In this document: one piece after another, positions 1 to 64,000 of the stretch
Layout of the letters: each line of letters begins with the position of its first letter
Numbering within the stretch: the stretch's first letter is position 1
DNA from: Bacteroidales bacterium
GTDB lineage: Bacteria; Bacteroidota; Bacteroidia; Bacteroidales; VadinHA17
DNA: 64,000 nucleotides
Assembly (NCBI GenBank): GCA_003141895.1
Contig: PLNT01000007.1
Span: forward strand, 247,889-311,888
Direction of reading: 5' to 3'
Position numbers and translations under genes: made by a program
The notes under the pieces: model-generated
Databases searched by the model: none
What the model saw: the letters and a program-made list of their open reading frames with translations, nothing else
What the model was told of the DNA's origin: nothing

Positions 1-450
1 CTACACAATCCGAAGCTACTTATACTCGATGAACCTACAACAGGACTCGATCCGCTTATGCAGTCAGTTTTCTTTGAACTTCTCCGGTCGGAAAATAAAA
101 AAGGTATGACAATTTTCTTTTCCTCACATATTCTGGCTGAAGTTCAGATTCTCTGCAGAAGAGTGGCAATAATAAAGTCCGGGAAAATTATTCAGGTGGA
201 AGACATAGAAAACCTCAGGAAAAAGCAACTGAAAAAAGTATCAGTCGAATTTGGTGATCCTGCTGAAAAAGCAAAATTCACAATCCCGGGTATTGAAAGA
301 ATTATAACCACCCCTTCTAATTTGATGTCATTTATGTATTCGGGCACAGTTGAAGATCTGGTTAATTTTCTTTCAAATAAGAAGCTGAATAATCTTACAA
401 TCGAAGAACCGTCACTCGATGAAATCTTCCTTCACTATTATAAAAATTAA
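1..450 (+). CDS. ABC transporter ATP-binding protein, C-terminal part (cut by window edge)
   Basis: This is the last 149 codons of an ABC ATPase; the reading frame is open from base 1, so the start and the Walker A and signature motifs lie outside the window. What is visible is Walker B followed by the D-loop (LLILDEPTTGLDP, residues 6-18 of the fragment) and the H-loop histidine in FFSSHILAE. The last ~70 residues form the small C-terminal domain usual in ABC-2 type export ATPases. It energises the membrane protein that starts 13 bases after its stop, almost certainly in the same operon. The substrate cannot be told from sequence. Confidence 0.93.
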   Translation, partial: LHNPKLLILDEPTTGLDPLMQSVFFELLRSENKKGMTIFFSSHILAEVQILCRRVAIIKSGKIIQVEDIENLRKKQLKKVSVEFGDPAEKAKFTIPGIERIITTPSNLMSFMYSGTVEDLVNFLSNKKLNNLTIEEPSLDEIFLHYYKN

Positions 451-462
451 GTATTCACGACA

Positions 463-1278
463 ATGAACAGAAACCTGTTTTTAAAGGAGATGAGAAGGAA
501 CGCATTCAGTCTTATGATGTGGACAATAATAATAACATTGCTTATCATTCTTACCATGTCGGTCTACCGCACATTCATGGAGAACCAGTCGCAGATCGCC
601 GGGATGCTCAGTATTATTCCCAAGGGAGCCCTTCAGTTCAAAGGTATTTCAAACTTAAATGATCTTATGTCAGTGCTCGGGTTCTATTCGGTCAACAATA
701 TTATATATATGATGGTACTGGGAAGCATATTCGGTATTGTACTCTCATCAAATATTCTGTTAAAGGAAGAATACAATAAAACAGCCGAATATCTTTTAAC
801 ACGTCCACTCGCAAGAAGTGAGATCTTCATAAGTAAAACAGCCGTGGTTTTGCTCAACATATTCATTTTGAATCTGATCACATCGCTTTCAGGATTCATC
901 TGCATTGAAATAGTTAAGACCGGTCCATTCAGTATCAGGGCATTTTTAATTCTTTCATTGTATACCTTATTATTGAACGTTCTGTTTGGGGCCATCGGAC
1001 TTTTCCTGTCTACGCTGGTTAAACGGGCAAAGCCGATTACCACTTTTGGAATTGCCCTGGTCCTTATCTTCTATTTTATATATACACTTTCAAAAATCAC
1101 TCATGAACAAGGAGCTTCAAATCTGGGGTACATCAGTCCGTTTAAATTTGCAAATGTTGACGCAATAAATCCTTCATATACAATTGATTTCTGGCATCTT
1201 GCGTACTTTATTGGTATTACAATTCTGCTTACAGCTCTCTCCTGGAGGATATATAGGAGGAAGGATATATATACTTAA
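463..1278 (+). CDS. ABC-2 type transporter permease
   Basis: A 271-residue integral membrane protein with about six hydrophobic segments (roughly residues 18-38, 70-95, 125-150, 160-185, 195-210 and 245-265). The start MNRNLFLKEMRRN, with a basic N-terminus leading into a first membrane helix, is typical of ABC-2 permeases with the domain often seen beside Nos/copper-type export ATPases. It follows the ATPase by 13 bases, so the two should form one exporter. The end of the gene runs into a tandem 8-bp repeat. Substrate unknown; drug, bacteriocin or lipid export are all possible. Confidence 0.85.
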   Translation: MNRNLFLKEMRRNAFSLMMWTIIITLLIILTMSVYRTFMENQSQIAGMLSIIPKGALQFKGISNLNDLMSVLGFYSVNNIIYMMVLGSIFGIVLSSNILLKEEYNKTAEYLLTRPLARSEIFISKTAVVLLNIFILNLITSLSGFICIEIVKTGPFSIRAFLILSLYTLLLNVLFGAIGLFLSTLVKRAKPITTFGIALVLIFYFIYTLSKITHEQGASNLGYISPFKFANVDAINPSYTIDFWHLAYFIGITILLTALSWRIYRRKDIYT

Positions 1279-1280
1279 AA

Positions 1281-1324
1281 GGCGTAAAGGCGTAAAGGCG
1301 TAACGGCGTAAAGGCATAAAGGCC
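1281..1324. repeat. Tandem repeat, 8-bp unit GGCGTAAA
   Basis: Five and a half consecutive 8-bp units with consensus GGCGTAAA begin two bases after the permease stop codon (units at 1281, 1289, 1297, 1305, 1313, then a partial one). Two units carry single changes (GGCGTAAC, GGCATAAA). The same unit recurs as a separate array at 54752-54807, and fragments on the other strand occur around 3020-3055. Confidence 0.85.
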
Positions 1325-1500
1325 CATCATGTTATCGTCTTTCGCTTATAATACATTATACATTCACCCCGATTCCGTTGAAGAAATTCCTTATTGAATT
1401 TAACATATTCATTAATTATTTGTTAAATAATCACCAACTTCAGATTTGCTTCAGAATTGACAAATAATTTTATCGTGTTAAACCAACAATTTAATTAATT

Positions 1501-1851
1501 ATGAAAAAAGTACTTTTTATTATGGTATTGTTGATGTCAGCTTTAGTTATAAATGCTCAGACAACAACTAAAACCACAAAATCAACTGCAACAACAACAA
1601 CTGCAAAATCTGCCCCGACACCTGTTAAGGTAGCCGACCTTCCTAAGCCGATTACTGACAATATCGCAAAAGACTATGCTGGTTTTACCGTAAAGGATGC
1701 CAGCAGCGTTACAGCTAACAATGTTACTACTTATCATGTGGTTGTCACTAAAGGCGCATCAACCGAGACGCTTGTATATGACGGTAGTGGTAAGTTTTTA
1801 AAGAAACTTGGCAGTAAAGCACCAGCTCATAAAACTGCTAAAAAGAAATAA
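1501..1851 (+). CDS. Small secreted protein with Thr/Lys-rich linker, PepSY-like fold possible
   Basis: A 116-residue protein with a clear signal peptide (MKKVLFIMVLLMSALVINA, cut before QTTT), then a low-complexity Thr/Lys/Ala stretch (residues 20-42), then a compact domain and a lysine-rich tail. The domain contains LPKPITDNIAKDYAGFTVKD and ends in LVYDGSGKFLKKL, the pattern of the small putative beta-lactamase-inhibitor/PepSY-like periplasmic proteins that are common in Bacteroidota. The function of those proteins is unknown. It stands alone, with its own strong terminator downstream. Confidence 0.75.
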   Translation: MKKVLFIMVLLMSALVINAQTTTKTTKSTATTTTAKSAPTPVKVADLPKPITDNIAKDYAGFTVKDASSVTANNVTTYHVVVTKGASTETLVYDGSGKFLKKLGSKAPAHKTAKKK

Positions 1852-1889
1852 TCCCACCGGGATTTAATTAACTGAAGTTCTGAAGCAGC

Positions 1890-1937
1890 AAAGTCTATCC
1901 ATTAATAATAAGTTGAATGGATAGACTTTTTTTTTTT
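1890..1937 (+). terminator. Rho-independent terminator
   Basis: Perfect 14-bp inverted repeat (AAAGTCTATCCATT at 1890-1903, its complement at 1916-1929) with a 12-base loop, running directly into an 11-base T tract (1927-1937). It ends the transcript of the small secreted protein gene 38 bases upstream and is the best textbook terminator in the window. Confidence 0.95.
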
Positions 1938-1981
1938 GAAAAATCCGGATTATAAATTAGTAATATTTTAATAGTGGTAAT

Positions 1982-2197
1982 ATGTTAGATTTTAGCAGTC
2001 CAATGCACCTTATCTTAATAATACTTGTAATAGTTTTATTATTCGGAGGAAAAAAAATTCCGGAATTAATGAAAGGAATAGGTCAGGGCATGAAGGAATT
2101 TAAAAAAGCATCAGCAATGGATGCCGAGCCAGAGAAAAAAGAAGAAAAAGAACCTGAGAAAAACAATACTGAAGTTAACGTTCCGGAAAAGAAATAA
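1982..2197 (+). CDS. tatA: Twin-arginine translocase subunit TatA/TatE
   Basis: A 71-residue protein with the TatA layout: a short periplasmic N-terminus, one membrane helix (about residues 8-22, LILIILVIVLLFGG), the FGGKKIPEL hinge, an amphipathic helix (MKGIGQGMKEFKKA) and a charged Glu/Lys-rich tail. TatA multimers form the pore-like assembly that, with TatC, exports folded proteins carrying twin-arginine signals across the inner membrane. No tatC or tatB lies next to it, which is common in Bacteroidota, where tat genes can be scattered. Confidence 0.92.
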   Translation: MLDFSSPMHLILIILVIVLLFGGKKIPELMKGIGQGMKEFKKASAMDAEPEKKEEKEPEKNNTEVNVPEKK

Positions 2198-2218
2198 GCC
2201 TTCGGAGGCACAGGGCGC

Positions 2219-2260
2219 AGGGGATCATAGTAACATTACTCCATGATCCCCTTTATTTGT
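2219..2260 (+). terminator. Probable terminator after tatA
   Basis: Perfect 10-bp inverted repeat (AGGGGATCAT at 2219-2228, complement at 2243-2252) followed by the T-rich stretch TTTATTTGTT. It lies 22 bases after the tatA stop. Confidence 0.8.
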
Positions 2261-2458
2261 TCCGTATTCCTCATGCCTCGCACTTAACACCTGATTCCTC
2301 TGTGGCCCTCTGTGACAGTTCTTCTTTACTTTTTATAGCCACACACCGCGCACCAGATTTAACTACCCCTTAACACACATTAACTATTACTTAACCCATT
2401 AACATGCTAATCCTGACTAATTTTATTGATAATTTTGCCTGACCAAATATTCATATAC

Positions 2459-2989
2459 ATGAAAAATTTTCTGACAACCATTTTCGGAGCCGTGCTGATC
2501 TCAGTTTCAATGACATCATTTTCACAGACAACACTAAAAATAGGACATGTTGATATAGCCCAATTGCTCGCCGCAATGCCTGAAAGAGACAGTGCCGCCA
2601 CAGTATTAGGAAGGGAGACAAAAGAAATGCAGAAAACTTACGATGACATGACAGATGTCTATAACAAGATGCTTGACGATTATGAAAAAGATCAGGCTGT
2701 TTTAACTGAAATTGTAAAGAAGAACAAAGAAGCTGAATTGCTCGATAAAGAGAAAAGACTCAGGGAGTTTGAACAGACTGCCACTGAATCCCTTCAGAAA
2801 AGAAATTCTGACCTTATTCAGCCAATACTCGATAAAATACTTAAAGCCGTTGATAAAGTTGCCGGCGAGAACGGCTTCACCTATGTCCTAGATGTAAGCA
2901 AAGGATCGGTGGTCTTCACCTCAAAAGACAGTCAGAACATAAATTCGCTTGTGCTTAAGGAATTACTACCGGAAACGGGAAAGAAATAA
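2459..2989 (+). CDS. OmpH/Skp-family periplasmic chaperone
   Basis: A 176-residue protein when started at the ATG at 2459 (MKNFLTTIFGAVLISVSMTSFSQ), which gives a good signal peptide; an upstream TTG in the same frame at 2426 is less likely. After the conserved IGHVDIAQLL strand comes a long charged coiled coil (about residues 50-125), then a short C-terminal segment with NGFTYVLDVS. This is the OmpH/Skp pattern: a trimeric jellyfish-like chaperone that holds unfolded outer-membrane proteins in the periplasm. Usual partner genes (bamA, lpxD) are not adjacent here. Confidence 0.9.
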   Translation: MKNFLTTIFGAVLISVSMTSFSQTTLKIGHVDIAQLLAAMPERDSAATVLGRETKEMQKTYDDMTDVYNKMLDDYEKDQAVLTEIVKKNKEAELLDKEKRLREFEQTATESLQKRNSDLIQPILDKILKAVDKVAGENGFTYVLDVSKGSVVFTSKDSQNINSLVLKELLPETGKK

Positions 2990-3345
2990 GTCGTGCGGTC
3001 TTTATTGACGATCTGCATGACGCCGTTACGCCGTTACACCTTTACGCCTTTTATAAAGTAACAATTCCTCCCCCTTCCTTATTAAACCATAAATCTGATC
3101 GAAATGACTTGTATGCCTAAGCAGGTTTTATAAATTAATAGTGAACGATATGGACCTGATAAGGTATTGACGGACATTTCCTTAGTAGTATTCCCGCTCC
3201 TTGTTAGCCCATTTTAGAGATGTGACTGACGGGGCGGAAGTATATCAATTCCATCACTTCTCATCACTGATACCTGATGCCTGTTGCCTGAATTATGGCA
3301 TAATATTTGTGGATTTATCAGTTACCTCTAATACAGAAGACTGCC
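2990..3345. other. Intergenic, no gene seen
   Basis: 356 bases without a convincing gene. Near its start it holds a short tract related to the GGCGTAAA repeat in reverse orientation (about 3020-3055). A 69-codon frame at 3201-3410 overlaps the next gene's start in another frame and has no protein-like features. Confidence 0.6.
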
Positions 3346-4104
3346 ATGAAAAAACTCTCCCCTTTGAAAAGTATATTATTTGCAGCCATTCTTCTTGTAT
3401 CAGGTTGTGAGAAAGAACAATCCTATTCCGGACAGGGAAATGCCAGGCTCAAACAGGAATTCCTGTACAACATTGATTCTCAGACAATGATAGGAATAGT
3501 AAAGGAATATGAATACAACGATCAGGGAAAGATCAGCAGGACATCAACTCCCATGTATGAAAATAGGTCGATAACAGGAACCATAAGTTATAACCTGTAT
3601 GATTATGATTCTTCAGGTCGCCTGGCAAAAATCACCAATTATAATGCAAATATTAATTCCCCGACGGGTTTTATTAACCTGAGCAACTTAATTTATGAAT
3701 ACTCCGGTGATGGGTTAAAAACAAAAGAATCAGTTGAATATCCGGCCTCAGGAATAAAAGAGTATACCGATTATGAATATACAGCGGGCAGGCTGACGGG
3801 TAGTAAAAAATATTCAAATAACAAATTAGAGAGTTATATCCGATACCAATATGATAATTCAGGAAGATTAATAAAAGAATCTACATTTGCTTCTGACGGA
3901 CAAGGTCTGAGTTATACGATACACTCCTACTCCGGATCACTGCAGATAAAATCTGATTTTTACACGTATTCAAATAAAGTTCTGTACCGGTCTATAACCC
4001 GTACATATGATGAAGGCAATAATCTGATTAATCTTGAATCAAAAGAGATGGTGCCCTCAAGTTCGATGATGAGTTTTGTAATGAAATACATCTATTATCA
4101 ATAA
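3346..4104 (+). CDS. Lipoprotein with YD/RHS-like repeats
   Basis: Started at the ATG at 3346 this is a 252-residue lipoprotein: signal peptide with lipobox LLVSGC, then a region made of short imperfect repeats rich in Tyr, Asp and Gly such as YEYNDQGKISRTS, YDYDSSGRLAKITNY and YQYDNSGRLIKES. These resemble the YD repeats of RHS proteins and the DUF-type lipoproteins of Bacteroidota that form small beta-strand arrays. It is far too short to be an RHS toxin and has no core or toxin domain. It is likely anchored to the periplasmic or surface leaflet. Function unknown. Confidence 0.78.
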   Translation: MKKLSPLKSILFAAILLVSGCEKEQSYSGQGNARLKQEFLYNIDSQTMIGIVKEYEYNDQGKISRTSTPMYENRSITGTISYNLYDYDSSGRLAKITNYNANINSPTGFINLSNLIYEYSGDGLKTKESVEYPASGIKEYTDYEYTAGRLTGSKKYSNNKLESYIRYQYDNSGRLIKESTFASDGQGLSYTIHSYSGSLQIKSDFYTYSNKVLYRSITRTYDEGNNLINLESKEMVPSSSMMSFVMKYIYYQ

Positions 4105-4269
4105 GCCGGTACGGGATGCATGGGGCATAGTGCGTGGTTAAAGGATTTTGGATTTCAGATTTCACTTTTGTCTTTATACTTTTGTTCCCCCCACGCCTGA
4201 TGATGCTGGTTGCTGGTTACCAGGTAGTTCAACGTTAACCTCAACCTTTTATTCACAAATCCTAAAAAA

Positions 4270-4653
4270 ATGAGAAACACAACAATTTTAAGTATTATTC
4301 GATGGACAGCTCGCATTGTTGGAACATTGATCGTTTTCTTAACTTTGTTCATTGGAATTGGCGAAATGCTTGAGGGACAGAGGAACCCTGGCTCTAGTTC
4401 GTTTAACACCTTATTGATAATAACTTTTATTATTTGGGGGTTAGGTCTTGTAGGACTACTTCTCGCCCTATGGAAGGAGGGTATAGGAGGAATTATCTCA
4501 TTATTTTGCTTTATTATTTTCAACATTCTCGTAGCGACTAATCCTAATCCGGAATCAAGATACAGCATCGTTCTCTTGGTCTTCATGATTCCTTCAGTAT
4601 TATATTTATATTATTGGTGGTTAGCAAAGAAATCATCTAATAAAATTTCTTAA
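4270..4653 (+). CDS. Small four-helix membrane protein, function unknown
   Basis: A 127-residue protein with four predicted membrane segments (about residues 13-33, 46-66, 70-88 and 98-118) and short loops; the first loop carries the charged stretch GEMLEGQRNPGSS. It resembles a family of uncharacterised Bacteroidota and archaeal integral membrane proteins, but no catalytic motif is visible. It stands alone in the + direction between intergenic regions. Confidence 0.75.
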   Translation: MRNTTILSIIRWTARIVGTLIVFLTLFIGIGEMLEGQRNPGSSSFNTLLIITFIIWGLGLVGLLLALWKEGIGGIISLFCFIIFNILVATNPNPESRYSIVLLVFMIPSVLYLYYWWLAKKSSNKIS

Positions 4654-5109
4654 TAGTAAAGGGATAATCACTACTATAAGTTCCTTAAAAGCAAGGATCT
4701 GTTTATATGACAAATTGAACTAAAACCAGCCCATAACACGGTCAAAGTAAATTAGCTTGTCACAGTATTTGTCTGGTCAACAAGATAAGATATAAATCAA
4801 TTAGACATTCTAATCAACTATAAGCTATTCACCTGTAACACGATAGTGATGACACAATCGCACTCCATAATACCAAAAACCGAGCATGCCTGTCTTGCCT
4901 ATTGAGATTTCTCCTTATTTAATACAGGAGAACAAAACCGATTGGAAAGTGCCGAGTAGATTAACTTTAAGATATCAGTTACTTATATCAATATATTTTC
5001 ATTCTTGCTTTTGTACCGTTTCTTATTCTATTTATTTAAATTGCAGTTCAAATTATAATGCAAGTAATTAATGTACTTTTATTTAACCAGATAAAAACTT
5101 TATTATATA
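4654..5109. other. Intergenic, A+T rich, left edge of the dnd-like island
   Basis: 456 bases with no supported gene. A 61-codon frame at 4886-5071 has no protein-like features. The stretch probably contains the promoter of the dndC-like gene, but no box stands out. No tRNA, att-like direct repeat or transposase marks the island boundary here. Confidence 0.55.
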
Positions 5110-6279
5110 ATGGCATTGAATGTAGACTATATTGAAAATGAAATAATTGACCAATACTTGTTTGATGAAAATCCAACGCGACCATGGATTATTGGATTTA
5201 GTGGGGGGAAAGACAGTACAATGCTCTTACAAATTGTCTGGAATGCTTTAAAAAGAATTGATCCAATCCTTCTTACAAGAAAAATCTATGTGGTATGTAA
5301 TGATACGTTGGTGGAGAATCCCAGAATTGTAAAATTTATTAATACTACTTTAAGAAAAATACAGGAAGCAGCTAATTTGCAACAAATCCCATTGTTTGTT
5401 CAACAAACGACACCAAGACTGGATGATACCTTCTGGGTGCGATTAATCGGATTGGGCTACCCCGCACCTAATAAATTTTACAGATGGTGTACTGACCGAA
5501 TGAAAATCACCCCAACAACTCGCTTAATTGTTGAAAAAATTGCAGAAAATGGGGCAGCAATTATTCTATTAGGTACTCGCTCCGCTGAAAGTTCTACTCG
5601 TGCAGCTTCAATGAAGAAGCATGAGATAAAAGGTCAACGGTTGCGGAAACACCAACTTCCTAATGCTTATGTATATGCACCTATAAAGGATGTTTCCACC
5701 AACAATTTGTGGCAATATTTAAACCAGGTTCCTCCTCCCTGGGGTGGAAACCATAAAGAATTGGTGACTCTTTACAGAAATGCCAGTTCCGGAGACTGCC
5801 CTCTGGTAATTGACAGTACAACTCCAAGTTGTGGAAATAGCCGGTTTGGTTGCTGGGCTTGTACAGTTGTTCAAAAAGACAGGAGCATGGAAGGATTGAT
5901 AGACAATGGAGAAGAATGGATGCTCCCATTGGCAGAAATAAGAAACTTTCTTGTCGAAACTAGAGATAATCCGGAGATATACAGGGAAAAGCGCAGACGT
6001 AACGGGGAGATTGTTGAAAAATACTTCAGCGAAAGTTATGATGATACAATAACAAATGGAATTGCCTTGTGTCCTAATCTTCACAGAGCGTTTGACCGAG
6101 GATTAATTACTATTGATAACAACTACAAAGTAATTGTTTCAAAAACATTCAAAGAGGATGAAACAAATTACAGCATTCGTATTTTTGAAAACCAACAAAT
6201 CTTTTTGCCGAAGCAAGAAATACATTTTCCGCTAATAGATAATTTTAGCTGGCATAGAAGAAAGATATTCAAAGCATAG
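5110..6279 (+). CDS. dndC: DndC-like phosphorothioation sulfurtransferase fused to the C-terminal half of an HNH endonuclease
   Basis: Residues 1-300 match DndC, the ATP-pyrophosphatase/iron-sulfur protein that activates the DNA backbone for sulfur insertion: PP-loop SGGKDST (31-37), a cysteine in YRWCTDRMK (Cys127) and the cluster Cys241, Cys248, Cys251 (CGNSRFGCWAC), and the DndC-type YREKRRRNG at 291-299. From about residue 305 the protein changes: SESYDDTITNG and CPNLHRAFDRGL (307-332) are the Asn/second-His half of an HNH_2-type nuclease, followed by its usual tail. The first catalytic His and its AHIVP context are missing, so the nuclease is probably dead. The DndC part also stops well short of the usual ~450-550 residues. 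The simplest reading is an in-frame deletion fusion around 6010-6027. The next gene remnant starts 7 bases later. Confidence 0.8.
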   Translation: MALNVDYIENEIIDQYLFDENPTRPWIIGFSGGKDSTMLLQIVWNALKRIDPILLTRKIYVVCNDTLVENPRIVKFINTTLRKIQEAANLQQIPLFVQQTTPRLDDTFWVRLIGLGYPAPNKFYRWCTDRMKITPTTRLIVEKIAENGAAIILLGTRSAESSTRAASMKKHEIKGQRLRKHQLPNAYVYAPIKDVSTNNLWQYLNQVPPPWGGNHKELVTLYRNASSGDCPLVIDSTTPSCGNSRFGCWACTVVQKDRSMEGLIDNGEEWMLPLAEIRNFLVETRDNPEIYREKRRRNGEIVEKYFSESYDDTITNGIALCPNLHRAFDRGLITIDNNYKVIVSKTFKEDETNYSIRIFENQQIFLPKQEIHFPLIDNFSWHRRKIFKA

Positions 6280-6286
6280 AACCAAA

Positions 6287-6406
6287 ATGGAAATCATCTA
6301 CATATTCCTTTCAGTTATTACGATTCTCCTTATCATAAACATCATTCTTACTTTTAAAACAGGTGGGAAATGCAGGAATGAATTAGCTGAAATAAAAATT
6401 CATTAA
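6287..6406 (+). pseudogene. Truncated rmuC start (39 codons)
   Basis: A 39-codon frame starting with ATG encodes a hydrophobic helix and ELAEIKIH before TAA. Its DNA is nearly identical to the start of the intact rmuC at 7283: the stretch GATTCTCCTTATC(A/G)TAAAC and the following ATCATTCT(T/C)ACTTT align almost base for base, and NELAEIK matches NELSEIK in RmuC. It therefore looks like a second, broken rmuC 5' end lying just before the BRO/DinD-like gene. It is too short to work as RmuC, although it could still be translated as a membrane peptide. Confidence 0.8.
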
Positions 6407-6437
6407 CCTGACTCATTTAATAATAAAAAGTAATACG

Positions 6438-7268
6438 ATGGGCTACGTAAAACTATTTGAGCAAAAGGAAATCCGTTCGTTATGGAACGAAGAAGAACAG
6501 AAATGGTATTTCTCTATTGTAGATATCGTAGCAATATTAACAGATAGCCCTAATCCTCAAGTGTATTGGAGGGTAATGAAAAAAAGATTGAAAGACGAAG
6601 GCAACGAAACCGTTACAAATTGTAACGCTTTGAAAATGCAGGCTCCTGATGGTAAAATGAGACTGACTGATGTTGCCGATACAGAGCAACTTTTAAGGCT
6701 TATCCAATCCATCCCGTCACCAAAAGCTGAACCCTTTAAGCAATGGCTGGCAAAAACAGGATATGAAAGGATGAAGGAAATTGCTGATCCAGAACAAAGC
6801 CTGGACAGAGCAAGAGAAAATTGGCAAAAACACGGTCGAAGCGAAAAATGGATTCAGCAACGCATGACTGGTCAGGAAACCCGAAACAAGCTGACAGATT
6901 ACTGGAAACAAAGCGGAGTGAAGAAGTCGGACGAGTTTGCTTTTCTGACAAACATTATCCATCAGGAATGGACTGGATTGACAGTAAAGAAACACAAAGA
7001 TTTAAAAGGGCTGAAAACACAAAATCTTCGTGACCACATGAGTGAAGCAGAACTCATTTTTACAGCACTTGCCGAACTCTCTACACGTCAGATTGCAGAA
7101 ACCGATGAAGCCAAAGGCTTAAAGCAAAATGCGACCTCCGGGAAAAAAGGAGGAAGAATCGCTAAAAATGCCCGTTTAGCATTAGAACAAAAGACAGGAA
7201 AAAATGTCATTACCTCTGATAATTTCCTGCCTCCTGCCAATGAGAAAAAGAAAATTTATAAAAAATAA
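6438..7268 (+). CDS. BRO-N / DinD-like damage-inducible or antirepressor-like protein
   Basis: A 276-residue soluble protein. The N-terminal ~115 residues have the BRO-N pattern (KEIRSLWNEEEQKWYFSIVDI, with YWRVMKKRL and MRLTDVADTEQLLRLIQSIPS), shared by phage antirepressors and baculovirus BRO proteins that bind DNA. The C-terminal half (EFAFLTNIIHQEWTGLTVKKH, LRDHMSEAELIFTALAE, SGKKGGRIAKNARLALEQ) is the DinD-type region; E. coli DinD is an SOS-induced inhibitor of RecA filaments of similar length. It lies between the rmuC remnant and intact rmuC, 14 bases before the latter. A role in DNA-damage response is inferred. No phage genes are nearby. Confidence 0.78.
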   Translation: MGYVKLFEQKEIRSLWNEEEQKWYFSIVDIVAILTDSPNPQVYWRVMKKRLKDEGNETVTNCNALKMQAPDGKMRLTDVADTEQLLRLIQSIPSPKAEPFKQWLAKTGYERMKEIADPEQSLDRARENWQKHGRSEKWIQQRMTGQETRNKLTDYWKQSGVKKSDEFAFLTNIIHQEWTGLTVKKHKDLKGLKTQNLRDHMSEAELIFTALAELSTRQIAETDEAKGLKQNATSGKKGGRIAKNARLALEQKTGKNVITSDNFLPPANEKKKIYKK

Positions 7269-7282
7269 TCTCAAGAGCAATC

Positions 7283-8773
7283 ATGGTACAGTATTTCATT
7301 CTTGCCCTTCTTGCGATTCTCCTTATCGTAAACATCATTCTCACTTTAAAAGCAGGCAAAGATGGTTCTGGTAATGAATTGTCTGAAATAAAAGATTCAA
7401 TAAATTCACTTGTACAAACCCTTAAAGTCACCGAAGCAAATTTAAAAGGTGAGTTTGCAACAAACAGAAAAGAAAACTCAGATAATGCAAAAGGATTGAG
7501 AGAAGAAGTCAATAATCATTTAAACACTTTCACTAAAACATTTTCAGACCAACTAACTACCCTAACCAACTCAGTGGCTGAAAAATTTACTGTATTCCAG
7601 AACAGTATTGACTCAAACAATAAGGATAGCCGCAAAGAACTTAAAGAAAATCTTGAAGCATTTAAAAATGAATTGAATATTGCCTTAAAAGATTTCAAAG
7701 AAAACATCAGAGATAGCTTTTCTGATTTCAACAAGCAACAACAAACTCAGAATTTTGTAAACACCGAAAAACTGGATGGATTGAAAAAAACATTGGAATC
7801 CTCCATCAAAAATTTACAGGACGGTAATGAGAAGAAGCTGGAAGAAATGAGAAACACCGTTGATGAAAAGTTGCAGAAAACTCTGGAGACAAGATTAACC
7901 CAATCATTTGAAATTGTGAGCAAGAACCTGGAATCGGTACAAAAAGGGTTAGGAGAAATGCAACAACTTGCAACCGGAGTTGGTGATTTGAAAAAAGTTT
8001 TAAGCAATGTTAAAACAAGAGGGATTTTAGGTGAATTGCAATTATCAAATATTCTCGAACAATTACTTTCACCGGAACAATATGAAATAAATGTCATTAC
8101 TAAAAAAGGAACAACCAACCGGGTTGAATTTGCAATAAAAATACCACAGCTTAATCAGGAAAATAAAGTACTGTTAATGCCCATCGATTCTAAGTTCCCT
8201 ATAGAAGATTATTATACACTCTTGACTGCGTATGATACAGGAGACACGTCATCTATTGAGGTATCGGGTAAGGCGTTGGAATCAGCAATTAAAAAAGCTG
8301 CTAGGGACATCCATGATAAATATATTGATCCACCCGACACGTCTGAGATAGGATTGCTTTTTTTGCCAGTCGAAGGATTATATGCCGAGGCTGTTCGAAG
8401 ACCCTCCCTGATTGAAACTCTTCAAAGAGATTTTCAGGTAATAATTACGGGTCCTACTACATTATCAGCAATTCTCAGCACAATCTCCTTTGGTTACAAA
8501 ACAATGGCAATGGAACAAAGAAGTGGTGAAATTAAAAGGACTTTAAGCGCAGTAAGAACGGAGTTTAACAAGTTTGGGGACGTCTTAAAAAAAGCCAAAG
8601 ATAAAATTGACAAAGCAAGTGAGGATATAGATGAATTGGTTGGAGCCCGTACAAGAAAAATTCAGTCAAAACTTAAATCATTTGATGAGTTACCAACCTC
8701 AGAAGTTAAATTGATTTTAGAGACAACCACAGAACCCGATCCGGCTGAAGAAACTAAAGATGATAAGGACTAA
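7283..8773 (+). CDS. rmuC: DNA recombination protein RmuC
   Basis: A 496-residue protein with an N-terminal membrane anchor (about residues 4-22), a long coiled coil (about 30-225) and the RmuC nuclease-like domain (about 235-430), including LGELQLSNILEQLLSPEQYE, MPIDSKFPIEDYYTL and IGLLFLPVEGLYAEA. E. coli RmuC limits recombination at inverted repeats and is related to the PD-(D/E)xK nucleases. Length and domain order are normal for the family. It follows the BRO/DinD-like gene by 14 bases and its stop overlaps the end of the convergent cysteine desulfurase by 4 bases. The same start sequence is duplicated about 1 kb upstream. Confidence 0.93.
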   Translation: MVQYFILALLAILLIVNIILTLKAGKDGSGNELSEIKDSINSLVQTLKVTEANLKGEFATNRKENSDNAKGLREEVNNHLNTFTKTFSDQLTTLTNSVAEKFTVFQNSIDSNNKDSRKELKENLEAFKNELNIALKDFKENIRDSFSDFNKQQQTQNFVNTEKLDGLKKTLESSIKNLQDGNEKKLEEMRNTVDEKLQKTLETRLTQSFEIVSKNLESVQKGLGEMQQLATGVGDLKKVLSNVKTRGILGELQLSNILEQLLSPEQYEINVITKKGTTNRVEFAIKIPQLNQENKVLLMPIDSKFPIEDYYTLLTAYDTGDTSSIEVSGKALESAIKKAARDIHDKYIDPPDTSEIGLLFLPVEGLYAEAVRRPSLIETLQRDFQVIITGPTTLSAILSTISFGYKTMAMEQRSGEIKRTLSAVRTEFNKFGDVLKKAKDKIDKASEDIDELVGARTRKIQSKLKSFDELPTSEVKLILETTTEPDPAEETKDDKD

Positions 8774-9948
8774 ATCATATTCTTTAATTCTTTGACCCGC
8801 TTTTTTATTGCTTCAATAGTTATTTCAATTTCAGCCCTGGTATTCTGTTTTCCCAGACTAATCCGTATGCTACTAAAAGCATCATTTTCATTTAAACCCA
8901 TAGCTGTTAGAACGTGACTGGGTTCTATCGAGGAAGAGGTACATGCGCTTCCATTACTAATAGCAATCATTGGGAATTCATCTTCAGGATTGCTTAATCC
9001 CATGATTAAAGCGTCACTATCGACACCCTGAAAGCAAATATTTAATGTGTTAAACAATCTTTGTTCTTTGTTCCCATTGATCCGGGTATTCTCAATAGAT
9101 AATAGTTTATCTTCCAAAAGATTTCTTAAATCAGCAACTTTCCTGGAAGTGCTTATCATTTCTTTTTTTGCTAAATCACCGGCAACCCCAAGAGCAACAA
9201 TTCCGGGTACATTAAGTGTCCCGCTTCGGATACCTCTTTCATGTCCACCCCCATGTAATAATGCAGGAATTTTTATCCGGTTATTTCTTTGCCTTATAAA
9301 TAATGCACCAATTCCCTTAGGAGCATATAATTTGTGCCCGCTAATACACATCAGATCAATCCCGGATTCATCAATGTTTACTGGAATTTTCCCAATTGCC
9401 TGGGTTGCATCAGTCATAAAAATTGCACCTGCAGAATGAGATAGTGCAGCAACTTCTTTTATAGGCTGCAGAACGCCAGTTTCATTATTTGCTAACATAA
9501 CGGACACAAGAATTGTCTCCTCTTTTAAAGCATTCCTGAGCTCTGATAAATCAATTAAACCATCTGACCTGACAGACAAATATGTTACTCTGTAACCTCT
9601 GGATTCAAGATATTTACAAGTATCAAGAATAGCTGGATGTTCAGTGGCGACGGTTATAATATGTTTTCCTTTTGAAAAGTAGTTTTCTGCGACACCTTTA
9701 ATTGCAAGATTTATGGCTTCTGTAGATCCGGAAGTAAAAATTACTTCGCTGGTTTCAGAGCCAATTAAATCAGCGATTTTGCTTCTTGCTAACTTTACCG
9801 CTTCATAAGCTTCAACACCAAATTTATGTGTACTGTTTGCGTTGGCGTAATTGGTGGTAAGATATGGCATCATAGCCTCCAACACACGTTCATCAATAGG
9901 TGTAGTTGCATTATTGTCAAGGTAAATTATCTTTTTTCCGGAATCCAT
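8770..9948 (-). CDS. Cysteine desulfurase (NifS/IscS/DndA-like)
   Basis: A 392-residue class V PLP enzyme that removes sulfur from cysteine and passes it on as a persulfide. Visible motifs are the N-terminal YLDNNATTP, TSGSTEAIN (71-80), His104 in ATEHPAIL, the PLP lysine Lys206 in SGHKLYAP, and the catalytic Cys336 in NGSACTSSS. All are intact, so it should be active. In phosphorothioation loci a cysteine desulfurase (DndA or IscS) supplies sulfur to DndC, and its position beside the dndC-like gene and rmuC supports that link. However, no SufS/IscU scaffold genes are near, and a housekeeping role is not excluded. It is convergent with rmuC. Confidence 0.93.
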   Translation of the reverse strand: MDSGKKIIYLDNNATTPIDERVLEAMMPYLTTNYANANSTHKFGVEAYEAVKLARSKIADLIGSETSEVIFTSGSTEAINLAIKGVAENYFSKGKHIITVATEHPAILDTCKYLESRGYRVTYLSVRSDGLIDLSELRNALKEETILVSVMLANNETGVLQPIKEVAALSHSAGAIFMTDATQAIGKIPVNIDESGIDLMCISGHKLYAPKGIGALFIRQRNNRIKIPALLHGGGHERGIRSGTLNVPGIVALGVAGDLAKKEMISTSRKVADLRNLLEDKLLSIENTRINGNKEQRLFNTLNICFQGVDSDALIMGLSNPEDEFPMIAISNGSACTSSSIEPSHVLTAMGLNENDAFSSIRISLGKQNTRAEIEITIEAIKKRVKELKNMI

Positions 9949-10332
9949 ATATAAGACAAATTTATGAATTTAAGATGGATGATCACTATATAAAAAATTA
10001 GATATGAAACATAATTAAATTAAACCACAAGTACCGCAAAAGCTTTAATCTGATAAAGTACATGCTCAAATTAGGTATTATGGAAAATTACTGCTCATAT
10101 AATGACAAATCTTATCTTTTCCATAAAGTATCAGCAAATATTATTAAAATTTAATAAATAAAGAAGGCGGTACATTTTGTCTCACTGCATTTCTCAATAA
10201 CATAAGCAAGGATGAGTTCTGTTCCGGGTAATTTAGTATTCTTGACTAAAGTGAAATAAATCATTTGAATTTATATTGTTAAACTTGTCTAAGAAGATTA
10301 TTTCAAGAAAATCTGTCAATATTTAACCTTAC
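9949..10332. other. Divergent intergenic region, no gene seen
   Basis: 384 A+T-rich bases between the divergent cysteine desulfurase and FISUMP lipoprotein genes. It must hold both promoters, but no repeat or hairpin stands out. Confidence 0.55.
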
Positions 10333-11118
10333 ATGAGAAAAATATCTAAAATTTCAGAAAGATTTTTACTGTTTATATCGCTATTAATACTTATCCTTTC
10401 GTGCAAAAAAGATAAACCCATTACTCAGAATCCCATCATCTTTAATCCTGACTTAACCTATGGTACAATGACCGACTATGATGGAAACGAATATAAAACT
10501 ATAACTATTGGTACTCAAATATGGATGGCTGAAAACCTGAAAACTACAAAATTTAATGATGGTATAGACATACCTCTGATAACAGATTACAATTCATGGA
10601 ATAATAGTACCACTCCAGCTTATTCCTGGTACGACAATAATTCTACTTTTTATAAATCAATATATGGAGCCTTGTATAATGCTTACACTATAAATACCGG
10701 CAGGCTCTGTCCTCTCGGTTGGTCGGTTCCAAATAATAATGACTTGACAACATTAGTAACCTTCCTGGGAGACACTGCCGGAACATATCCCTATAGCGCC
10801 AGAGCTGGCAATAAACTAAGAGAAATAGACACTTACCATTGGACTATTGGTATGGCTGGTGGAGCAGGTGTCTGGTATCCAAGCACTAATGTTGGCACTA
10901 ATGAAAGCGGTTTTACCGCTCTGCCATGTGGCCGACGAGGTGGCGACGGCTCTTCTGTGGGGAGTGGTTCCAACACCTATTGGTGGAGTTCTTCAGTACA
11001 TGTTTTAGTAGGGAACAACTGGTATTGGAGTGTTGGAAACGTATACGGTGGAGTAGCTAGTAACTACGATTTCAGCAAGAATTATGGTTTTTCTGTTCGC
11101 TGTTTAAAAATAAATTGA
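10333..11118 (+). CDS. FISUMP-domain lipoprotein
   Basis: A 261-residue lipoprotein with lipobox LILSCK (acylated Cys near residue 24), then one FISUMP (Fibrobacter succinogenes major paralogous) domain from about residue 45 to the end. Diagnostic stretches are DYDGNEYKTITIGTQIWMAE, NLKTTKFNDG, YSWYDNN, LCPLGWSVPNN, ESGFTALPCGRRGG, YWWSSS and the terminal GFSVRCLK. FISUMP proteins are abundant, surface-associated and of unknown biochemical function, some linked to adhesion or glycan binding. A second paralogue with extra repeats lies at 13340-14929; similarity between the two is visible at DNA level as well. Confidence 0.9.
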   Translation: MRKISKISERFLLFISLLILILSCKKDKPITQNPIIFNPDLTYGTMTDYDGNEYKTITIGTQIWMAENLKTTKFNDGIDIPLITDYNSWNNSTTPAYSWYDNNSTFYKSIYGALYNAYTINTGRLCPLGWSVPNNNDLTTLVTFLGDTAGTYPYSARAGNKLREIDTYHWTIGMAGGAGVWYPSTNVGTNESGFTALPCGRRGGDGSSVGSGSNTYWWSSSVHVLVGNNWYWSVGNVYGGVASNYDFSKNYGFSVRCLKIN

Positions 11119-11454
11119 TAACCACCTGATCCTAATAATTACAATAAAGCACGAAACGCTAACTTGGACGCTTTAGTTAATTTGCTTCCGCAGCCCGGAC
11201 TACTTCGTAATCAGCCCCCAAAGTCTATGATATAGAACTTTAACCCACTTATTAAATCTTCTAACACCCGGACTGATCCTGCTGCCGTGACAAAGTCAAT
11301 ATCAACTTTATTTGTTAGCATCGCATGAAGCATACAGGGATTGAATTACTCCTAAGCAAGTTGTGTTTAATTCGCGACTCCCTGCACTTGAGATAGAAAG
11401 AACTAATTAGTATCTTTGATAGTATCAAATGATACTATCGTTAATTAAGTTTCT
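11119..11454. other. Intergenic region upstream of the Fic gene
   Basis: 336 bases without a gene. Apart from the operator-like repeat at its right end (separate entry) nothing stands out; short frames here have no protein-like features. Confidence 0.6.
11408..11439. promoter_or_regulatory. Operator-like repeat upstream of fic
   Basis: A perfect inverted repeat GATAGTATC-AAAT-GATACTATC (11418-11439) ends 15 bases before the Fic start codon. A further TAGTATC half-site sits at 11408-11414, twelve bases before the same half-site at 11420-11426, so three half-sites are present. Position and symmetry suggest a binding site for a dimeric regulator, possibly the C-terminal winged-helix region of the Fic protein itself. 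Confidence 0.7.
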
Positions 11455-12429
11455 ATGAAGCCTCCTTACCAGATAACAAATAAAATTATCGAGTTAATTG
11501 CTTCAATTTCTGAAAAAATTGGAGAAGTAAATTCTGCTCATTTATACAGACCACCAACTGAATTAAGAAAAAAGAACAGAATCAAAACAATTCAGTCTTC
11601 CTTGGAGATTGAAGGAAACACTCTTTCTATCGAACAGATAACTGCGATTTTAGAGAATAAAAAAGTTGTTGCGCCTAAAAAAGATATTCTAGAGGTAAAA
11701 AATGCAATTATTGTTTACGACAAACTCGCAGATTATAAACCATATAGTTTAACTTCTTTCTTTAAGGTTCATGAGATTCTTATGAAAGGACTTGTTGACA
11801 ATCCAGGCTGTATCAGAAGTAAATCTGTTGGGATTATCAAAGGTTCGGTAATAACACATGTAGCACCTCCAGGCAACATAGTTCGTTCATTATTGAAAGA
11901 CTTATTTGACTATCTCAAAAAAGACAAAGACCTACTTCTTATTAAAAGTTGTATCTTTCATTATGAGGTAGAATTTATCCATCCATTTATTGATGGAAAT
12001 GGAAGAATGGGCCGACTTTGGCAAACAGTACTTCTGAGACAATATTCCCCGGTCTTTGAGTTTCTTCCTGTTGAATCTTTAATAAAGGCAAAACAAGAGG
12101 AATATTACAGAATTCTTGGAGAATCTGATAATCAAGGAGATTCAACTGGATTTGTGGAGTTTATGCTTCAAATCATTAATGACTCGCTTGAGAATTTATT
12201 AATCAACCAAAATGTGAACCTTACAAGTGAGGACCGGATAAATATCTTTAAAGAAAAGGCAGGATCTGATTCATTCACAAGACAAGACTACATGAGACAA
12301 TTTAAGGATATTTCATCTGCTACTGCCAGTCGAGATTTAAAAGAAGCAGTTGACAAAGGGACCTCAGAAAGGACCGGTGACAAAAGGACTACACAGTATA
12401 GATTTAAAAATAAAAAACATCAGTTTTAA
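11455..12429 (+). CDS. Fic-family AMPylase with N-terminal inhibitory motif and C-terminal winged helix
   Basis: A 324-residue protein. The Fic core has the full active-site loop HPFIDGNGRMGRLW (His at about residue 178), so AMP transfer to protein hydroxyls is expected. An N-terminal helix carries SSLEIEGN (about residues 49-56), fitting the [S/T]xxxE[G/N] inhibitory motif of class II Fic proteins, in which the antitoxin-like helix is built in. The C-terminal ~70 residues (SFTRQDYMRQF, SATASRDLKEAVDKG) form a winged-helix DNA-binding region. Together with the palindrome just upstream this suggests autoregulation. The RDD membrane protein follows after 13 bases. Confidence 0.9.
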   Translation: MKPPYQITNKIIELIASISEKIGEVNSAHLYRPPTELRKKNRIKTIQSSLEIEGNTLSIEQITAILENKKVVAPKKDILEVKNAIIVYDKLADYKPYSLTSFFKVHEILMKGLVDNPGCIRSKSVGIIKGSVITHVAPPGNIVRSLLKDLFDYLKKDKDLLLIKSCIFHYEVEFIHPFIDGNGRMGRLWQTVLLRQYSPVFEFLPVESLIKAKQEEYYRILGESDNQGDSTGFVEFMLQIINDSLENLLINQNVNLTSEDRINIFKEKAGSDSFTRQDYMRQFKDISSATASRDLKEAVDKGTSERTGDKRTTQYRFKNKKHQF

Positions 12430-12442
12430 TTCTATTTGTAAT

Positions 12443-12832
12443 ATGAATCGTATTAAAAAGTCAACCCGGTTTTACAATTTTTTAATTGATTCCATAATAT
12501 TTAGTGTTTTAGCCCTGATAATTGTTCCGCTCATCGTCAGATATGTTCCCGGTTTCAAAGTTTATAACCCCAAAAACAACAGAATTCTGGCTATGTCATT
12601 ATACTTCTTATACTATTTCCTGTTTGAGATTGTTTTTTCATCCACACCCGGAAAACTGATTACAAAAACCAGGATAGTTGATAAACTAACATTTTCAAAA
12701 TCATCCATATTTAAAGTATTCATCAGAACACTTTGCAGATTCATTCCACTTGAAGCGCTGACAATTTTCTTCGATGAGAATAATCTTACATGGCATGATA
12801 AAATCTCAAAGACTACTTTAATTAATATATAA
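12443..12832 (+). CDS. RDD-family membrane protein
   Basis: Started at the ATG at 12443 (MNRIKKSTRFYNFLIDS) this is a 129-residue protein with the RDD layout: Arg in the first helix, two to three membrane segments (about residues 14-36, 48-68 and 85-105), the STPGKLITKTRIVD loop and the C-terminal WHDKISKT. An in-frame extension back to 12350 overlaps fic and is unlikely. RDD proteins are small membrane proteins, sometimes ion exchangers, mostly uncharacterised. It is close enough to fic (13 bases) to be cotranscribed, though a functional tie is not evident. Confidence 0.85.
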   Translation: MNRIKKSTRFYNFLIDSIIFSVLALIIVPLIVRYVPGFKVYNPKNNRILAMSLYFLYYFLFEIVFSSTPGKLITKTRIVDKLTFSKSSIFKVFIRTLCRFIPLEALTIFFDENNLTWHDKISKTTLINI

Positions 12833-12869
12833 CTTAAACAATTTCATCCCTATCTCTAAATATAATTCT

Positions 12870-13169
12870 ATGAAAAAAGTAAAAATCATGATTTTGGCTA
12901 TTTTATTATTGGTAGCTGTCATTTTACCTTCATGTGCAACATTATTTTGTGGCCCTGTATCAGCATGCCAAAGAACTAAACCCGCCGCCGGAGAACCACA
13001 AAGAGAAGTCAGAGTCGGTGCTCTGGTTCTTGATATTCTGCTTTTCTGGCCTGGTGTAATTGTTGATTTTGCAACTGCGGCAATTTATAAACCTTGCAAC
13101 AGGGAATTTGAGGTTCACATGGTGAAGGGTGCAGAACCTGCGATGCGAGGCACAAGACGACAGATATGA
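12870..13169 (+). CDS. Small lipoprotein, function unknown
   Basis: A 99-residue lipoprotein: signal peptide with lipobox ILPSC (acylated Cys near residue 22), then three further cysteines and a hydrophobic stretch VGALVLDILLFWPGVIVDF (about 49-67) followed by AIYKPCNREF. The hydrophobic stretch plus the Cys pattern resemble small YceK-like envelope lipoproteins. The last eight codons (RGTRRQI and stop) lie inside an intergenic repeat that recurs at 14945, so the natural C-terminus may have been replaced when the repeat arrived. Confidence 0.7.
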   Translation: MKKVKIMILAILLLVAVILPSCATLFCGPVSACQRTKPAAGEPQREVRVGALVLDILLFWPGVIVDFATAAIYKPCNREFEVHMVKGAEPAMRGTRRQI

Positions 13170-13227
13170 GGCGTGAGGTACGGGGTGTGCGGCAAGACCG
13201 CATGACAGCACGACCGCAAGACTATTA
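13147..13227. repeat. Intergenic repeat, copy A
   Basis: Shares with copy B (14945-15061) the order GAGGCACAAGAC, ACAG(A/G)TATGAGG, GTGTGCGGCAAGACCGCA and GACCGCA...GACTATTA. It is shorter than copy B because it has fewer GAGGCGT units. It overlaps the 3' end of the lipoprotein gene and supplies its stop codon. Confidence 0.8.
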
Positions 13228-13339
13228 TTTCACACGACGCACGATGTACGGGTCAGTGTTAAAATAAAGTTGCATTCTGATTAAACAAATTGTAAATTGA
13301 GAAATGTATTATGAGATCAATAACTTAAATACAAACTCC

Positions 13340-14929
13340 ATGAAAAATTTAACCGGAATATTAGTTTTTATCCCTGTAGTTTTTCTGATCCATTCATGTA
13401 AACCGGATCCAAAACTTACCCCACCTGTTCTTACTTCAGCGCAGGTGACAGAAATTACTTATACAACTGCCACTGCCGGAGGAGAATTAACGGATATAGG
13501 AGGAGCTTATGTTACTGCCAGGGGTGTCTGCTGGAGCACTTCTGTTGAACCAACCATTTCTGACTACAAGACTACTGAGAGTGGTGGATTAGGAGTTTTC
13601 ACAAGTCAGCTAACCGGGCTGACTCCGAATACTATGTATTATGTCAGGGCTTATGGTACTAATAGTGCCGGAACAGCTTATGGCAATGAGGTATCATTTA
13701 AAACACTCCAGATTGAGGTTCCGGTTTTAACAACAACAGAAATAACTTCTATTACACAAACTACAGCCTCTTCAGGTGGAAATATAACAGATGAAAAAGG
13801 AGGATCGGTGACTGCAAGAGGAATATGCTGGAGCACACATACAAACCCTACAACATCAGATAACAATACCAGTGATGGTGCAGGAACCGGAAGTTTCAAC
13901 AGTTCGCTGACTGATCTGGTTCCAGGGACAACCTATTATGTTAAAGCATATGCAACAAACAGTGTAGGGACTGCTTACGGAAATGAAATAAGTTTTATAT
14001 CGTTGACAACAATACCAACCGTCACCACTACAGCAGTTTCCTCAATAAAACAAACAAATGTGGTAGGGGGAGGCAATGTAACCAGTGATGGCGGATCAAC
14101 TGTGAATGCGAGAGGTGTCTGTTGGAGTACGTCATCAAATCCTTCAATTACGGATAACCACACCACGGACGGAACAGGAACAGGAATATTTGCAAGTTCA
14201 ATAATTGGACTTACCCCTAAAACCAGTTATTATCTCAGATCTTATGCTACAAATAGTGAAGGTATTGTATATGGAGATGTTGTACCGTTTACAACTCAAA
14301 ATTTTGGCACCCTAACAGATATTGATGGGAATGTGTATAAAAGTATAGATATTGGAACGCAAACATGGATGGCTGAAAACCTGAAGACTACCAAGTATAA
14401 TGACGGTACGGCCATACCTTTGATTACTGACAATACTGCATGGTTAGTATTGACTACTCCGGCATACTCCTGGTATAATAATGATGCAGGTACCTATAAA
14501 GAAACTTATGGAGCCCTGTACAACTGGTTTGCCGTGGATGAAGTAAGTAACGGTGGTAAAAATATTTGCCCCACAGGTTGGCATTTGTCAACCGATACCG
14601 AATGGATAATACTTACAACTTATGTTGGGGGAGTAAATAATGCAGGTGGTAAACTAAAAGAAACCGGGACAAGTCATTGGAACGCACCTAACAAAGATGC
14701 AACCAATGAAAGCGGATTTACTGCACTTCCGGCAGGACTCCGTCATGACTACTCAGGTGAATTTCTCTATATAGGAATGGGTGGTGTCTGGTGGAGTTCT
14801 ACAACAGGCAATCCTGGTAACGCTTATCGCTGGGATACATACTACGAAAGAGCCGATGTGGGATATAACGGCGACATTCCTCTGCAAAAGCGCGGTGGCT
14901 TTTCTGTTCGTTGTGTTAAGAATAACTAA
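13340..14929 (+). CDS. FISUMP-domain lipoprotein with three fibronectin-like repeats
   Basis: Started at the ATG at 13340 this is a 529-residue lipoprotein (lipobox LIHSC, Cys near residue 20). Three ~98-residue repeats follow (about 28-125, 126-223 and 224-321), each with TTAxxGG, TARGVCWST, a Gly/Thr-rich turn and YYVRAYATNSAGTAYGNE, the Bacteroidota version of a fibronectin type III-like strand module. A FISUMP domain (about 322-529) closes the protein (TWMAENLKTTKYNDG, CPTGWHL, FTALPAGLRH, WWSST, GFSVRCVK). This looks like a surface protein on a stalk. It is a paralogue of the shorter protein at 10333-11118. Confidence 0.9.
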   Translation: MKNLTGILVFIPVVFLIHSCKPDPKLTPPVLTSAQVTEITYTTATAGGELTDIGGAYVTARGVCWSTSVEPTISDYKTTESGGLGVFTSQLTGLTPNTMYYVRAYGTNSAGTAYGNEVSFKTLQIEVPVLTTTEITSITQTTASSGGNITDEKGGSVTARGICWSTHTNPTTSDNNTSDGAGTGSFNSSLTDLVPGTTYYVKAYATNSVGTAYGNEISFISLTTIPTVTTTAVSSIKQTNVVGGGNVTSDGGSTVNARGVCWSTSSNPSITDNHTTDGTGTGIFASSIIGLTPKTSYYLRSYATNSEGIVYGDVVPFTTQNFGTLTDIDGNVYKSIDIGTQTWMAENLKTTKYNDGTAIPLITDNTAWLVLTTPAYSWYNNDAGTYKETYGALYNWFAVDEVSNGGKNICPTGWHLSTDTEWIILTTYVGGVNNAGGKLKETGTSHWNAPNKDATNESGFTALPAGLRHDYSGEFLYIGMGGVWWSSTTGNPGNAYRWDTYYERADVGYNGDIPLQKRGGFSVRCVKNN

Positions 14930-14944
14930 TCTATTTCACGACGC

Positions 14945-15061
14945 GAGGCACAAGACAACAGGTATGAGGTATGAGGCGTGAGGCGTGAGGCGTGAGGCGT
15001 GAGGCGTGAGGCATGAGAGGTACGTGGTGTGCGGCAAGACCGCACGACCGCATGACTATTA
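14945..15061. repeat. Intergenic repeat, copy B, with a 7-bp GAGGCGT array
   Basis: Second copy of the repeat described at 13147-13227. Between its conserved ends it contains tandem TGAGG(C/T)(G/A) units: several perfect GAGGCGT heptamers in a row (about 14970-15016) plus variants with T or A. The copy lies just after the FISUMP stop codon. Confidence 0.8.
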
Positions 15062-15080
15062 ATAGCCTTTACGCCCTTCG

Positions 15081-15326
15081 TTACAGCAACTGATAAATCT
15101 TAAGGTATAGAAAATGCCACTCAGTAAGTTCTTCGAGATTAGTGGTTTTCCAGCCGGATTTCCTGATACCATGTGGAGATACAGTTTGAACCTCTCCTTT
15201 CCGGAGCTTGACTAAATAACTTTTTTTGCCCAGATCCTCATGCATAAATTCTACCGTTTTATCAGCGTCATGCAACCTGGTTATAACCTTATATTTTAAA
15301 TTCAGAAGATCATTTTCAGTAATCAT
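15081..15326 (-). CDS. Small protein, function unknown
   Basis: An 81-residue frame, MITENDLLNLKYKVITRLHD to LYLKIYQLL, with no signal peptide or membrane helix. It has a balanced, protein-like composition (charged, aromatic and hydrophobic residues alternate; KLRKGEVQTVSPHGIRKSGWK in the middle). It reads like a real small cytosolic protein but matches no family I can name. It stands alone on the minus strand between repeat-rich regions. Confidence 0.5.
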   Translation of the reverse strand: MITENDLLNLKYKVITRLHDADKTVEFMHEDLGKKSYLVKLRKGEVQTVSPHGIRKSGWKTTNLEELTEWHFLYLKIYQLL

Positions 15327-15962
15327 CTTGATTATAATAATTTTAAATACCGGATATAGGAAGTTTTCATTTTTGATTTTATGAGAACTACTAATGCTGC
15401 AAATCTAAAGCTATAATTCCAGCAGGGGATTAATATCAGATTAGTTAGGGGTTAATTATAGATTAAGAAAAGGCATGTTACTCCGTACAACCATGTGTTT
15501 AAACTTTTATGAACCATTGAACCAAAGAACAATTGAACAAATAGAACCATCGAACCATCGTATCATAGAACCGTTGTCCCATCAAATCCATAAACGACAA
15601 TCGTCAATCGATCAATCGCCTATCGCTATAATACATCACTCCCTTCCCCCCGGATGGCATCCATACTCAACATTCCCGGTCATTATTCACAAGTCACCCC
15701 ACTTTGACTTCCGTTCGACTTGTTCACGTTGTTGAGTGGGAAATTTCTGGCAATTTCCCCGGGTGCCATCCTTCTTTTTAGTCTCCCGGCTCTTTCTGTA
15801 ATTGCAAAGTGCAAGGCGCATGGTGCAACAAATGTTAGATTCTGCTCCCATCCTTGGGGAAGCAGAATTTATGTGGACCTCTGTGCTTCTCTGTGTAAGT
15901 TCCTTGCATTTTGACTTTTGTCTTTTTACTTTTGTCTTTTATCTTGATCCATCGAGTTAGTC
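15327..15962. other. Long intergenic region with low-complexity tracts
   Basis: 636 bases without a supported gene. Around 15505-15600 runs a degenerate array built on GAACCAT/GAACAAT-like octamers, which opens a meaningless 86-codon frame. Around 15905-15950 a pyrimidine-rich tract repeats ACTTTTGTCTTTT; a related tract occurs at about 4163-4185. Confidence 0.65.
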
Positions 15963-16424
15963 ATGCCAAAAAAAAGTGCAGGTATTTTAGTTTACCGCAA
16001 AACTAAAGAAGAATATGAAATTTTGCTGGTTCATCCGGGCGGACCATTCTGGGCGAAGAAGGATATGAATTCCTGGTCAATACCAAAAGGTGAGTTTGAA
16101 GATGATGAAGAACCACTTGCTGCTGCAAAAAGAGAATTTGAAGAAGAAACAGGATTTAAAATTGAAGGTGAATTCATCGAACTGAATCCTGTGAAACAAC
16201 CAGGTGGAAAATTAATTTACTCATGGTCCGTGGAAGGTGATATCAATGCTTCTGAAGTAAAAAGCAATCTCTTTAAAATGGAATGGCCTCCCAGATCAGG
16301 GGCCTTTAAAGAATTTCCGGAAATCGACAGGGCGGAGTGGTTCAGTTTCAAAACTGCAAAACAGAAGATAATTACGGGACAAATTCCGATAGTTGAAAAT
16401 CTCAGAAATAAACTTAAAGGTTAA
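15963..16424 (+). CDS. NUDIX hydrolase
   Basis: A 153-residue NUDIX enzyme. The Nudix box fits GX5EX7REUXEEXGU exactly, from GEFEDDEEPL through KREFEEETGF (about residues 45-67), so metal-dependent hydrolysis of a nucleoside-diphosphate-linked substrate is expected. The preceding AKKDMNSWSIPKGE is typical of the group of small single-domain Nudix proteins whose substrates are not known from sequence. Its last 11 bases overlap the 3' end of the convergent RND pump gene. Confidence 0.9.
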   Translation: MPKKSAGILVYRKTKEEYEILLVHPGGPFWAKKDMNSWSIPKGEFEDDEEPLAAAKREFEEETGFKIEGEFIELNPVKQPGGKLIYSWSVEGDINASEVKSNLFKMEWPPRSGAFKEFPEIDRAEWFSFKTAKQKIITGQIPIVENLRNKLKG

Positions 16425-19400
16425 TGTCTTGCGGTCTTGCGACAACCATTTTCTCCCTGTACAATTTGTGAACTATTACCGGAAAGATCAGCAACGTAAG
16501 CAGTGTTGCACTTATTAGTCCTCCTACAATAACAATGGCCAGAGGTTTTTGGGTCTCAGAACCGATTCCTGTTGATATTGCTGCCGGCAATAAGCCAAAA
16601 ATTGCCATTAATGCCGTCATTACAACAGGACGGACTCGGCTTATCACACCTGTCTTCAATGCATCATCGAGAGTCATCCTCTTTACCAGATTTTGCTTAA
16701 ATACAGATATAATTATTACACCATTCTGAATACAAATTCCGAACAAAGCAATAAATCCTATACCTGCAGCAATATTAAAATGCGTACCGCTAATAAGCAA
16801 AGCCAGGATTCCTCCGACCAGAGCAAATGGTATATTCATAAGTACAAGAAGAACATCCTTTATCTTACGAAACAAGATCAACAGGATAATGAATATGATT
16901 ACAAGGCTCACAGGTACAACGATCGATAATTTCGTCATTGCTCTGATCTCACTTTCGTACTCGCCGCTCCATTTTATCGAATATCCCTTAGGCAGTTTTA
17001 TTTCATTGTTAAGTTTAATCTGGGCTTCAGCAACTGTACTGCCAAGGTCTCTTCCTCTTACGGCGAATGCAACTGCCGTGAAGCGTTTATTATTGTCGCG
17101 ATAGATAAATGAAGGTCCGCTGCTTAGTTTTATGTCTGCAATTTCTTTAAGCGGTATCTTTTCTCCTGAAGCCGCAGGAATCATCAGCTCGCCAATCTCC
17201 TTTTCCGATTTCCTGTAAGAATACTGATATCTGACACGGATATCAAATTTTTTCTCATCTTCATATAACTGGGAAGCAGCTTTTCCGCCAATAGCCAGTG
17301 CAATAACTGCATTTGCATCAGCAGTTGATACTCCAAACGCTGCCATTTTCCCTCTGTCCAATTCAATCCGTAATTCAGGCTGACCAAGATTCTTAAGAAT
17401 CCCCACATCTTCCATTCCACGGATTGTTTTCACCTTATCATTTACTTTCTTTGCCAGATTGGAAATTGTATCCAGGTTCTCTCCAAACACTTTTACTGCC
17501 TGATTTACATTGATACCCGCCACCGCTTCGTTTACATTATCAATTATCGGCTGTGAAAAACTCCACACTGCCCCTACGTAATTAGAATCAAGTCTTTCCT
17601 GCATTTTATCAATCAGCTGGTCTTTTGTAAGATGCGATTTCCATTTTTCTTTAGGATACAGGTCGACTAAACATTCCACGTCATAAAATCCTTTCGGATC
17701 TGTTCCGTCATCAGGTCTCCCAATCTGAGATATTACTTCATGCACTTCAGGAAACTTTAACAGATCATACCTCATACTATCCGCGAGTATCTTTGCCTGC
17801 GGTAAAGAAATACTCATAGGTGCACTTCCCTCCACCCACAATGAGCCCTCATCGAGATGTGGAATGAATTCTGTTCCAAGAAACTTTGCTGAAATAAATG
17901 TTAATCCTATAACTGACATAGCCAGACCGAAACTTAGCTTTTTATGTTTCATTATCCAGTTATAAGAGATCTCATAGTATTTGATCATCCCGGCCACAAG
18001 TGGATTATGTTTTTCAACAACATTTTTATGAAGCAACCGGCTTGTAAGTGCAGGAACAAAAGTGAGGGTGAACAATAATGCACCTAATAATGCAAAACCT
18101 AATGTGTAAGCGAGTGGTGAGAACAATTTACCTTCCACTTTTTCAAAAGAAAAAATTGGAATAAGCGCAGTGATAATAATTAATTTTGAGAAAAGGATAG
18201 CTTTTCCCATATTAACGCCTGTGCGCCTGATAAGACCGAGTTTATCTACCTTATTAAATTTTTCCATTCCGATCTCAGCTGCATAATATCCCAAAGCAAC
18301 AAATACTCCTTCCACCATCACAACCGCTCCGTCAATTAAAATTCCAAAATCAATTGCACCTATAGATATCAGATTTGCGAACATGCCTTTTAAATAAAGC
18401 ATCATGAATGAAAAAAGAAGCGAAAGCGGAATTATCAATGAGACAATTAGTGTGGCTCGCCAGTCGCGCATAAAAATCAGAATTACTGCTGTAACGAGAA
18501 TAATTCCCATAAGTACATTGTGAAATACTGTGTGTAAACAGAAATTGATAAGATTCTGTCTGTCATAAACAGTCTGGATCTCCACTCCCGTAGGAAGAAC
18601 TTTCTCGTTCAGCTCTATCACTTTTTCCCTTAGCGCTTTCAATACTGGCCCCGGATCAATACCCTTTCTCATTAATACAATTCCTTCAACTACATCAGGT
18701 TCATGACCTCTTGCTACCATCCCTAACCGTGGCAGGTTCGATTCTTTTACCTCGGCAACATTTCTAATAAGAAGTGGTGTTCCTTTAATATTCTTGACAA
18801 CAACATTCCTTATATCCTCAATGTTGTTGATCAGGCCTATACCCCTTACCACAAATGCCTGAGAGGATTTTTCAATTACATCGCCGCCAACATTAACGTT
18901 GCTCTTGCTGATAGCATCGTAAACATCTACAGCCGTCAGATCATATTGTGAAAGAAGATCAGGATTTACATTAACATCATATGATTTAATCGGGCCTCCA
19001 AAAGCTACAACATCAGCAATTCCCGGAACAGTATGGAGGTTACGGTCAACAATCCAGTCCTGAATAGTCCTTAGCTCTGTTGGTGTATGATTGGTGGAAT
19101 GAATAGTATAACGGAATATCTCATCTGTAGGACCTGTAGGAGGTGTAAGTTCAAAATCTGCCCCCTCAGGAAAATCGATTGAAGGCAACAATCCGGTTAT
19201 CTGCTGACGGGCATACATATCTTCAACGTTATCCTCAAATACCAGTGTCACAACTGAAAGCCCGAACAGGGATTGTGATCGAAGGTTAGTTTTTCTCTGC
19301 ACTCCGTTGAGTGCAATTTCAACAGGTATCGTTACAAAACGTTCAACCTCCTGGGCACTTCGTCCGGGCCAGCGTGTTATTATTTGTATCTGGGTATTTG

Positions 19401-19536
19401 TAAAATCGGGGAATGCGACAATAGGGGTTTTTATAAATGAGTAAATCCCTGCAATCGCAAGAATACCAGTCATGAAAAAAACAAATAGTTTATGTCTCAA
19501 CGAAAAGGAAATGATATTCTTAACAAGGTCGTTCAT
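16414..19536 (-). CDS. Heavy-metal-type RND efflux permease (CzcA/CusA family)
   Basis: A 1040-residue inner-membrane RND pump with twelve membrane helices and two large periplasmic loops. The helix-4 motif reads DFGILIDGAVVMVEG, matching the Asp-Asp-Glu pattern of divalent-cation (Co/Zn/Cd or Ni type) pumps rather than the NxxAIGxMVDAA pattern of Cu/Ag pumps; the usual VEN is VEG here. Other family marks are TRWPGRSAQEVERFVTIPVE near the start and MRDWRATLIVSLIIPLSLL. It is the last gene of a three-gene minus-strand operon after the adaptor and outer-membrane genes, and works with them to expel metal ions by proton exchange. Confidence 0.93.
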   Translation of the reverse strand: MNDLVKNIISFSLRHKLFVFFMTGILAIAGIYSFIKTPIVAFPDFTNTQIQIITRWPGRSAQEVERFVTIPVEIALNGVQRKTNLRSQSLFGLSVVTLVFEDNVEDMYARQQITGLLPSIDFPEGADFELTPPTGPTDEIFRYTIHSTNHTPTELRTIQDWIVDRNLHTVPGIADVVAFGGPIKSYDVNVNPDLLSQYDLTAVDVYDAISKSNVNVGGDVIEKSSQAFVVRGIGLINNIEDIRNVVVKNIKGTPLLIRNVAEVKESNLPRLGMVARGHEPDVVEGIVLMRKGIDPGPVLKALREKVIELNEKVLPTGVEIQTVYDRQNLINFCLHTVFHNVLMGIILVTAVILIFMRDWRATLIVSLIIPLSLLFSFMMLYLKGMFANLISIGAIDFGILIDGAVVMVEGVFVALGYYAAEIGMEKFNKVDKLGLIRRTGVNMGKAILFSKLIIITALIPIFSFEKVEGKLFSPLAYTLGFALLGALLFTLTFVPALTSRLLHKNVVEKHNPLVAGMIKYYEISYNWIMKHKKLSFGLAMSVIGLTFISAKFLGTEFIPHLDEGSLWVEGSAPMSISLPQAKILADSMRYDLLKFPEVHEVISQIGRPDDGTDPKGFYDVECLVDLYPKEKWKSHLTKDQLIDKMQERLDSNYVGAVWSFSQPIIDNVNEAVAGINVNQAVKVFGENLDTISNLAKKVNDKVKTIRGMEDVGILKNLGQPELRIELDRGKMAAFGVSTADANAVIALAIGGKAASQLYEDEKKFDIRVRYQYSYRKSEKEIGELMIPAASGEKIPLKEIADIKLSSGPSFIYRDNNKRFTAVAFAVRGRDLGSTVAEAQIKLNNEIKLPKGYSIKWSGEYESEIRAMTKLSIVVPVSLVIIFIILLILFRKIKDVLLVLMNIPFALVGGILALLISGTHFNIAAGIGFIALFGICIQNGVIIISVFKQNLVKRMTLDDALKTGVISRVRPVVMTALMAIFGLLPAAISTGIGSETQKPLAIVIVGGLISATLLTLLIFPVIVHKLYREKMVVARPQDINL

Positions 19537-19569
19537 ACAATTTATTGAAAAATGAGTTAGTAAAAATAT

Positions 19570-20691
19570 TTACAAACCTTTTAATGCAGTGAAAATATAT
19601 AACCCGTTTCTTGATACCAGTAGATTTCCATCATGTAAAGAATCGCATTCAACAAAATTCAGATCATTGACCGATTTGAAGATGTTTATTTTCTGAATGC
19701 TTACTTTGCACTTTCCATTGAATCTTAAAACATAAGTGTAACTGTCATCAAAAATTATAGAATTGGATTTTAAAGTAAGCATCTTCTTATCTCCTGGAAG
19801 AAGTAACGAAATATGAGCATACATACCTGGCTTAAGAGTGAAATCCTTGTTATCCAGTCGTATCTTAATACTCATAACCTTTGTATCTGGGTCAAGAACA
19901 TTAGAAATACGATCCACTTTGCCTTTGTACTTTTTATCAGGGTAACTAAGCGTGACTACCTCAGCATTGGATCCGACTCTGATTTTTGAAATATCTGTTT
20001 CATATACATTTGCTATTGCCCATAATTCCTTGAGGTCGCTGATGGTGAAAAGATTGTCATTTGCATCTGCTCGGAGATCCATTCCGGCAGTTACATTTTT
20101 ATCAACAACAAAACCGCTGATTGGTGCTTTAATAATATATCCTGATCCTGTGGAATCATTCGGTGCGAATGTACTTCCATAAATCTTCAGCACTTCACTG
20201 ATCCTTTTATTCTCTGACAGAGCCTTTTGATAATCATTCTGTGCAATGAGATAATCTTTTTCAGAACTGACGCCGCTGCTACGCATATTGCCTGTTACTT
20301 CAAGATTCTTTCTGGCAATAGTCAGTTCTGCCTGAGAAGAATTATACTCATTATAATAATTTGCCATATCAGAGCTTTCGATCACCGCCAGGGTTTTACC
20401 TTTTTCCACAAAGTCGCCCAGTGAAACTTTTACCTCCTTTACATGTCCGCTGACAAGTGGATAAATCCTTGATACACGGTCCTCATTAAATGTAATTTTC
20501 CCCGAAAAAGAAAGTATACTGTTATTTGGTGCAGTATGTATCGTATCGAAAGTAACATTTTTTAATAGCGAATCAGGAATACAGAATCTTTTCTCAGCCG
20601 GCTGTTCAGTAGGACCGCGGTGTCCACAAGAAAAGATAAACAGAACTGCAATAATAAAAATCAGAATTGATGAAAACTTTTTGTGTTGCAT
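19570..20691 (-). CDS. RND efflux periplasmic adaptor, lipoprotein (CzcB-like)
   Basis: A 373-residue membrane-fusion protein with a lipobox (IFSCGH, Cys near residue 22). The lipoyl-type barrel halves are visible as YPLVSGHVKEVKVSLGDFVE...GKTLAVIES and APISGFVVDKNVTAGMDL, separated by a helical hairpin (about residues 110-165), then the beta-barrel region with DTKVMSIKIRLDN and LKPGMYAHI. It connects the inner-membrane pump encoded 33 bases downstream with the outer-membrane channel encoded 6 bases upstream. No His-rich metal-binding extension is present. Confidence 0.92.
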   Translation of the reverse strand: MQHKKFSSILIFIIAVLFIFSCGHRGPTEQPAEKRFCIPDSLLKNVTFDTIHTAPNNSILSFSGKITFNEDRVSRIYPLVSGHVKEVKVSLGDFVEKGKTLAVIESSDMANYYNEYNSSQAELTIARKNLEVTGNMRSSGVSSEKDYLIAQNDYQKALSENKRISEVLKIYGSTFAPNDSTGSGYIIKAPISGFVVDKNVTAGMDLRADANDNLFTISDLKELWAIANVYETDISKIRVGSNAEVVTLSYPDKKYKGKVDRISNVLDPDTKVMSIKIRLDNKDFTLKPGMYAHISLLLPGDKKMLTLKSNSIIFDDSYTYVLRFNGKCKVSIQKINIFKSVNDLNFVECDSLHDGNLLVSRNGLYIFTALKGL

Positions 20692-20697
20692 GTTTTC

Positions 20698-21975
20698 TTA
20701 TTTAATAATTGTTGTGCCTACGGCTAAATTCAGGCTTTCAATAGACTCGAAGCGATTATTAAGAAGATGATAGTATTCGTTTTTGGAATCTTTATATGTC
20801 TCGTAATAATCGATAAACTCCAGCAAACTGATTGTGTGATTTTTATAGGCATCTGTAAGCCCATTGAACAGTTTTTCATAATTGCTGTCAAATCTCCTTG
20901 AAGACGATTTATAAAGCTTGTCAGTTTCAATAAATTGTGTGTAAGCCCTGGTAATATCACTTTTTACCTCAAGTTCTTTCTCATTTTTGACTACTCTGTT
21001 TTCTTCAATTTTATTTTCAGAGACCTTTATATTCCCCTGGTTGTGATTCCAAAGCGGCAGATCAAAACCCAATGAAAGGGAATTATAATTATGTACGTAA
21101 CTTCCAGCCTTATCATACCTTGCTCCTATAGTCATGTCAGGGACACGCATTGCTTTTTGCAACAACAGGTTCATCTTTTCAGATTCAATCTGGGCTTCAG
21201 CAATTTTAAGATCGGAACGATTATTCAGAGCTGAATCAACTAGTTGTACGAGGTTAAATGAATCGGGATTTATGACGTCCAAAGAAGAAAAAGAAATGAC
21301 GGGTTTTATAGACCTTGATAGAGAGTCGCCTGTAAGCAGAATCAGGTCAGCTTGTTTTTCAGAAGCATCCTTCATCACCTCAAGCTTTTCATTTTCCAGA
21401 CTAAATTGCAACGCCTGCAACCGTGCAAGTTCCTTAAAAGCCACATTCCCCTTCTGATATTCAGTATAATAAGCATCAATAAGGGTTTTTAGTGGTTCAA
21501 GCTCCCTGTCGTACACGGAAAGGGTTTGTTGCAAACAATAAAGGTCTACAAATGATGTTCTCAACTCATATCTCAATGTTCGTATCAGGTCATAAAACTG
21601 GTACCGGGCAATATGCAAATTGATTTTTTCAATGTTAATCCTTTTATTCCTTTTACCTGCCAGATAAATAAGCTGTTGCACGCTGGCAGCCGATTCCCCG
21701 GTTTGAGAAAAATCGAACCATTTCCCGGTATTCTTATTATATGCACCCTGTTCAAAGTTGAAATTAGGGTTGTCCCACAATCTGGCCTGAATCACTGCTG
21801 CATCGGCTTCATTTATTTGATATTTTGCAGCCAAAAGATCAAAATTGTTTTTCAGGAACAGATTTTCAGCTTCCTGCATTGACAACGAAAGTGTATCAAT
21901 TGATAACCTTACCTGAGCTTTCACATTATTAAAAACAGTGAAAGAACAGATCATCAGGATAATAATTCTATCCAT
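20698..21975 (-). CDS. Outer-membrane efflux channel (TolC/CzcC family)
   Basis: A 425-residue outer-membrane channel subunit with a signal peptide (cleaved after about residue 20) and the doubled TolC-type helical pattern: LSMQEAENLFLKNNFDLLAAKYQ at the start and ALNNRSDLKIAEAQIE in the second half, long coiled-coil helices between. It is the first gene of the metal efflux operon and is followed by the adaptor after 6 bases. Four phased ATTAGA boxes lie about 210-250 bases upstream. Confidence 0.9.
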   Translation of the reverse strand: MDRIIILMICSFTVFNNVKAQVRLSIDTLSLSMQEAENLFLKNNFDLLAAKYQINEADAAVIQARLWDNPNFNFEQGAYNKNTGKWFDFSQTGESAASVQQLIYLAGKRNKRINIEKINLHIARYQFYDLIRTLRYELRTSFVDLYCLQQTLSVYDRELEPLKTLIDAYYTEYQKGNVAFKELARLQALQFSLENEKLEVMKDASEKQADLILLTGDSLSRSIKPVISFSSLDVINPDSFNLVQLVDSALNNRSDLKIAEAQIESEKMNLLLQKAMRVPDMTIGARYDKAGSYVHNYNSLSLGFDLPLWNHNQGNIKVSENKIEENRVVKNEKELEVKSDITRAYTQFIETDKLYKSSSRRFDSNYEKLFNGLTDAYKNHTISLLEFIDYYETYKDSKNEYYHLLNNRFESIESLNLAVGTTIIK

Positions 21976-22185
21976 TATTCAAAGAGTCAGTAAAAATTCA
22001 ATAAATAAACAATTCATAGTTATTGGTTATTCTGTTTAATCTTCATTTAACTTAATTTTAACAACAATCATCTTCAAACTGCTGATACCTAAGTAATTTA
22101 TCAAAATATTAATCAGATTAAGCGAAAAAACAGTTCGACTTATAAATCAAAACGATTAATAAGGCAGCAAAACTATAAAAATCAA

Positions 22186-22224
22186 ATTAGAGACTAATTA
22201 GAATCAAATTAGAATTTGATTAGA
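22186..22224 (-). promoter_or_regulatory. Four ATTAGA boxes in 11-bp phase, candidate response-regulator site
   Basis: ATTAGA (TCTAAT on the coding strand of the efflux operon) occurs at 22186, 22197, 22208 and 22219, spaced exactly 11 bp. Direct repeats with ~11-bp period are the usual binding pattern of OmpR/PhoB-type regulators. The site lies between the sensor-kinase stop and the efflux operon, about 210 bases before the operon's first ATG. Two of the boxes also form a palindrome, AATCAAATT-AG-AATTTGATT (22202-22221). Confidence 0.65.
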
Positions 22225-22243
22225 ATTGCATTTGCAGACAATT

Positions 22244-23608
22244 TTATGACTTTTTTAACATTATTGTAACGATAGTTCCCTTTCCAGGTGTTGACTTAAC
22301 GAAAAGAAGTCCGCTATGGAGATTAATGATTTTCTCACATAAAGATAATCCTACTCCTGATCCATTAAAAGAGAGTGCATTTTCGGATCGGTAAAAGGTT
22401 TGAAATATTTTTTCAACATCTTTTTCAGGAATACCGATTCCTGAATCGGTTATGGTCACAATAACCTTGTCGGGAGAATTATCCATTAAGATTTTTACGT
22501 TTTTATTATTGGAAAACTTATTGGCATTTTCTAATACATTTTCAAATGCAATAGACAAAAGATTTTTATTTCCGGTAACTAAGAGATCTTCGGAATTTTC
22601 GGGCAAATTTTCAAAATACAAATCCATTTTACTTTCCGTCATCTGTTTTTTTACAGATTGTATTGATTCTTCAAGCAATTCATCAATGCGTAGTCGTTCC
22701 ATACTAATTGTCTTGATATCAGAACTGGCCTGCGCAATGTTCAATAATCCATCGCTTAATTTATGTAATCGTTCCGCTTCTTCAAGGACAGTATTCAGAA
22801 CGATTTTATATTCCTCGGCGCTTCTCTGTCGTGAAAGAAATACTTCAATATTTCCGATAATCGAAGTAAGAGGAGTTCTTAATTCGTGAGATGCACTTGC
22901 AACAAAGCTTTGTTGAAGTTTAAAAGCATTTCCCAGCCTTTTAAGCATTTTGTTAAATGTAATAGCAAGTTCAGCAAGTTCATCTTTCCCGTTACCTTCG
23001 TTTAGTCTCAGGTCCAGATTAGAATCTGTGATGCTGTTAACATGAGCAATGATTTCATTAATTGGCCTAAGCATCTTTTTTGTAAAAAGTCCGCCGATAA
23101 AATAGAGAACAATCAGGTTCAGTAAAAAACCTAAGATTAATATGTTACCAAGATGTTTTAATTTTACATCGCCACTTTTGTCATCAGCGGAGACAAGAAT
23201 TACAAAATCGCCCTGGTTATCAGTATAAAAGATTCCATAAGTATACGTTCTATGGTCTTTGTTCCTGTATATTTTTTCTTTTCTTGTCTTTTCAATAACT
23301 GAAACCGGAAATGCTGATGGAGTATAATCCTCAATAAATGCAGGCTGGTTCCGCATATCATAAAACCTTATTGTCTCTCCGGGCAGTTTCTCGAGAAACT
23401 TGACCTGAAATTCCTGAAATATCTTCTTGCTCACTTCATCTTCTTCAAGATAGACATTTGCAGCAGCATAGACTCTTTGCTGTAACCTGAAAAAGAAATC
23501 TGACGACGCAAAGGATCTGCTTAATGAATAAATGTAAAAATTTAATGCAATAAGCATAAGCGCAATTACTAATGTAAATAAAAGAGAAAGTTTTGTCTTA
23601 ATTCTCAT
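22244..23608 (-). CDS. Sensor histidine kinase of the metal-efflux two-component system
   Basis: A 454-residue membrane kinase: first membrane helix about residues 7-29, periplasmic sensor region to about 150, second helix about 154-174, HAMP domain, phosphoacceptor His241 in SASHELRTPLTSIIGN, and an ATPase domain with NKFSNNKNVKI, DSGIGIPEKDVEKIF and GSGVGLSLCEKI. The architecture equals CusS/CzcS. It overlaps the response-regulator gene by 11 bases. A metal ligand cannot be named; the sensor loop lacks obvious His or Cys clusters. Confidence 0.92.
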   Translation of the reverse strand: MRIKTKLSLLFTLVIALMLIALNFYIYSLSRSFASSDFFFRLQQRVYAAANVYLEEDEVSKKIFQEFQVKFLEKLPGETIRFYDMRNQPAFIEDYTPSAFPVSVIEKTRKEKIYRNKDHRTYTYGIFYTDNQGDFVILVSADDKSGDVKLKHLGNILILGFLLNLIVLYFIGGLFTKKMLRPINEIIAHVNSITDSNLDLRLNEGNGKDELAELAITFNKMLKRLGNAFKLQQSFVASASHELRTPLTSIIGNIEVFLSRQRSAEEYKIVLNTVLEEAERLHKLSDGLLNIAQASSDIKTISMERLRIDELLEESIQSVKKQMTESKMDLYFENLPENSEDLLVTGNKNLLSIAFENVLENANKFSNNKNVKILMDNSPDKVIVTITDSGIGIPEKDVEKIFQTFYRSENALSFNGSGVGLSLCEKIINLHSGLLFVKSTPGKGTIVTIMLKKS

Positions 23609-24284
23609 TCTCGCCTTCTTTTAAAATATATCCCATTCCCGTAACAGTATGAATCAGCTTGGAATCAAAGTCTTTGTCAATTTTATTTCTCAGATAATTT
23701 ATGTATACATCAACTACATTTGAACTATTCTCGTATGTATTACCCCAGACAGATTCCATAATTTGGGCACGCGACTTAACAACACCACGGTTATTTATTA
23801 AATATTGCAGAAGAGAAAATTCCATTGCTGTTAATTTTACAGTCTGACCGAATCGTTTGACTTCTTTTGTAGAATCGTTCAATTCAAGTCCTGCAATTTT
23901 GACTACAGGGTTAATCATCCTGTTCTGATTTCTGCGTATCAGGGCATTAATTCTTGCGAGAAGTTCCTTAAATTTGAACGGTTTCACCAGGTAGTCATCA
24001 GCGCCGGTTTTTAATCCGGTAACGATATTTTCAGTTGAGCCCAGGGCCGTAAGCATAAGAATTGGAGTCTCTATTTTACATTCTCGCAGCATCCGGCATA
24101 CCTCCAATCCATTGATATGTGGGAGGATTATATCAAGAAGAATAAGATCGTAAAATTCCTGCAGTGCCAATTCTTTCCCTGTATAACCATCAAATGCAAC
24201 GTCAACGTGATAAGACTCTTCTTCCAGTCCTTTTTTAATGAACGCCGAAACATTCACTTCGTCCTCGATAAGAAGTATATTCAT
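23598..24284 (-). CDS. Response regulator, OmpR/PhoB family
   Basis: A 228-residue regulator: receiver domain with the acidic pair in LLIEDEVN, phosphoacceptor Asp51 in LILLDIILPHINGLEV, Thr in LMLTALGS and Lys in DYLVKPFKFKEL, then a winged-helix DNA-binding domain (about 130-225) with VKLTAMEFSLLQYLI and VDVYINYLRNKID. It precedes and overlaps the kinase gene. It probably activates the adjacent RND operon; the four 11-bp phased boxes at 22186-22224 are a candidate target. Confidence 0.93.
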   Translation of the reverse strand: MNILLIEDEVNVSAFIKKGLEEESYHVDVAFDGYTGKELALQEFYDLILLDIILPHINGLEVCRMLRECKIETPILMLTALGSTENIVTGLKTGADDYLVKPFKFKELLARINALIRRNQNRMINPVVKIAGLELNDSTKEVKRFGQTVKLTAMEFSLLQYLINNRGVVKSRAQIMESVWGNTYENSSNVVDVYINYLRNKIDKDFDSKLIHTVTGMGYILKEGENEN

Positions 24285-24479
24285 AGTAAGAAAAGTTTAG
24301 AAGTAATTATGGTCGAAATTAAATCTAAATTATTGATATCAACGCAATTTATGTTCAATAATTGCAGCGTTTAATATGAATAAAGTACAGATTTCGTGCT
24401 ACTTTCCACAATTGTGAGCACCTGGACAATACCATATTAAAGGACACTTAATAAAAGTCAGAATAATGCGGGACAAGCT

Positions 24480-24740
24480 TTACTTTACTATTTTCATGCT
24501 ATTCTTCAACTTACTGAACAACTCATTATATTCTTCCGGTACTTTTTCAAGATCTACCGGAGTGCTGCTTGTTCCGACATTCAGTTGATAGTAATTCCCA
24601 TCTTTGATCCTTTGAGCCGATGGATCTGGTTTAATGACCTCAATTAACCTTACCAGCTCCTTGTCAGTAAAGTTCACTTCCACTTCAGCCATTTTTGTTA
24701 TCGGAATAAATCCGCCGGTTCGTATAAGTTTTATTTTCAT
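24480..24740 (-). CDS. Emfourin-like inhibitor of the adjacent M4 peptidase
   Basis: An 86-residue protein from the ATG at 24740 (a GTG one codon earlier is possible). It begins MKIKLIRTGGFIPI and contains a stretch VEVNFTDKELVRLIEVI and a C-terminal EEYNELFSKLKNSM; no signal peptide. Its small size, the TGGF start and its place 5 bases after a protealysin-like gene match emfourin, the proteinaceous inhibitor encoded beside protealysin in Serratia. The match is by pattern and synteny, not by alignment. It would keep the peptidase in check in the cytoplasm. Confidence 0.72.
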   Translation of the reverse strand: MKIKLIRTGGFIPITKMAEVEVNFTDKELVRLIEVIKPDPSAQRIKDGNYYQLNVGTSSTPVDLEKVPEEYNELFSKLKNSMKIVK

Positions 24741-24745
24741 CACTT

Positions 24746-25831
24746 TTAAACTTTGGCTTCAAGCCATCCCTGTTTTACCGCTTTTACTTCCAGACTGTTG
24801 ATGCCGAATAATCTCTCAGCATGCTGGATAGTCATATTTTTTACATCAACAAATTTTGCGTCATGGGCTAAATTACTGTCAGTCAGAACAGCATACCAGA
24901 TCCTTCCTGTCTTTTCCCATGAATATCCTCCAATATTGAATGCAGAAACATAAAAAGCAAAATTAGGGATTCCTGAATTAATATGCACTCCTCCCCAATC
25001 ACCTGATTCAGTATTTGGCATGTCCTGATAGTTATCCATAATGGCAGGCTGGGGATCATCACCTAATTCCGGATGATTCCTGTAGCCTGTACCCGGGGCT
25101 TTCAGGCTTCTCAATGCGTAATTGATACCTATCAGGACTTTTTCACCAATAAGCCAATTGGATTTTTTAACATCCTGATTATTATATCTTTGCTTTATCA
25201 TAATCCCAAAAATGTCAGAAAAAGATTCATTAAGGGCTCCGGTTTGATTTTCATAATCCAGATTGGCTTCATTTTCGGTAACACCATGTGTGAGCTCATG
25301 ACCGATTACATCTATATCACTTGTAAAACTGGTAAATACCACCCCATCTCCATCGCCGTAAACCATCCTTCTCCCATCCCAGTAGGCATTATCCATTCCT
25401 TTATCGTAATGAACATATTGTTTTATAAGCAGTCCATTATTATCAATAGAGTTCCTTCCGAAAAGATCCCGGTAGAAATCCCATGATGCTTTTCCACCTT
25501 TAATTACATTTTTACCGGCAATGGAATTAAATCTCTGCTTGTTTTTTGTATCCCAAAGTAATGTTGCATTAGTAAGGTCCGTTGTTTGCCTGCAGTCATA
25601 AACCTCCATCTGCATTGTACTTTTAGCAGGCTTTTTTGGAACAGCTCCCAGGATTGTTTTTTCATAAAAGCTGGCAGCCCTGAAGAAGTTTCTGTCGCTT
25701 AGGAAGCGATAGCTTCGGAATTTAGAATTTACAGCCATGTCGGCAACTTTTTTATTCCCCGATTCTATCAGCTTGCTTAACATGTACGGGGGGATAATAC
25801 AATGAATGGGATTTAAATGGTTTTTATACAT
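24746..25831 (-). CDS. Protealysin-like M4 metallopeptidase
   Basis: A 361-residue thermolysin-family peptidase. Zinc ligands are His178 and His182 in HELTH and Glu202 in GALNESFSD; the downstream catalytic His is in DWGGVHINSGIPN. No signal peptide is present: the protein starts with a short ~50-residue pro-region containing CIIPPYML, the conserved proline motif of protealysin-type precursors. Protealysins stay in or leave the cell by unusual routes and can cleave actin or OmpX-like targets in Serratia; the target here is unknown. It is cotranscribed with the emfourin-like gene. Confidence 0.92.
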   Translation of the reverse strand: MYKNHLNPIHCIIPPYMLSKLIESGNKKVADMAVNSKFRSYRFLSDRNFFRAASFYEKTILGAVPKKPAKSTMQMEVYDCRQTTDLTNATLLWDTKNKQRFNSIAGKNVIKGGKASWDFYRDLFGRNSIDNNGLLIKQYVHYDKGMDNAYWDGRRMVYGDGDGVVFTSFTSDIDVIGHELTHGVTENEANLDYENQTGALNESFSDIFGIMIKQRYNNQDVKKSNWLIGEKVLIGINYALRSLKAPGTGYRNHPELGDDPQPAIMDNYQDMPNTESGDWGGVHINSGIPNFAFYVSAFNIGGYSWEKTGRIWYAVLTDSNLAHDAKFVDVKNMTIQHAERLFGINSLEVKAVKQGWLEAKV

Positions 25832-26011
25832 GATTTTAAGATTTTAGATCTTTATCAAACATAAAGCTCCATTAAATGTCTTATCTGCAGACAGGTATAA
25901 ATTTAGAAAATAATGAGATTAAAACAAAATTTAACCTAAGGTCAAAATGTTTAAAAAAGAACACAATCCCTTATTGAAATGTTATAATTTTATAACCATA
26001 ACTTACTTACC

Positions 26012-28216
26012 ATGGATAAAGTATTGATAGTCCCCCAGGAAAACATAGGCAAAAATTTCGTTCCACCTGAATATCTCCCTAAAGGGAAAGATGAATACTA
26101 CCTGCGAAACCGGCAGTCTGTTCCACCAAAATCGGGGTGGAGAAATTTAAGATCTGATGAGGTTGAAAAACTTGTTAAAAATGATAATACATCCGATAAC
26201 TGGGATGAAATACTTGTAACCGATCAGTTTGAGCCGAATCAGATTAAAAATACCAGATTCTTTGGACTGGTAAGAATTGGCACTCTGAGGAATGTCATGC
26301 TTCAGCATCACGATCTGAGGGTTCCGGCGGGAATTACAAATAGTCTTATCATCTCTTCAGACATAGGGGATGATTGTGCCATCCATAATGTACATTACCT
26401 GGCTCACTACATTATAGGGGAACGTTGTATCCTCTTTAATATTCAGGAAATGCATACAACTGATCATGCAAAATTTGGCAATGGAATTATAAAGGATGGG
26501 GAACCGGAAAGCGTACGGACGTGGATCGATCTTATGAATGAAACCGGATGCCGACGGGTACTCCCTTATGATGGTATGATCACTGCCGATGCATATTTAT
26601 GGGCTAAATATATCGATGACAAACCTTTGCAGGAGAATCTGAAGAAAATAACCCAGAAATGCACTCATAACCAGCGGGGTTTTTACGGAACGACCGGCAA
26701 CCACTGTGTTATTAAGAATTCTCTGATCCTGAAGGACGTGAAGATCAGTTCATACTGCTACATCAAAGGAGCAAATAAATTAAAAAATCTTACAATTAAT
26801 TCATCCGAGGAGGAACCGACTCAGATTGGAGAAGGAGTCGAACTTGTAAATGGCATAATCGGTTATGGTTGTCATATTTTTTATGGCTGCAAGGCTGTAA
26901 AATTCATTCTTGGTAACAATTCCAGCCTGAAATACGGAGCCAGGCTGATCAATTCATTCCTGGGTGATAATTCAACAATTTCATGTTGTGAAGTTCTGAA
27001 CAATCTTATATTTCCGGCACATGAACAACACCATAACAATTCCTTTCTTATTGCTTCAGTTGTAATGGGTCAGAGCAACATGGCAGCCGGGGCAACAATC
27101 GGATCAAATCATAACAGCAGGGCAAATGATAATGAAATTCAGGCAGGACGCGGATTCTGGCCAGGCTTGTGCACAAGTGTAAAACACTCCTGTCGTTTCG
27201 CATCATTTACCTTATTATCAAAAGCAGATTATCCAGCCGAACTTGACATTCCCTTACCTTTCTCCCTGCTGAATAATAATGTTTCAAAAGATCAGCTTGA
27301 GGTTATGCCTGCTTACTGGTGGTTATATAATATGTTCGCCCTGGCACGCAATTCCTGGAAATTTCAGAATCGCGATAAACGCATACATAAAGATCAGAAT
27401 ATTGAATTTGATCCTTTCGCTCCTGACACGGTCGAGGAAATATTCACTGCCCGCACACTAATGGAGATATGGACAGCTAAAGCTTACCTCACGAAAAGAG
27501 GTGAATCCATAAAAGGGAAAAATGATGATGAACTTTCAGTAATTGGACGGAATTTGTTATCGGGAAATGAAAAAGATATTAATGACCTTGAGGTACTGGG
27601 CGAAAACATGGAAAATACCAGAAGGAAGGTTGTGATATTAAAACCATACAAATCATACCACGCTTATTCTGATATTTTACATTATTATGCCGTAAAAAAT
27701 CTGATGTCATACCTGAATACAGCTCAGAATGTCACCTTAAAATCGATGAACAAAAAGATGAAAGATGAAAGGCATAAAGAATGGAGTAATCTTGGCGGAC
27801 AGCTTATTCTTAAGCAGGATGTCGATAACCTGAGGAAGGATATTGGTTCCGGAAAATTAAAGACATGGAAAGAGATTCATAACAGGTATGATGAACTCTG
27901 GATGAAATACAAAACTGATAAACAAAAACATGCGTACGCAACCTTATGCGAACTGTATGGAACAGAAAATATTTCAGCATCGGATTGGACGAAAGCAATC
28001 GAAAAGACAGTCAGGATTCAGAAATTCGTCAGCGATCAGGTTTACACTTCGAGAAAGAAGGATTATGATAACCCGTTTAAGATGACTACTTTCAGAAATA
28101 AGGATGAAATGACAGCTGCATTAGGTACTGTCGATGAAAACAGCTTCATTATTCAGGTCCGACAGGAAACAGAGGAGTTTATTAAGCTGTCGGAAGAAAT
28201 CAAAAAAAGATTATAG
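26012..28216 (+). CDS. DUF4954-family protein with left-handed beta-helix region
   Basis: A 734-residue cytosolic protein of a family common in Bacteroidota and spirochaetes. The centre (about residues 85-380) has hexapeptide-like repeats typical of left-handed beta-helix acyl- or nucleotidyl-transferase relatives (for example YCYIKGANKLKNLTI, IGEGVELVNGIIGYG, GATIGSNHNSR), and the last third is helical and charged. No known catalytic triad is evident. A 7-bp palindrome GTTATAA-TT-TTATAAC lies 16 bases before its start. The URO-D-like gene follows after 25 bases, probably in the same operon. Biochemical role unknown. Confidence 0.85.
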   Translation: MDKVLIVPQENIGKNFVPPEYLPKGKDEYYLRNRQSVPPKSGWRNLRSDEVEKLVKNDNTSDNWDEILVTDQFEPNQIKNTRFFGLVRIGTLRNVMLQHHDLRVPAGITNSLIISSDIGDDCAIHNVHYLAHYIIGERCILFNIQEMHTTDHAKFGNGIIKDGEPESVRTWIDLMNETGCRRVLPYDGMITADAYLWAKYIDDKPLQENLKKITQKCTHNQRGFYGTTGNHCVIKNSLILKDVKISSYCYIKGANKLKNLTINSSEEEPTQIGEGVELVNGIIGYGCHIFYGCKAVKFILGNNSSLKYGARLINSFLGDNSTISCCEVLNNLIFPAHEQHHNNSFLIASVVMGQSNMAAGATIGSNHNSRANDNEIQAGRGFWPGLCTSVKHSCRFASFTLLSKADYPAELDIPLPFSLLNNNVSKDQLEVMPAYWWLYNMFALARNSWKFQNRDKRIHKDQNIEFDPFAPDTVEEIFTARTLMEIWTAKAYLTKRGESIKGKNDDELSVIGRNLLSGNEKDINDLEVLGENMENTRRKVVILKPYKSYHAYSDILHYYAVKNLMSYLNTAQNVTLKSMNKKMKDERHKEWSNLGGQLILKQDVDNLRKDIGSGKLKTWKEIHNRYDELWMKYKTDKQKHAYATLCELYGTENISASDWTKAIEKTVRIQKFVSDQVYTSRKKDYDNPFKMTTFRNKDEMTAALGTVDENSFIIQVRQETEEFIKLSEEIKKRL

Positions 28217-28241
28217 GTAAAATAATAATATTCAAACCCGG

Positions 28242-29399
28242 ATGAACTCAAAGCAAAGATTCCTCAATGTATTATCAAGGAAGAAAACTGACAGGCTGCC
28301 TGTTACAACTCATCACCTGATGCCCTCTTTCCTGAAATCACATATGAATGGAATTTCTGACCAGGAATTCTTTGACTATTTTGGGTTGGATCCTGTTAAA
28401 TGGATGATAGCTCATACCTTTGATGCATCGAAAGGAGAATATTTCGATCCTGATCAAGGTGAGATCGGTTTTCTTGAGGCGAGAAGAATCTGTACAGATA
28501 ACTGGAGGTTTTCATCTGAGGATATTCTTGGTCTTGCACATGCGACAAGACGGTTGAAGATAGTTACGCCTGAAAAGACACTGTCGATGGTACTGCAATC
28601 AGATGAGCACACCACCTGGCTTAATGAACACGTCATCAAGGAAAAGTCAGATATTGATATTCTGGCTAAATATATGCCTGCTCCAAAATGTGATGTGGAT
28701 GCAATCAACAAGGTGTCAGATGAATTTGGCGACAGAGGATTGATGAGAGGTCATATACCCTGCTTTGACGGATTCGGGCAGCCGGGTTGCTGGCAGGATG
28801 CAGCCTGTATGTACGGGATTGAGAATCTTATTATGGCAACCTTCATGGATCCTCAATGGGTGCATGCATTTCTGAAGTTGTTACAGGCCAGAAAAATGAT
28901 CTTTATAGAATCGCTGAAAGGCGCCAGATATGATATACTTGAATTAGGCGGAGGAGATGCTTCAACAACTGTTATCTCCCCCGATATTTTCAATGAATTT
29001 GTGGCGCCGTATGATGCCCCGCTTATTGAAGCAGCACATAAGGCACGACAAAAAATCTCGTATCATACCTGCGGTGGAATGATGCCAATTCTTGAAGATA
29101 TAGCCTCAATGAAACCTGATGCCATGGAGACCTTCTCTCCTCCTGCTATGGGCGGCGATACAATTCTTGATGAAGCAAAAAAGCGTATAGGTGATAGAGT
29201 ATGTATGATCGGTGGTTTTGATCAGTTTCATTTTTTCACCGGATGTTCGGAACAGGTAACAAAGAATGAAGTCAGAAGATGTTTTGAAGCTGCCGGTACT
29301 GACGGAGGGTTCATCCTCTCCCCGTCAGATCATTTTTTTGAAGCTGATCTGAAATTGATCAAAGCATTTGCTGATGAAGCAAAGCAGTGTATCTATTAA
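28242..29399 (+). CDS. Uroporphyrinogen decarboxylase-family protein (MtaA/CmuA-like methyltransferase type)
   Basis: A 385-residue URO-D-fold protein. The start KQRFLNVLSRKKTDRLPV and the end motif YHTCGGMMPILEDI are typical of the MtaA/CmuA/MtbA branch, where the His and Cys bind zinc and a methyl group is moved to or from a corrinoid or thiol; true heme-pathway HemE lacks this His-x-Cys. The expected later Cys is plausible at KPDAMETF...GDRVCMIGGF. There is no corrinoid protein beside it. It follows the DUF4954 gene by 25 bases. Confidence 0.85.
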   Translation: MNSKQRFLNVLSRKKTDRLPVTTHHLMPSFLKSHMNGISDQEFFDYFGLDPVKWMIAHTFDASKGEYFDPDQGEIGFLEARRICTDNWRFSSEDILGLAHATRRLKIVTPEKTLSMVLQSDEHTTWLNEHVIKEKSDIDILAKYMPAPKCDVDAINKVSDEFGDRGLMRGHIPCFDGFGQPGCWQDAACMYGIENLIMATFMDPQWVHAFLKLLQARKMIFIESLKGARYDILELGGGDASTTVISPDIFNEFVAPYDAPLIEAAHKARQKISYHTCGGMMPILEDIASMKPDAMETFSPPAMGGDTILDEAKKRIGDRVCMIGGFDQFHFFTGCSEQVTKNEVRRCFEAAGTDGGFILSPSDHFFEADLKLIKAFADEAKQCIY

Positions 29400-29449
29400 T
29401 GAACAGAACGTCCTGATTTAAGGGGAAAATTAATTTAATCTTTAATCTC

Positions 29450-31114
29450 ATGCAAAATCGTCTATACATTTTAATACTTCTTTCTTTTTGTTTTCTTCAA
29501 ATTTCAGGGCAGCAAAAAGATATTGTGAAAAACCAGGGGATTACTTCTCCTTTACATCAGGCTAATATCGGGAAGATCATTTTTACATCGAAATCGATTC
29601 CTTTGTCAGAACTGAAGGAAAGCGATTTTTTAAATAATTACGAGCTGACAAATAAAAGTGATTTATTTATCACTGTGTTTATGGGTAACTCTATGACAAA
29701 CTTCATGCATTTCATTGCTCCTGATCTGAGTGCCTCAGAGCTGGTCCAATCGGGAGATTTCCAGTTTTCTCTTTATGTGGATAATAAGCTAATATATAAG
29801 AGTAACCTACTACCCGGCGCTCCATATGCAAGAATACAGGATACAGCAACAATTTTCAGCAAACCGTTTATTGATAATAAATCGACAAATGGATTGTGGA
29901 GTCAGTCCTTCTGGAACAGATTTATGAACAATGGAGGAGATAGTGCTCTAACTGAGGGGAAACATTTACTGAAGATGGAGATCAGACCATATGTTAATTC
30001 AGGCTCTGCCTTGAAAATCGGGGAAATAATTGCTTCAGGATCATTGAACCTAAATGTAAAAAGGAAACCAACAATTGACATCTCTCAAATTAAATTAACA
30101 GACATCAAACCTTATAATGGATTTTTACTTTCATTAGACAATTATGACAAGGATCTGATAAAGACTCTTAAAGGAAATATTGAGGAAGGTGTTTTCAAGA
30201 AAATTAGCAGCCTGATAGTAATCAAAAATGGCAAACTCCTTATTGAAGAGTACTTTAACGGAGAAACCAGGGATTCCCTGCATGATCCACGCTCAGCAGG
30301 AAAATCATTTTCCTCAACTGTAACAGGTATAGCAGAAAGTGAAGGATATTTGAAAGATGAAGATCAGACATTGAAAGAGTTTTACAAGATTAAGTCTTTT
30401 GAAAATTATGCGCCTCAGAAAGAGGATGTGTCAATTAAAGACTTACTGACAATGAGCTCCGTTTTTGATGGGAATGACGATGATTACGATTCACCGGGAA
30501 ATGAAGAGAATATGTACCCGACCGCAGATTGGGTAAAATTCACTTTGGACTTACCCGTTAATCTGACCAGACCAAAGGAAGAATGGCACTATTTTACAGC
30601 CGGCGTTGTTCTTCTGGGTGATATATTGAATAAAACCGTACCGGGAGGACTTGAAAAATATGCCGATCAAAAGCTTTTTAAGCCGTTGGGTATTACAAAG
30701 TATCAATGGCAACATACTCCTCGGGGGGTGCCAAATACGGCAGGAGGTATAAGGATGAATGCTTTGGATTTTGCAAAATACGGACAGCTTTATAAAAACA
30801 AAGGGAAGTGGAATGGAAAACAGATAATTCCTGAAGCATGGATCGATAAAACTTTCACAAAATATAAATCAATCCCAGGCAGAAAGGAAGAATTCTACGG
30901 ATATCTTTTCTGGAATAAAAAATACATTGTAAAGGATAAAGCATATGAGACTTTCTATTGTGCCGGTAACGGTGGAAATAAAATCTATGTCTTTATCGAT
31001 CAGCCACTAGTAATAGTCATTACTGCAACTGCCTATGGCGCCTCCTATGCTCACTCACAGGAAGATAAAATGATGACTGATTATATATTGCCGGCTGTTT
31101 TAAATGTAAAATAA
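29450..31114 (+). CDS. Periplasmic serine hydrolase (class C beta-lactamase/penicillin-binding-like)
   Basis: A 554-residue protein with signal peptide (cleaved near LQISGQQ), a ~200-residue N-terminal extension of unknown role, then a beta-lactamase-fold domain (about 240-550). The nucleophile motif SxxK is Ser282-Lys285 (RSAGKSF). The second motif, usually YSN or YAN, reads YFT in WHYFTAGVVLLG, and the third lies in CAGNGGNKIYV. The unusual second motif suggests an esterase or peptidase rather than an antibiotic-degrading role. It is convergent with the GH2 gene across two strong hairpins. Confidence 0.85.
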   Translation: MQNRLYILILLSFCFLQISGQQKDIVKNQGITSPLHQANIGKIIFTSKSIPLSELKESDFLNNYELTNKSDLFITVFMGNSMTNFMHFIAPDLSASELVQSGDFQFSLYVDNKLIYKSNLLPGAPYARIQDTATIFSKPFIDNKSTNGLWSQSFWNRFMNNGGDSALTEGKHLLKMEIRPYVNSGSALKIGEIIASGSLNLNVKRKPTIDISQIKLTDIKPYNGFLLSLDNYDKDLIKTLKGNIEEGVFKKISSLIVIKNGKLLIEEYFNGETRDSLHDPRSAGKSFSSTVTGIAESEGYLKDEDQTLKEFYKIKSFENYAPQKEDVSIKDLLTMSSVFDGNDDDYDSPGNEENMYPTADWVKFTLDLPVNLTRPKEEWHYFTAGVVLLGDILNKTVPGGLEKYADQKLFKPLGITKYQWQHTPRGVPNTAGGIRMNALDFAKYGQLYKNKGKWNGKQIIPEAWIDKTFTKYKSIPGRKEEFYGYLFWNKKYIVKDKAYETFYCAGNGGNKIYVFIDQPLVIVITATAYGASYAHSQEDKMMTDYILPAVLNVK

Positions 31115-31143
31115 ATCCTATTCTTTTCTTAACCCTACCCAAA

Positions 31144-31170
31144 CCCTTCCCTTAAACATTAAGGGAAGGG
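31144..31170. terminator. Inverted repeat, probable terminator of the serine hydrolase gene
   Basis: Perfect 12-bp arms CCCTTCCCTTAA and complement with a 3-base loop, 30 bases after the stop codon. Being symmetric it may serve both converging genes. The same CCCTTCCC core appears in the hairpin at 31247. Confidence 0.7.
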
Positions 31171-31246
31171 CTCAATTTTGTCATATATTAGAGATATTTG
31201 AGTAATATTTAAGATAATTATTAACAGTATATATGGCTGAAGATCA

Positions 31247-31277
31247 CCCCCTTCCCTTATTGTTTAAGGGAAGGGGG
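31247..31277. terminator. Inverted repeat, probable terminator of the GH2 gene
   Basis: Perfect 13-bp arms (CCCCCTTCCCTTA and complement) with the loop TTGTT, 24 bases beyond the GH2 stop on the minus strand. It is a close relative of the hairpin at 31144-31170. Confidence 0.7.
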
Positions 31278-31300
31278 CTGGGGGAAAGGGTTAAAGAAGC

Positions 31301-34129
31301 TCATTTGTTCTTCAGAAGCACTGGTTTTACTTTACTATTTCCGTCAATACTTAAATATGGCTGTGTTCCTTGAAGATCTTCTGTTTCAATTGTGGCTTTA
31401 ACAGTTTTTTCTTCACCCGGAAACAGAATTATGAAATTTGAATCCCAGAAAGTCGGTAGTATTTCTTCCCCGTTTTCTCCTATGGTTATTACAAGCCTGT
31501 TGAAAAAGGAAAGTTTTCCGGTATTGTTTTTCAGATTCACTGTTATATGACATTCTTTTCCGGTATCTTCTTTATAACCTGAAAGATCAATTGCAACCGG
31601 CTCAAGGTTCGCCAGTGCTGAATAATCAGGCTTTTCTGAAGAAGACAACCAATATATGTTTTCGGATAACAATAACCCTCCCCTGTTCCTTAATTCAAGT
31701 TTAACGAAGTAAACAGGGGTCTTTACCGGCCCCTTGGGAATTGAAAACAACTCTTTATACATGTCTGCACCCACATTTACAGTTTCTGATCTGAACCATG
31801 TGGTATTCATATCTAAATCCACAACTCTGGCGAGCAGTTCAAGGCTATCGAGGCTGACATGCCGCGTATTTATCAATGATACCATTTTATTATTTGCATT
31901 CATCTGGATATGAATAGGCTCCATTGCCTTTTGCGCATAATAAAATGATGCATTCTGACAGAGATACCAATCATATAACTGCCATAGAACCGATGGCCAG
32001 CAATCATTAAGCTTCCATAGCATTACACCACTTGTTATTGTCCACATACGATGATTTGCCGCCTCAAACATGGCACGGTAACTGTTTGCATTTACATACT
32101 GGGCTTTTCGGGCATAGTCCTCAACACTTGAAGGTTTTCCATATAATGTTCTTATCGCATTATCATAACCTCTGAATGCATAATTATTATCATCCCAGGC
32201 GCCGTGTTCGGCCCATGTACTGTCTAATGGGAATATGGCATTCTTTGTATCAGTACTGAACCTTGGTATGAATTTTTTCAGGCTGCTGTAGACCGGAACT
32301 GAGGCTACTCCAAGTTCATTCCTGAATGCCTGTTTGTCAACTTCAAGTATCTTGTCAAAATAAAAATGCTCAGGATTCCAGTTATAATCCGGATCACCAT
32401 CATCGGTTGTACCCAGCGGAAGGTCTGGTTTTATATATGAAGTGAACTTATCAATATCCCAGCTTGTACTGGATGCAGCCAGAAAAGGCCTTGTACCATC
32501 TAAATCAGATACATACTTTTTCAAAGGATTGTAAATATCCTCAGCTACTGTAACCTCATTTGCTGCACACCAGATAACCAGCGAAGGATGGTTCCTGTAT
32601 CTTTTGATTATATCCTGCGCCTCTTTCAATGCGAGCTTGTGATCAACAGGATTATTTTCTGTGGCAGTGTCTCCCGGATACATCCTCCAGCATTGATAAA
32701 AAGTTTCCCAATACATCAGACCGTATTTATCGTACGAATCAAGGACAATATCAGGGGCTGATGGCGCATCTTCACTTGCAACCATATTGACATTAGCCTT
32801 GGTCAGCAAGCGTGCCTCATCATAAACTCTTTTCTCAGGCATATTCTGAAATGCATCGGGTTGAAGCCATCCTCCCTTGCAGAATACTCTTTGCCCATTT
32901 ATATAGAATATTCTGCCATAATCATTTCCTATTTTCTTTATTTTATTCGTGACTTCTCTGATACCAAAGGTTGTGTTCTCCCTGTCAGAAATTTTACCGT
33001 TAATACTGAATGTTAATTCCAGGTTATGCAAATATTGTTTACCATAGCCGTTTGGCCACCAGAGGTATGGGTTCTTTATAGTTAACAATGGAAATTCAGA
33101 TGGGTTAAAGGAGACTTCCATTTTTTGTTCAGGAGCAAGTTTTACTTTCGTGCTAAAAGTAATATCCTTCATGGTTCCTCCCATTACTTTATTATAAGTT
33201 GGAAATTTCACCGTATCGATAAGGCTTATTTTTACAGTCAATAAACCATTCACTTCTGTTTTCAGGGAGTTCTTTAATTCTGCTGTAATTTTTAAATCAG
33301 CCCTCGTTGTATCAGGCAATGGGAGTTTTGTGACTACAAAAGGGTTGTCAATCGAAACCGGACCTGTAGCCGTGATATATACTTCCTGATATATCCCCAT
33401 ATTCCGGTCCCTGATTACCGGAGCACAATCCCAGCCGCCGGTAAATTTCAGTGTTTCATCTTTAAATATATCTACTGCATGTCCGCGTGTTTTTCCAAAT
33501 ACTTCAAATTGAACTCCGGGAGATGGAATACCCGGATGATCAACCTGATAGACTTTTACTGCCAGATAATTCGTTTGATTTACAAGTGCATATTGAGTTA
33601 TATCATACCTGAACCGAAGAAACATGCCAACCATTTCCTTTTGTCCTGCAATCTCATGTCCATTCAGCCAGACATCGGCCCGGTAATTTATCCCATCGAA
33701 ATTCAGCCAGAGTTGCTTACCTGTATAACTCTCAGGTATCATAAATTCTCTACGAAACCAATAAGGATCCTTCCATGGATTAGTTCCACCGTCAATATAA
33801 CTGTATTTTGCCAGGTCATACTTCTTATTAAATTCATCAGAAACGTCAGGGATTTTATAGTTATTCAGACCTATCCACGGATCGGGATAAATCTTATCTT
33901 TTATCAATGCATTCAGCACAGTTGTTGGTACCTGTGCCGGATACCATTCCCGTGGGGTGTATTTATCTGTGGAAATTATTTCACCACTTTCCTTTGCGAC
34001 GACGGACGATCTGATAAACCATTCACCAGAAAGAGATAATTTGGCCAGTTCTGTTTCAGGTTTCCCAACACATGAATTTAATACAGACGCCAATAAAAAA
34101 ATAGTCGAAAGCTTGACAAAGGATTTCAT
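31301..34129 (-). CDS. Glycoside hydrolase family 2, exo-beta-glucosaminidase/mannosidase-like lipoprotein
   Basis: A 942-residue protein from the ATG at 34129 (a TTG two codons earlier is in frame), with a lipobox (VLNSC, Cys near residue 20). Domain order is the GH2 set: sugar-binding jelly roll (about 30-250), immunoglobulin-like domain, TIM barrel and C-terminal beta domains. The acid/base Glu is about residue 525 in IWCAANEVT and the likely nucleophile about 605 in FRNELGV. The ASEDAPSAPD and NEV contexts resemble CsxA-type exo-glucosaminidases. The neighbouring ROK kinase and SIS-domain gene fit processing of glucosamine units. Substrate remains an inference; mannoside is the main alternative. 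Confidence 0.85.
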   Translation of the reverse strand: MKSFVKLSTIFLLASVLNSCVGKPETELAKLSLSGEWFIRSSVVAKESGEIISTDKYTPREWYPAQVPTTVLNALIKDKIYPDPWIGLNNYKIPDVSDEFNKKYDLAKYSYIDGGTNPWKDPYWFRREFMIPESYTGKQLWLNFDGINYRADVWLNGHEIAGQKEMVGMFLRFRYDITQYALVNQTNYLAVKVYQVDHPGIPSPGVQFEVFGKTRGHAVDIFKDETLKFTGGWDCAPVIRDRNMGIYQEVYITATGPVSIDNPFVVTKLPLPDTTRADLKITAELKNSLKTEVNGLLTVKISLIDTVKFPTYNKVMGGTMKDITFSTKVKLAPEQKMEVSFNPSEFPLLTIKNPYLWWPNGYGKQYLHNLELTFSINGKISDRENTTFGIREVTNKIKKIGNDYGRIFYINGQRVFCKGGWLQPDAFQNMPEKRVYDEARLLTKANVNMVASEDAPSAPDIVLDSYDKYGLMYWETFYQCWRMYPGDTATENNPVDHKLALKEAQDIIKRYRNHPSLVIWCAANEVTVAEDIYNPLKKYVSDLDGTRPFLAASSTSWDIDKFTSYIKPDLPLGTTDDGDPDYNWNPEHFYFDKILEVDKQAFRNELGVASVPVYSSLKKFIPRFSTDTKNAIFPLDSTWAEHGAWDDNNYAFRGYDNAIRTLYGKPSSVEDYARKAQYVNANSYRAMFEAANHRMWTITSGVMLWKLNDCWPSVLWQLYDWYLCQNASFYYAQKAMEPIHIQMNANNKMVSLINTRHVSLDSLELLARVVDLDMNTTWFRSETVNVGADMYKELFSIPKGPVKTPVYFVKLELRNRGGLLLSENIYWLSSSEKPDYSALANLEPVAIDLSGYKEDTGKECHITVNLKNNTGKLSFFNRLVITIGENGEEILPTFWDSNFIILFPGEEKTVKATIETEDLQGTQPYLSIDGNSKVKPVLLKNK

Positions 34130-34150
34130 AAGCAATAATTATAATATCTT

Positions 34151-35056
34151 TTAAATTCCCCCCTGCATTACCAGACAGGCTGCTCCTATGAAGCCTGCAT
34201 TATCACCTAACGAGGCACTTACAATTTTTATTTTTGAAGCCGGAACCGGACAAATATTTTTTCTTAATACAATATCCATCTGATTGTAAAAAAGATCCAT
34301 TGAATTTGAAATGGACCCTCCAATAATTACTATTCCAGGATCGATCATATTAATTCCCCATGCAATCGAAATCCCAAGTGCTTCCCCGAATATATTCCAT
34401 GTTTCTATAGCGTTCGCATCGCCGTCCCGGGCAAGTTCAGAGATTTCTTTTGCCGTTTTCCATTGTTTTGAAAGACTATGGTAAATTGAGCTCACTCCTC
34501 TTCCGGATACAATATCCTCAATTGATCCATCTTTATACGGAGAAGGCCATATTTCACCTGCGAGACCATTTGTGCCTGAAAAAAGCTTATTGTCAATTAC
34601 AATTGCACATCCCAGACCTGTACCCAGCGTATAGCCAAGAGTGATCCCGAAGTCTTTGCCGGCACCCCAGATACTTTCACCCAGCAGCAGAGCATTTGCA
34701 TCATTGTCCATGAATACAGGTAGTTCAAATTTCGCAAGGATTTTATCACGAAGAGGATAAAAATGCATTGTTGGAAGCTGAGGGCATTCCAGTATAGTGC
34801 CGGTATTATTATCCAGAGGACCAGTTACTCCCAACCCAATACCCTTTATATCTGAAGGTCCAACTCCTGATTTTTGAATGACCTTATCAATTGAATCTGT
34901 AATTCTTTTGAATATTTTTTCGCTTTGATCATCACCACCTGTATCAACTGTAACAGGTTCTCCAATAATCTCTCCTTCAGGATTAATCGCTCCGGCTTTT
35001 ATACCTGTCCCCCCGATATCGACTCCTATTATTATTTTTTTCTTTGATGATTGCAT
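34151..35056 (-). CDS. ROK-family sugar kinase
   Basis: A 301-residue ROK kinase with the ATP-binding DIGGTGIKAG at the start, catalytic Asp in VFMDNDANALLLGE, and TLGTGLGCAIV with GLAGEIW. The zinc motif CxCGxxGC usually found after the GE of ROK kinases is absent (the region reads WPSPYKDGSIEDIVSGRG), a known but minority variant. Glucose, GlcN, GlcNAc and ManNAc are usual ROK substrates. The GH2 gene starts 21 bases after it, and the SIS-domain gene lies upstream, so glucosamine phosphorylation is a sensible guess. Confidence 0.9.
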   Translation of the reverse strand: MQSSKKKIIIGVDIGGTGIKAGAINPEGEIIGEPVTVDTGGDDQSEKIFKRITDSIDKVIQKSGVGPSDIKGIGLGVTGPLDNNTGTILECPQLPTMHFYPLRDKILAKFELPVFMDNDANALLLGESIWGAGKDFGITLGYTLGTGLGCAIVIDNKLFSGTNGLAGEIWPSPYKDGSIEDIVSGRGVSSIYHSLSKQWKTAKEISELARDGDANAIETWNIFGEALGISIAWGINMIDPGIVIIGGSISNSMDLFYNQMDIVLRKNICPVPASKIKIVSASLGDNAGFIGAACLVMQGGI

Positions 35057-35091
35057 TCCGTTTTTTTTTAATTATATGACCCCCTTCCCAA

Positions 35092-35144
35092 CCTTCCCCC
35101 AAGGGGGAAGGAGCAGGAACAAATCCTTTCCCCCTTGGGGGAAA
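35092..35144. repeat. Two adjacent CCCCC/GGGGG hairpins
   Basis: CCTTCCCCC-AA-GGGGGAAGG (35092-35111) and TTTCCCCC-TT-GGGGGAAA (35127-35144), each perfect, in the 162-base gap between the SIS-domain and ROK genes. They could attenuate read-through inside the presumed operon. Confidence 0.8.
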
Positions 35145-35218
35145 TAAGAAAGAGGGTTAAAAAAAGATTTCTCTTATTCAATCTCAGAGAATTTACTGCA
35201 AATGAAGGATCTTAAGTC

Positions 35219-36271
35219 TTATTCAGTAGTGGTAACTTTAGCTCCCATAATGAAATTTCCCGGTTCGTGACCTTCATCAGTTGCCCACTGGTTAACAATG
35301 AACTGGAGAGGAATAATTGCTCCAACAGGGAAAAGATATTCATCCTGACAGGGTATCCGAATTGTGAAAATATTGGTATCTGTCATCCGGGTTGAACTAT
35401 TCGTAATTAAAACCACTTTACCTCCGAACCGTGTTATGTCTTCGGCCATTTTTATTCCCTGGTCGTAGGTAGCTCCAATCGGTGCAAGAATAACTGCCCT
35501 GAATCCTTTTTTTGACATTTCCATCGGACCGTGCCTGAACTCACCTCCAAAGATACCCGCGGCAGGATTTCGTGCAGCCTCCATAAACATGAGAGCTCCC
35601 TGAAGCACAGAAGAATACGAGAGGCCCCTTCCTATTATCTGAACAAAAGGAGGATGACCCATAAAATCCATCACAGAAGACAACCATTCATCCCTGGTAT
35701 CTATAATGCTGCTTACCGTTTCTATTACAGATTTTAGTTCCGGCATTGCACATGGATTCCATTTCCCTGACAATACGTTGGAGTAAATGTGCAAAACAAG
35801 CAAGGTAGAAATATATGTTTTAGTTGAAGTCATGTCTTCCCTGCCCGCTTTACTCAGCAGAGTGGCTGAAGCTTTTGATGCAAGCGTGCTGGTTTCTTCG
35901 TTTGTAATACCGATACAGGTTATTTCAGAAGTAATTTTTTCTAGCACTTTCACCACTTCATAACTTTCTCCCGATTGTGATATGCATGTTAAAAGAACTT
36001 CTTTTTTTAAAAGAGGAAGATGATAGTGAAGCAATTCTCCGGCATTAATATTGCCTGAAGATATCCCATAATTGCTTAATATACATGAAGCTGTATAAGG
36101 AGCAAAATATGAGCTTCCCATACCGGTGAAAAGAACACTTTTAAATCTTCCTTTCTTCCATATTTGCGAGACCTTTTCAAGTTCTGCTTGTCCTTCACCA
36201 TGCAGGTAGTAATTTAATGTTTCTTCGAGAGCCCGTGGCTGCTCAAAAATCTCTTTTAAAAATTTATTCAT
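35219..36271 (-). CDS. SIS-domain sugar-phosphate isomerase/deaminase (GlmS C-terminal/NagB-II-like)
   Basis: A 350-residue protein made of two SIS domains, like the isomerase half of GlmS but without the glutaminase half. Visible marks are FTGMGSSYFAPYTAS, CISQSGESYEVVKVLE, a TSTKTYIST loop, IIGRGLSYSSVLQGALMFMEAARNPAAG and GEFRHGPMEM. Such stand-alone proteins include NagB-II glucosamine-6-phosphate deaminases and AgaS/FrlB. With the ROK kinase and GH2 enzyme downstream, conversion of glucosamine-6-phosphate to fructose-6-phosphate is likely but not proven. Confidence 0.85.
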   Translation of the reverse strand: MNKFLKEIFEQPRALEETLNYYLHGEGQAELEKVSQIWKKGRFKSVLFTGMGSSYFAPYTASCILSNYGISSGNINAGELLHYHLPLLKKEVLLTCISQSGESYEVVKVLEKITSEITCIGITNEETSTLASKASATLLSKAGREDMTSTKTYISTLLVLHIYSNVLSGKWNPCAMPELKSVIETVSSIIDTRDEWLSSVMDFMGHPPFVQIIGRGLSYSSVLQGALMFMEAARNPAAGIFGGEFRHGPMEMSKKGFRAVILAPIGATYDQGIKMAEDITRFGGKVVLITNSSTRMTDTNIFTIRIPCQDEYLFPVGAIIPLQFIVNQWATDEGHEPGNFIMGAKVTTTE

Positions 36272-36560
36272 AAAAATCAGATTTTAAAATGAATAGTCAA
36301 CCGGAAAACAAAATAACAAATTTTTCAGTATTACTATCTTATCTGATTACATTAATTTTAAATAGCCACCAAGACTCCAAGACACGAAGCTGCACCAAGT
36401 TAAAAATTGCTTCTTTGTGAGTCATGGCGTCTTTGTGCCCCTACCTACATGGCAGGCAAATTGGTAGCAAAAAAATCACTTATCCGAACTTAATTTTCAT
36501 GAAGTGAGGAAAAAACCATATATTCCCGTCTTCCTGACGATTTAACAAATAAGACATAAT

Positions 36561-37679
36561 ATGAATACAGATTCACAAACTTTGAATCCACCCGTTCAGG
36601 GCAGGGTGACTTCAATTGATTTCTTTCGTGGATTTACAATGTTTCTTCTGGCAGGTGAAGCTACTGAGCTTTACGGTCATCTTGAAAAATCAAATATAGG
36701 TGTAGTTCAGTTTCTAGGTATGGAACTCAGTCATCATGAATGGCATGGATTGCATTTCTGGGATCTGATTCAACCCTTTTTTATGTTTATTGTTGGAGTA
36801 GCTATACCCTTTGCTGTAGCCAACCGGTTGAAAAAAGGTGACAGTATTAAGACCATTACCAGGCATGCCTTAAAACGTTCCGCTTTGCTATTATTTCTGG
36901 GGTGGGCTCTTTATTTTACAGATGCAGGGAAACTTGTATTCCGTTTTCAGAATGTACTGGCTCAACTGTCTGTAACGTATCTTGTAGCATTCCTGATCAG
37001 AAACAAAAGTTTCAAGTTTCAGATGGTCTTCACCCTGATAATCCTGTTGCTCATTGATCTTGCATACCGGTTTTTCCCGGTTGACGGATTTAATCATCCA
37101 TGGGTGAATTTTGAAAATCTCGGTGCCTGGTTCAATAATAAGATCGAGGGTGTCGACAAGGCGAGCGAATGGGCCACATTAAACTTTGTATCAACAACCT
37201 CTCATACAGTCTGGGGAGTTCTTTGCGGTAAACTTCTGATGAGCGATAAACCTGTCTCAAAAAAAATACTCACGTTATTGATTGCAGGAGTTTCAGCTTT
37301 ATTAATCGGATATTCTCTTGATGGACTAAATATCACTCCTATTATCAAAAAGATAGCAACTTCGTCATTTGTTTTTGCCAGCGGTGGATGGGCCATCCTT
37401 GCGCTTTGTTTCTGCTATTGGCTGATCGATGTTAAGAAACAATTTCTGACAGGATCAAAAATGTTTATTATTGTTGGAATGAACAGCATTTTTATTTATC
37501 TCTTCTTTTCAATCGGAGGAGGTGGTTTCATTCACAGAATAATTGCTCCTTTCAGCAATCTGCTTTTTTCGTGGACAGGTGAATATATGGTTGAGATAAT
37601 TACCAGTCTGGGTATATGGGCTGTGCTATGGTATATATGTTACTGGCTGTATAAGAATAAAATATTCGTAAAAATATAA
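36561..37679 (+). CDS. NagX/HGSNAT-like membrane acyltransferase
   Basis: A 372-residue membrane protein with about ten helices, of the family of heparan-alpha-glucosaminide N-acetyltransferase and bacterial NagX. The N-terminal RVTSIDFFRGFTMFLLAGE is the family signature and is followed by conserved histidines in LSHHEWHGLHFWDLIQPFFM. Family members acetylate the amino group of terminal glucosamine using cytosolic acetyl-CoA across the membrane. It is divergent from the SIS-domain gene, 289 bases away, and fits with the glucosamine cluster. Confidence 0.88.
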   Translation: MNTDSQTLNPPVQGRVTSIDFFRGFTMFLLAGEATELYGHLEKSNIGVVQFLGMELSHHEWHGLHFWDLIQPFFMFIVGVAIPFAVANRLKKGDSIKTITRHALKRSALLLFLGWALYFTDAGKLVFRFQNVLAQLSVTYLVAFLIRNKSFKFQMVFTLIILLLIDLAYRFFPVDGFNHPWVNFENLGAWFNNKIEGVDKASEWATLNFVSTTSHTVWGVLCGKLLMSDKPVSKKILTLLIAGVSALLIGYSLDGLNITPIIKKIATSSFVFASGGWAILALCFCYWLIDVKKQFLTGSKMFIIVGMNSIFIYLFFSIGGGGFIHRIIAPFSNLLFSWTGEYMVEIITSLGIWAVLWYICYWLYKNKIFVKI

Positions 37680-37767
37680 ACCTCACACCTCGGAATTTTG
37701 GCCCCCTACCTCATAAAGGGGGGTTAATTCTCAGTCTTTCAATAAGTTCATCAATGACACCGAATTT

Positions 37768-37799
37768 GTCCCCCTTTAGGGGGACAGCCGCGCAGCGGC
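37768..37799. repeat. G/C-rich hairpin pair between convergent genes
   Basis: GTCCCCC-TTTA-GGGGGAC (37768-37785) followed directly by GCCGC-GCA-GCGGC (37787-37799). A looser CCCCCT...AAAGGGGGG pair precedes them at about 37702-37726. The site lies between the convergent NagX-like and M1 peptidase genes and probably acts as a two-way terminator. Confidence 0.7.
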
Positions 37800-37821
37800 A
37801 GGGGGTGCGCGAGGTATGAGG

Positions 37822-40584
37822 TCACTTCTTCTTCATTGCCTTTTCTTCTCCATCCGGTGATTTTAAGATGAAATCAGTTACCTCGCCTTTGTCGTTCTCA
37901 TTAAACGATATTGAATAATCATCCAAGAATTTTATTCCGAATTTGTCTTTGGAAACAGGTATTAATTCCATATCGGGCTGTTCGGGAATGGTCAGAACTA
38001 ATGTTTTATTTTCTTTCAGAGCAATGTTAGCCAGTGATCCGTCAAGGTCATACTCGCCTGCATATTTTTGAAGTGTCTCTGCAGGAACTGTAACTGTTTG
38101 AGGTGCTTTTGGCCTGGAGGGCAGCTTTGATTTTACATAATCTGCCTGTTCGGTCATGCCCTTTGTCTGTTTGCTGTTGGCTATTCCATTCAGGATCATA
38201 CCATTTAAGTAGGGATCAGTCTGCGTGCGGTACTGACCTGGAATTGTATCTCGAAAGTTGGTAATCATATCAATTCCTTTCTTAAAATTATCAGTATTTT
38301 TTATCCGTTTGAGCATATTGGCAAATGGTTGGAGTACACCAAACTTTTCTCCGAAAGGCAGATCATTAAACCTGCCTGCAAGCGAATCAAAATCAGCTTC
38401 ATTTGAGTTGTTAAATAATACATTTGTCACCGCATCGAACAATTCTCCCTGTACGTGCTGACTTGATATAGTTTTTGCGTTTTCAAGTGCTGCTATTGTA
38501 TCTATTGCAGTAAGCGCAACCAGGGCGCTACCAGATATAGAATAAGATGAATCCTTAATAGCTTTCAGAAATAAGGGTTTATATATTATATTTTTATATC
38601 TTCCAAGGGCTCGGATGGCTCCGGCTCTAACAAGGGATTTTGGATCATTTTTTACCATATCAACTATTAGAGGTTCAACCGATTTCTTAACCGAGTCGTC
38701 TGTCAGGTTCAGCCTCTCAAGTGCAAACAGACGTAAACCATAATACTTGTCTTTCAGAGCTTCTTTCATAAAGTCCAGAGCCTTATGATCATTTGCCTGG
38801 TTCCGTGCTGCAAACTCGATTGCTTCCCTCCTGTCAAGATATAATCCAGCATTTTTATATTGAAAGATATAATTGTCAAGAGTCTTGGGATCATCTTTTT
38901 CGCATAAAAGTATTTTATCACCATCCACATTTATAAGATCGGGTTTGGAAACAGTATTGAAAACAAAAGTATCAACCGGATGCTCCAGCCAGACTTTATA
39001 GCGTTTTTTTGCAGTTCCTTCATATACATCAATTGCTACAGGCATTTTAAATATCTTTCCAGTCTGAGTTTGCTTAATAGTTACTTTAGCAGTCTTACCG
39101 GTCGGAGCATAATTATAATTAATACTGAGTTTCGGATGACCGCTGCCATAATACCACTGATTCCAGAACCAGTTAAGGTCCTGCCCTGTAACGTCTTCAA
39201 AGGCAAGGCGCAGATCCTGGGCTTCGGATGAACTGAATTTTTTAGTCCGGAGATACAGGTTAAGAGATTTGAAGAAAGCGCTGTCTCCTACACAGTTTCT
39301 CAGCATATTAAGAATTCGTCCGCCTTTCTGATAGCTCACCAGGTCGAATATATCCTCACGGTCATTGTAATAAAAGCGAACCAGGTCTTTCTTTTCATTA
39401 CCTCCCCGTAAATACATCAGAAGGCTGTTATAATTATGTTCAGCGGCTGCATCGGGACCATGTTTATGTTCTAACCAAAGTATCTCGCTGAAGTCAGCAA
39501 ATGATTCATTCATTGTCAGGTTGCTCCAGCTTTCACAGGTAACATAGTCTCCGAACCATTGATGAAAGAGTTCATGGGAAATAATGTCCTCCCACCTGTT
39601 TTCGTCAACTAATTGACGTGCATCCTGCTGTGCTCCCTGTGCATGCAGTGTAGCAGTTGTGTTTTCCATCGCTCCGCTTACATAATCCCTCACCACAATT
39701 TGTGAGTATTTTGGCCATGGATAATCCACACCGGTAATTTTTGAATAGAAACCTATCATCTCAGGTGTCAATCCAAAAATCTTTCTGGCGACCGGGGCAT
39801 ATTCTTTTTCAACATAATAATTTACTTCTTTTCCCTTGTAAGAGTCTTTTATAATAGAGAATTGCCCGACCGCCATCATCAGAAGATATGGGGCATGAGG
39901 TAAATTCATTTTCCAGGTGTCGGTTCGCGTTCCATTAGGATTCAGCTTATGACTGACCAAAATTCCGTTTGACAGAGTCTGATACTTGTCAGGAACAGTC
40001 ATAGTGATCTCATCTGTTTGTCTTTGATTTGGTTTATCAATTGTTGGAACCCAACCTGAATTTGATTCTGTTTCTCCCTGTGTCCAGATTTGTATTGGTT
40101 TCTTTTTATCCTTGCCAAGCGGGTTAATAAAATACAGTCCCTTGCCACCTGATATTGCTGCGCTTCCTTTTCTCTTTATATCGTTTGGTTTCGCTACATA
40201 ATCAATGTACACGGTGTAATTTTCCCCGGCTTTGTATGTTTTGTCAAGAGTAATTTTAAGGTACACACTATCATAAGAGAACTTCAATGGACTCAACTTG
40301 CCTGAATTAAATAGTGACACCTGATTAATATTCATGTTTTTGGCATCAAGCTTTAATGAATCAGTCGGATAATAGTGAGGGTGCAGAGTAATCCATTCTT
40401 TGCCATACATCCACGATTTGGAATAATCGAAACTGACATCAAGTTTCGTATTTACAAGGTCATTGATTTTTGTTGCAGACGGCCGATAGATGTGTTTCCA
40501 GTTTTCTGATTTTAATGAATCCTGTTTTTGTGAATAGCAAGTAATTGAAAGCAGGAGAATAACTCCTGAAAGAATGTTTCTCAT
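37822..40584 (-). CDS. M1-family metalloaminopeptidase with C-terminal HEAT-like region
   Basis: A 920-residue secreted peptidase (signal peptide to about residue 18). The M1 exopeptidase signature GAMEN is at 304-308 and the zinc site is His337, His341 and Glu360 in HELFHQWFGD...MNESFAD; these are intact. After the catalytic domain a helical-repeat region (about 590-790) with PLIVDMVKNDPKSLVRAGAI-type units resembles HEAT repeats, then a small beta domain (QKYAGEYDLDG). It trims N-terminal residues from peptides, presumably in the periplasm. It stands as a single gene. Confidence 0.93.
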   Translation of the reverse strand: MRNILSGVILLLSITCYSQKQDSLKSENWKHIYRPSATKINDLVNTKLDVSFDYSKSWMYGKEWITLHPHYYPTDSLKLDAKNMNINQVSLFNSGKLSPLKFSYDSVYLKITLDKTYKAGENYTVYIDYVAKPNDIKRKGSAAISGGKGLYFINPLGKDKKKPIQIWTQGETESNSGWVPTIDKPNQRQTDEITMTVPDKYQTLSNGILVSHKLNPNGTRTDTWKMNLPHAPYLLMMAVGQFSIIKDSYKGKEVNYYVEKEYAPVARKIFGLTPEMIGFYSKITGVDYPWPKYSQIVVRDYVSGAMENTTATLHAQGAQQDARQLVDENRWEDIISHELFHQWFGDYVTCESWSNLTMNESFADFSEILWLEHKHGPDAAAEHNYNSLLMYLRGGNEKKDLVRFYYNDREDIFDLVSYQKGGRILNMLRNCVGDSAFFKSLNLYLRTKKFSSSEAQDLRLAFEDVTGQDLNWFWNQWYYGSGHPKLSINYNYAPTGKTAKVTIKQTQTGKIFKMPVAIDVYEGTAKKRYKVWLEHPVDTFVFNTVSKPDLINVDGDKILLCEKDDPKTLDNYIFQYKNAGLYLDRREAIEFAARNQANDHKALDFMKEALKDKYYGLRLFALERLNLTDDSVKKSVEPLIVDMVKNDPKSLVRAGAIRALGRYKNIIYKPLFLKAIKDSSYSISGSALVALTAIDTIAALENAKTISSQHVQGELFDAVTNVLFNNSNEADFDSLAGRFNDLPFGEKFGVLQPFANMLKRIKNTDNFKKGIDMITNFRDTIPGQYRTQTDPYLNGMILNGIANSKQTKGMTEQADYVKSKLPSRPKAPQTVTVPAETLQKYAGEYDLDGSLANIALKENKTLVLTIPEQPDMELIPVSKDKFGIKFLDDYSISFNENDKGEVTDFILKSPDGEEKAMKKK

Positions 40585-40605
40585 AATTTAAATTTTAATA
40601 TAACG

Positions 40606-41220
40606 CTAAAGTCCACTTATAATACGTGCTTTGATAGATTCATATTCCGAATCAGTAATCAGTTTTTTGTCGAGCATTTCTTTAGCTTTTTCCAACTTTG
40701 CCGATGCATCATCTGAAGAAGAATTTGTTTGGGGACTCATGGAGTTGGTACCTATTGTAACACCTCCTGATTTTGCTCTTAATTCCTCAAGATCACGTAT
40801 TCTTCTTTTTTCTCTCCATGACTGGTCCTGAGCCTGAGCTAACCTGTAAATCTTTTCTGCCTGTTCTTTTCTGAAACCTGGCAATATCAATACCTGATTT
40901 GCATCTTCAGATATTGCAAGATCGGAAGACCCGGAAACTTTCATAAAAATGTCCGCGCCAAAGATCCCAACTTTTATCCTGGCATCAGCAAGGTCCTGCC
41001 ATCGAAAATCGACCATATTAAATCCACCTAATAACCCTCTTTTGATTTCAATAAATCTGCCTGAGGTTGCAGCAATAAGAATTCGTCTTTTGCTAATAGC
41101 AAATAATCTTCTTTGAATTGCCCATGCGTCGAGTGTTTCCCCCGACACAAGAACTGAATTCAGATGCTCGAGCGCTTTGGTTATGTGCAGATCTCCCGAT
41201 GTGTTTTCGTTAGTAGTCAT
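40606..41220 (-). CDS. PH-like domain protein with C-terminal SHOCT motif
   Basis: A 204-residue cytosolic protein. Residues about 25-130 look like a bacterial PH domain of the YokE type (FAISKRRILIAATSGRF, DFRWQDLADARIKVGIF), then a helical linker, and the end ASAKLEKAKEMLDKKLITDSE...YESIKARI is a SHOCT motif. Proteins with this pair are often membrane- or stress-associated, with no known activity. It starts about 200 bases from the RND operon end and is followed by the M1 gene after 21 bases. Confidence 0.82.
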   Translation of the reverse strand: MTTNENTSGDLHITKALEHLNSVLVSGETLDAWAIQRRLFAISKRRILIAATSGRFIEIKRGLLGGFNMVDFRWQDLADARIKVGIFGADIFMKVSGSSDLAISEDANQVLILPGFRKEQAEKIYRLAQAQDQSWREKRRIRDLEELRAKSGGVTIGTNSMSPQTNSSSDDASAKLEKAKEMLDKKLITDSEYESIKARIISGL

Positions 41221-41354
41221 GGTTACAACAATTTATATAAATGATACAATTTAACATCAAAATTAAATTAATTGTTCAGATGTATATGATAATTGTTTAA
41301 CAATTGCCTAGTCCTGTTTTTCAAATGGTAGATTATTAACCTTTTCATAAAATG

Positions 41355-41382
41355 GAATGGCCACATTTTTCTGTGGCCATTC
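41355..41382 (-). terminator. Terminator hairpin of the HAE-type RND operon
   Basis: Perfect 11-bp arms GAATGGCCACA and complement around a six-base T-rich loop, 38 bases beyond the RND stop on the minus strand. The following T tract is short (CATTTTAT). Confidence 0.75.
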
Positions 41383-41419
41383 ATTTATGTAATTATTGTT
41401 GGAATGATTATATCGTGCA

Positions 41420-44400
41420 TCAACTCAATCTGTTCTTTCTCCTTAGTTTTTGCAATTTCCGACGTTGTCTGTTAATATTCCTGGTGTAAATTACAGAATA
41501 CATAACAGGAATCAGAATAAGTGTTAAGAAGGTTGCAAAGCTTAATCCAAAAATTATAGTCCATGATAATGGTCCGAAGAACATTACGTTATCTCCTCCA
41601 AAATGCAACTGGGGATTCAAATCTCTCAGCAATGAACCAAAATTGATATTCATCCCTACAGCTAATGGTATAAGTCCCAGAATTGTAGCAGTTGCTGTCA
41701 GTACCACAGGTGTTATACGGATAAGTCCTGCCTGGATTATAGCCTGCCTGGTTCTGACTTTCTGATCTTTCAATTTATCAGTAAACTCCACAAGCAGGAT
41801 TCCGTTTCTGACCACAATACCAGCTAGTGCAACAATACCCATACCTGTCATAATTATTGAAATAGTCATTCCGAAAATCATGTAGCCAAGCAATACTCCG
41901 ATAAGACTGAATACCACTTCCGACACAATTATTAGTGCCTTTCCCATTGAGTTAAACTGTGTAATCAGAATAAACATAATCAGGAACAAACAGAGAATCA
42001 TTGCTTTTGAAAGGAATAACATTGATTCTGCCTGATCTTCCTGTTCACCGGTCTGGCGAATATCAATAGCCATAGGTCTGGTAAACTGGGGAATCACTTT
42101 ACGCAACTGAGCATTTATCAGGTTTGCATTGAATCCTGCAAGAACATTTGAAGAGAGAGTAATAACCCTTTTCAGGTTCAGACGGTTAATCCGACCGTAG
42201 CTGTTAACGTACTCGACATGAGCAACAACTGAAAGAGGGATTTGACGAATGAGTCCAGAGGTCATATCCCGATAAGTTATTGTGAGATTCAGTAATTGCT
42301 CAAGGTCTTCGCGCTGGTTTTTATTGAAGCGCAGCATTATTGAATACTGATCTTCACCCTCGCGGTATTTTGATATCTCTTTCCCAAGCTGGCCTGTACG
42401 GATCGCATCTCCAACGACAGCGGCAGTGATACCTTCAGTATTGGCCCTTTCACGGTCAAGAACTACTAACAATTCTGGTTTGGAGGAGGCAAAATCAGAT
42501 TTCAGCTCCTCTATGCCACCAATCTGTAATGAATCAATATAACGTTTAAAATTATCAGCCGTAGCGGCCAGCTGCACTAAATCTTCTCCTGAAATCTCAA
42601 TATTTACCGGTTTGCCTGTAGGAGGGCCCATCTTTATCTTGTCTACAACTATTTCAGCGCCCGGAATATCCTTAAGAGCAACACGCAATTTACTCATATA
42701 TGCGCTTGTACTCTGTCCATGTCTGAATTTATATTCGACAAAATTTATAGCTATTTTAGCCAGATTTGATGATTTACTCGAGTTATCAAAATTATTGTCT
42801 GATGCCAGGAATGCAACATTCGTAACAACAGATTCAACTATAGGATTTTTTTCACCAAGCACACTCATTATGCGTTTTTCGGCAAGTTTTGCAACAGAAT
42901 CTGTTACCTCAATCTGCGTGCCAATAGGCATTTTGATAAATGTATTAATGGTATTAGGCTCATTATCAGGAAAGAATACAACCTTAGGTTTTACAATATT
43001 ATCTAACATAATTGTAAAAACAAAAAGGCATATCATCCCACCAAGTAAATAAGCAGGTCTTCTTCCTTTCAATACCCATTTAAGCGTATTTTCATATCCT
43101 TTGATAAATGCTGGAAAGGTTTTTGTCTGGAAACGATTTATCACTTTATATCCAAACAATTCGTGAAGCAGGAAAGATATTGCAATGAATATCGTAAAAT
43201 TACCTACTCCCCTTGCTCCCAGAAGATAGAAAGGTAAAGCTATCAGCACAATAATTCCTGTAGATTCAAAAACTTTACGCTTATTGACAGGAGCATTAAT
43301 ATCATCAAGCTTCATAAAATCGACCGCAAAAACAGGGTTGAATATGTAAGCTACAATTAATGAGGCAAACAGAGTAATAATCAGAGTTACCGGAATGAAT
43401 ACCATGAATTCACCAACCACCCCAGGCCAGAAAGCGAGAGGAAAGAAAGGAGCTAAAGTTGTCAGAGTACCGGAAAGTATCGGAGCAAAAACCTCTCCTG
43501 CAGCAAACTTTGCAGAATGGGTTATATCCATTTTTGTTTTCTTATGAACGCGGTGCGTATTCTCAATAACAACAATGGCATCATCAACAACAATTCCAAG
43601 CGCAAAGATGAAGGCAAACATCACAAGCATATTCATTGTGAAACCCATCCATGGAAGAACAATGAAAGCAATTGCCATTGATAATGGAACCGACAAAGCC
43701 ACAAACAGGGCATTTACGATTCCCATGAAAAACATCAGAACGATTGTTACAAAAATAAAACCGAGAATTATAGTATTATTGAGTTCATTTACTGTGTTGC
43801 GGGTGTTGCGTGACTGGTCGCCGGTAACCTGGACAATCAGATTGGATGGAAGTTTTGTCTTCTGCATGTCTGCAATGATCGCCTTGATCTGGTCAGAAGC
43901 ATCAAGAAGATTCTGTCCGCTTTTCTTTATCACGTTTAAGGTAACAACATTTTTCCCATTATAACGTGCAAAGTTCTCTGGCTGATGAAAACCATCACGG
44001 ACATCTGCTATATCTCCTAACTTTATTATTGCTCCGCTGCTTGTGCTTAGTATTACGTTTTTAATCTGATCAATGTTTGTAACTTCCCCGACAACCCTTA
44101 TTGAACGGCTCATTTTCTGGAGATCAATATTTCCGCCTGAAACAGTCATATTATTGAGACTTACGGCCTGCTCAATATCCCTGAATGTAAGGCTGGCAGC
44201 CTTCATTTTATACATATCGACATCAACCTGGATTTCCCTTGTAAGCGCGCCACCTATTTCAACCCGGGTAATTTCCTTAAGGCTTTCAATCCTGTCCTGC
44301 ATGTCATCAGCATATTTTTTGAGACGGTCGAGAGGTATATCACCTGACAGATTTATGTACTGAATAGGTATCTCAGAGAGGTCAATCTCCATAACGGAAG

Positions 44401-44803
44401 GTTCAATAAAAGAGGGATCAGTCGGTAAATCCTTTTTAGTCTTATCGACAGCGTCGTTTACCTTTTGCTTCGCATCTTTAATCTCTATTCCTGTATTAAA
44501 CTCAACTATTATGGCAGAAAAATCCTGTACTGACCTTGAAGTAATCTTTTTAACCCCGCTTATCGATTTAAGATTTTTTTCAAGGGGCCTTGTAACAAGG
44601 TTCTCCATATCGGAAGGTGAGGTCCCTGGATAAATTGTGTTTATATTTATCATCGGTATCACAATCTCAGGTATCTGTTCCTTAGGAATAGTATAGTAAT
44701 TAATTATACCAAACGCAGCTATTATAAATACCAGTACATAGACACTGAGTTTGTTATCAATTGCCCAACTGGTGGCAAAAAATTCTTTAAACTTTTTTTC
44801 CAT
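41420..44803 (-). CDS. RND efflux permease, HAE type, enlarged
   Basis: A 1127-residue inner-membrane RND pump. Helix 4 has the proton-relay GIVVDDAIVVIENTHR of hydrophobe/amphiphile exporters, not the metal-pump form. It is longer than AcrB-type pumps (~1030-1050) mainly through an insert between the two halves (about residues 505-590) with two extra hydrophobic segments (STGIIVLIALPFYLLGARG and FTIFIAISFLLHELFG). It is the last gene of a tetR-tolC-adaptor-RND operon on the minus strand, and exports lipophilic compounds with its partners. Substrate unknown. Confidence 0.92.
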   Translation of the reverse strand: MEKKFKEFFATSWAIDNKLSVYVLVFIIAAFGIINYYTIPKEQIPEIVIPMININTIYPGTSPSDMENLVTRPLEKNLKSISGVKKITSRSVQDFSAIIVEFNTGIEIKDAKQKVNDAVDKTKKDLPTDPSFIEPSVMEIDLSEIPIQYINLSGDIPLDRLKKYADDMQDRIESLKEITRVEIGGALTREIQVDVDMYKMKAASLTFRDIEQAVSLNNMTVSGGNIDLQKMSRSIRVVGEVTNIDQIKNVILSTSSGAIIKLGDIADVRDGFHQPENFARYNGKNVVTLNVIKKSGQNLLDASDQIKAIIADMQKTKLPSNLIVQVTGDQSRNTRNTVNELNNTIILGFIFVTIVLMFFMGIVNALFVALSVPLSMAIAFIVLPWMGFTMNMLVMFAFIFALGIVVDDAIVVIENTHRVHKKTKMDITHSAKFAAGEVFAPILSGTLTTLAPFFPLAFWPGVVGEFMVFIPVTLIITLFASLIVAYIFNPVFAVDFMKLDDINAPVNKRKVFESTGIIVLIALPFYLLGARGVGNFTIFIAISFLLHELFGYKVINRFQTKTFPAFIKGYENTLKWVLKGRRPAYLLGGMICLFVFTIMLDNIVKPKVVFFPDNEPNTINTFIKMPIGTQIEVTDSVAKLAEKRIMSVLGEKNPIVESVVTNVAFLASDNNFDNSSKSSNLAKIAINFVEYKFRHGQSTSAYMSKLRVALKDIPGAEIVVDKIKMGPPTGKPVNIEISGEDLVQLAATADNFKRYIDSLQIGGIEELKSDFASSKPELLVVLDRERANTEGITAAVVGDAIRTGQLGKEISKYREGEDQYSIMLRFNKNQREDLEQLLNLTITYRDMTSGLIRQIPLSVVAHVEYVNSYGRINRLNLKRVITLSSNVLAGFNANLINAQLRKVIPQFTRPMAIDIRQTGEQEDQAESMLFLSKAMILCLFLIMFILITQFNSMGKALIIVSEVVFSLIGVLLGYMIFGMTISIIMTGMGIVALAGIVVRNGILLVEFTDKLKDQKVRTRQAIIQAGLIRITPVVLTATATILGLIPLAVGMNINFGSLLRDLNPQLHFGGDNVMFFGPLSWTIIFGLSFATFLTLILIPVMYSVIYTRNINRQRRKLQKLRRKNRLS

Positions 44804-44846
44804 GAAAATATTTATTTATTTCTGATGTGTAAAATCAGAACTATAA

Positions 44847-45974
44847 TTAAAACCTTACATATTCACCATCAACAAGTTCCTGATAACCAACTGAAATAAT
44901 TTTATCACCGACATTCAATCCCTGAAGAACCTCGGCGACACCATTATAGCTATTTCCCAAAACAACAGGTTGTTTGTATGCAGCATTGAATTTGTCCTTA
45001 GCACGAACAACGTAAACATAGCTGCCGGCAAGGTCAGTCTGAATAACATTCATTGGAACCTGGATTGCATTATCAGTATGATAATCGTTAATCTGAATAA
45101 TTGCTAACATATTTGCCTTAAGATCATTAATGCCATCCAAAAGATTGGTCTCCATCATAAAGGTCCTGTTAGTCGGATTAATATATTTACTTACAAAGTT
45201 GACTTTAGCTTCATAACTTTTATTTATATCCGGAAACAGAATAAGCAGATTGTCACCAACCCTGACTTTTGAAGAATAGGCCTCAGACACCTCAGCACTC
45301 ACCTTCAGGTTTTTAAAAGCAACAACTCTATAAGCAGCTAAACGAGGATCGGGTGAAACTACCCCACCAACTTTTATATTGCATTCCTCAATAGTTCCAT
45401 CGATAGGTGACTTTATCTTAAATTTATCAACTTGTTGTCTTAATGAAGAAATCTGTTTTTCAAGAGATTCTTTATTGGTTTTTGATTGCATATACTGAAC
45501 TTCACTTCCGATTTTCTGGTCCCACAAACGTTTTTGCTTATCATAAAGATCTGAAGCAAATTTGTATTGAGTTTCAAGACCTTGCATCTGGGTACGGTAT
45601 TGCTGATCATCAATCTGTGCAAGAACCTGTCCTTTAACCACTTTCTGACCGACATCTGCAAATTTAGAAGAAACAGTACCCGGTGCCTCTGCAAATACTG
45701 CCGCATTCTGATCACCATCAAGCTTTCCCTGGACACGAATAAAATGGTCGAACTTATCGCTGGTAACAGGTTTCAGTCCAACGAACTTAAATTTTGCAGG
45801 ATTTAAAGTATCTTTTTTGTCTATACTTATTTCTGCCTGAAGCTTCATGATTTTATCATTCAGCGCTGTTTGCTGATCTTTCAGTTTTGTGAGCTGAGCT
45901 TCCTTATTACCACTGCATGCAATCATAAGAAATAAAACTAGGACTACTGTTATGCTTAATTTAATGGTTTTCAT
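44847..45974 (-). CDS. RND efflux periplasmic adaptor, lipoprotein
   Basis: A 375-residue membrane-fusion protein with a lipobox (LMIACSGN, Cys near residue 20), a short N-terminal coiled coil (QLTKLKDQQTALNDKIMKLQ), the two lipoyl halves (AEAPGTVSSKFADVGQKVVKG and IKSPIDGTIEECNIKVGG) around a helical hairpin, and the C-terminal membrane-proximal domain (VPMNVIQTDLAGSYVYVV). It joins the RND pump 43 bases downstream to the outer-membrane channel 34 bases upstream. Confidence 0.92.
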   Translation of the reverse strand: MKTIKLSITVVLVLFLMIACSGNKEAQLTKLKDQQTALNDKIMKLQAEISIDKKDTLNPAKFKFVGLKPVTSDKFDHFIRVQGKLDGDQNAAVFAEAPGTVSSKFADVGQKVVKGQVLAQIDDQQYRTQMQGLETQYKFASDLYDKQKRLWDQKIGSEVQYMQSKTNKESLEKQISSLRQQVDKFKIKSPIDGTIEECNIKVGGVVSPDPRLAAYRVVAFKNLKVSAEVSEAYSSKVRVGDNLLILFPDINKSYEAKVNFVSKYINPTNRTFMMETNLLDGINDLKANMLAIIQINDYHTDNAIQVPMNVIQTDLAGSYVYVVRAKDKFNAAYKQPVVLGNSYNGVAEVLQGLNVGDKIISVGYQELVDGEYVRF

Positions 45975-46008
45975 ATCTGATTGATTTGTTATTTATTCTG
46001 TTTTTGTA

Positions 46009-47388
46009 CTATTTATTACTGTTACTTAAAATACGATCAAGTTTTGCTTTGGCATTCAGAAGCGAGAGAACAGAATTATAGTAGTTTGATTCTGCAGTTA
46101 AAAACTGATTCTGATTTTGAGTAAGTTCGAAACTTGAAGAAACGCCTTCTTTATATTTAATGACTGTTTTGTCATATACTTTCTTGCTGAGATCCATGCT
46201 TTCCCTGTTAGTGATGAAATTGCTATATGCAGTCTGGTAAGTGCTTTTGGCTGTTTCAAATTCCATAATCAAACCCTGTCCTGCATTTTCTTTTGCGAGA
46301 TCTGCTTTTGCAAGATCAAACCTGGCTTCGCTCACTCTTGCATTCCGCATTCCGCTGGTGAAAATGGGGATACTCAGAGAAGCTCCTACCACGTCTTTTA
46401 CAGCGAAATTAAAAGCAGGCATATTAGTTTGTTCTTCATGCCTGTAAAAAGCAGACATGGTAGGCAGATATTTTGCTTTTTCCAGTTTTAACATTAAAGC
46501 CGAAATCTTTTCCTGGTAATTAACTAAGTGGTAATCCACACTATTGTTTACATCAAATGCTGTTGAGGTTAAATACTCGATCTTACCCTGCTCAATAATC
46601 CCGGGGAGACTATCTGTAAGCTCAATATTCTGATCAAAACTTAAGCCCAACTGAAATTTCAGCAGTTTTATGGAAATTTGCTTTTGAGATTCTATTGAAG
46701 TAATAAGAGTCTGAATATTAGACTTACTGATCTTGACCTGGTCCACATCGGTTTCTTCATTTAATCCCTGTTCATTCATTTTTACAAGCTCATTATAGGT
46801 CTGGTCAACAGATTTCAGACTTTGATTTAAAACCTTTTCATTTTCACCCAGAACTAATACAAGATGATATGTTCCGGCAACGGATTCCTTTGTTTCATTC
46901 TCGGTTTTTACAAGACTTTCCTCAGTCATTTCTTTAACCACTTTGGCAGCCTGCAACCCTACCAGATATTGACCACTGAAAATAAGCTGGGAGACTGTAA
47001 AATCAATTGTTGTATTGTTCCTGACACCAAGGGCAAACGGAGGAGATTCTATATAGGCATTCATAAGATCGGACTTTGTAATATTCCCATCGGGAAGTGA
47101 ATTCACATTAAGCACAGGTCCTAAACTTAATTGCGGTACAACAAACTGATGAAGATAATTTGCAGCAACATTGAATTGTGGCAATCCGGTTGCAAGATTT
47201 TCCCACACTTGTTTCTCAGCATGCTGAATATCAATCTTTGATGACTTAATGGCCCGGTTGTTTTGTAGAGCAAAAGCCTGGGCTTCCGGTAACGAGAGCT
47301 TAAGCGTTTCTATTTTATCCTGACCGAATCCTTGAACAACTGATCCAATTAGTATAAACATTAAAAGGTATTTCCGTATAAAATTCAT
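46009..47388 (-). CDS. Outer-membrane efflux channel, TolC family
   Basis: A 459-residue TolC-like protein with signal peptide (cut after about residue 22). Two structural repeats each begin with the pattern seen in LSLPEAQAFALQNNRAIKSSKI, with long helices and the C-terminal YKEGVSSSFELTQNQNQFLTAE typical of the family. It is the second gene of the efflux operon, 8 bases after tetR, and forms the outer-membrane exit duct. Confidence 0.92.
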   Translation of the reverse strand: MNFIRKYLLMFILIGSVVQGFGQDKIETLKLSLPEAQAFALQNNRAIKSSKIDIQHAEKQVWENLATGLPQFNVAANYLHQFVVPQLSLGPVLNVNSLPDGNITKSDLMNAYIESPPFALGVRNNTTIDFTVSQLIFSGQYLVGLQAAKVVKEMTEESLVKTENETKESVAGTYHLVLVLGENEKVLNQSLKSVDQTYNELVKMNEQGLNEETDVDQVKISKSNIQTLITSIESQKQISIKLLKFQLGLSFDQNIELTDSLPGIIEQGKIEYLTSTAFDVNNSVDYHLVNYQEKISALMLKLEKAKYLPTMSAFYRHEEQTNMPAFNFAVKDVVGASLSIPIFTSGMRNARVSEARFDLAKADLAKENAGQGLIMEFETAKSTYQTAYSNFITNRESMDLSKKVYDKTVIKYKEGVSSSFELTQNQNQFLTAESNYYNSVLSLLNAKAKLDRILSNSNK

Positions 47389-47396
47389 ATTATAAA

Positions 47397-48023
47397 TTAT
47401 TTATTAAGAGCTGTTTGTAATTCTTTAATCTTATTTTCAAGAGCAATAATTCCTTTTTCAGTTGCAATACCACGAACATGATAATTCAGAAGTTCAACGA
47501 ATAATTTGACAGAGGTAAACTCTTCAACTGTGAAAAGTTCATCAAAATGGACATTTTCCGTTCTCCATAAATACAGTTTGGCTATCACCTCTTTGTCCAT
47601 CTCTTTACGGTAAAGACCTTCTTTTATACCTTTTTTAAGATTTGTCAGGATATAGTTGTAGATACCTTCTTTTCGTGCAGTGACTGTTTTATGGTAATGA
47701 GCGGGATAGTATTTTTTCAGATCATAATCAGTTACAGAATTCTGATTCCGCATTAATTTGTTCATAAAACTAGAAATCTCAAACAATTCTTCAATAGCAT
47801 TATACCCAATCCTGAAACACTTGCATATCTCCTCCCGTCTGATAGCAATTTCGTTATCAATAAACTTCCCAACCAGATCATCTTTATCGGTAACATACTG
47901 ATAAAGAGTCTTTTTTGAAATAGCAAGTTCTTTCGCTACATCATCCATTGTAATACTTTTGATACCGTATTTCATGTACAGTTCACGAACTTTCAATAAT
48001 ATATTTTTAAGCTCTTCATTCAT
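47397..48023 (-). CDS. TetR-family transcriptional regulator
   Basis: A 208-residue regulator with an N-terminal TetR helix-turn-helix (MKYGIKSITMDDVAKELAIS then KKTLYQYVTDKDDLV, about residues 17-51) and an all-helical ligand domain. As the first gene of the RND operon it most likely represses its own operon until an exported compound binds. The intergenic region upstream has an elaborate inverted repeat (48226-48299), but that lies 200 bases away and is not an obvious TetR operator. Confidence 0.92.
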   Translation of the reverse strand: MNEELKNILLKVRELYMKYGIKSITMDDVAKELAISKKTLYQYVTDKDDLVGKFIDNEIAIRREEICKCFRIGYNAIEELFEISSFMNKLMRNQNSVTDYDLKKYYPAHYHKTVTARKEGIYNYILTNLKKGIKEGLYRKEMDKEVIAKLYLWRTENVHFDELFTVEEFTSVKLFVELLNYHVRGIATEKGIIALENKIKELQTALNK

Positions 48024-48424
48024 GGGCGCAAAAGTATATCAAATAAACTTAGGAAACAAATAATCTAATAACTGTTTCCAGGGTTTTCTGAGATTTAACA
48101 AAAATGTAATAATTCGGTACCAGTACTTAAAATGAGCTTATGAAAAATTAATTCACTTCCTGCCAATAATTACTATTAAAATAAGTTTACTTTTGGAAAG
48201 TGTCAAATAAGATACCAAATCGCTTGAAAATCAATTTATTTACCCCATCCCCAAGGGGAGTAAATTGATTTTCTTCGCTCCCCTTGGGGCCGGGGTAAAC
48301 GAAGAACCGAAGCGAAGCGGAGCTCGACGAAGTCAAAATCAATGGGTTGATAAGCACGATTCCAGATTCTTATTTTAAATAAATTAAATAAATTAATTAA
48401 TATTGAAATAAAAACTGATTCATT
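48024..48424. other. Divergent intergenic region between tetR and XRE-cupin genes
   Basis: 401 bases with no gene. It holds the promoters of two divergent units and the nested inverted repeat described at 48226-48299. Confidence 0.6.
48226..48299. repeat. Nested, mutually exclusive inverted repeats
   Basis: Outer pair: TTTACCCC-AT-CCCCAAGGGGAG (48239-48260) pairs with CTCCCCTTGGGG-CC-GGGGTAAA (48278-48299), 22-base arms with one 2-base mismatch. Competing pair: GAAAATCAATTTA (48226-48238) with TAAATTGATTTTC (48261-48273). Both cannot form at once, the kind of arrangement seen in mobile palindromes and attenuators. Confidence 0.85.
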
Positions 48425-48979
48425 ATGACGGAACAGATTAAGCAGATTGCTGAAAGAATAAAAGAAATCCGTGATATCTCCGGTACATCTGCTGAAACTC
48501 TGGCAGGGAAACTTGGAATACCTTCAGAATTGTACAATCATTATGAAAGCGGGGAAATTGACATCCCTGTTGGGATTATCTTTAATATATCCGAGCTTTT
48601 TAATGTAGAGCTTTCTGTCATGCTAGGAGGTGATAATCCGAAGTTACGGATTTATGGAGTAGTAAGAAATGGAAAAGGACTAAAGCTCGAACGAAGGAAG
48701 CAGTATAAATACGAAAGTCTGGCTTATAATTTTATCCATAAAAAAGCAGAACCATTTATGGTTACTATTGATCCCGATTCAGAAAATAAATTATTGGAAT
48801 TCAATTCACATCCGGGACAGGAGTTCAACTATGTTATAAAAGGTTCAATGATGAGCATCATAGATGGACACGAAATAATCCTGAATGAAGGAGATTCAAT
48901 TTTTTTCAATTCTGGATATAAGCACGCAATGAGAGCATTGAATAATGAGCAGGTTAAGTTTCTTGCAATAGTTTTATAA
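48425..48979 (+). CDS. XRE-family regulator with C-terminal cupin domain
   Basis: A 184-residue protein: helix-turn-helix of the XRE type (about residues 5-62, SGTSAETLAGKLGIPSELYNH) and a cupin sensor domain (about 110-184, SHPGQEFNYVIKGSMMSIIDG and LNEGDSIFFNSGYKHAMRAL). Such HTH-cupin regulators respond to small organic ligands. It precedes the acyl-CoA synthetase by 15 bases in the same direction, an arrangement recurrent in Bacteroidota, so it probably controls that gene and itself. Confidence 0.92.
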   Translation: MTEQIKQIAERIKEIRDISGTSAETLAGKLGIPSELYNHYESGEIDIPVGIIFNISELFNVELSVMLGGDNPKLRIYGVVRNGKGLKLERRKQYKYESLAYNFIHKKAEPFMVTIDPDSENKLLEFNSHPGQEFNYVIKGSMMSIIDGHEIILNEGDSIFFNSGYKHAMRALNNEQVKFLAIVL

Positions 48980-48994
48980 AACCTTAGGAGAAAG

Positions 48995-50650
48995 ATGGTA
49001 CTGAATAAATATCTCGATAAAATAGAGTTTAATTCCTACGAGGAATTTAGAGCTGATTTTAAAATCAAGATCCCCGAAAATTTCAACTTTGCATATGATG
49101 TTGTTGATGAGATAGCTGTCAGTACTCCTGATAAAGTAGCAATGGTATGGTGTGATGATAAAGGAAATGAAGCTATTTTCACCTTCGGGCAGATGAAATT
49201 TTACAGTGATAAAGCAGCAAATTTCTTCAAATCTCTGGGAATTCGCAAGAGTGATGCCGTGATGCTTGTACTTAAAAGGCACTTTGAGTTCTGGTTCTGC
49301 ACTCTTGCCCTAAACAAACTCGGTGCTATAACAATTCCTGCAACTCACCTTTTATCTACAAAAGACATTATCTACAGAAATAATGCAGCTGATATAAAAA
49401 TGATTGTTTGTGTTCCCGATCCTGAAGTTATTCGGCATATTGAGGAATCAGAAAGTAAATCACCTACTCTGAAATTAAAGGTAGTGGTTGGCGAGGACCG
49501 CAAGGGATGGATGAATTTCACAAAAGGGATGAACGACAGTTCTGACAAATTTGTCAGACCGGTTTCCGACCAGGCAACGGTTAATACTGATATAATGCTT
49601 CTCTATTTCACTTCTGGTACAACCGGGATGCCCAAAATGGTAAATCACGATTTTATTTATCCCCTCGGCCATATTCTTACAGCCAAATACTGGCAGAGAG
49701 TAGAGGATAATGGTTTGCATTTTACAGTTGCAGATACCGGATGGGCCAAATCAGCATGGGGTAAAATATATGGTCAATGGATATCAGGCAGTGCTGTAAT
49801 GACTTATGATTATGATAAGTTCATCCCAAAAAATCTCATGGGAGTAATTGAAAAATACAAGGTTACTTCTTTCTGTGCTCCCCCGACAATTTACAGATTT
49901 CTGATAAAAGAAGATCTTACACAATTTGATCTCAGTTATCTTAAATATTGTGTGGTTGCAGGAGAACCTTTAAACCCTGAGGTCTTTAAACAATTTCTCG
50001 ATCATACGGGAATCAGGCTAATGGAAGGGTATGGACAAACTGAATGTACAGTAGCAATAGCAACCTATCCCTGGATGGATCCTAAACCTGGTTCAATGGG
50101 TAAGCCAACACCCGGGTATGACATTCAGATTATTGATGATGAAGGAAACATCTGTGAGGCAGGGAATGAAGGAGAAATAATAATTCGCACTGACAGCAGT
50201 AAACCTGTTGGTATGTTTAACGGTTATTATCGTGATGATCAGCTAACCAGAAGTGTTTGGGCAAATGGCATATACAGAACCGGAGATATGGCATGGTGCG
50301 ATGAGGATGGATATTATTGGTTTGTAGGCAGATCAGATGATGTCATTAAAAGCTCCGGATACCGGATAGGTCCATTTGAAGTGGAAAGTGCACTTATGGA
50401 ACACCCTGCTGTACTTGAATGTGCTATTACTGCTGTACCTGATCCTGACAGAGGACAGATAGTTAAAGCAACAATTGTTCCTTCAAAGAATTACCAGCCG
50501 AGTGAAGAACTTGCCAAAGAACTCCAGGAACACGTAAAGAAGGTGACTGCTCCGTACAAATATCCACGCCTGGTAGAATTCGTAACTGAACTCCCAAAAA
50601 CAATAAGCGGAAAGATCAGGAGGGTTCAGATCCGGGAAGAAGATGAATGA
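48995..50650 (+). CDS. AMP-forming acyl-CoA synthetase (medium-chain type)
   Basis: A 551-residue member of the ANL superfamily that activates a carboxylic acid to acyl-AMP and then acyl-CoA. Motifs are intact: P-loop [60 protein letters not shown] and the acylated-lysine end [10 protein letters not shown]. The sequence around these is that of medium-chain (MACS/acetyl-CoA-synthetase-like) enzymes. Substrate is not fixed by sequence. Its partner is the XRE-cupin regulator; its stop lies 2 bases from the convergent epimerase gene. Confidence 0.93.
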
Positions 50651-50652
50651 GA

Positions 50653-51933
50653 CTAAAAGACTTTTGGACCAGTTAATCTTTCAATTATTTCCATACACAT
50701 GCGGCTGTTGTGATAAGGGCAGACCCAGAATCCTCCCTTGTCACCCTGTCCCGGAACACCAGATCCTGACACAGAACTGAACCATCCTCCTGCATTGTTA
50801 TCAACTAAATGGTTTTTTGTATAGTTCCAGCAGTTCACAGATTTTTCAAGGTACTTTTCATCACCGGTCATTTCAAATACATTAAAGTATCCAACTATAG
50901 TTTCAGCCTGGACCCACCAGCTCCTTTCATTATTGGCACGGTGAGATGAGAGATCTTTTTCATAAATCATGCTGCCATCAGCTTGCAATCCCTCTCCTGC
51001 AGCATTTGAAATCTTAATGCTCATTTGCTTTACACGCTCGCTTAATGCAGTGTCGTGAAGCAACCCTGCTGCTTCATTCAGAAGCCATGAGGATTCAATG
51101 TCATGGCCGTAGGAATCAATTTCAGAAGTCTTGTTCCAGTTCTTATCCATGAAACAGATGAGGTGAGAGGTTCTTGCATCGATTATTTTATCTAGAAATA
51201 ATAGAACCAGATTTTTCAGCTCGTTTCCTACCCTCTTATCGGGCCAAACCCTATAAAGATTGGTATATGCTTCCATTATGTGAAGATGGGTATTCATTGT
51301 TTTCTCATCATTAACTGACTTTTCTCCGATCAGCAAGTCGTGAGAACGATGCCAGTCGCGGGTGAAAACTTCATAATAACCACCGTTCTGTTTATCAAGA
51401 GCATACTTTTCAAATAACTCAAAAATTTGTTTGGCGCAGTTTAAGGATTCTTTATCACCGGTAACACGATAATATTCACTTAGTCCATAAATAAAAAATG
51501 ACTGTGTATAAATCTGTTTCCTGGTGTCAGATGGCTCTCCGTTTGACTTAACGCTACGGTAAGCCCCTCCATACTGCTTATCAATAAAATGAACCAAAAT
51601 GTACTCTTTCGATCGTGTCGCTAGTCGCAGGTACGAAGTATCTTTAAGAATACGGTAGGCTGAAGAATATGTCCATAAAATTCTTGCATTCAGTATTCCG
51701 CCTTTATCTTCATCAGGATATACTTTATTATTGGAATCTATCCGTCCGTAGAATCCGCCATTCGTATTGTCTTCCATCCTTTCAGACCAAAAAGGAAGGA
51801 TGTTATGAGTGAGATTTGTAAGTAACTCATTTTTAAGCTGATCCTTAAGCAGCTTTGGATCTGATATCTGACCTGAACAAATGAGGTTTATAGAAATAAT
51901 TAATATAAGTATCGAAAACAGGTTTTTTTTCAT
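50653..51933 (-). CDS. AGE-family sugar epimerase, cellobiose 2-epimerase-like, exported
   Basis: A 426-residue protein with an N-terminal signal peptide (MKKNLFSILILIISINLICSG) and an alpha6/alpha6-barrel epimerase domain. Stretches NTHLHIMEAYTNLYR, YGHDIESSWLLNEA and PYHNSRMCMEI match the catalytic His-bearing segments of cellobiose 2-epimerase rather than renin-binding-protein epimerase. It would interconvert glucose and mannose at the reducing end of beta-linked disaccharides, here in the periplasm. Most characterised homologues are cytosolic, so the signal peptide is notable. Confidence 0.87.
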   Translation of the reverse strand: MKKNLFSILILIISINLICSGQISDPKLLKDQLKNELLTNLTHNILPFWSERMEDNTNGGFYGRIDSNNKVYPDEDKGGILNARILWTYSSAYRILKDTSYLRLATRSKEYILVHFIDKQYGGAYRSVKSNGEPSDTRKQIYTQSFFIYGLSEYYRVTGDKESLNCAKQIFELFEKYALDKQNGGYYEVFTRDWHRSHDLLIGEKSVNDEKTMNTHLHIMEAYTNLYRVWPDKRVGNELKNLVLLFLDKIIDARTSHLICFMDKNWNKTSEIDSYGHDIESSWLLNEAAGLLHDTALSERVKQMSIKISNAAGEGLQADGSMIYEKDLSSHRANNERSWWVQAETIVGYFNVFEMTGDEKYLEKSVNCWNYTKNHLVDNNAGGWFSSVSGSGVPGQGDKGGFWVCPYHNSRMCMEIIERLTGPKVF

Positions 51934-52095
51934 AATTGTTGGATAAAGAGTGCATTTAACAATGCAAAGTACAACAATTAAGCGAACAAAACCCCTCGCA
52001 CTTCGGGTAGTCCACCAAAAGGGGGATTAATTCGGTGTCCTGACTGAATTAATTAAAATACAGAGAATTACACCCACTTTAGGAAGGCAGGGGGG

Positions 52096-53337
52096 TCATC
52101 TCCTATGACTTCTCCTGTCAGGAATAAGATTTTTTGAAGAACCGAATCTGTTTGGAGTCCGGTTGTTAAACTGTTGTTTTGCAGGTTTTACAGGATTATT
52201 ATCAATGAGTGGAAAAGGATGATCCTCAACGACCTGTATTTTCTTTGTAATAAGTTTTTCAATATCTCTCAGATATTCCTTTTCTTCGGCGTCACAGAAC
52301 GAAATAGCAGTACCTTTTGCACCAGCCCTGCCGGTCCTGCCTATCCGGTGAACATATGTTTCGGAAATATTTGGTAACTCAAAGTTTATAACATATTCAA
52401 GATCATCCACATCAATTCCACGGGCAGCAATATCTGTTGCTACAAGCACGCGTGTGGTCTGGGCTTTAAAACCCGATAATGCTTTTTGTCTTGCGTTTTG
52501 CGCCTTATTTCCATGGATTGCTTCAGCTGTAATGTTTTTCTTTTTCAATACTCTGACCACCTTGTCGGCTCCGTATTTTGTCCTTGTAAATACCAGTGCT
52601 GTTTTTATCTTATCATCTTTTAATAACTCGAGCAGCAATGAGTTTTTATTACCTCTGTCGATGAAGTATACGAACTGATTCACAATATCAACTGTCGATG
52701 CAGAAGGCGTAACCTCCACTTTAACAGGTTGATAAACGATTGAACCGGCCAGTCTTACAATTTCCGGAGGCATTGTGGCAGAGAAAAACAATGATTGTCT
52801 TTTTTTAGGAAGGGCAGCAATCAGCTTCCTAACGTCGTGAATGAATCCCATATCAAGCATCCTGTCTGCCTCATCAAGGACGAATATTTCAACATCTTTT
52901 AACGATATAAAACCCTGGTTCATAAGGTCAAGCAATCTGCCGGGCGTCGCTACAAGAATATCCACTCCATTTCGTAAAGCATTGGTTTGCGGGTTTTGAT
53001 TAACTCCTCCAAAAACAACAGTACATGTTAACCCGGTATGGCGGCCATATGCTTTAAAACTTTCTTCTATCTGGATTGCTAATTCCCTTGTTGGTGTAAC
53101 TATCAGACTTCTGATTTTCTTTTTCCTGTCGAATGATTTGTTTTTGCTAAGTAGCTGCAAAATAGGAACCGCAAAAGCCGCGGTTTTTCCTGTACCTGTC
53201 TGTGCGCATCCAATCAGATCGGTACCCTGCAAAACGATTGGTATTGCCTGAACCTGTATTGGTGTTGGTATTGTGTAACCTTCTTCTTTCAGTGATCTTA
53301 GGATTGGTTCAATAATGTTTAATGATTCAAAATGCAT
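52096..53337 (-). CDS. DEAD-box RNA helicase (RhlE-like)
   Basis: A 413-residue helicase with the full motif set: Q-motif [15 protein letters not shown], motif [11 protein letters not shown], Ia PTRELAIQ, Ib [53 protein letters not shown] and [14 protein letters not shown]. The tail (RRSHRR) is short and basic, as in RhlE-type proteins that help ribosome assembly and cold-stress RNA turnover. It is transcribed alone. Confidence 0.95.
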
Positions 53338-53550
53338 AATATATTTTTAAGTGAAAAAAAAACGGATTTGATTTATCAACCGGAATGAATGGGCGCAAAG
53401 GTAGTCTAATTAAACTTAGTTATGGATTAATATTATAATTAGCTGATTTAGAGTATAATAATAAGGCGAGGTGCAAGGTGCGGGATTTTATCTTAGGGTA
53501 CCTTGAAACATACAACATACAACATGCAACCTGCAACGAGCAACAATGAC

Positions 53551-54474
53551 CTAAGAGAAGCTTTGCACAGTAAGTTTAACTCCTTCCTGATATGTTGTAG
53601 GCACAAATTTGAATCGTTTTTCAAATTTAGATGAATCAAAGAAATAGTCTCTGTCGTACTGGTACATCATTTCAGGCATTTCTTTTAAGACCGGGACAAA
53701 AAATCCTGCAATTTTGATAATCCAGACAGGCATAACAAAAATTTTATTCGGAACATTCATTTCATTTGAAAAGAGTTTAATAAATTCTCTGCCGGTAAGG
53801 ATATTCCTGTCAGTTGGCAGATGCCAAATTGAATTATATGCATCATCAGTATTCCCAAGCATTGCGGTTGCTTTTGCTGCATCAGGTGTAAATGTGAAAG
53901 AGTGTTTTTTATCTGCGTCAACGAACCAGTTTGCCCTCATTTTCTTTAAAAAATTCTTATATACCATCTCATTAACAAAACTCTTGTCGTTATTTGGCCC
54001 ATAGAAATCGGCAGACCTTGCTATCAGAGCCATTAGTCTGCCAGCCTTCACTTCGTCCATTATCATCTGAGCAAGTTGTTTTCTCACGGCGCCCTTTTTG
54101 CTGGGCGGATTGACCGGCGATTCCTCTGTCATATGAGGAATCGCATTAATATCATACATATAGACATTATCAAAAAACACCAGTCGAGCGTTGTGTTTTA
54201 TACAAGCGCTTATTGTTGCTTTCATCAGCCTGGGCCATTGTTCTTGCCATACTTCAAGTTTATAATCAAGACCAACAACGAGATAGACTACATCAGAACC
54301 TTCAACAGCCTGATCCACTTTTGCCGGATTCGATAAATCAGAGGGGAATAGTTCATCCGACTCATTGACCTTTCTTGGATTCCGGCTTACAAGACGTATT
54401 TTGTTTGTATATTTTACCAGTTCTTTTGCCAATACAGAACCAATAGTTCCATTTGCTCCCAGAATTGTTTGCAT
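53551..54474 (-). CDS. NAD(P)-dependent epimerase/dehydratase-family protein
   Basis: A 307-residue extended short-chain dehydrogenase-like protein. The cofactor loop is at the very start (MQTILGANGTIGSVLAKEL, GANGxIG), with SDLSNP and VVYLVVGL following. The usual YxxxK is not clear: the region reads GAVRKQLAQMIMDEV after MTEESPVNPPSK. It is thus atypical of catalytic sugar epimerases and closer to atypical NmrA/NAD-binding proteins. Function unknown; no pathway neighbours. Confidence 0.82.
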   Translation of the reverse strand: MQTILGANGTIGSVLAKELVKYTNKIRLVSRNPRKVNESDELFPSDLSNPAKVDQAVEGSDVVYLVVGLDYKLEVWQEQWPRLMKATISACIKHNARLVFFDNVYMYDINAIPHMTEESPVNPPSKKGAVRKQLAQMIMDEVKAGRLMALIARSADFYGPNNDKSFVNEMVYKNFLKKMRANWFVDADKKHSFTFTPDAAKATAMLGNTDDAYNSIWHLPTDRNILTGREFIKLFSNEMNVPNKIFVMPVWIIKIAGFFVPVLKEMPEMMYQYDRDYFFDSSKFEKRFKFVPTTYQEGVKLTVQSFS

Positions 54475-54751
54475 ATATTATTCTTTGCTTGTGAATTTAA
54501 CACTGCCATCCTTTCAAAATGACCGGCATTTTGATTATTTCATAATTCTGCTTCTATAACATAAAGCAAACACCTTAGGTTCACCAGAAAATGAATTCTT
54601 TCATAAAGGGCGGTAAACTCCTATAAAACAATTAGTTTCATGAGTTCCATACGTCTTAATGGAGTTAACGGTTATGCTCCTTCCCCTCTAATCTACAATA
54701 ATGCAAAGACTTGTATAACCATTATTAATGAAAAAGGTTCAAATAATATAA

Positions 54752-54807
54752 GGCGTAACCGCATAATGGCGTAATGGCATAATGGCGTAATGACGCAATG
54801 GCGTAAT
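54752..54807. repeat. Tandem repeat, 8-bp unit GGCGTAAT
   Basis: Seven units of 8 bp with consensus GGCGTAAT (variants GGCGTAAC, CGCATAAT, GGCATAAT, GACGCAAT). Same period and core as the array at 1281-1324, 53 kb away. Confidence 0.85.
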
Positions 54808-54820
54808 AGAGTGTAGAATC

Positions 54821-54852
54821 ATGTAGGGAACGGTCGCGACCGTTCCCTACAT
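54821..54852. repeat. Perfect 32-bp palindrome
   Basis: ATGTAGGGAACGGTCG (54821-54836) is followed with no spacer by its exact complement (54837-54852). It lies 3 bases beyond the slipin stop codon on the minus strand and may terminate that transcript, although no T tract follows. Confidence 0.85.
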
Positions 54853-54855
54853 TTG

Positions 54856-55770
54856 TCAAGACTGTTTTTTAGGTGGCTCCGGCGCCTTCTTATCAGGAGT
54901 CAGTCCCATTGTGAGAGCAGTCATTCCGGCAAGTCCTCCTAATTGCATAGTTTCCAGTGCTGAGCTTGGAACAATTACTATTGTGGAATTAGTCTTTAAA
55001 CCTTCATACAGCATGTTCATTGCTCTCAAATGAAGAGCTACAGGATTGTTTTCATATGTTTTTGCTGCTTCGCCAAATTTTTCTGCAACCTGCCGTTCCG
55101 AATCACCAAGGATCACTCTTGCCTGACGTTCTCTTTCAGCCTGGGCCTGCATTGACATTGCATCCTGCAGTGATGATGGAATGTTAACATCTTTGACCTC
55201 AACAGATATTATTTTTATTCCCCATGGTTCAGTACGGTCATCAATAATTTTCTGAAGCTGCACACTCATCTTATCCCTGCCTTCGAGCATTTCCGAGAGC
55301 ATAGTCTTGCCGATCACATCACGCAGGGCCGTCTGCGATGCCCAGTTAATTGCATTTTTATATTCGGCTATCTCCAGAGCAGCTTTCTTGGAATCAAGGA
55401 CCTTCCAGAACAAAACTGCATCAACATCGACAGGGACAGTGTCTTTTGTCAGAGTCTTTTCGGCAGTGAAGGATGTTGTAATTACGCGATTGTCAATCCA
55501 GTATGCAACTGTATCGATTATTGGTATGATCATAAAAAGTCCGGGGCCTCTCAATGACTGGAATTTTCCCAATCGAAGGACTACCGCTTTTTCCCATTGA
55601 TCGGCAATTTTTATAGCTGCCGATACTATAATTGCAAGTAGAAACGTAATCACTCCGATAATAAAAGTACTCGCACCTTTAAGTTCATTGTTTCCTGTAT
55701 AGGCAATAGCCAGGCCAATCGCTATGATTACAAAAAAGATTAATACTGAAAAAGAGCTCCGGGTTTTCAT
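54856..55770 (-). CDS. Slipin/stomatin-like SPFH-domain membrane protein
   Basis: A 304-residue protein with two N-terminal hydrophobic segments (about residues 8-25 and 33-53) and an SPFH/band-7 domain (about 60-210): AIKIADQWEKAVVLRLGKF, RGPGLFMIIPIIDTVAYW, DVIGKTMLSEMLEGRD and IKIISVEVKDVNIP. A helical region and a Pro/Lys tail close it. Slipins form oligomeric rings that organise membrane microdomains; many sit in an operon with an NfeD protease-like partner, which is absent here. Confidence 0.92.
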   Translation of the reverse strand: MKTRSSFSVLIFFVIIAIGLAIAYTGNNELKGASTFIIGVITFLLAIIVSAAIKIADQWEKAVVLRLGKFQSLRGPGLFMIIPIIDTVAYWIDNRVITTSFTAEKTLTKDTVPVDVDAVLFWKVLDSKKAALEIAEYKNAINWASQTALRDVIGKTMLSEMLEGRDKMSVQLQKIIDDRTEPWGIKIISVEVKDVNIPSSLQDAMSMQAQAERERQARVILGDSERQVAEKFGEAAKTYENNPVALHLRAMNMLYEGLKTNSTIVIVPSSALETMQLGGLAGMTALTMGLTPDKKAPEPPKKQS

Positions 55771-55917
55771 GATAATAATAATTAGTTAATAGATTAAAAT
55801 CAGTTGTTTTCTCACACCTGGTTGCGGTCTGATAAAGAACTTCTATCAGATGATCGATGTAATTCCAAATTTATGAAAGAAATGTTCAGCATGCAAAAAT
55901 ATTTGCATTGTAAGTAG

Positions 55918-56049
55918 AGCGGTGTTGTACATTTTGAAATGCCTGCTGAGGACAGGGAACGAATGGCTGGTTTCTATTCAAATGTTTTTGGATGGCAGAC
56001 AAATCTTATGGGAAACCGGGTAAGTCTTCTTCAACCCCTTATGAGATAA
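55918..56049 (+). pseudogene. Fragment of a VOC/glyoxalase-family gene
   Basis: An open frame reads VVHFEMPAEDRERMAGFYSN then VFGWQTN and ends at TAA (56047-56049). This is the typical first ~30 residues of a VOC-family protein of about 130 residues. There is no upstream start in frame (TAG at 55915-55917) and nothing of the remaining three quarters follows. The residue is cut off just before the tRNA terminator hairpin, so it is a remnant and not functional. Confidence 0.65.
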
Positions 56050-56084
56050 ATGAATAAAGGCATCGGATTGATGCCTTTATTCAT
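56050..56084 (-). terminator. Terminator hairpin of the tRNA-Lys
   Basis: Perfect 15-bp arms (ATGAATAAAGGCATC at 56050-56064, complement at 56070-56084) around the 5-base loop GGATT. It lies directly downstream of the tRNA on the minus strand and directly after the stop of the VOC fragment on the plus strand. Confidence 0.8.
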
Positions 56085-56085
56085 G

Positions 56086-56158
56086 TCGGCCCGGAGGGGA
56101 TCGAACCCTCGACCCCATGATTAAGAGTCACGTGCTCTACCAGCTGAGCTACGGGCCG
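56086..56158 (-). tRNA. tRNA-Lys (anticodon CTT)
   Basis: A complete 73-base tRNA. The acceptor stem is CGGCCCG paired with CGGGCCG, followed by discriminator A; the D-arm starts TAGCTCAGCTGG, the anticodon loop is CTCTTAA (anticodon CTT), and the T-arm has GGTTCGATCC. The CCA end is not encoded. Confidence 0.97.
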
Positions 56159-56193
56159 GATTTGGCTGCAAATTAACTCAAATCCTGAGAACT

Positions 56194-56391
56194 TTGGAAA
56201 AAAAAGATAATCTAATTTCAAATAAAAGACTGTTTAGTCAAAAGATTGCGGCAACAGAATTTAAAACTGAAAAGGAAATCGTAAGCTGGATGGGAGCTGT
56301 ACAGGCCCAGAATTATTCATTGTCAAAATGGGCAATCGGTCTCAGACTGTCTGATTCCGATGAACAAATGGTTGAATCATCATTAGACTGA
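56194..56391 (+). pseudogene. Truncated winged-helix (HTH_42/AlkX-YcaQ-like) protein
   Basis: Sixty-five codons from a TTG start read SNKRLFSQKIAATEFKTEKE, VSWMGAVQAQNYSLSKWAIG and LRLSD, the characteristic N-terminus of the ~370-residue winged-helix DNA-glycosylase-like family (YcaQ/AlkX). A TGA stops it; about 20 bases later another frame contains DISRWMLIA, recalling the next family segment, before a further stop. The rest of the gene is missing. This is a frameshifted and truncated relic on the other side of the tRNA from the VOC fragment. Confidence 0.72.
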
Positions 56392-56480
56392 CATATCGAG
56401 ATGGATGCTGATTGCGTAATTTAATATTAAAGCTAAATTTGGTCTGTTTATTTCACAATCAAATAAGTTTTAAAAAACAG

Positions 56481-57371
56481 ATGCGGATAACCTTCATCTT
56501 ATTAATTGTATTAATATCGCATAAGTCAGCCTATTCCCAGGATGCAAAAGAATTTTCAAATTCAGCATTCCTGAAAAAACTATATACTGACAAATCTTAT
56601 ACTGATCTGAAAAGAAAGATCGCTTTGGAATTTATGCACATCCCTGCAGGTCGTTGGGGTGAATTTGTTGACGGTGTTGATGAGAGAATTCTGACTCAAA
56701 AGAAGATCGTAGCTTTTACTTTCGATGCCTGTGGGGGCAAAAATGGTAACGGGTATGATAAAGAATTAATTGAGTATCTGAGAAAGGAAAAGATCCCCGC
56801 AACCTTATTTGTAACTGGAAAATGGATCGATTCACAGTTTAATTCTTTTCTTGATCTTAGCTGCGACAGTTTATTTGAAATTGAAAACCATGGTCTTAAT
56901 CATAGGCCTTGCTCCGTAAAAGGTGATAGTATTTATGGAATTCATGGAACAGCCAATATTGAAGAAGCATTTGATGAGATTGAAGCAAATGCCCGTAAGA
57001 TAGAAGCAATTACAAACCACTATCCGCATTTCTATCGTTCAGCCACAGCATTTATTGATGAAGCAGGAGCAGCAATGACATCCAAATTAGATATTACGGC
57101 AATAAGTTACGAGGTCCTTTCAGGCGATGCAATTCCATTTGCGTCTGAGTCTGCAATCGAAGAAAATGTTCTGAAAAATGTCAAACCCGGAGCTATAATA
57201 ATTATGCATTTCAATCATCCTGAATGGAACACAAAGGAAGCTATGGAAAGAATTGTCCCTGAGCTGAAGAAAATGGACTATTCATTTGTTCTTCTTAAAG
57301 ATTTCAGTTTAACTTCACTTAATGGAAAAGTGAGTAATATAAGAAAGGATGTGCTTTTTGACATCCATTAA
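56481..57371 (+). CDS. Polysaccharide deacetylase-family protein, exported
   Basis: Started at the ATG at 56481 this has 296 residues with a signal peptide (MRITFILLIVLISHKSAYSQ); an in-frame start at 56412 adds a poor leader. The NodB-like domain shows VAFTFDACGGKNGNGYD, where the metal/catalytic Asp pair is replaced by Asp-Ala, ENHGLNHRPCS with the two zinc-type histidines, and HFYRSATAFIDE. The FDACGG form occurs in a subgroup of bacterial deacetylases. It probably removes acetyl groups from an envelope glycan. Confidence 0.85.
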   Translation: MRITFILLIVLISHKSAYSQDAKEFSNSAFLKKLYTDKSYTDLKRKIALEFMHIPAGRWGEFVDGVDERILTQKKIVAFTFDACGGKNGNGYDKELIEYLRKEKIPATLFVTGKWIDSQFNSFLDLSCDSLFEIENHGLNHRPCSVKGDSIYGIHGTANIEEAFDEIEANARKIEAITNHYPHFYRSATAFIDEAGAAMTSKLDITAISYEVLSGDAIPFASESAIEENVLKNVKPGAIIIMHFNHPEWNTKEAMERIVPELKKMDYSFVLLKDFSLTSLNGKVSNIRKDVLFDIH

Positions 57372-57559
57372 ATATTACTATTCAAAGTACATGCATGCAA
57401 CCTCAACTTTCCTCCCAACCTGATGAACATTCTATATTTCATGGCAGTTAAACATTAAATATCATTTTGTATGGAAAAAATTAAAGGATTCTAACTCATC
57501 TGTCCGGCATTAATATTTCATTTTACGCTGAATCTTTTACCTTTAAAGAAAAATATATC

Positions 57560-58006
57560 ATGAAAAAATCAACAGAAGAAAAAGCTATCGAATCATTCAG
57601 AGCAGGATTAAATTGCGCCCAAACAGTGGTAACTTCCTTTTCTGATGATCTAAATTTTGACAGAAACCTGGCTGAAACAATCTCATGCGGATTCGGCGGG
57701 GGAATGGGCAGACTCGGAGAAACATGCGGTGCTGTGACCGGATCTTACATGGTGCTTGGAATAGTTAATTGCAAGAAATTTGCTGATAACACAAGCAGAA
57801 AAGAAGCTACCTATCCGATGGTTCAACAATTCAGTAAGAAATTCAAGCAGATTTATGGGACCACTGATTGCAAATCGCTGTTAAAATGTGATTTAAAAAC
57901 TGAAGAAGGCCACAGATACGCAAAAGAAAACAATCTGTTTGGTACTGTATGTGAGAAATGTATTACTGATTCAATAAAGATTGTCAAACAGCTAATTGAG
58001 CAATAA
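57560..58006 (+). CDS. C_GCAxxG_C_C family redox-type protein
   Basis: A 148-residue soluble protein with the conserved cysteine pattern of the C_GCAxxG_C_C family: LNCAQTVV, ETISCGFGGGMGRLGETCGAVTGSYMVLG, DCKSLLKCDL and GTVCEKCITDS. The cysteines suggest metal or redox chemistry; no member has a firmly established reaction. Length is normal. It stands alone, with the SBBP-repeat protein 40 bases downstream in the same direction. Confidence 0.88.
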   Translation: MKKSTEEKAIESFRAGLNCAQTVVTSFSDDLNFDRNLAETISCGFGGGMGRLGETCGAVTGSYMVLGIVNCKKFADNTSRKEATYPMVQQFSKKFKQIYGTTDCKSLLKCDLKTEEGHRYAKENNLFGTVCEKCITDSIKIVKQLIEQ

Positions 58007-58046
58007 TCAAAACCGATAACCAAATAATAATTTAAAAAACAACGAT

Positions 58047-59291
58047 ATGAGGACTCTTAAAAGAATTATCCTGGCAATTATGGTACTAATCCTGGCAACA
58101 AACCAGGTAAATTCACAAACAAATTTCAAATGGGGAAAAATATTCGGTTCCCAAAATGATGAATATGTTCTTAATCACGTAAATGATCAGAACGGAAATA
58201 TCTACGTCGCAGGTAAAACTACAGGTGTAATTGAAACCAAAAATTTCGGAAAGAATGATGGATTCCTTACTAAAATTGACAGCTCGGGGAATATTGTGTG
58301 GTCAAGACAATTTGGTACTCCTGAAGAAGAAAATATTCAATGGTGTGCAATCGACAATCTTGGAGGTATTTATATAACAGGCTCAACAACAGGAGATCTG
58401 GGCAGCAAGAATGCAGGTAAGGAAGATGTCTTTGTCGTCAAGTACAATACTGAAGGGAAATTGTTGTGGACGAAACAGTTTGGGTCAGATAGCGTTGATG
58501 TTGCAAGAGGAATATATGCTGACAATAATGGAGGTATCTTTATAACGGGTAATACAGCAGGGAAATTTGGTAAGTCAACCTCAGGAAAAACTGATGGTTT
58601 TATTATGAAACTTGATAACACTGGAAATCAAATCTTCATATCACAATTCGGAACGCCTGAGGATGATTATTGCTACTCAATTACAGGCGGAGCAGGAAGA
58701 GATATATTGGTCTGTGGAACAACCTGGGGTTCTCTGGGAGGAAAAAACAAGGGGTTAATTGACATATTTACCGGACAGTTTTCGGAGAAGGGTGACCTGA
58801 TTAAATACAATCAATATGGAAGTGAGGGTTTTGACATCCCGGAGATAATTAACATGGATAGAGAGCATAATATCTATGTAGGAGGTACTACTTCCGGTAA
58901 CTTCGGTGCAGAACAAGAGGGAGAAGGAGATTGTTTTCTGATGAAGATCAATGAAAAAGGAGAAATTGTCTGGAATAATCAATTCGGAACTAAAAACAAC
59001 GATGGGTTAAGGTCAATATCCTTTAATGAAAACATTTCAGATAATTTGCTGGTAAGCGGAATAATGAATCTTCCCCCATCAAATGCATTTATAAGAATGT
59101 ATAGTAAAGATGGAAAGATGTTATGGGAAAAAATATTTATGGGCAGCTCCGGTAAAAGTGTCAGTCTCGATTATAAAGGAAATATTTATCATGTAGGTCT
59201 TACAGGCAATAATTTGTTTGGAAATCTGATTGGCCAGCATAATTATTATGTAGTAAAACTAGGATTGGATAAGCAGTACAGGAAGAATTAA
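58047..59291 (+). CDS. Secreted SBBP-repeat beta-propeller protein
   Basis: A 414-residue protein with a signal peptide (to about residue 23, ATNQVNSQ) followed by seven or so ~50-residue repeats with the pattern GNIYVAGKTTG, KNDGFLTKIDSSGNIVWSRQFG, the SBBP form of a beta-propeller blade. These proteins are presumed to be outer-membrane or extracellular ligand-binding scaffolds; no enzyme motif is present and there is no T9SS sorting tail, so anchoring is unclear. Confidence 0.87.
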   Translation: MRTLKRIILAIMVLILATNQVNSQTNFKWGKIFGSQNDEYVLNHVNDQNGNIYVAGKTTGVIETKNFGKNDGFLTKIDSSGNIVWSRQFGTPEEENIQWCAIDNLGGIYITGSTTGDLGSKNAGKEDVFVVKYNTEGKLLWTKQFGSDSVDVARGIYADNNGGIFITGNTAGKFGKSTSGKTDGFIMKLDNTGNQIFISQFGTPEDDYCYSITGGAGRDILVCGTTWGSLGGKNKGLIDIFTGQFSEKGDLIKYNQYGSEGFDIPEIINMDREHNIYVGGTTSGNFGAEQEGEGDCFLMKINEKGEIVWNNQFGTKNNDGLRSISFNENISDNLLVSGIMNLPPSNAFIRMYSKDGKMLWEKIFMGSSGKSVSLDYKGNIYHVGLTGNNLFGNLIGQHNYYVVKLGLDKQYRKN

Positions 59292-59387
59292 GGAGAAAGT
59301 GGAAAGGAGATAGTACGCACAAAGCAGAACATAAAGAGAATAAACTTCTGAGATATCTGTAGATATTAGTCCAAATATTAAATATAA

Positions 59388-60935
59388 ATGGAGACAAAAG
59401 TAACAAGATTCATTAAGTCATATTGGATCCTTATACTGCTTGTTTGCGTAAAATTTTTAATGCAATATGTTGTTATAAATCCGGTTTATGAGTTGCACAG
59501 GGATGAATTTCTATATCTTAATCAGGCTGATCATCTTGCCTTCGGATATATATCGGTACCGCCATTCATGGCACTTATTTCAAAACTGATTTACCTGCTT
59601 GGCGGAGGTATTTTCTGGATACACTTTTTCCCGGCACTTTTTGGAGCCCTTACAATAATAGTTACCTGGATGATCGTTGAATCACTCGGTGGCAGCTTAT
59701 TCTCAAAAATACTGGCAACAGCAGGACTGACTTTCTCATTGCTGGCCAGGATCAACCTCCTGTTGCAACCAAACTCCTTTGATATTTTATCATGGACAAT
59801 TATCTTCTACTTTCTCATAAGATATATTCAATCTGAAAAATCCAGATGGCTTATGTTATTAGCTGTTATTATCACACTTTCTTTTTATAATAAATACAAT
59901 GTAATTTTCCTGATCGCAGGACTATTTGCCGGATTAGTACTTACTTATCATAGAAAAATATTTGCTGACATATCATTCTGGAAAGCTTTGATTATTTGCC
60001 TCCTTTTACTATCTCCCAATATTATATGGCAAGTCTCTCATAATTTCCCAGTTTTTGAGCACATGAAAGTACTTAAAGCAAATCAGCTTGATAATAACAC
60101 ATCAATGGGATTCCTGGTAAGCCAGTCAGCGTTCTTTTTTGGGTCTTTGCCTTTGATTCTTACTGCGCTCATTGCTTTTATTTATTTCAAACCTTTCAAG
60201 TCCTACAGAGTTATCGGAATAAGTTTTGTAACAGTAATAACTCTTTTTGCATTAATGAAAGCGAAAGACTATTACGCTGCTGGTATATATCCTGTTATAA
60301 TCGCCTTTGGAAGTGTTTATATGGACTGTGTATTATCAAAAAAATGGAGAACAATAATTTTTCCGCTGCTTTTTGTAGTAAACATTATCATATTTTTCTC
60401 CATCCTGAAACTAGTATTCCCCATCTTAACTCCATCAGAAATCAGGAAGAACGCAGCATCGTTTGAAAAGCTGGGGCTGCTTCGCTGGGAAGACGGTAAA
60501 AATCATAATCTGCCCCAGGATTTTGCAGATATGCTCGGATGGCATGAGATGGCAGATAAATCTCTCCTTGCATATAAAATGATCCCTGCAGAGGAGTTGG
60601 CAAACACATTGATCATCTGCAACAACTATGGACAGGCAGGTGCATTGAACTTTTATAACCGGGGTAAAATGCCGGAGGCATATTCCTTCAATACTGATTA
60701 TATCTATTGGCTACCGCGGATTAATAAGATAAAAAACATTCTTCTTATTGGGGAGAAGCCCTCGAAGGAAATAATTGGTCTTTTCAAAGATTGCAGGTTA
60801 ACCGGGACTGTTGAAAATGAACAGGCAAGGGAACGCAATACCGGGATATATCTGTTGACAGGTGCAGTTGATCTCTTTACACCAATCTTTTATAATAAAG
60901 TTGAAGAACGAAAAAAGAAGATGGAGATCTTTTGA
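59388..60935 (+). CDS. GT39/ArnT-like membrane glycosyltransferase
   Basis: A 515-residue membrane protein with about eleven helices in the first two thirds and a soluble C-terminal part. The first periplasmic loop holds ELHRDEFLYL, the Asp-Glu signature of PMT_2/ArnT transferases, and is followed by GYISVPPFMALISKL. Such enzymes move a sugar from a polyprenyl-phosphate donor to lipid A, protein or another envelope acceptor on the outer face of the inner membrane. Acceptor and sugar unknown; it is transcribed alone. Confidence 0.88.
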   Translation: METKVTRFIKSYWILILLVCVKFLMQYVVINPVYELHRDEFLYLNQADHLAFGYISVPPFMALISKLIYLLGGGIFWIHFFPALFGALTIIVTWMIVESLGGSLFSKILATAGLTFSLLARINLLLQPNSFDILSWTIIFYFLIRYIQSEKSRWLMLLAVIITLSFYNKYNVIFLIAGLFAGLVLTYHRKIFADISFWKALIICLLLLSPNIIWQVSHNFPVFEHMKVLKANQLDNNTSMGFLVSQSAFFFGSLPLILTALIAFIYFKPFKSYRVIGISFVTVITLFALMKAKDYYAAGIYPVIIAFGSVYMDCVLSKKWRTIIFPLLFVVNIIIFFSILKLVFPILTPSEIRKNAASFEKLGLLRWEDGKNHNLPQDFADMLGWHEMADKSLLAYKMIPAEELANTLIICNNYGQAGALNFYNRGKMPEAYSFNTDYIYWLPRINKIKNILLIGEKPSKEIIGLFKDCRLTGTVENEQARERNTGIYLLTGAVDLFTPIFYNKVEERKKKMEIF

Positions 60936-61060
60936 ACACCCATTTCGCAGGATCGTCCTGAAGCCAGCCTACCGATAGTCTAATTCTTGTAAAAAATTCA
61001 AATTCTTTTCACTTTTACCCCCTTTCATTTTCCCCCAAGGGAAAAAGGTTTGTACTGCTC

Positions 61061-61096
61061 CTTCCCCCTTGGGGGAAGTCCCGATGGCTATCGGGA
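61061..61096. repeat. G/C-rich hairpin pair between convergent genes
   Basis: CTTCCCCC-TT-GGGGGAAG (61061-61078) followed directly by TCCCGAT-GGCT-ATCGGGA (61079-61096). Similar but looser C/G-rich pairs surround it (about 61017-61147), between the convergent glycosyltransferase and oxidoreductase genes. Confidence 0.75.
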
Positions 61097-61150
61097 GGGA
61101 AGGGGGTAAATAACTAGAGAATTAGCCCCCCTTTAGCGGGGTTGGGGGAC

Positions 61151-62245
61151 CTAAACAACGAGCTTTCTGAACGCCGCCAGATGCTCCGCAGTTTGTGTTA
61201 CCAGTCGCTGAACTTCCAGTCCATGTTTAATATCAGGAACGAATTCATTCTGATCATTTCCTGTCAGAAAAACATAATGAGCATGAATCATTGATCTCAA
61301 CCACCCGGCCGGAACATGCCCTGAGGGGAAGCTTGTAAATGGTTTAAAATTGCTTCCACCAACTTGTTTGCTCCATCTGCCGGATTCTTCAGTAAAATAT
61401 TCGAAAGAATCTGGCGATGCTGAAGAGTACCTTAATGCACCCAATTCAGCATATAATTCAAAAAGGAAATGATCTCCGGTCCCCGAACTTATGCGGCTCG
61501 CTGAAAGCGTCCCCACGGCGCCAGATGATTCGTCGTAAAGTGAAATCAGGCTGAACAGATCAGAATCAGACGGAACATCAATAAAATTGCCCGATTGCAT
61601 GGCACTTGTAATCTTCAGGTTATTGCCAAGAAATGCAATCAACAGACTGATTGAATGAGAGCCAAGATCGGCCATTGCGCCTCCGTCAGGTGCCGCAGTC
61701 AGACGTGATGCACGTTTGTCACGATATTCTTTTCTCAGATAGTCACTATGGTAATATTTCAGATCGAAATGGACCGGCTTACCAATTTTTCCTGATTTCC
61801 AGAATCCGAACATCTCCCTGATAGTGGCTGCAAAAAGAAACTGAAATCCAACCTGAATCTTAGTATCAGGATGATTTTTGATCAAACCCGATATTGCTTT
61901 TTCTTCATCAAGATTTGAGCAAACAGGCTTCTCAAGATATATCCTTTTCACATCAGGCATACCCATGACAGCTTTCAGATGTTCATAATGAGCCTTATTT
62001 GGACTCAGAATAAAGACAGTATTTAAACTTTTGTCAGAAACAAAATCATTTATATCAAGATGTTTACTGAAACCGTAACTATCAGCAAATGATTTTCTGC
62101 TTTCTTTTTTTGCTGAACAGACAGCTTCCATCTCAATCACCGGAGCATCATTATAAAAATATTTCAGCGAATTGAGTGAATATGCATGCGAACGGGCAAT
62201 ACCTCCGGCTCCGATAAATCCAACTACAATCTTTTCCTGATCCAT
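61151..62245 (-). CDS. Gfo/Idh/MocA-family oxidoreductase
   Basis: A 364-residue NAD(P)-dependent dehydrogenase-like protein. The Rossmann start VGFIGAGGIARSHAYSL and the family mark YLEKPVCSNLDEE are clear; the substrate domain follows with GGAMADLGSHSISLLIAFLG, where the His is the usual catalytic residue. Substrates of the family are sugars and inositols. It is preceded by the aldehyde dehydrogenase 33 bases upstream on the same strand, possibly cotranscribed. Confidence 0.9.
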   Translation of the reverse strand: MDQEKIVVGFIGAGGIARSHAYSLNSLKYFYNDAPVIEMEAVCSAKKESRKSFADSYGFSKHLDINDFVSDKSLNTVFILSPNKAHYEHLKAVMGMPDVKRIYLEKPVCSNLDEEKAISGLIKNHPDTKIQVGFQFLFAATIREMFGFWKSGKIGKPVHFDLKYYHSDYLRKEYRDKRASRLTAAPDGGAMADLGSHSISLLIAFLGNNLKITSAMQSGNFIDVPSDSDLFSLISLYDESSGAVGTLSASRISSGTGDHFLFELYAELGALRYSSASPDSFEYFTEESGRWSKQVGGSNFKPFTSFPSGHVPAGWLRSMIHAHYVFLTGNDQNEFVPDIKHGLEVQRLVTQTAEHLAAFRKLVV

Positions 62246-62278
62246 TATTTATTGTTTTTCAATTTTGTACTAATAACC

Positions 62279-63655
62279 CTATCTCATCAAAAAGCTTACT
62301 ATTTTTGTTTTTATTTTTGAATAAGGTGGGTATCTGAGCCATATATCCAGAAGGTTAGATTTAACGAGCACTGACCGGAGATTGGAAAACGTTTTGAATG
62401 AATTCCTGCCATGATATCTTCCCATTCCACTGGTTCCCACTCCACCGTATGGAAGATATGGAGATGCAATCTGCATAACAGTCTCATTAACGGCAGCATT
62501 TCCTGATCGTGTTCTTCTTAAAAATTCACGCACAAGTTTCTTGCTTCCTGTAAAAATGTATGTGGAGAGTGGCTTTGGATTTCGTTCTATGATGTCATAT
62601 ACTTCCTCAAAGTCTTCAAAATCGATAACAGGAAGTACAGGTCCGAATATTTCTTCCTGCATTACCGGATCATCGGGTTTCACGTTCTTTATTATTGTTG
62701 GAGCAACATATCTTGTCTTTGCATTGCTGGTACCTCCGGTCACTATTTCACCCGATTTCATCAGACCATTCAGTCTATGAACATTTTCCGCAGAGATAAC
62801 CCTTGCGAAATGTTCACTTTTTTCAGGTTGTCCTCCATAAAACTTTTTTACCTCTTCTGAAATAAGATCAAGGAACTCATCCTTTACTCTTTTATCTATC
62901 AGTACATAATCGGGACTAACGCATGTTTGCCCGCAGTTGATTAATTTCCCCCAGGCAATTCTTCTGGCCGCAAAATCAAGCCGGGCATCGGCAGCAACAA
63001 CGCATGGATTCTTACCGCCCAGCTCAAGCGATACCGGGGTAAGATTTTCAGCTGCTTTTCTCATTACATGTTTACCTACACGCGGACTTCCTGTGAAAAA
63101 TATATAATCGAACTTCTGAACAAGCAGATAGTCATTTATTGTATGGTCACCATTAATCAATGCCACTAATTCAACAGGCAGACCTTTCAATATTGTTTCA
63201 ATGACACCGGAAATGTAAGGAACCTGGCTTGACACCTTTAGAATAACGCAATTCCCTGCTGCCAGAGCACCTATGAGAGGCATAAATGCAAGCTGGAAAG
63301 GGAAGTTCCATGGTGAAAGAATCAGTACCTGACCATAAGGCTGAGGGATTATGTAACTTCGGGCAATAAAATGCACCACTGGCGTATATACCCTCTCAGT
63401 TCTCATCCACTTTCTGAGGTTACGGATAGCATTATTAAGTTCTTTAATAACGAACCTCGATTCAGTAGCGATAACTTCAAATTCAGGTTTATGAAAATCC
63501 TTCCATAAAGCATCGACAATATCCTGTTCATGCAAAATGATCAGTGAGCGCAACTTTTTGAGAATCTCGAGCCTGTATTCCGGTTCAAAAGTTCTTCCTG
63601 AAGCAAAAAATTTTCGCTGGACCTCTATGATCAGATGGATTTCTTCTTTTTCCAT
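62279..63655 (-). CDS. Aldehyde dehydrogenase (class 3-like)
   Basis: 458 residues from the ATG at 63655 (MEKEEIHLIIEVQRKFFASG), the normal length of class 3 ALDHs; an ATG at 63733 would add 26 odd residues. The core has ILSPWNFPFQLAFMPLIGAL, FFTGSPRVGKHVM, the general-base region SLELGGKNPCVV, the nucleophile Cys in GQTCVSPDYVLI and EEIFGPVLPV. It oxidises aldehydes to acids with NAD(P). A hydrophobic C-terminal anchor as in FALDH is weak. The Gfo/Idh gene follows after 33 bases. Confidence 0.92.
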   Translation of the reverse strand: MEKEEIHLIIEVQRKFFASGRTFEPEYRLEILKKLRSLIILHEQDIVDALWKDFHKPEFEVIATESRFVIKELNNAIRNLRKWMRTERVYTPVVHFIARSYIIPQPYGQVLILSPWNFPFQLAFMPLIGALAAGNCVILKVSSQVPYISGVIETILKGLPVELVALINGDHTINDYLLVQKFDYIFFTGSPRVGKHVMRKAAENLTPVSLELGGKNPCVVAADARLDFAARRIAWGKLINCGQTCVSPDYVLIDKRVKDEFLDLISEEVKKFYGGQPEKSEHFARVISAENVHRLNGLMKSGEIVTGGTSNAKTRYVAPTIIKNVKPDDPVMQEEIFGPVLPVIDFEDFEEVYDIIERNPKPLSTYIFTGSKKLVREFLRRTRSGNAAVNETVMQIASPYLPYGGVGTSGMGRYHGRNSFKTFSNLRSVLVKSNLLDIWLRYPPYSKIKTKIVSFLMR

Positions 63656-63733
63656 TCTTCTTCCAGTCGTCTTAATTGTTTTGAAATATCCGTTGAAATT
63701 TAATTTGTTTAAGGGTGAATTTTGCTCATGCAA

Positions 63734-64000
63734 TATTCCTAAACAACTGTGAATGTAAATATAGTAAGTCTGATGAATAAATTATTAAAATGAGAAAATA
63801 TTGGATATTGGGTCATTGTTCGTCTAAGGAGATTCCTCGCCCGTAATAGGATTTTACGAGTCAACCTGAGTTTTTATACAATTTTTTGCACTCCAGGATT
63901 TTATGACAACTTTATTGGGAGATTCCTCATTCCGCTGACGCTCCATTCGGAATGACACATATCTAGATTAAAGGGTTAAGCAAGGCAGAGAAGCCGATTT
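63734..64000. other. Right-edge intergenic sequence, no gene seen
   Basis: 267 bases to the window edge. It contains GAGATTCCTC twice (about 63829 and 63920), the second followed by CGCTCCATTCGGAATGACA, a dispersed intergenic phrase seen in many Bacteroidota. No open frame of interest. Confidence 0.5.

Follow-up and report, generated by a model that had tools for sequence, protein, structure and literature searches.

An open reading frame joining dndC to the end of an SBD-HNH nuclease gene in a Bacteroidales genome: a probable deletion scar at a dnd locus

The stretch of DNA analysed here (the window, 64,000 nucleotides) carries an open reading frame which is derived in front from dndC and at the back from the gene of an HNH endonuclease with a sulfur-binding domain (SBD-HNH). 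The features of this part of the window are the following.

5110 to 6279, plus strand: fusion open reading frame of 389 codons, open throughout; front from dndC, back from an SBD-HNH nuclease gene
5110 to 6024, plus strand: DndC-derived part, codons 1-305, with PP-loop and four cysteines; C-terminal third gone
6022 to 6028, plus strand: fusion joint, dndC codon 305 (TAC) against nuclease codon TTC, about 1-2 bases probably shared
6025 to 6279, plus strand: nuclease-derived tail, codons 306-389 and stop, with Asn316 and His325; no first His and no sulfur-binding domain
6287 to 6406, plus strand: cut-off 5′ end of rmuC, 39 codons plus stop, located behind the fusion and ahead of the DinD-like gene
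6438 to 7268, plus strand: DinD-like Bro-N protein, PADLOC PDC-S13 (PF02498 48.5 bits; PDC-S13 426.6 bits), at the same position in locus L088
7283 to 8773, plus strand: RmuC-family protein, with near full-length matches in loci L012 and L088
8770 to 9948, minus strand: cysteine desulfurase of the DndA/SspA type (PADLOC SspA 540 bits, DndA 539 bits)

In the fusion, DndC residues 1-305 run in frame into the C-terminal 84 residues of an SBD-HNH nuclease. The two halves were aligned separately to DndC (TIGR03183) and HNH_2 (PF13391), and each passed the cut-off of its family. Residues 14-306 matched TIGR03183 with 390.5 bits (cut-off 290.4), the match breaking off at profile position 301 of 447; the PP-loop motif begins at residue 31 and cysteines 127, 241, 248 and 251 were all found, in agreement with what an earlier note on this DNA had read from the letters alone. 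That note had also taken the tail from about residue 305 as the half of an HNH_2 nuclease which holds the Asn and the second His and lacks the first, and this is borne out by profile positions 36-66 of 66, which correspond to residues 306-336 (32 bits, cut-off 21). The HNH triad is incomplete, N316 and the second His (H325) being there and the first His (H233 of the intact relative P0121) missing. The name HNH_2 holds as a profile match but is too broad, as the intact relatives carry an N-terminal sulfur-binding domain; tail residues 311-388 align with positions 206-284 of the 284 positions of NF045808, named phosphorothioated-DNA-binding restriction endonuclease, with 54 bits, below the whole-protein cut-off of 180.

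The closest intact DndC is P0002 (440 aa), which shares 304 of 307 positions with the fusion; of the three differences, two fall at the joint, and residues 1-305 differ once, which makes the break look recent. Among intact nucleases, P0121 (320 aa) is the closest found, its residues 237-318 being 87.8% identical to the tail. The tail begins at P0121 residue 237, that is, past the sulfur-binding domain, which the window protein therefore lacks. The first proposal, that dndC is fused in frame to the 3′ part of an HNH_2 nuclease gene, is thus upheld, and a full-length, nearly identical DndC exists. The switch point after residue 305 is the F of the nuclease 'VPF' motif. At the joint site the dndC relative L014 reads GAAAAATACTGGGG and the nuclease relatives L086-L088 read GTGCC[T/A]TTCAG; only 1-2 bases are common as judged from these relatives, so a long repeat seems not to have driven the event.

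The C-terminal part of DndC, the predicted DndD binder, is incomplete in the fusion, while intact P0002 runs to residue 440. In E. coli, DndC residues 433-482 and the last helix are predicted to bind DndD, with pull-down support described in PMC12193691. The fusion would then be without the DndD-binding C-terminus of DndC and without both the sulfur-binding domain and the first catalytic His of the nuclease. Remnants of dndD and dndE were searched in the window and nothing above chance was found; the genome of the window (96% complete, draft, 46 contigs) gave no DndD match, and no DndE match in a search that had no positive control. The structure model of the fusion (pLDDT 52.9, from a mixed alignment of 31 sequences) was uninformative in either direction.

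An assembly artefact joining two loci could be suspected in a draft genome of 46 contigs, but it is extremely improbable: the frame runs uninterrupted inside a contig of 393,831 bases, and the protein record holds one sequence on 10 contigs, the longest of 394,106 bases, so a one-off assembly error is unlikely. Some of these 10 contigs may perhaps be assemblies of one population.

It had been left undecided at first whether the fusion is a relic or a protein with a new role, and of the two the relic is preferred. A working protein, such as a PP-loop enzyme of the DndC type that binds DNA through its HNH-derived tail, would suit the open frame, the intact PP-loop and cysteines and the occurrence on 10 contigs. 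It is nevertheless very unlikely, as the genome has no DndD match (nor a DndE match, in the search without control), the part of DndC predicted in PMC12193691 to bind DndD is gone, the HNH half has no first His, and no second fusion was found in the best 120 of 1487 junction matches; with 1 difference in 305 residues the fusion is also too young for selection to be visible. Besides the absence of another protein with both parts from those best 120 matches, a motif check of 319 proteins found the two combined in P0001 only; DndC does not, as a rule, end in this tail. The search for the undeleted locus and for other copies yielded the intact DndC P0002 and, among the relatives listed, no further fusion. 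A family of functional fusions was considered as a separate candidate and judged unlikely on the same counts.

The intact nucleases were characterized through P0121. A profile built from 27 of its relatives matched the SBD structure 8h0l with an E-value of 1.9e-17. The SBD fold was modelled for one nuclease, P0121 itself (AlphaFold, pLDDT 75.1, with residues 211-254, most of the HNH core, poorly modelled), and Foldseek with this model placed SBD-bearing structures at all of ranks 1-14 (8h0l, 7ccd, 7cc9, 5zmm, 5zmn, 7ccj), ranks 1-2 having E < 0.001. The sulfur pocket of ScoMcrA is described in PMC6224610 as lined by H116, R117 or Lys, and P165; these residues seem to correspond to the APHKP and LPF stretches of the P0121 clade, which are conserved in 8 of 8 dndC-linked nucleases, and the residues of both the pocket and the HNH triad are retained in all eight. 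The intact relatives scored 75-118 bits on NF045808 in 5 of 5 scanned, all below the cut-off of 180, and a Pfam scan of three nucleases and an NCBIfam scan of five gave no SRA domain. Nucleases of this clade are predicted to be phosphorothioate-dependent cutters. Compared with the known SBD-HNH endonucleases (SprMcrA; NF045808), P0121 shares the SBD fold and the pocket residues and the fusion tail corresponds to the 84 residues at the C-terminus of an enzyme of this kind; the difference is that the fusion has neither SBD nor first His and that the intact relatives stay below the NF045808 cut-off.

The loci of relatives were collected by a scan with the fusion protein, which gave 79 loci. In close Bacteroidota relatives such as L010 and L012 the order is dndC, dndD, a protein of about 520 aa and more genes, with dndA often following on the opposite strand. 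The dndD product of this type has 698 aa and lies above the TIGR03185 cut-off, and the protein of about 520 aa after it has an N-terminal DndE match whose 45.8 bits fall short of the TIGR03184 cut-off (71.85). Eight loci (L016, L020, L035, L061, L071, L086, L087, L088) have an SBD-HNH gene at the dnd locus in the same orientation as dndC; these eight were collected using patterns from the fusion itself, one of the six patterns coming from the nuclease part.

In seven of the eight, no more than about 35 nt separate the nuclease start from dndC or what is left of it, and in two of these the genes overlap. Cecembia (L016), Aquiflexum (L020) and a Saprospiraceae genome (L035) have a full-length dndC and no dndD or dndE, the nuclease standing in the place of dndD. 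Flavobacterium restrictum (L061) has dndC residues 1-338, the nuclease, dndD residues 288-696 and dndE, and its nuclease carries a stop located after the triad. The exception to direct adjacency is L071, with full-length dndC, three genes, the nuclease and then a dndE scrap. In the other three the dndC match ends at residue 238 (L086), residue 54 (L087, where the stretch is also interrupted by a stop) and about residue 24 (L088), and the similarity between these nucleases begins at each nuclease's own start, which is where the dndC match ends. L086 starts within dndC at the contig end, and its dndC, at 53% identity to P0002, is by this measure a different dndC lineage.

The eight loci were compared with the other 71, of which 9 having less than 2.2 kb behind dndC were set aside, leaving 62 testable. 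Intact dndD was found in none of the eight, and a dndD match downstream in 60 of the 62 (three of the 60 spanning less than 300 of 698 residues). The Fisher p-value is 5e-9, and 2e-6 when only the five nuclease loci with at least 338 dndC residues are counted; both serve as a guide only, the loci not being independent draws. A genome-wide DndD search (E <= 1e-10) gave no match in seven of the eight nuclease genomes and, in the last one, nothing but the dndD fragment. L086 and L087 are short contigs, and several of these genomes may be incomplete. All three dnd-bearing controls, among them the genome from which the query was taken, were matched by this query, and a DndD as diverged as the dndC of L071 (43%) might evade it. 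The two testable loci without dndD match and without nuclease (L082, L083) both have truncated dndC.

These two loci form an observation of their own. Their dndC matches (L082:458-748 and L083:10001-10366) end at residues 91 and 126 with no SBD-HNH gene, and in L082 the truncated dndC is followed by large unrelated ORFs of 861, 1130, 781 and 474 aa; dndC 5′ ends may be marks of other replacements too.

The reading which we prefer, with a probability of about two in three, is that the fusion is an inactive scar of a deletion of about 1.1 kb, at a locus where a predicted phosphorothioate-cutting nuclease had probably already replaced dndD and dndE. A dnd island (dndC, dndD, dndE, others, and dndA at the end) would have been entered beside dndC by an SBD-HNH gene. 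The nuclease and dnd would normally be incompatible, as the nuclease would cut the phosphorothioated DNA of its own host, and the survivors would be cells without dndD and dndE, often without part of dndC, so that the locus would flip from writing the mark to cutting it. The orphan dndC would then be free to decay, with which the full-length dndC retained in four of the eight nuclease loci (L016, L020, L035, L071) is at odds if plain decay is meant. Finally, in the lineage of the window, a later deletion would have abolished both activities. It would have begun at dndC codon 306, removing the rest of that gene (codons 306-440), and have ended after nuclease codon 236, with nuclease codons 1-236 lost; measured on the spacing in L016 and L020, this comes to about 1.1 kb. 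The reading frame would have survived by chance, about 1 in 3. The matching deletion in the L016/L020 spacing is 1141 nt, which is not divisible by three, so the spacing between dndC and nuclease in the parent must have differed from theirs; the state of the locus ahead of the deletion is reconstructed from the relatives.

The earlier note had supposed that dndD and dndE lay between the two genes and were lost in the same deletion. This part of the proposal is not supported, as the nuclease is directly behind dndC or its remains in seven of the eight relatives, so a deletion of about 1.1 kb is enough and intervening dndD and dndE are not required. The corresponding explanation, a complete dndCDE operon before the nuclease and a single deletion of more than 3 kb that took away the 3′ end of dndC, all of dndD and dndE and the start of the nuclease gene, is unlikely. 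SBD-HNH genes do sit beyond dndD/dndE in Poribacteria and Chloroflexota (L055, L060, NZ_CP128401), and three other genes separate dndC from the nuclease in L071; the distant genes, however, are on the opposite strand, so that no simple deletion could bring them into one frame with dndC, and in seven of the eight same-strand loci the nuclease follows dndC or its remains directly.

Two published views exist of SBD-HNH genes near dnd. In one they are possible partners (PMC10853773), and in the other they should coexist only with a dnd system that is dead or of different specificity, the rare cases of neighbourhood being explained by one partner which is mutated, inactive or of other sequence specificity (PMC7461809). 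The eight loci fit the option of a mutated dnd cluster. A partnership, in which the SBD-HNH protein is the restriction arm of Dnd and the broken loci reflect unrelated decay, appears improbable here. It draws on the 698 taxa with wHTH, SAD and HNH in a Dnd locus, read in PMC10853773 as possible restriction components, and dnd genes with a convergent SBD-HNH gene do exist; against it, none of the eight dndC-linked loci of the tail's clade has an intact dndD, yet their nucleases retain pocket and triad residues. Were this the decay of a partner, the modification genes would not be expected to be the only ones hit. In the Bacteroidota clade from which the fusion tail comes, the count of 0 of 8 linked loci with intact dndD favours displacement over partnership. 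It is still less probable that DndC and SBD-HNH make a working two-gene system without DndD and DndE, of which the window fusion would be a single-chain form, and we give this very little weight; it takes its support from the full-length dndC directly ahead of the nuclease in Cecembia, Aquiflexum and the Saprospiraceae genome, in none of which DndD was found.

Coexistence is seen with more distant genes on the opposite strand. L055 and L060 have such SBD-HNH genes in the vicinity of dndC and dndD, with 32% and 26% identity to P0121, and in L054 one of 34% identity lies near dndC, where the sequence behind dndC is too short for a dndD call. Plasmid NZ_CP128401 (Chloroflexota) has annotated dndB, C, D and E beside a convergent HNH gene which matches P0121 from SBD to HNH at 32%; the genes at NZ_CP128401:314917-322044 (L142:5918-13045) face each other as a natural test of coexistence. 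The exclusion rule is thus limited to the P0121 clade and to the same orientation.

Published systems offer several likenesses. In Streptomyces, ScoMcrA and dnd together are described as killing the host, being mutually exclusive, and the cells that survived either no longer had the dnd island or had defective dnd genes (PMC3009677); the nuclease there is apart from the dnd island, whereas here it is inside the dnd locus, mostly at the dndD position and in several Bacteroidota lineages. The wHTH(SBD)-SAD(SRA)-HNH proteins described in PMC10853773 likewise have an HNH nuclease and a phosphorothioate-binding domain coded in the dnd locus, and differ in that the scanned relatives here have no SRA domain and the adjoining dndD is broken or missing. 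The front of the fusion resembles DndC (TIGR03183) in being above the cut-off over residues 1-305, with PP-loop and four cysteines, and differs in ending at profile position 301 of 447, with the part predicted to bind DndD absent and no DndD found in the genome. Among the papers listed by literature searches, no title or abstract opening described dnd displacement by SBD-HNH or the fusion.

The point of interest is consequently the recurring displacement of dnd by a predicted phosphorothioate-dependent nuclease, the fusion itself being probably a scar. We infer that the SBD-HNH gene has repeatedly ousted the dnd modification genes; if true, the dnd locus is a site where a lineage can switch from writing an epigenetic mark to cutting it. 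Displacement can be tested in the named strains Cecembia lonarensis LW9, Aquiflexum lacus CUG 91378 and Flavobacterium restrictum LB1R34.

The wider distribution was also surveyed. DndC above the cut-off occurs in 1 of 62 genus genomes, namely the window's own. In a phylum sample of 395 genomes, SBD-HNH (E <= 1e-20) was found in 22 and DndC above the cut-off in 10, the window's own genome being in both counts; only this genome and one other (G165) were in both lists, numbers too small for testing avoidance, and none of the 21 other nuclease genomes of the sample had dndC within about 1.5 kb of the nuclease. Viral contigs held no confirmed relative of P0121, phages one weak record (24%) and plasmids 12 records, all below 60% identity. 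The fusion protein matched 2153 plasmid records, all below 60% identity; in 20 of these the match covers 80% or more of the protein.

Movement of the nuclease is indicated by synonymous differences between L016 and L020, which are 0.80 in dndC and 0.25 in the nuclease; the common ancestor of the nucleases is thus younger than that of the neighbouring dndC genes, and the nuclease has moved separately. The dndC value of 0.80 is saturated, may predate the arrival of the nuclease and is silent on present dndC function. DNA similarity ends 1 base behind the nuclease, and beyond it the contents differ: PDC-M23A/B in L016, JetABCD in L020 and DinD-RmuC in L088 and the window. In L020 (12315-18935) a complete JetA-B-C-D set stands between the dndC-nuclease pair and dndA, at the place of dndD/dndE. 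We infer that the stretch from dndC to dndA acts like an exchange site for defence genes.

The order in L088 (nuclease, DinD, RmuC, DndA fragment) is the downstream order of the window. Window positions 6284-6397 are 75% identical to the start of rmuC in L088 (12056-12172), so the window has a truncated rmuC copy at 6287-6406 besides the complete rmuC at 7283-8773, which points to an earlier insertion or partial duplication; the copy records a further rearrangement at the fusion site. Of 60 genus genomes, 4 encode the RmuC-family protein, the window's own among them. The protein of 8770 to 9948 is 55-69% identical to the minus-strand DndA genes behind dndC in Bacteroidota loci, and a DndA-type gene occurs in 4 of 60 genus genomes (E <= 1e-100, own counted), the other three being 44-47% identical; it is probably the remaining end gene of a former dnd locus. 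Downstream of it, at 11455-12429 of the window, lies a gene for a Fic/DOC family protein (PF02661, 63 bits).
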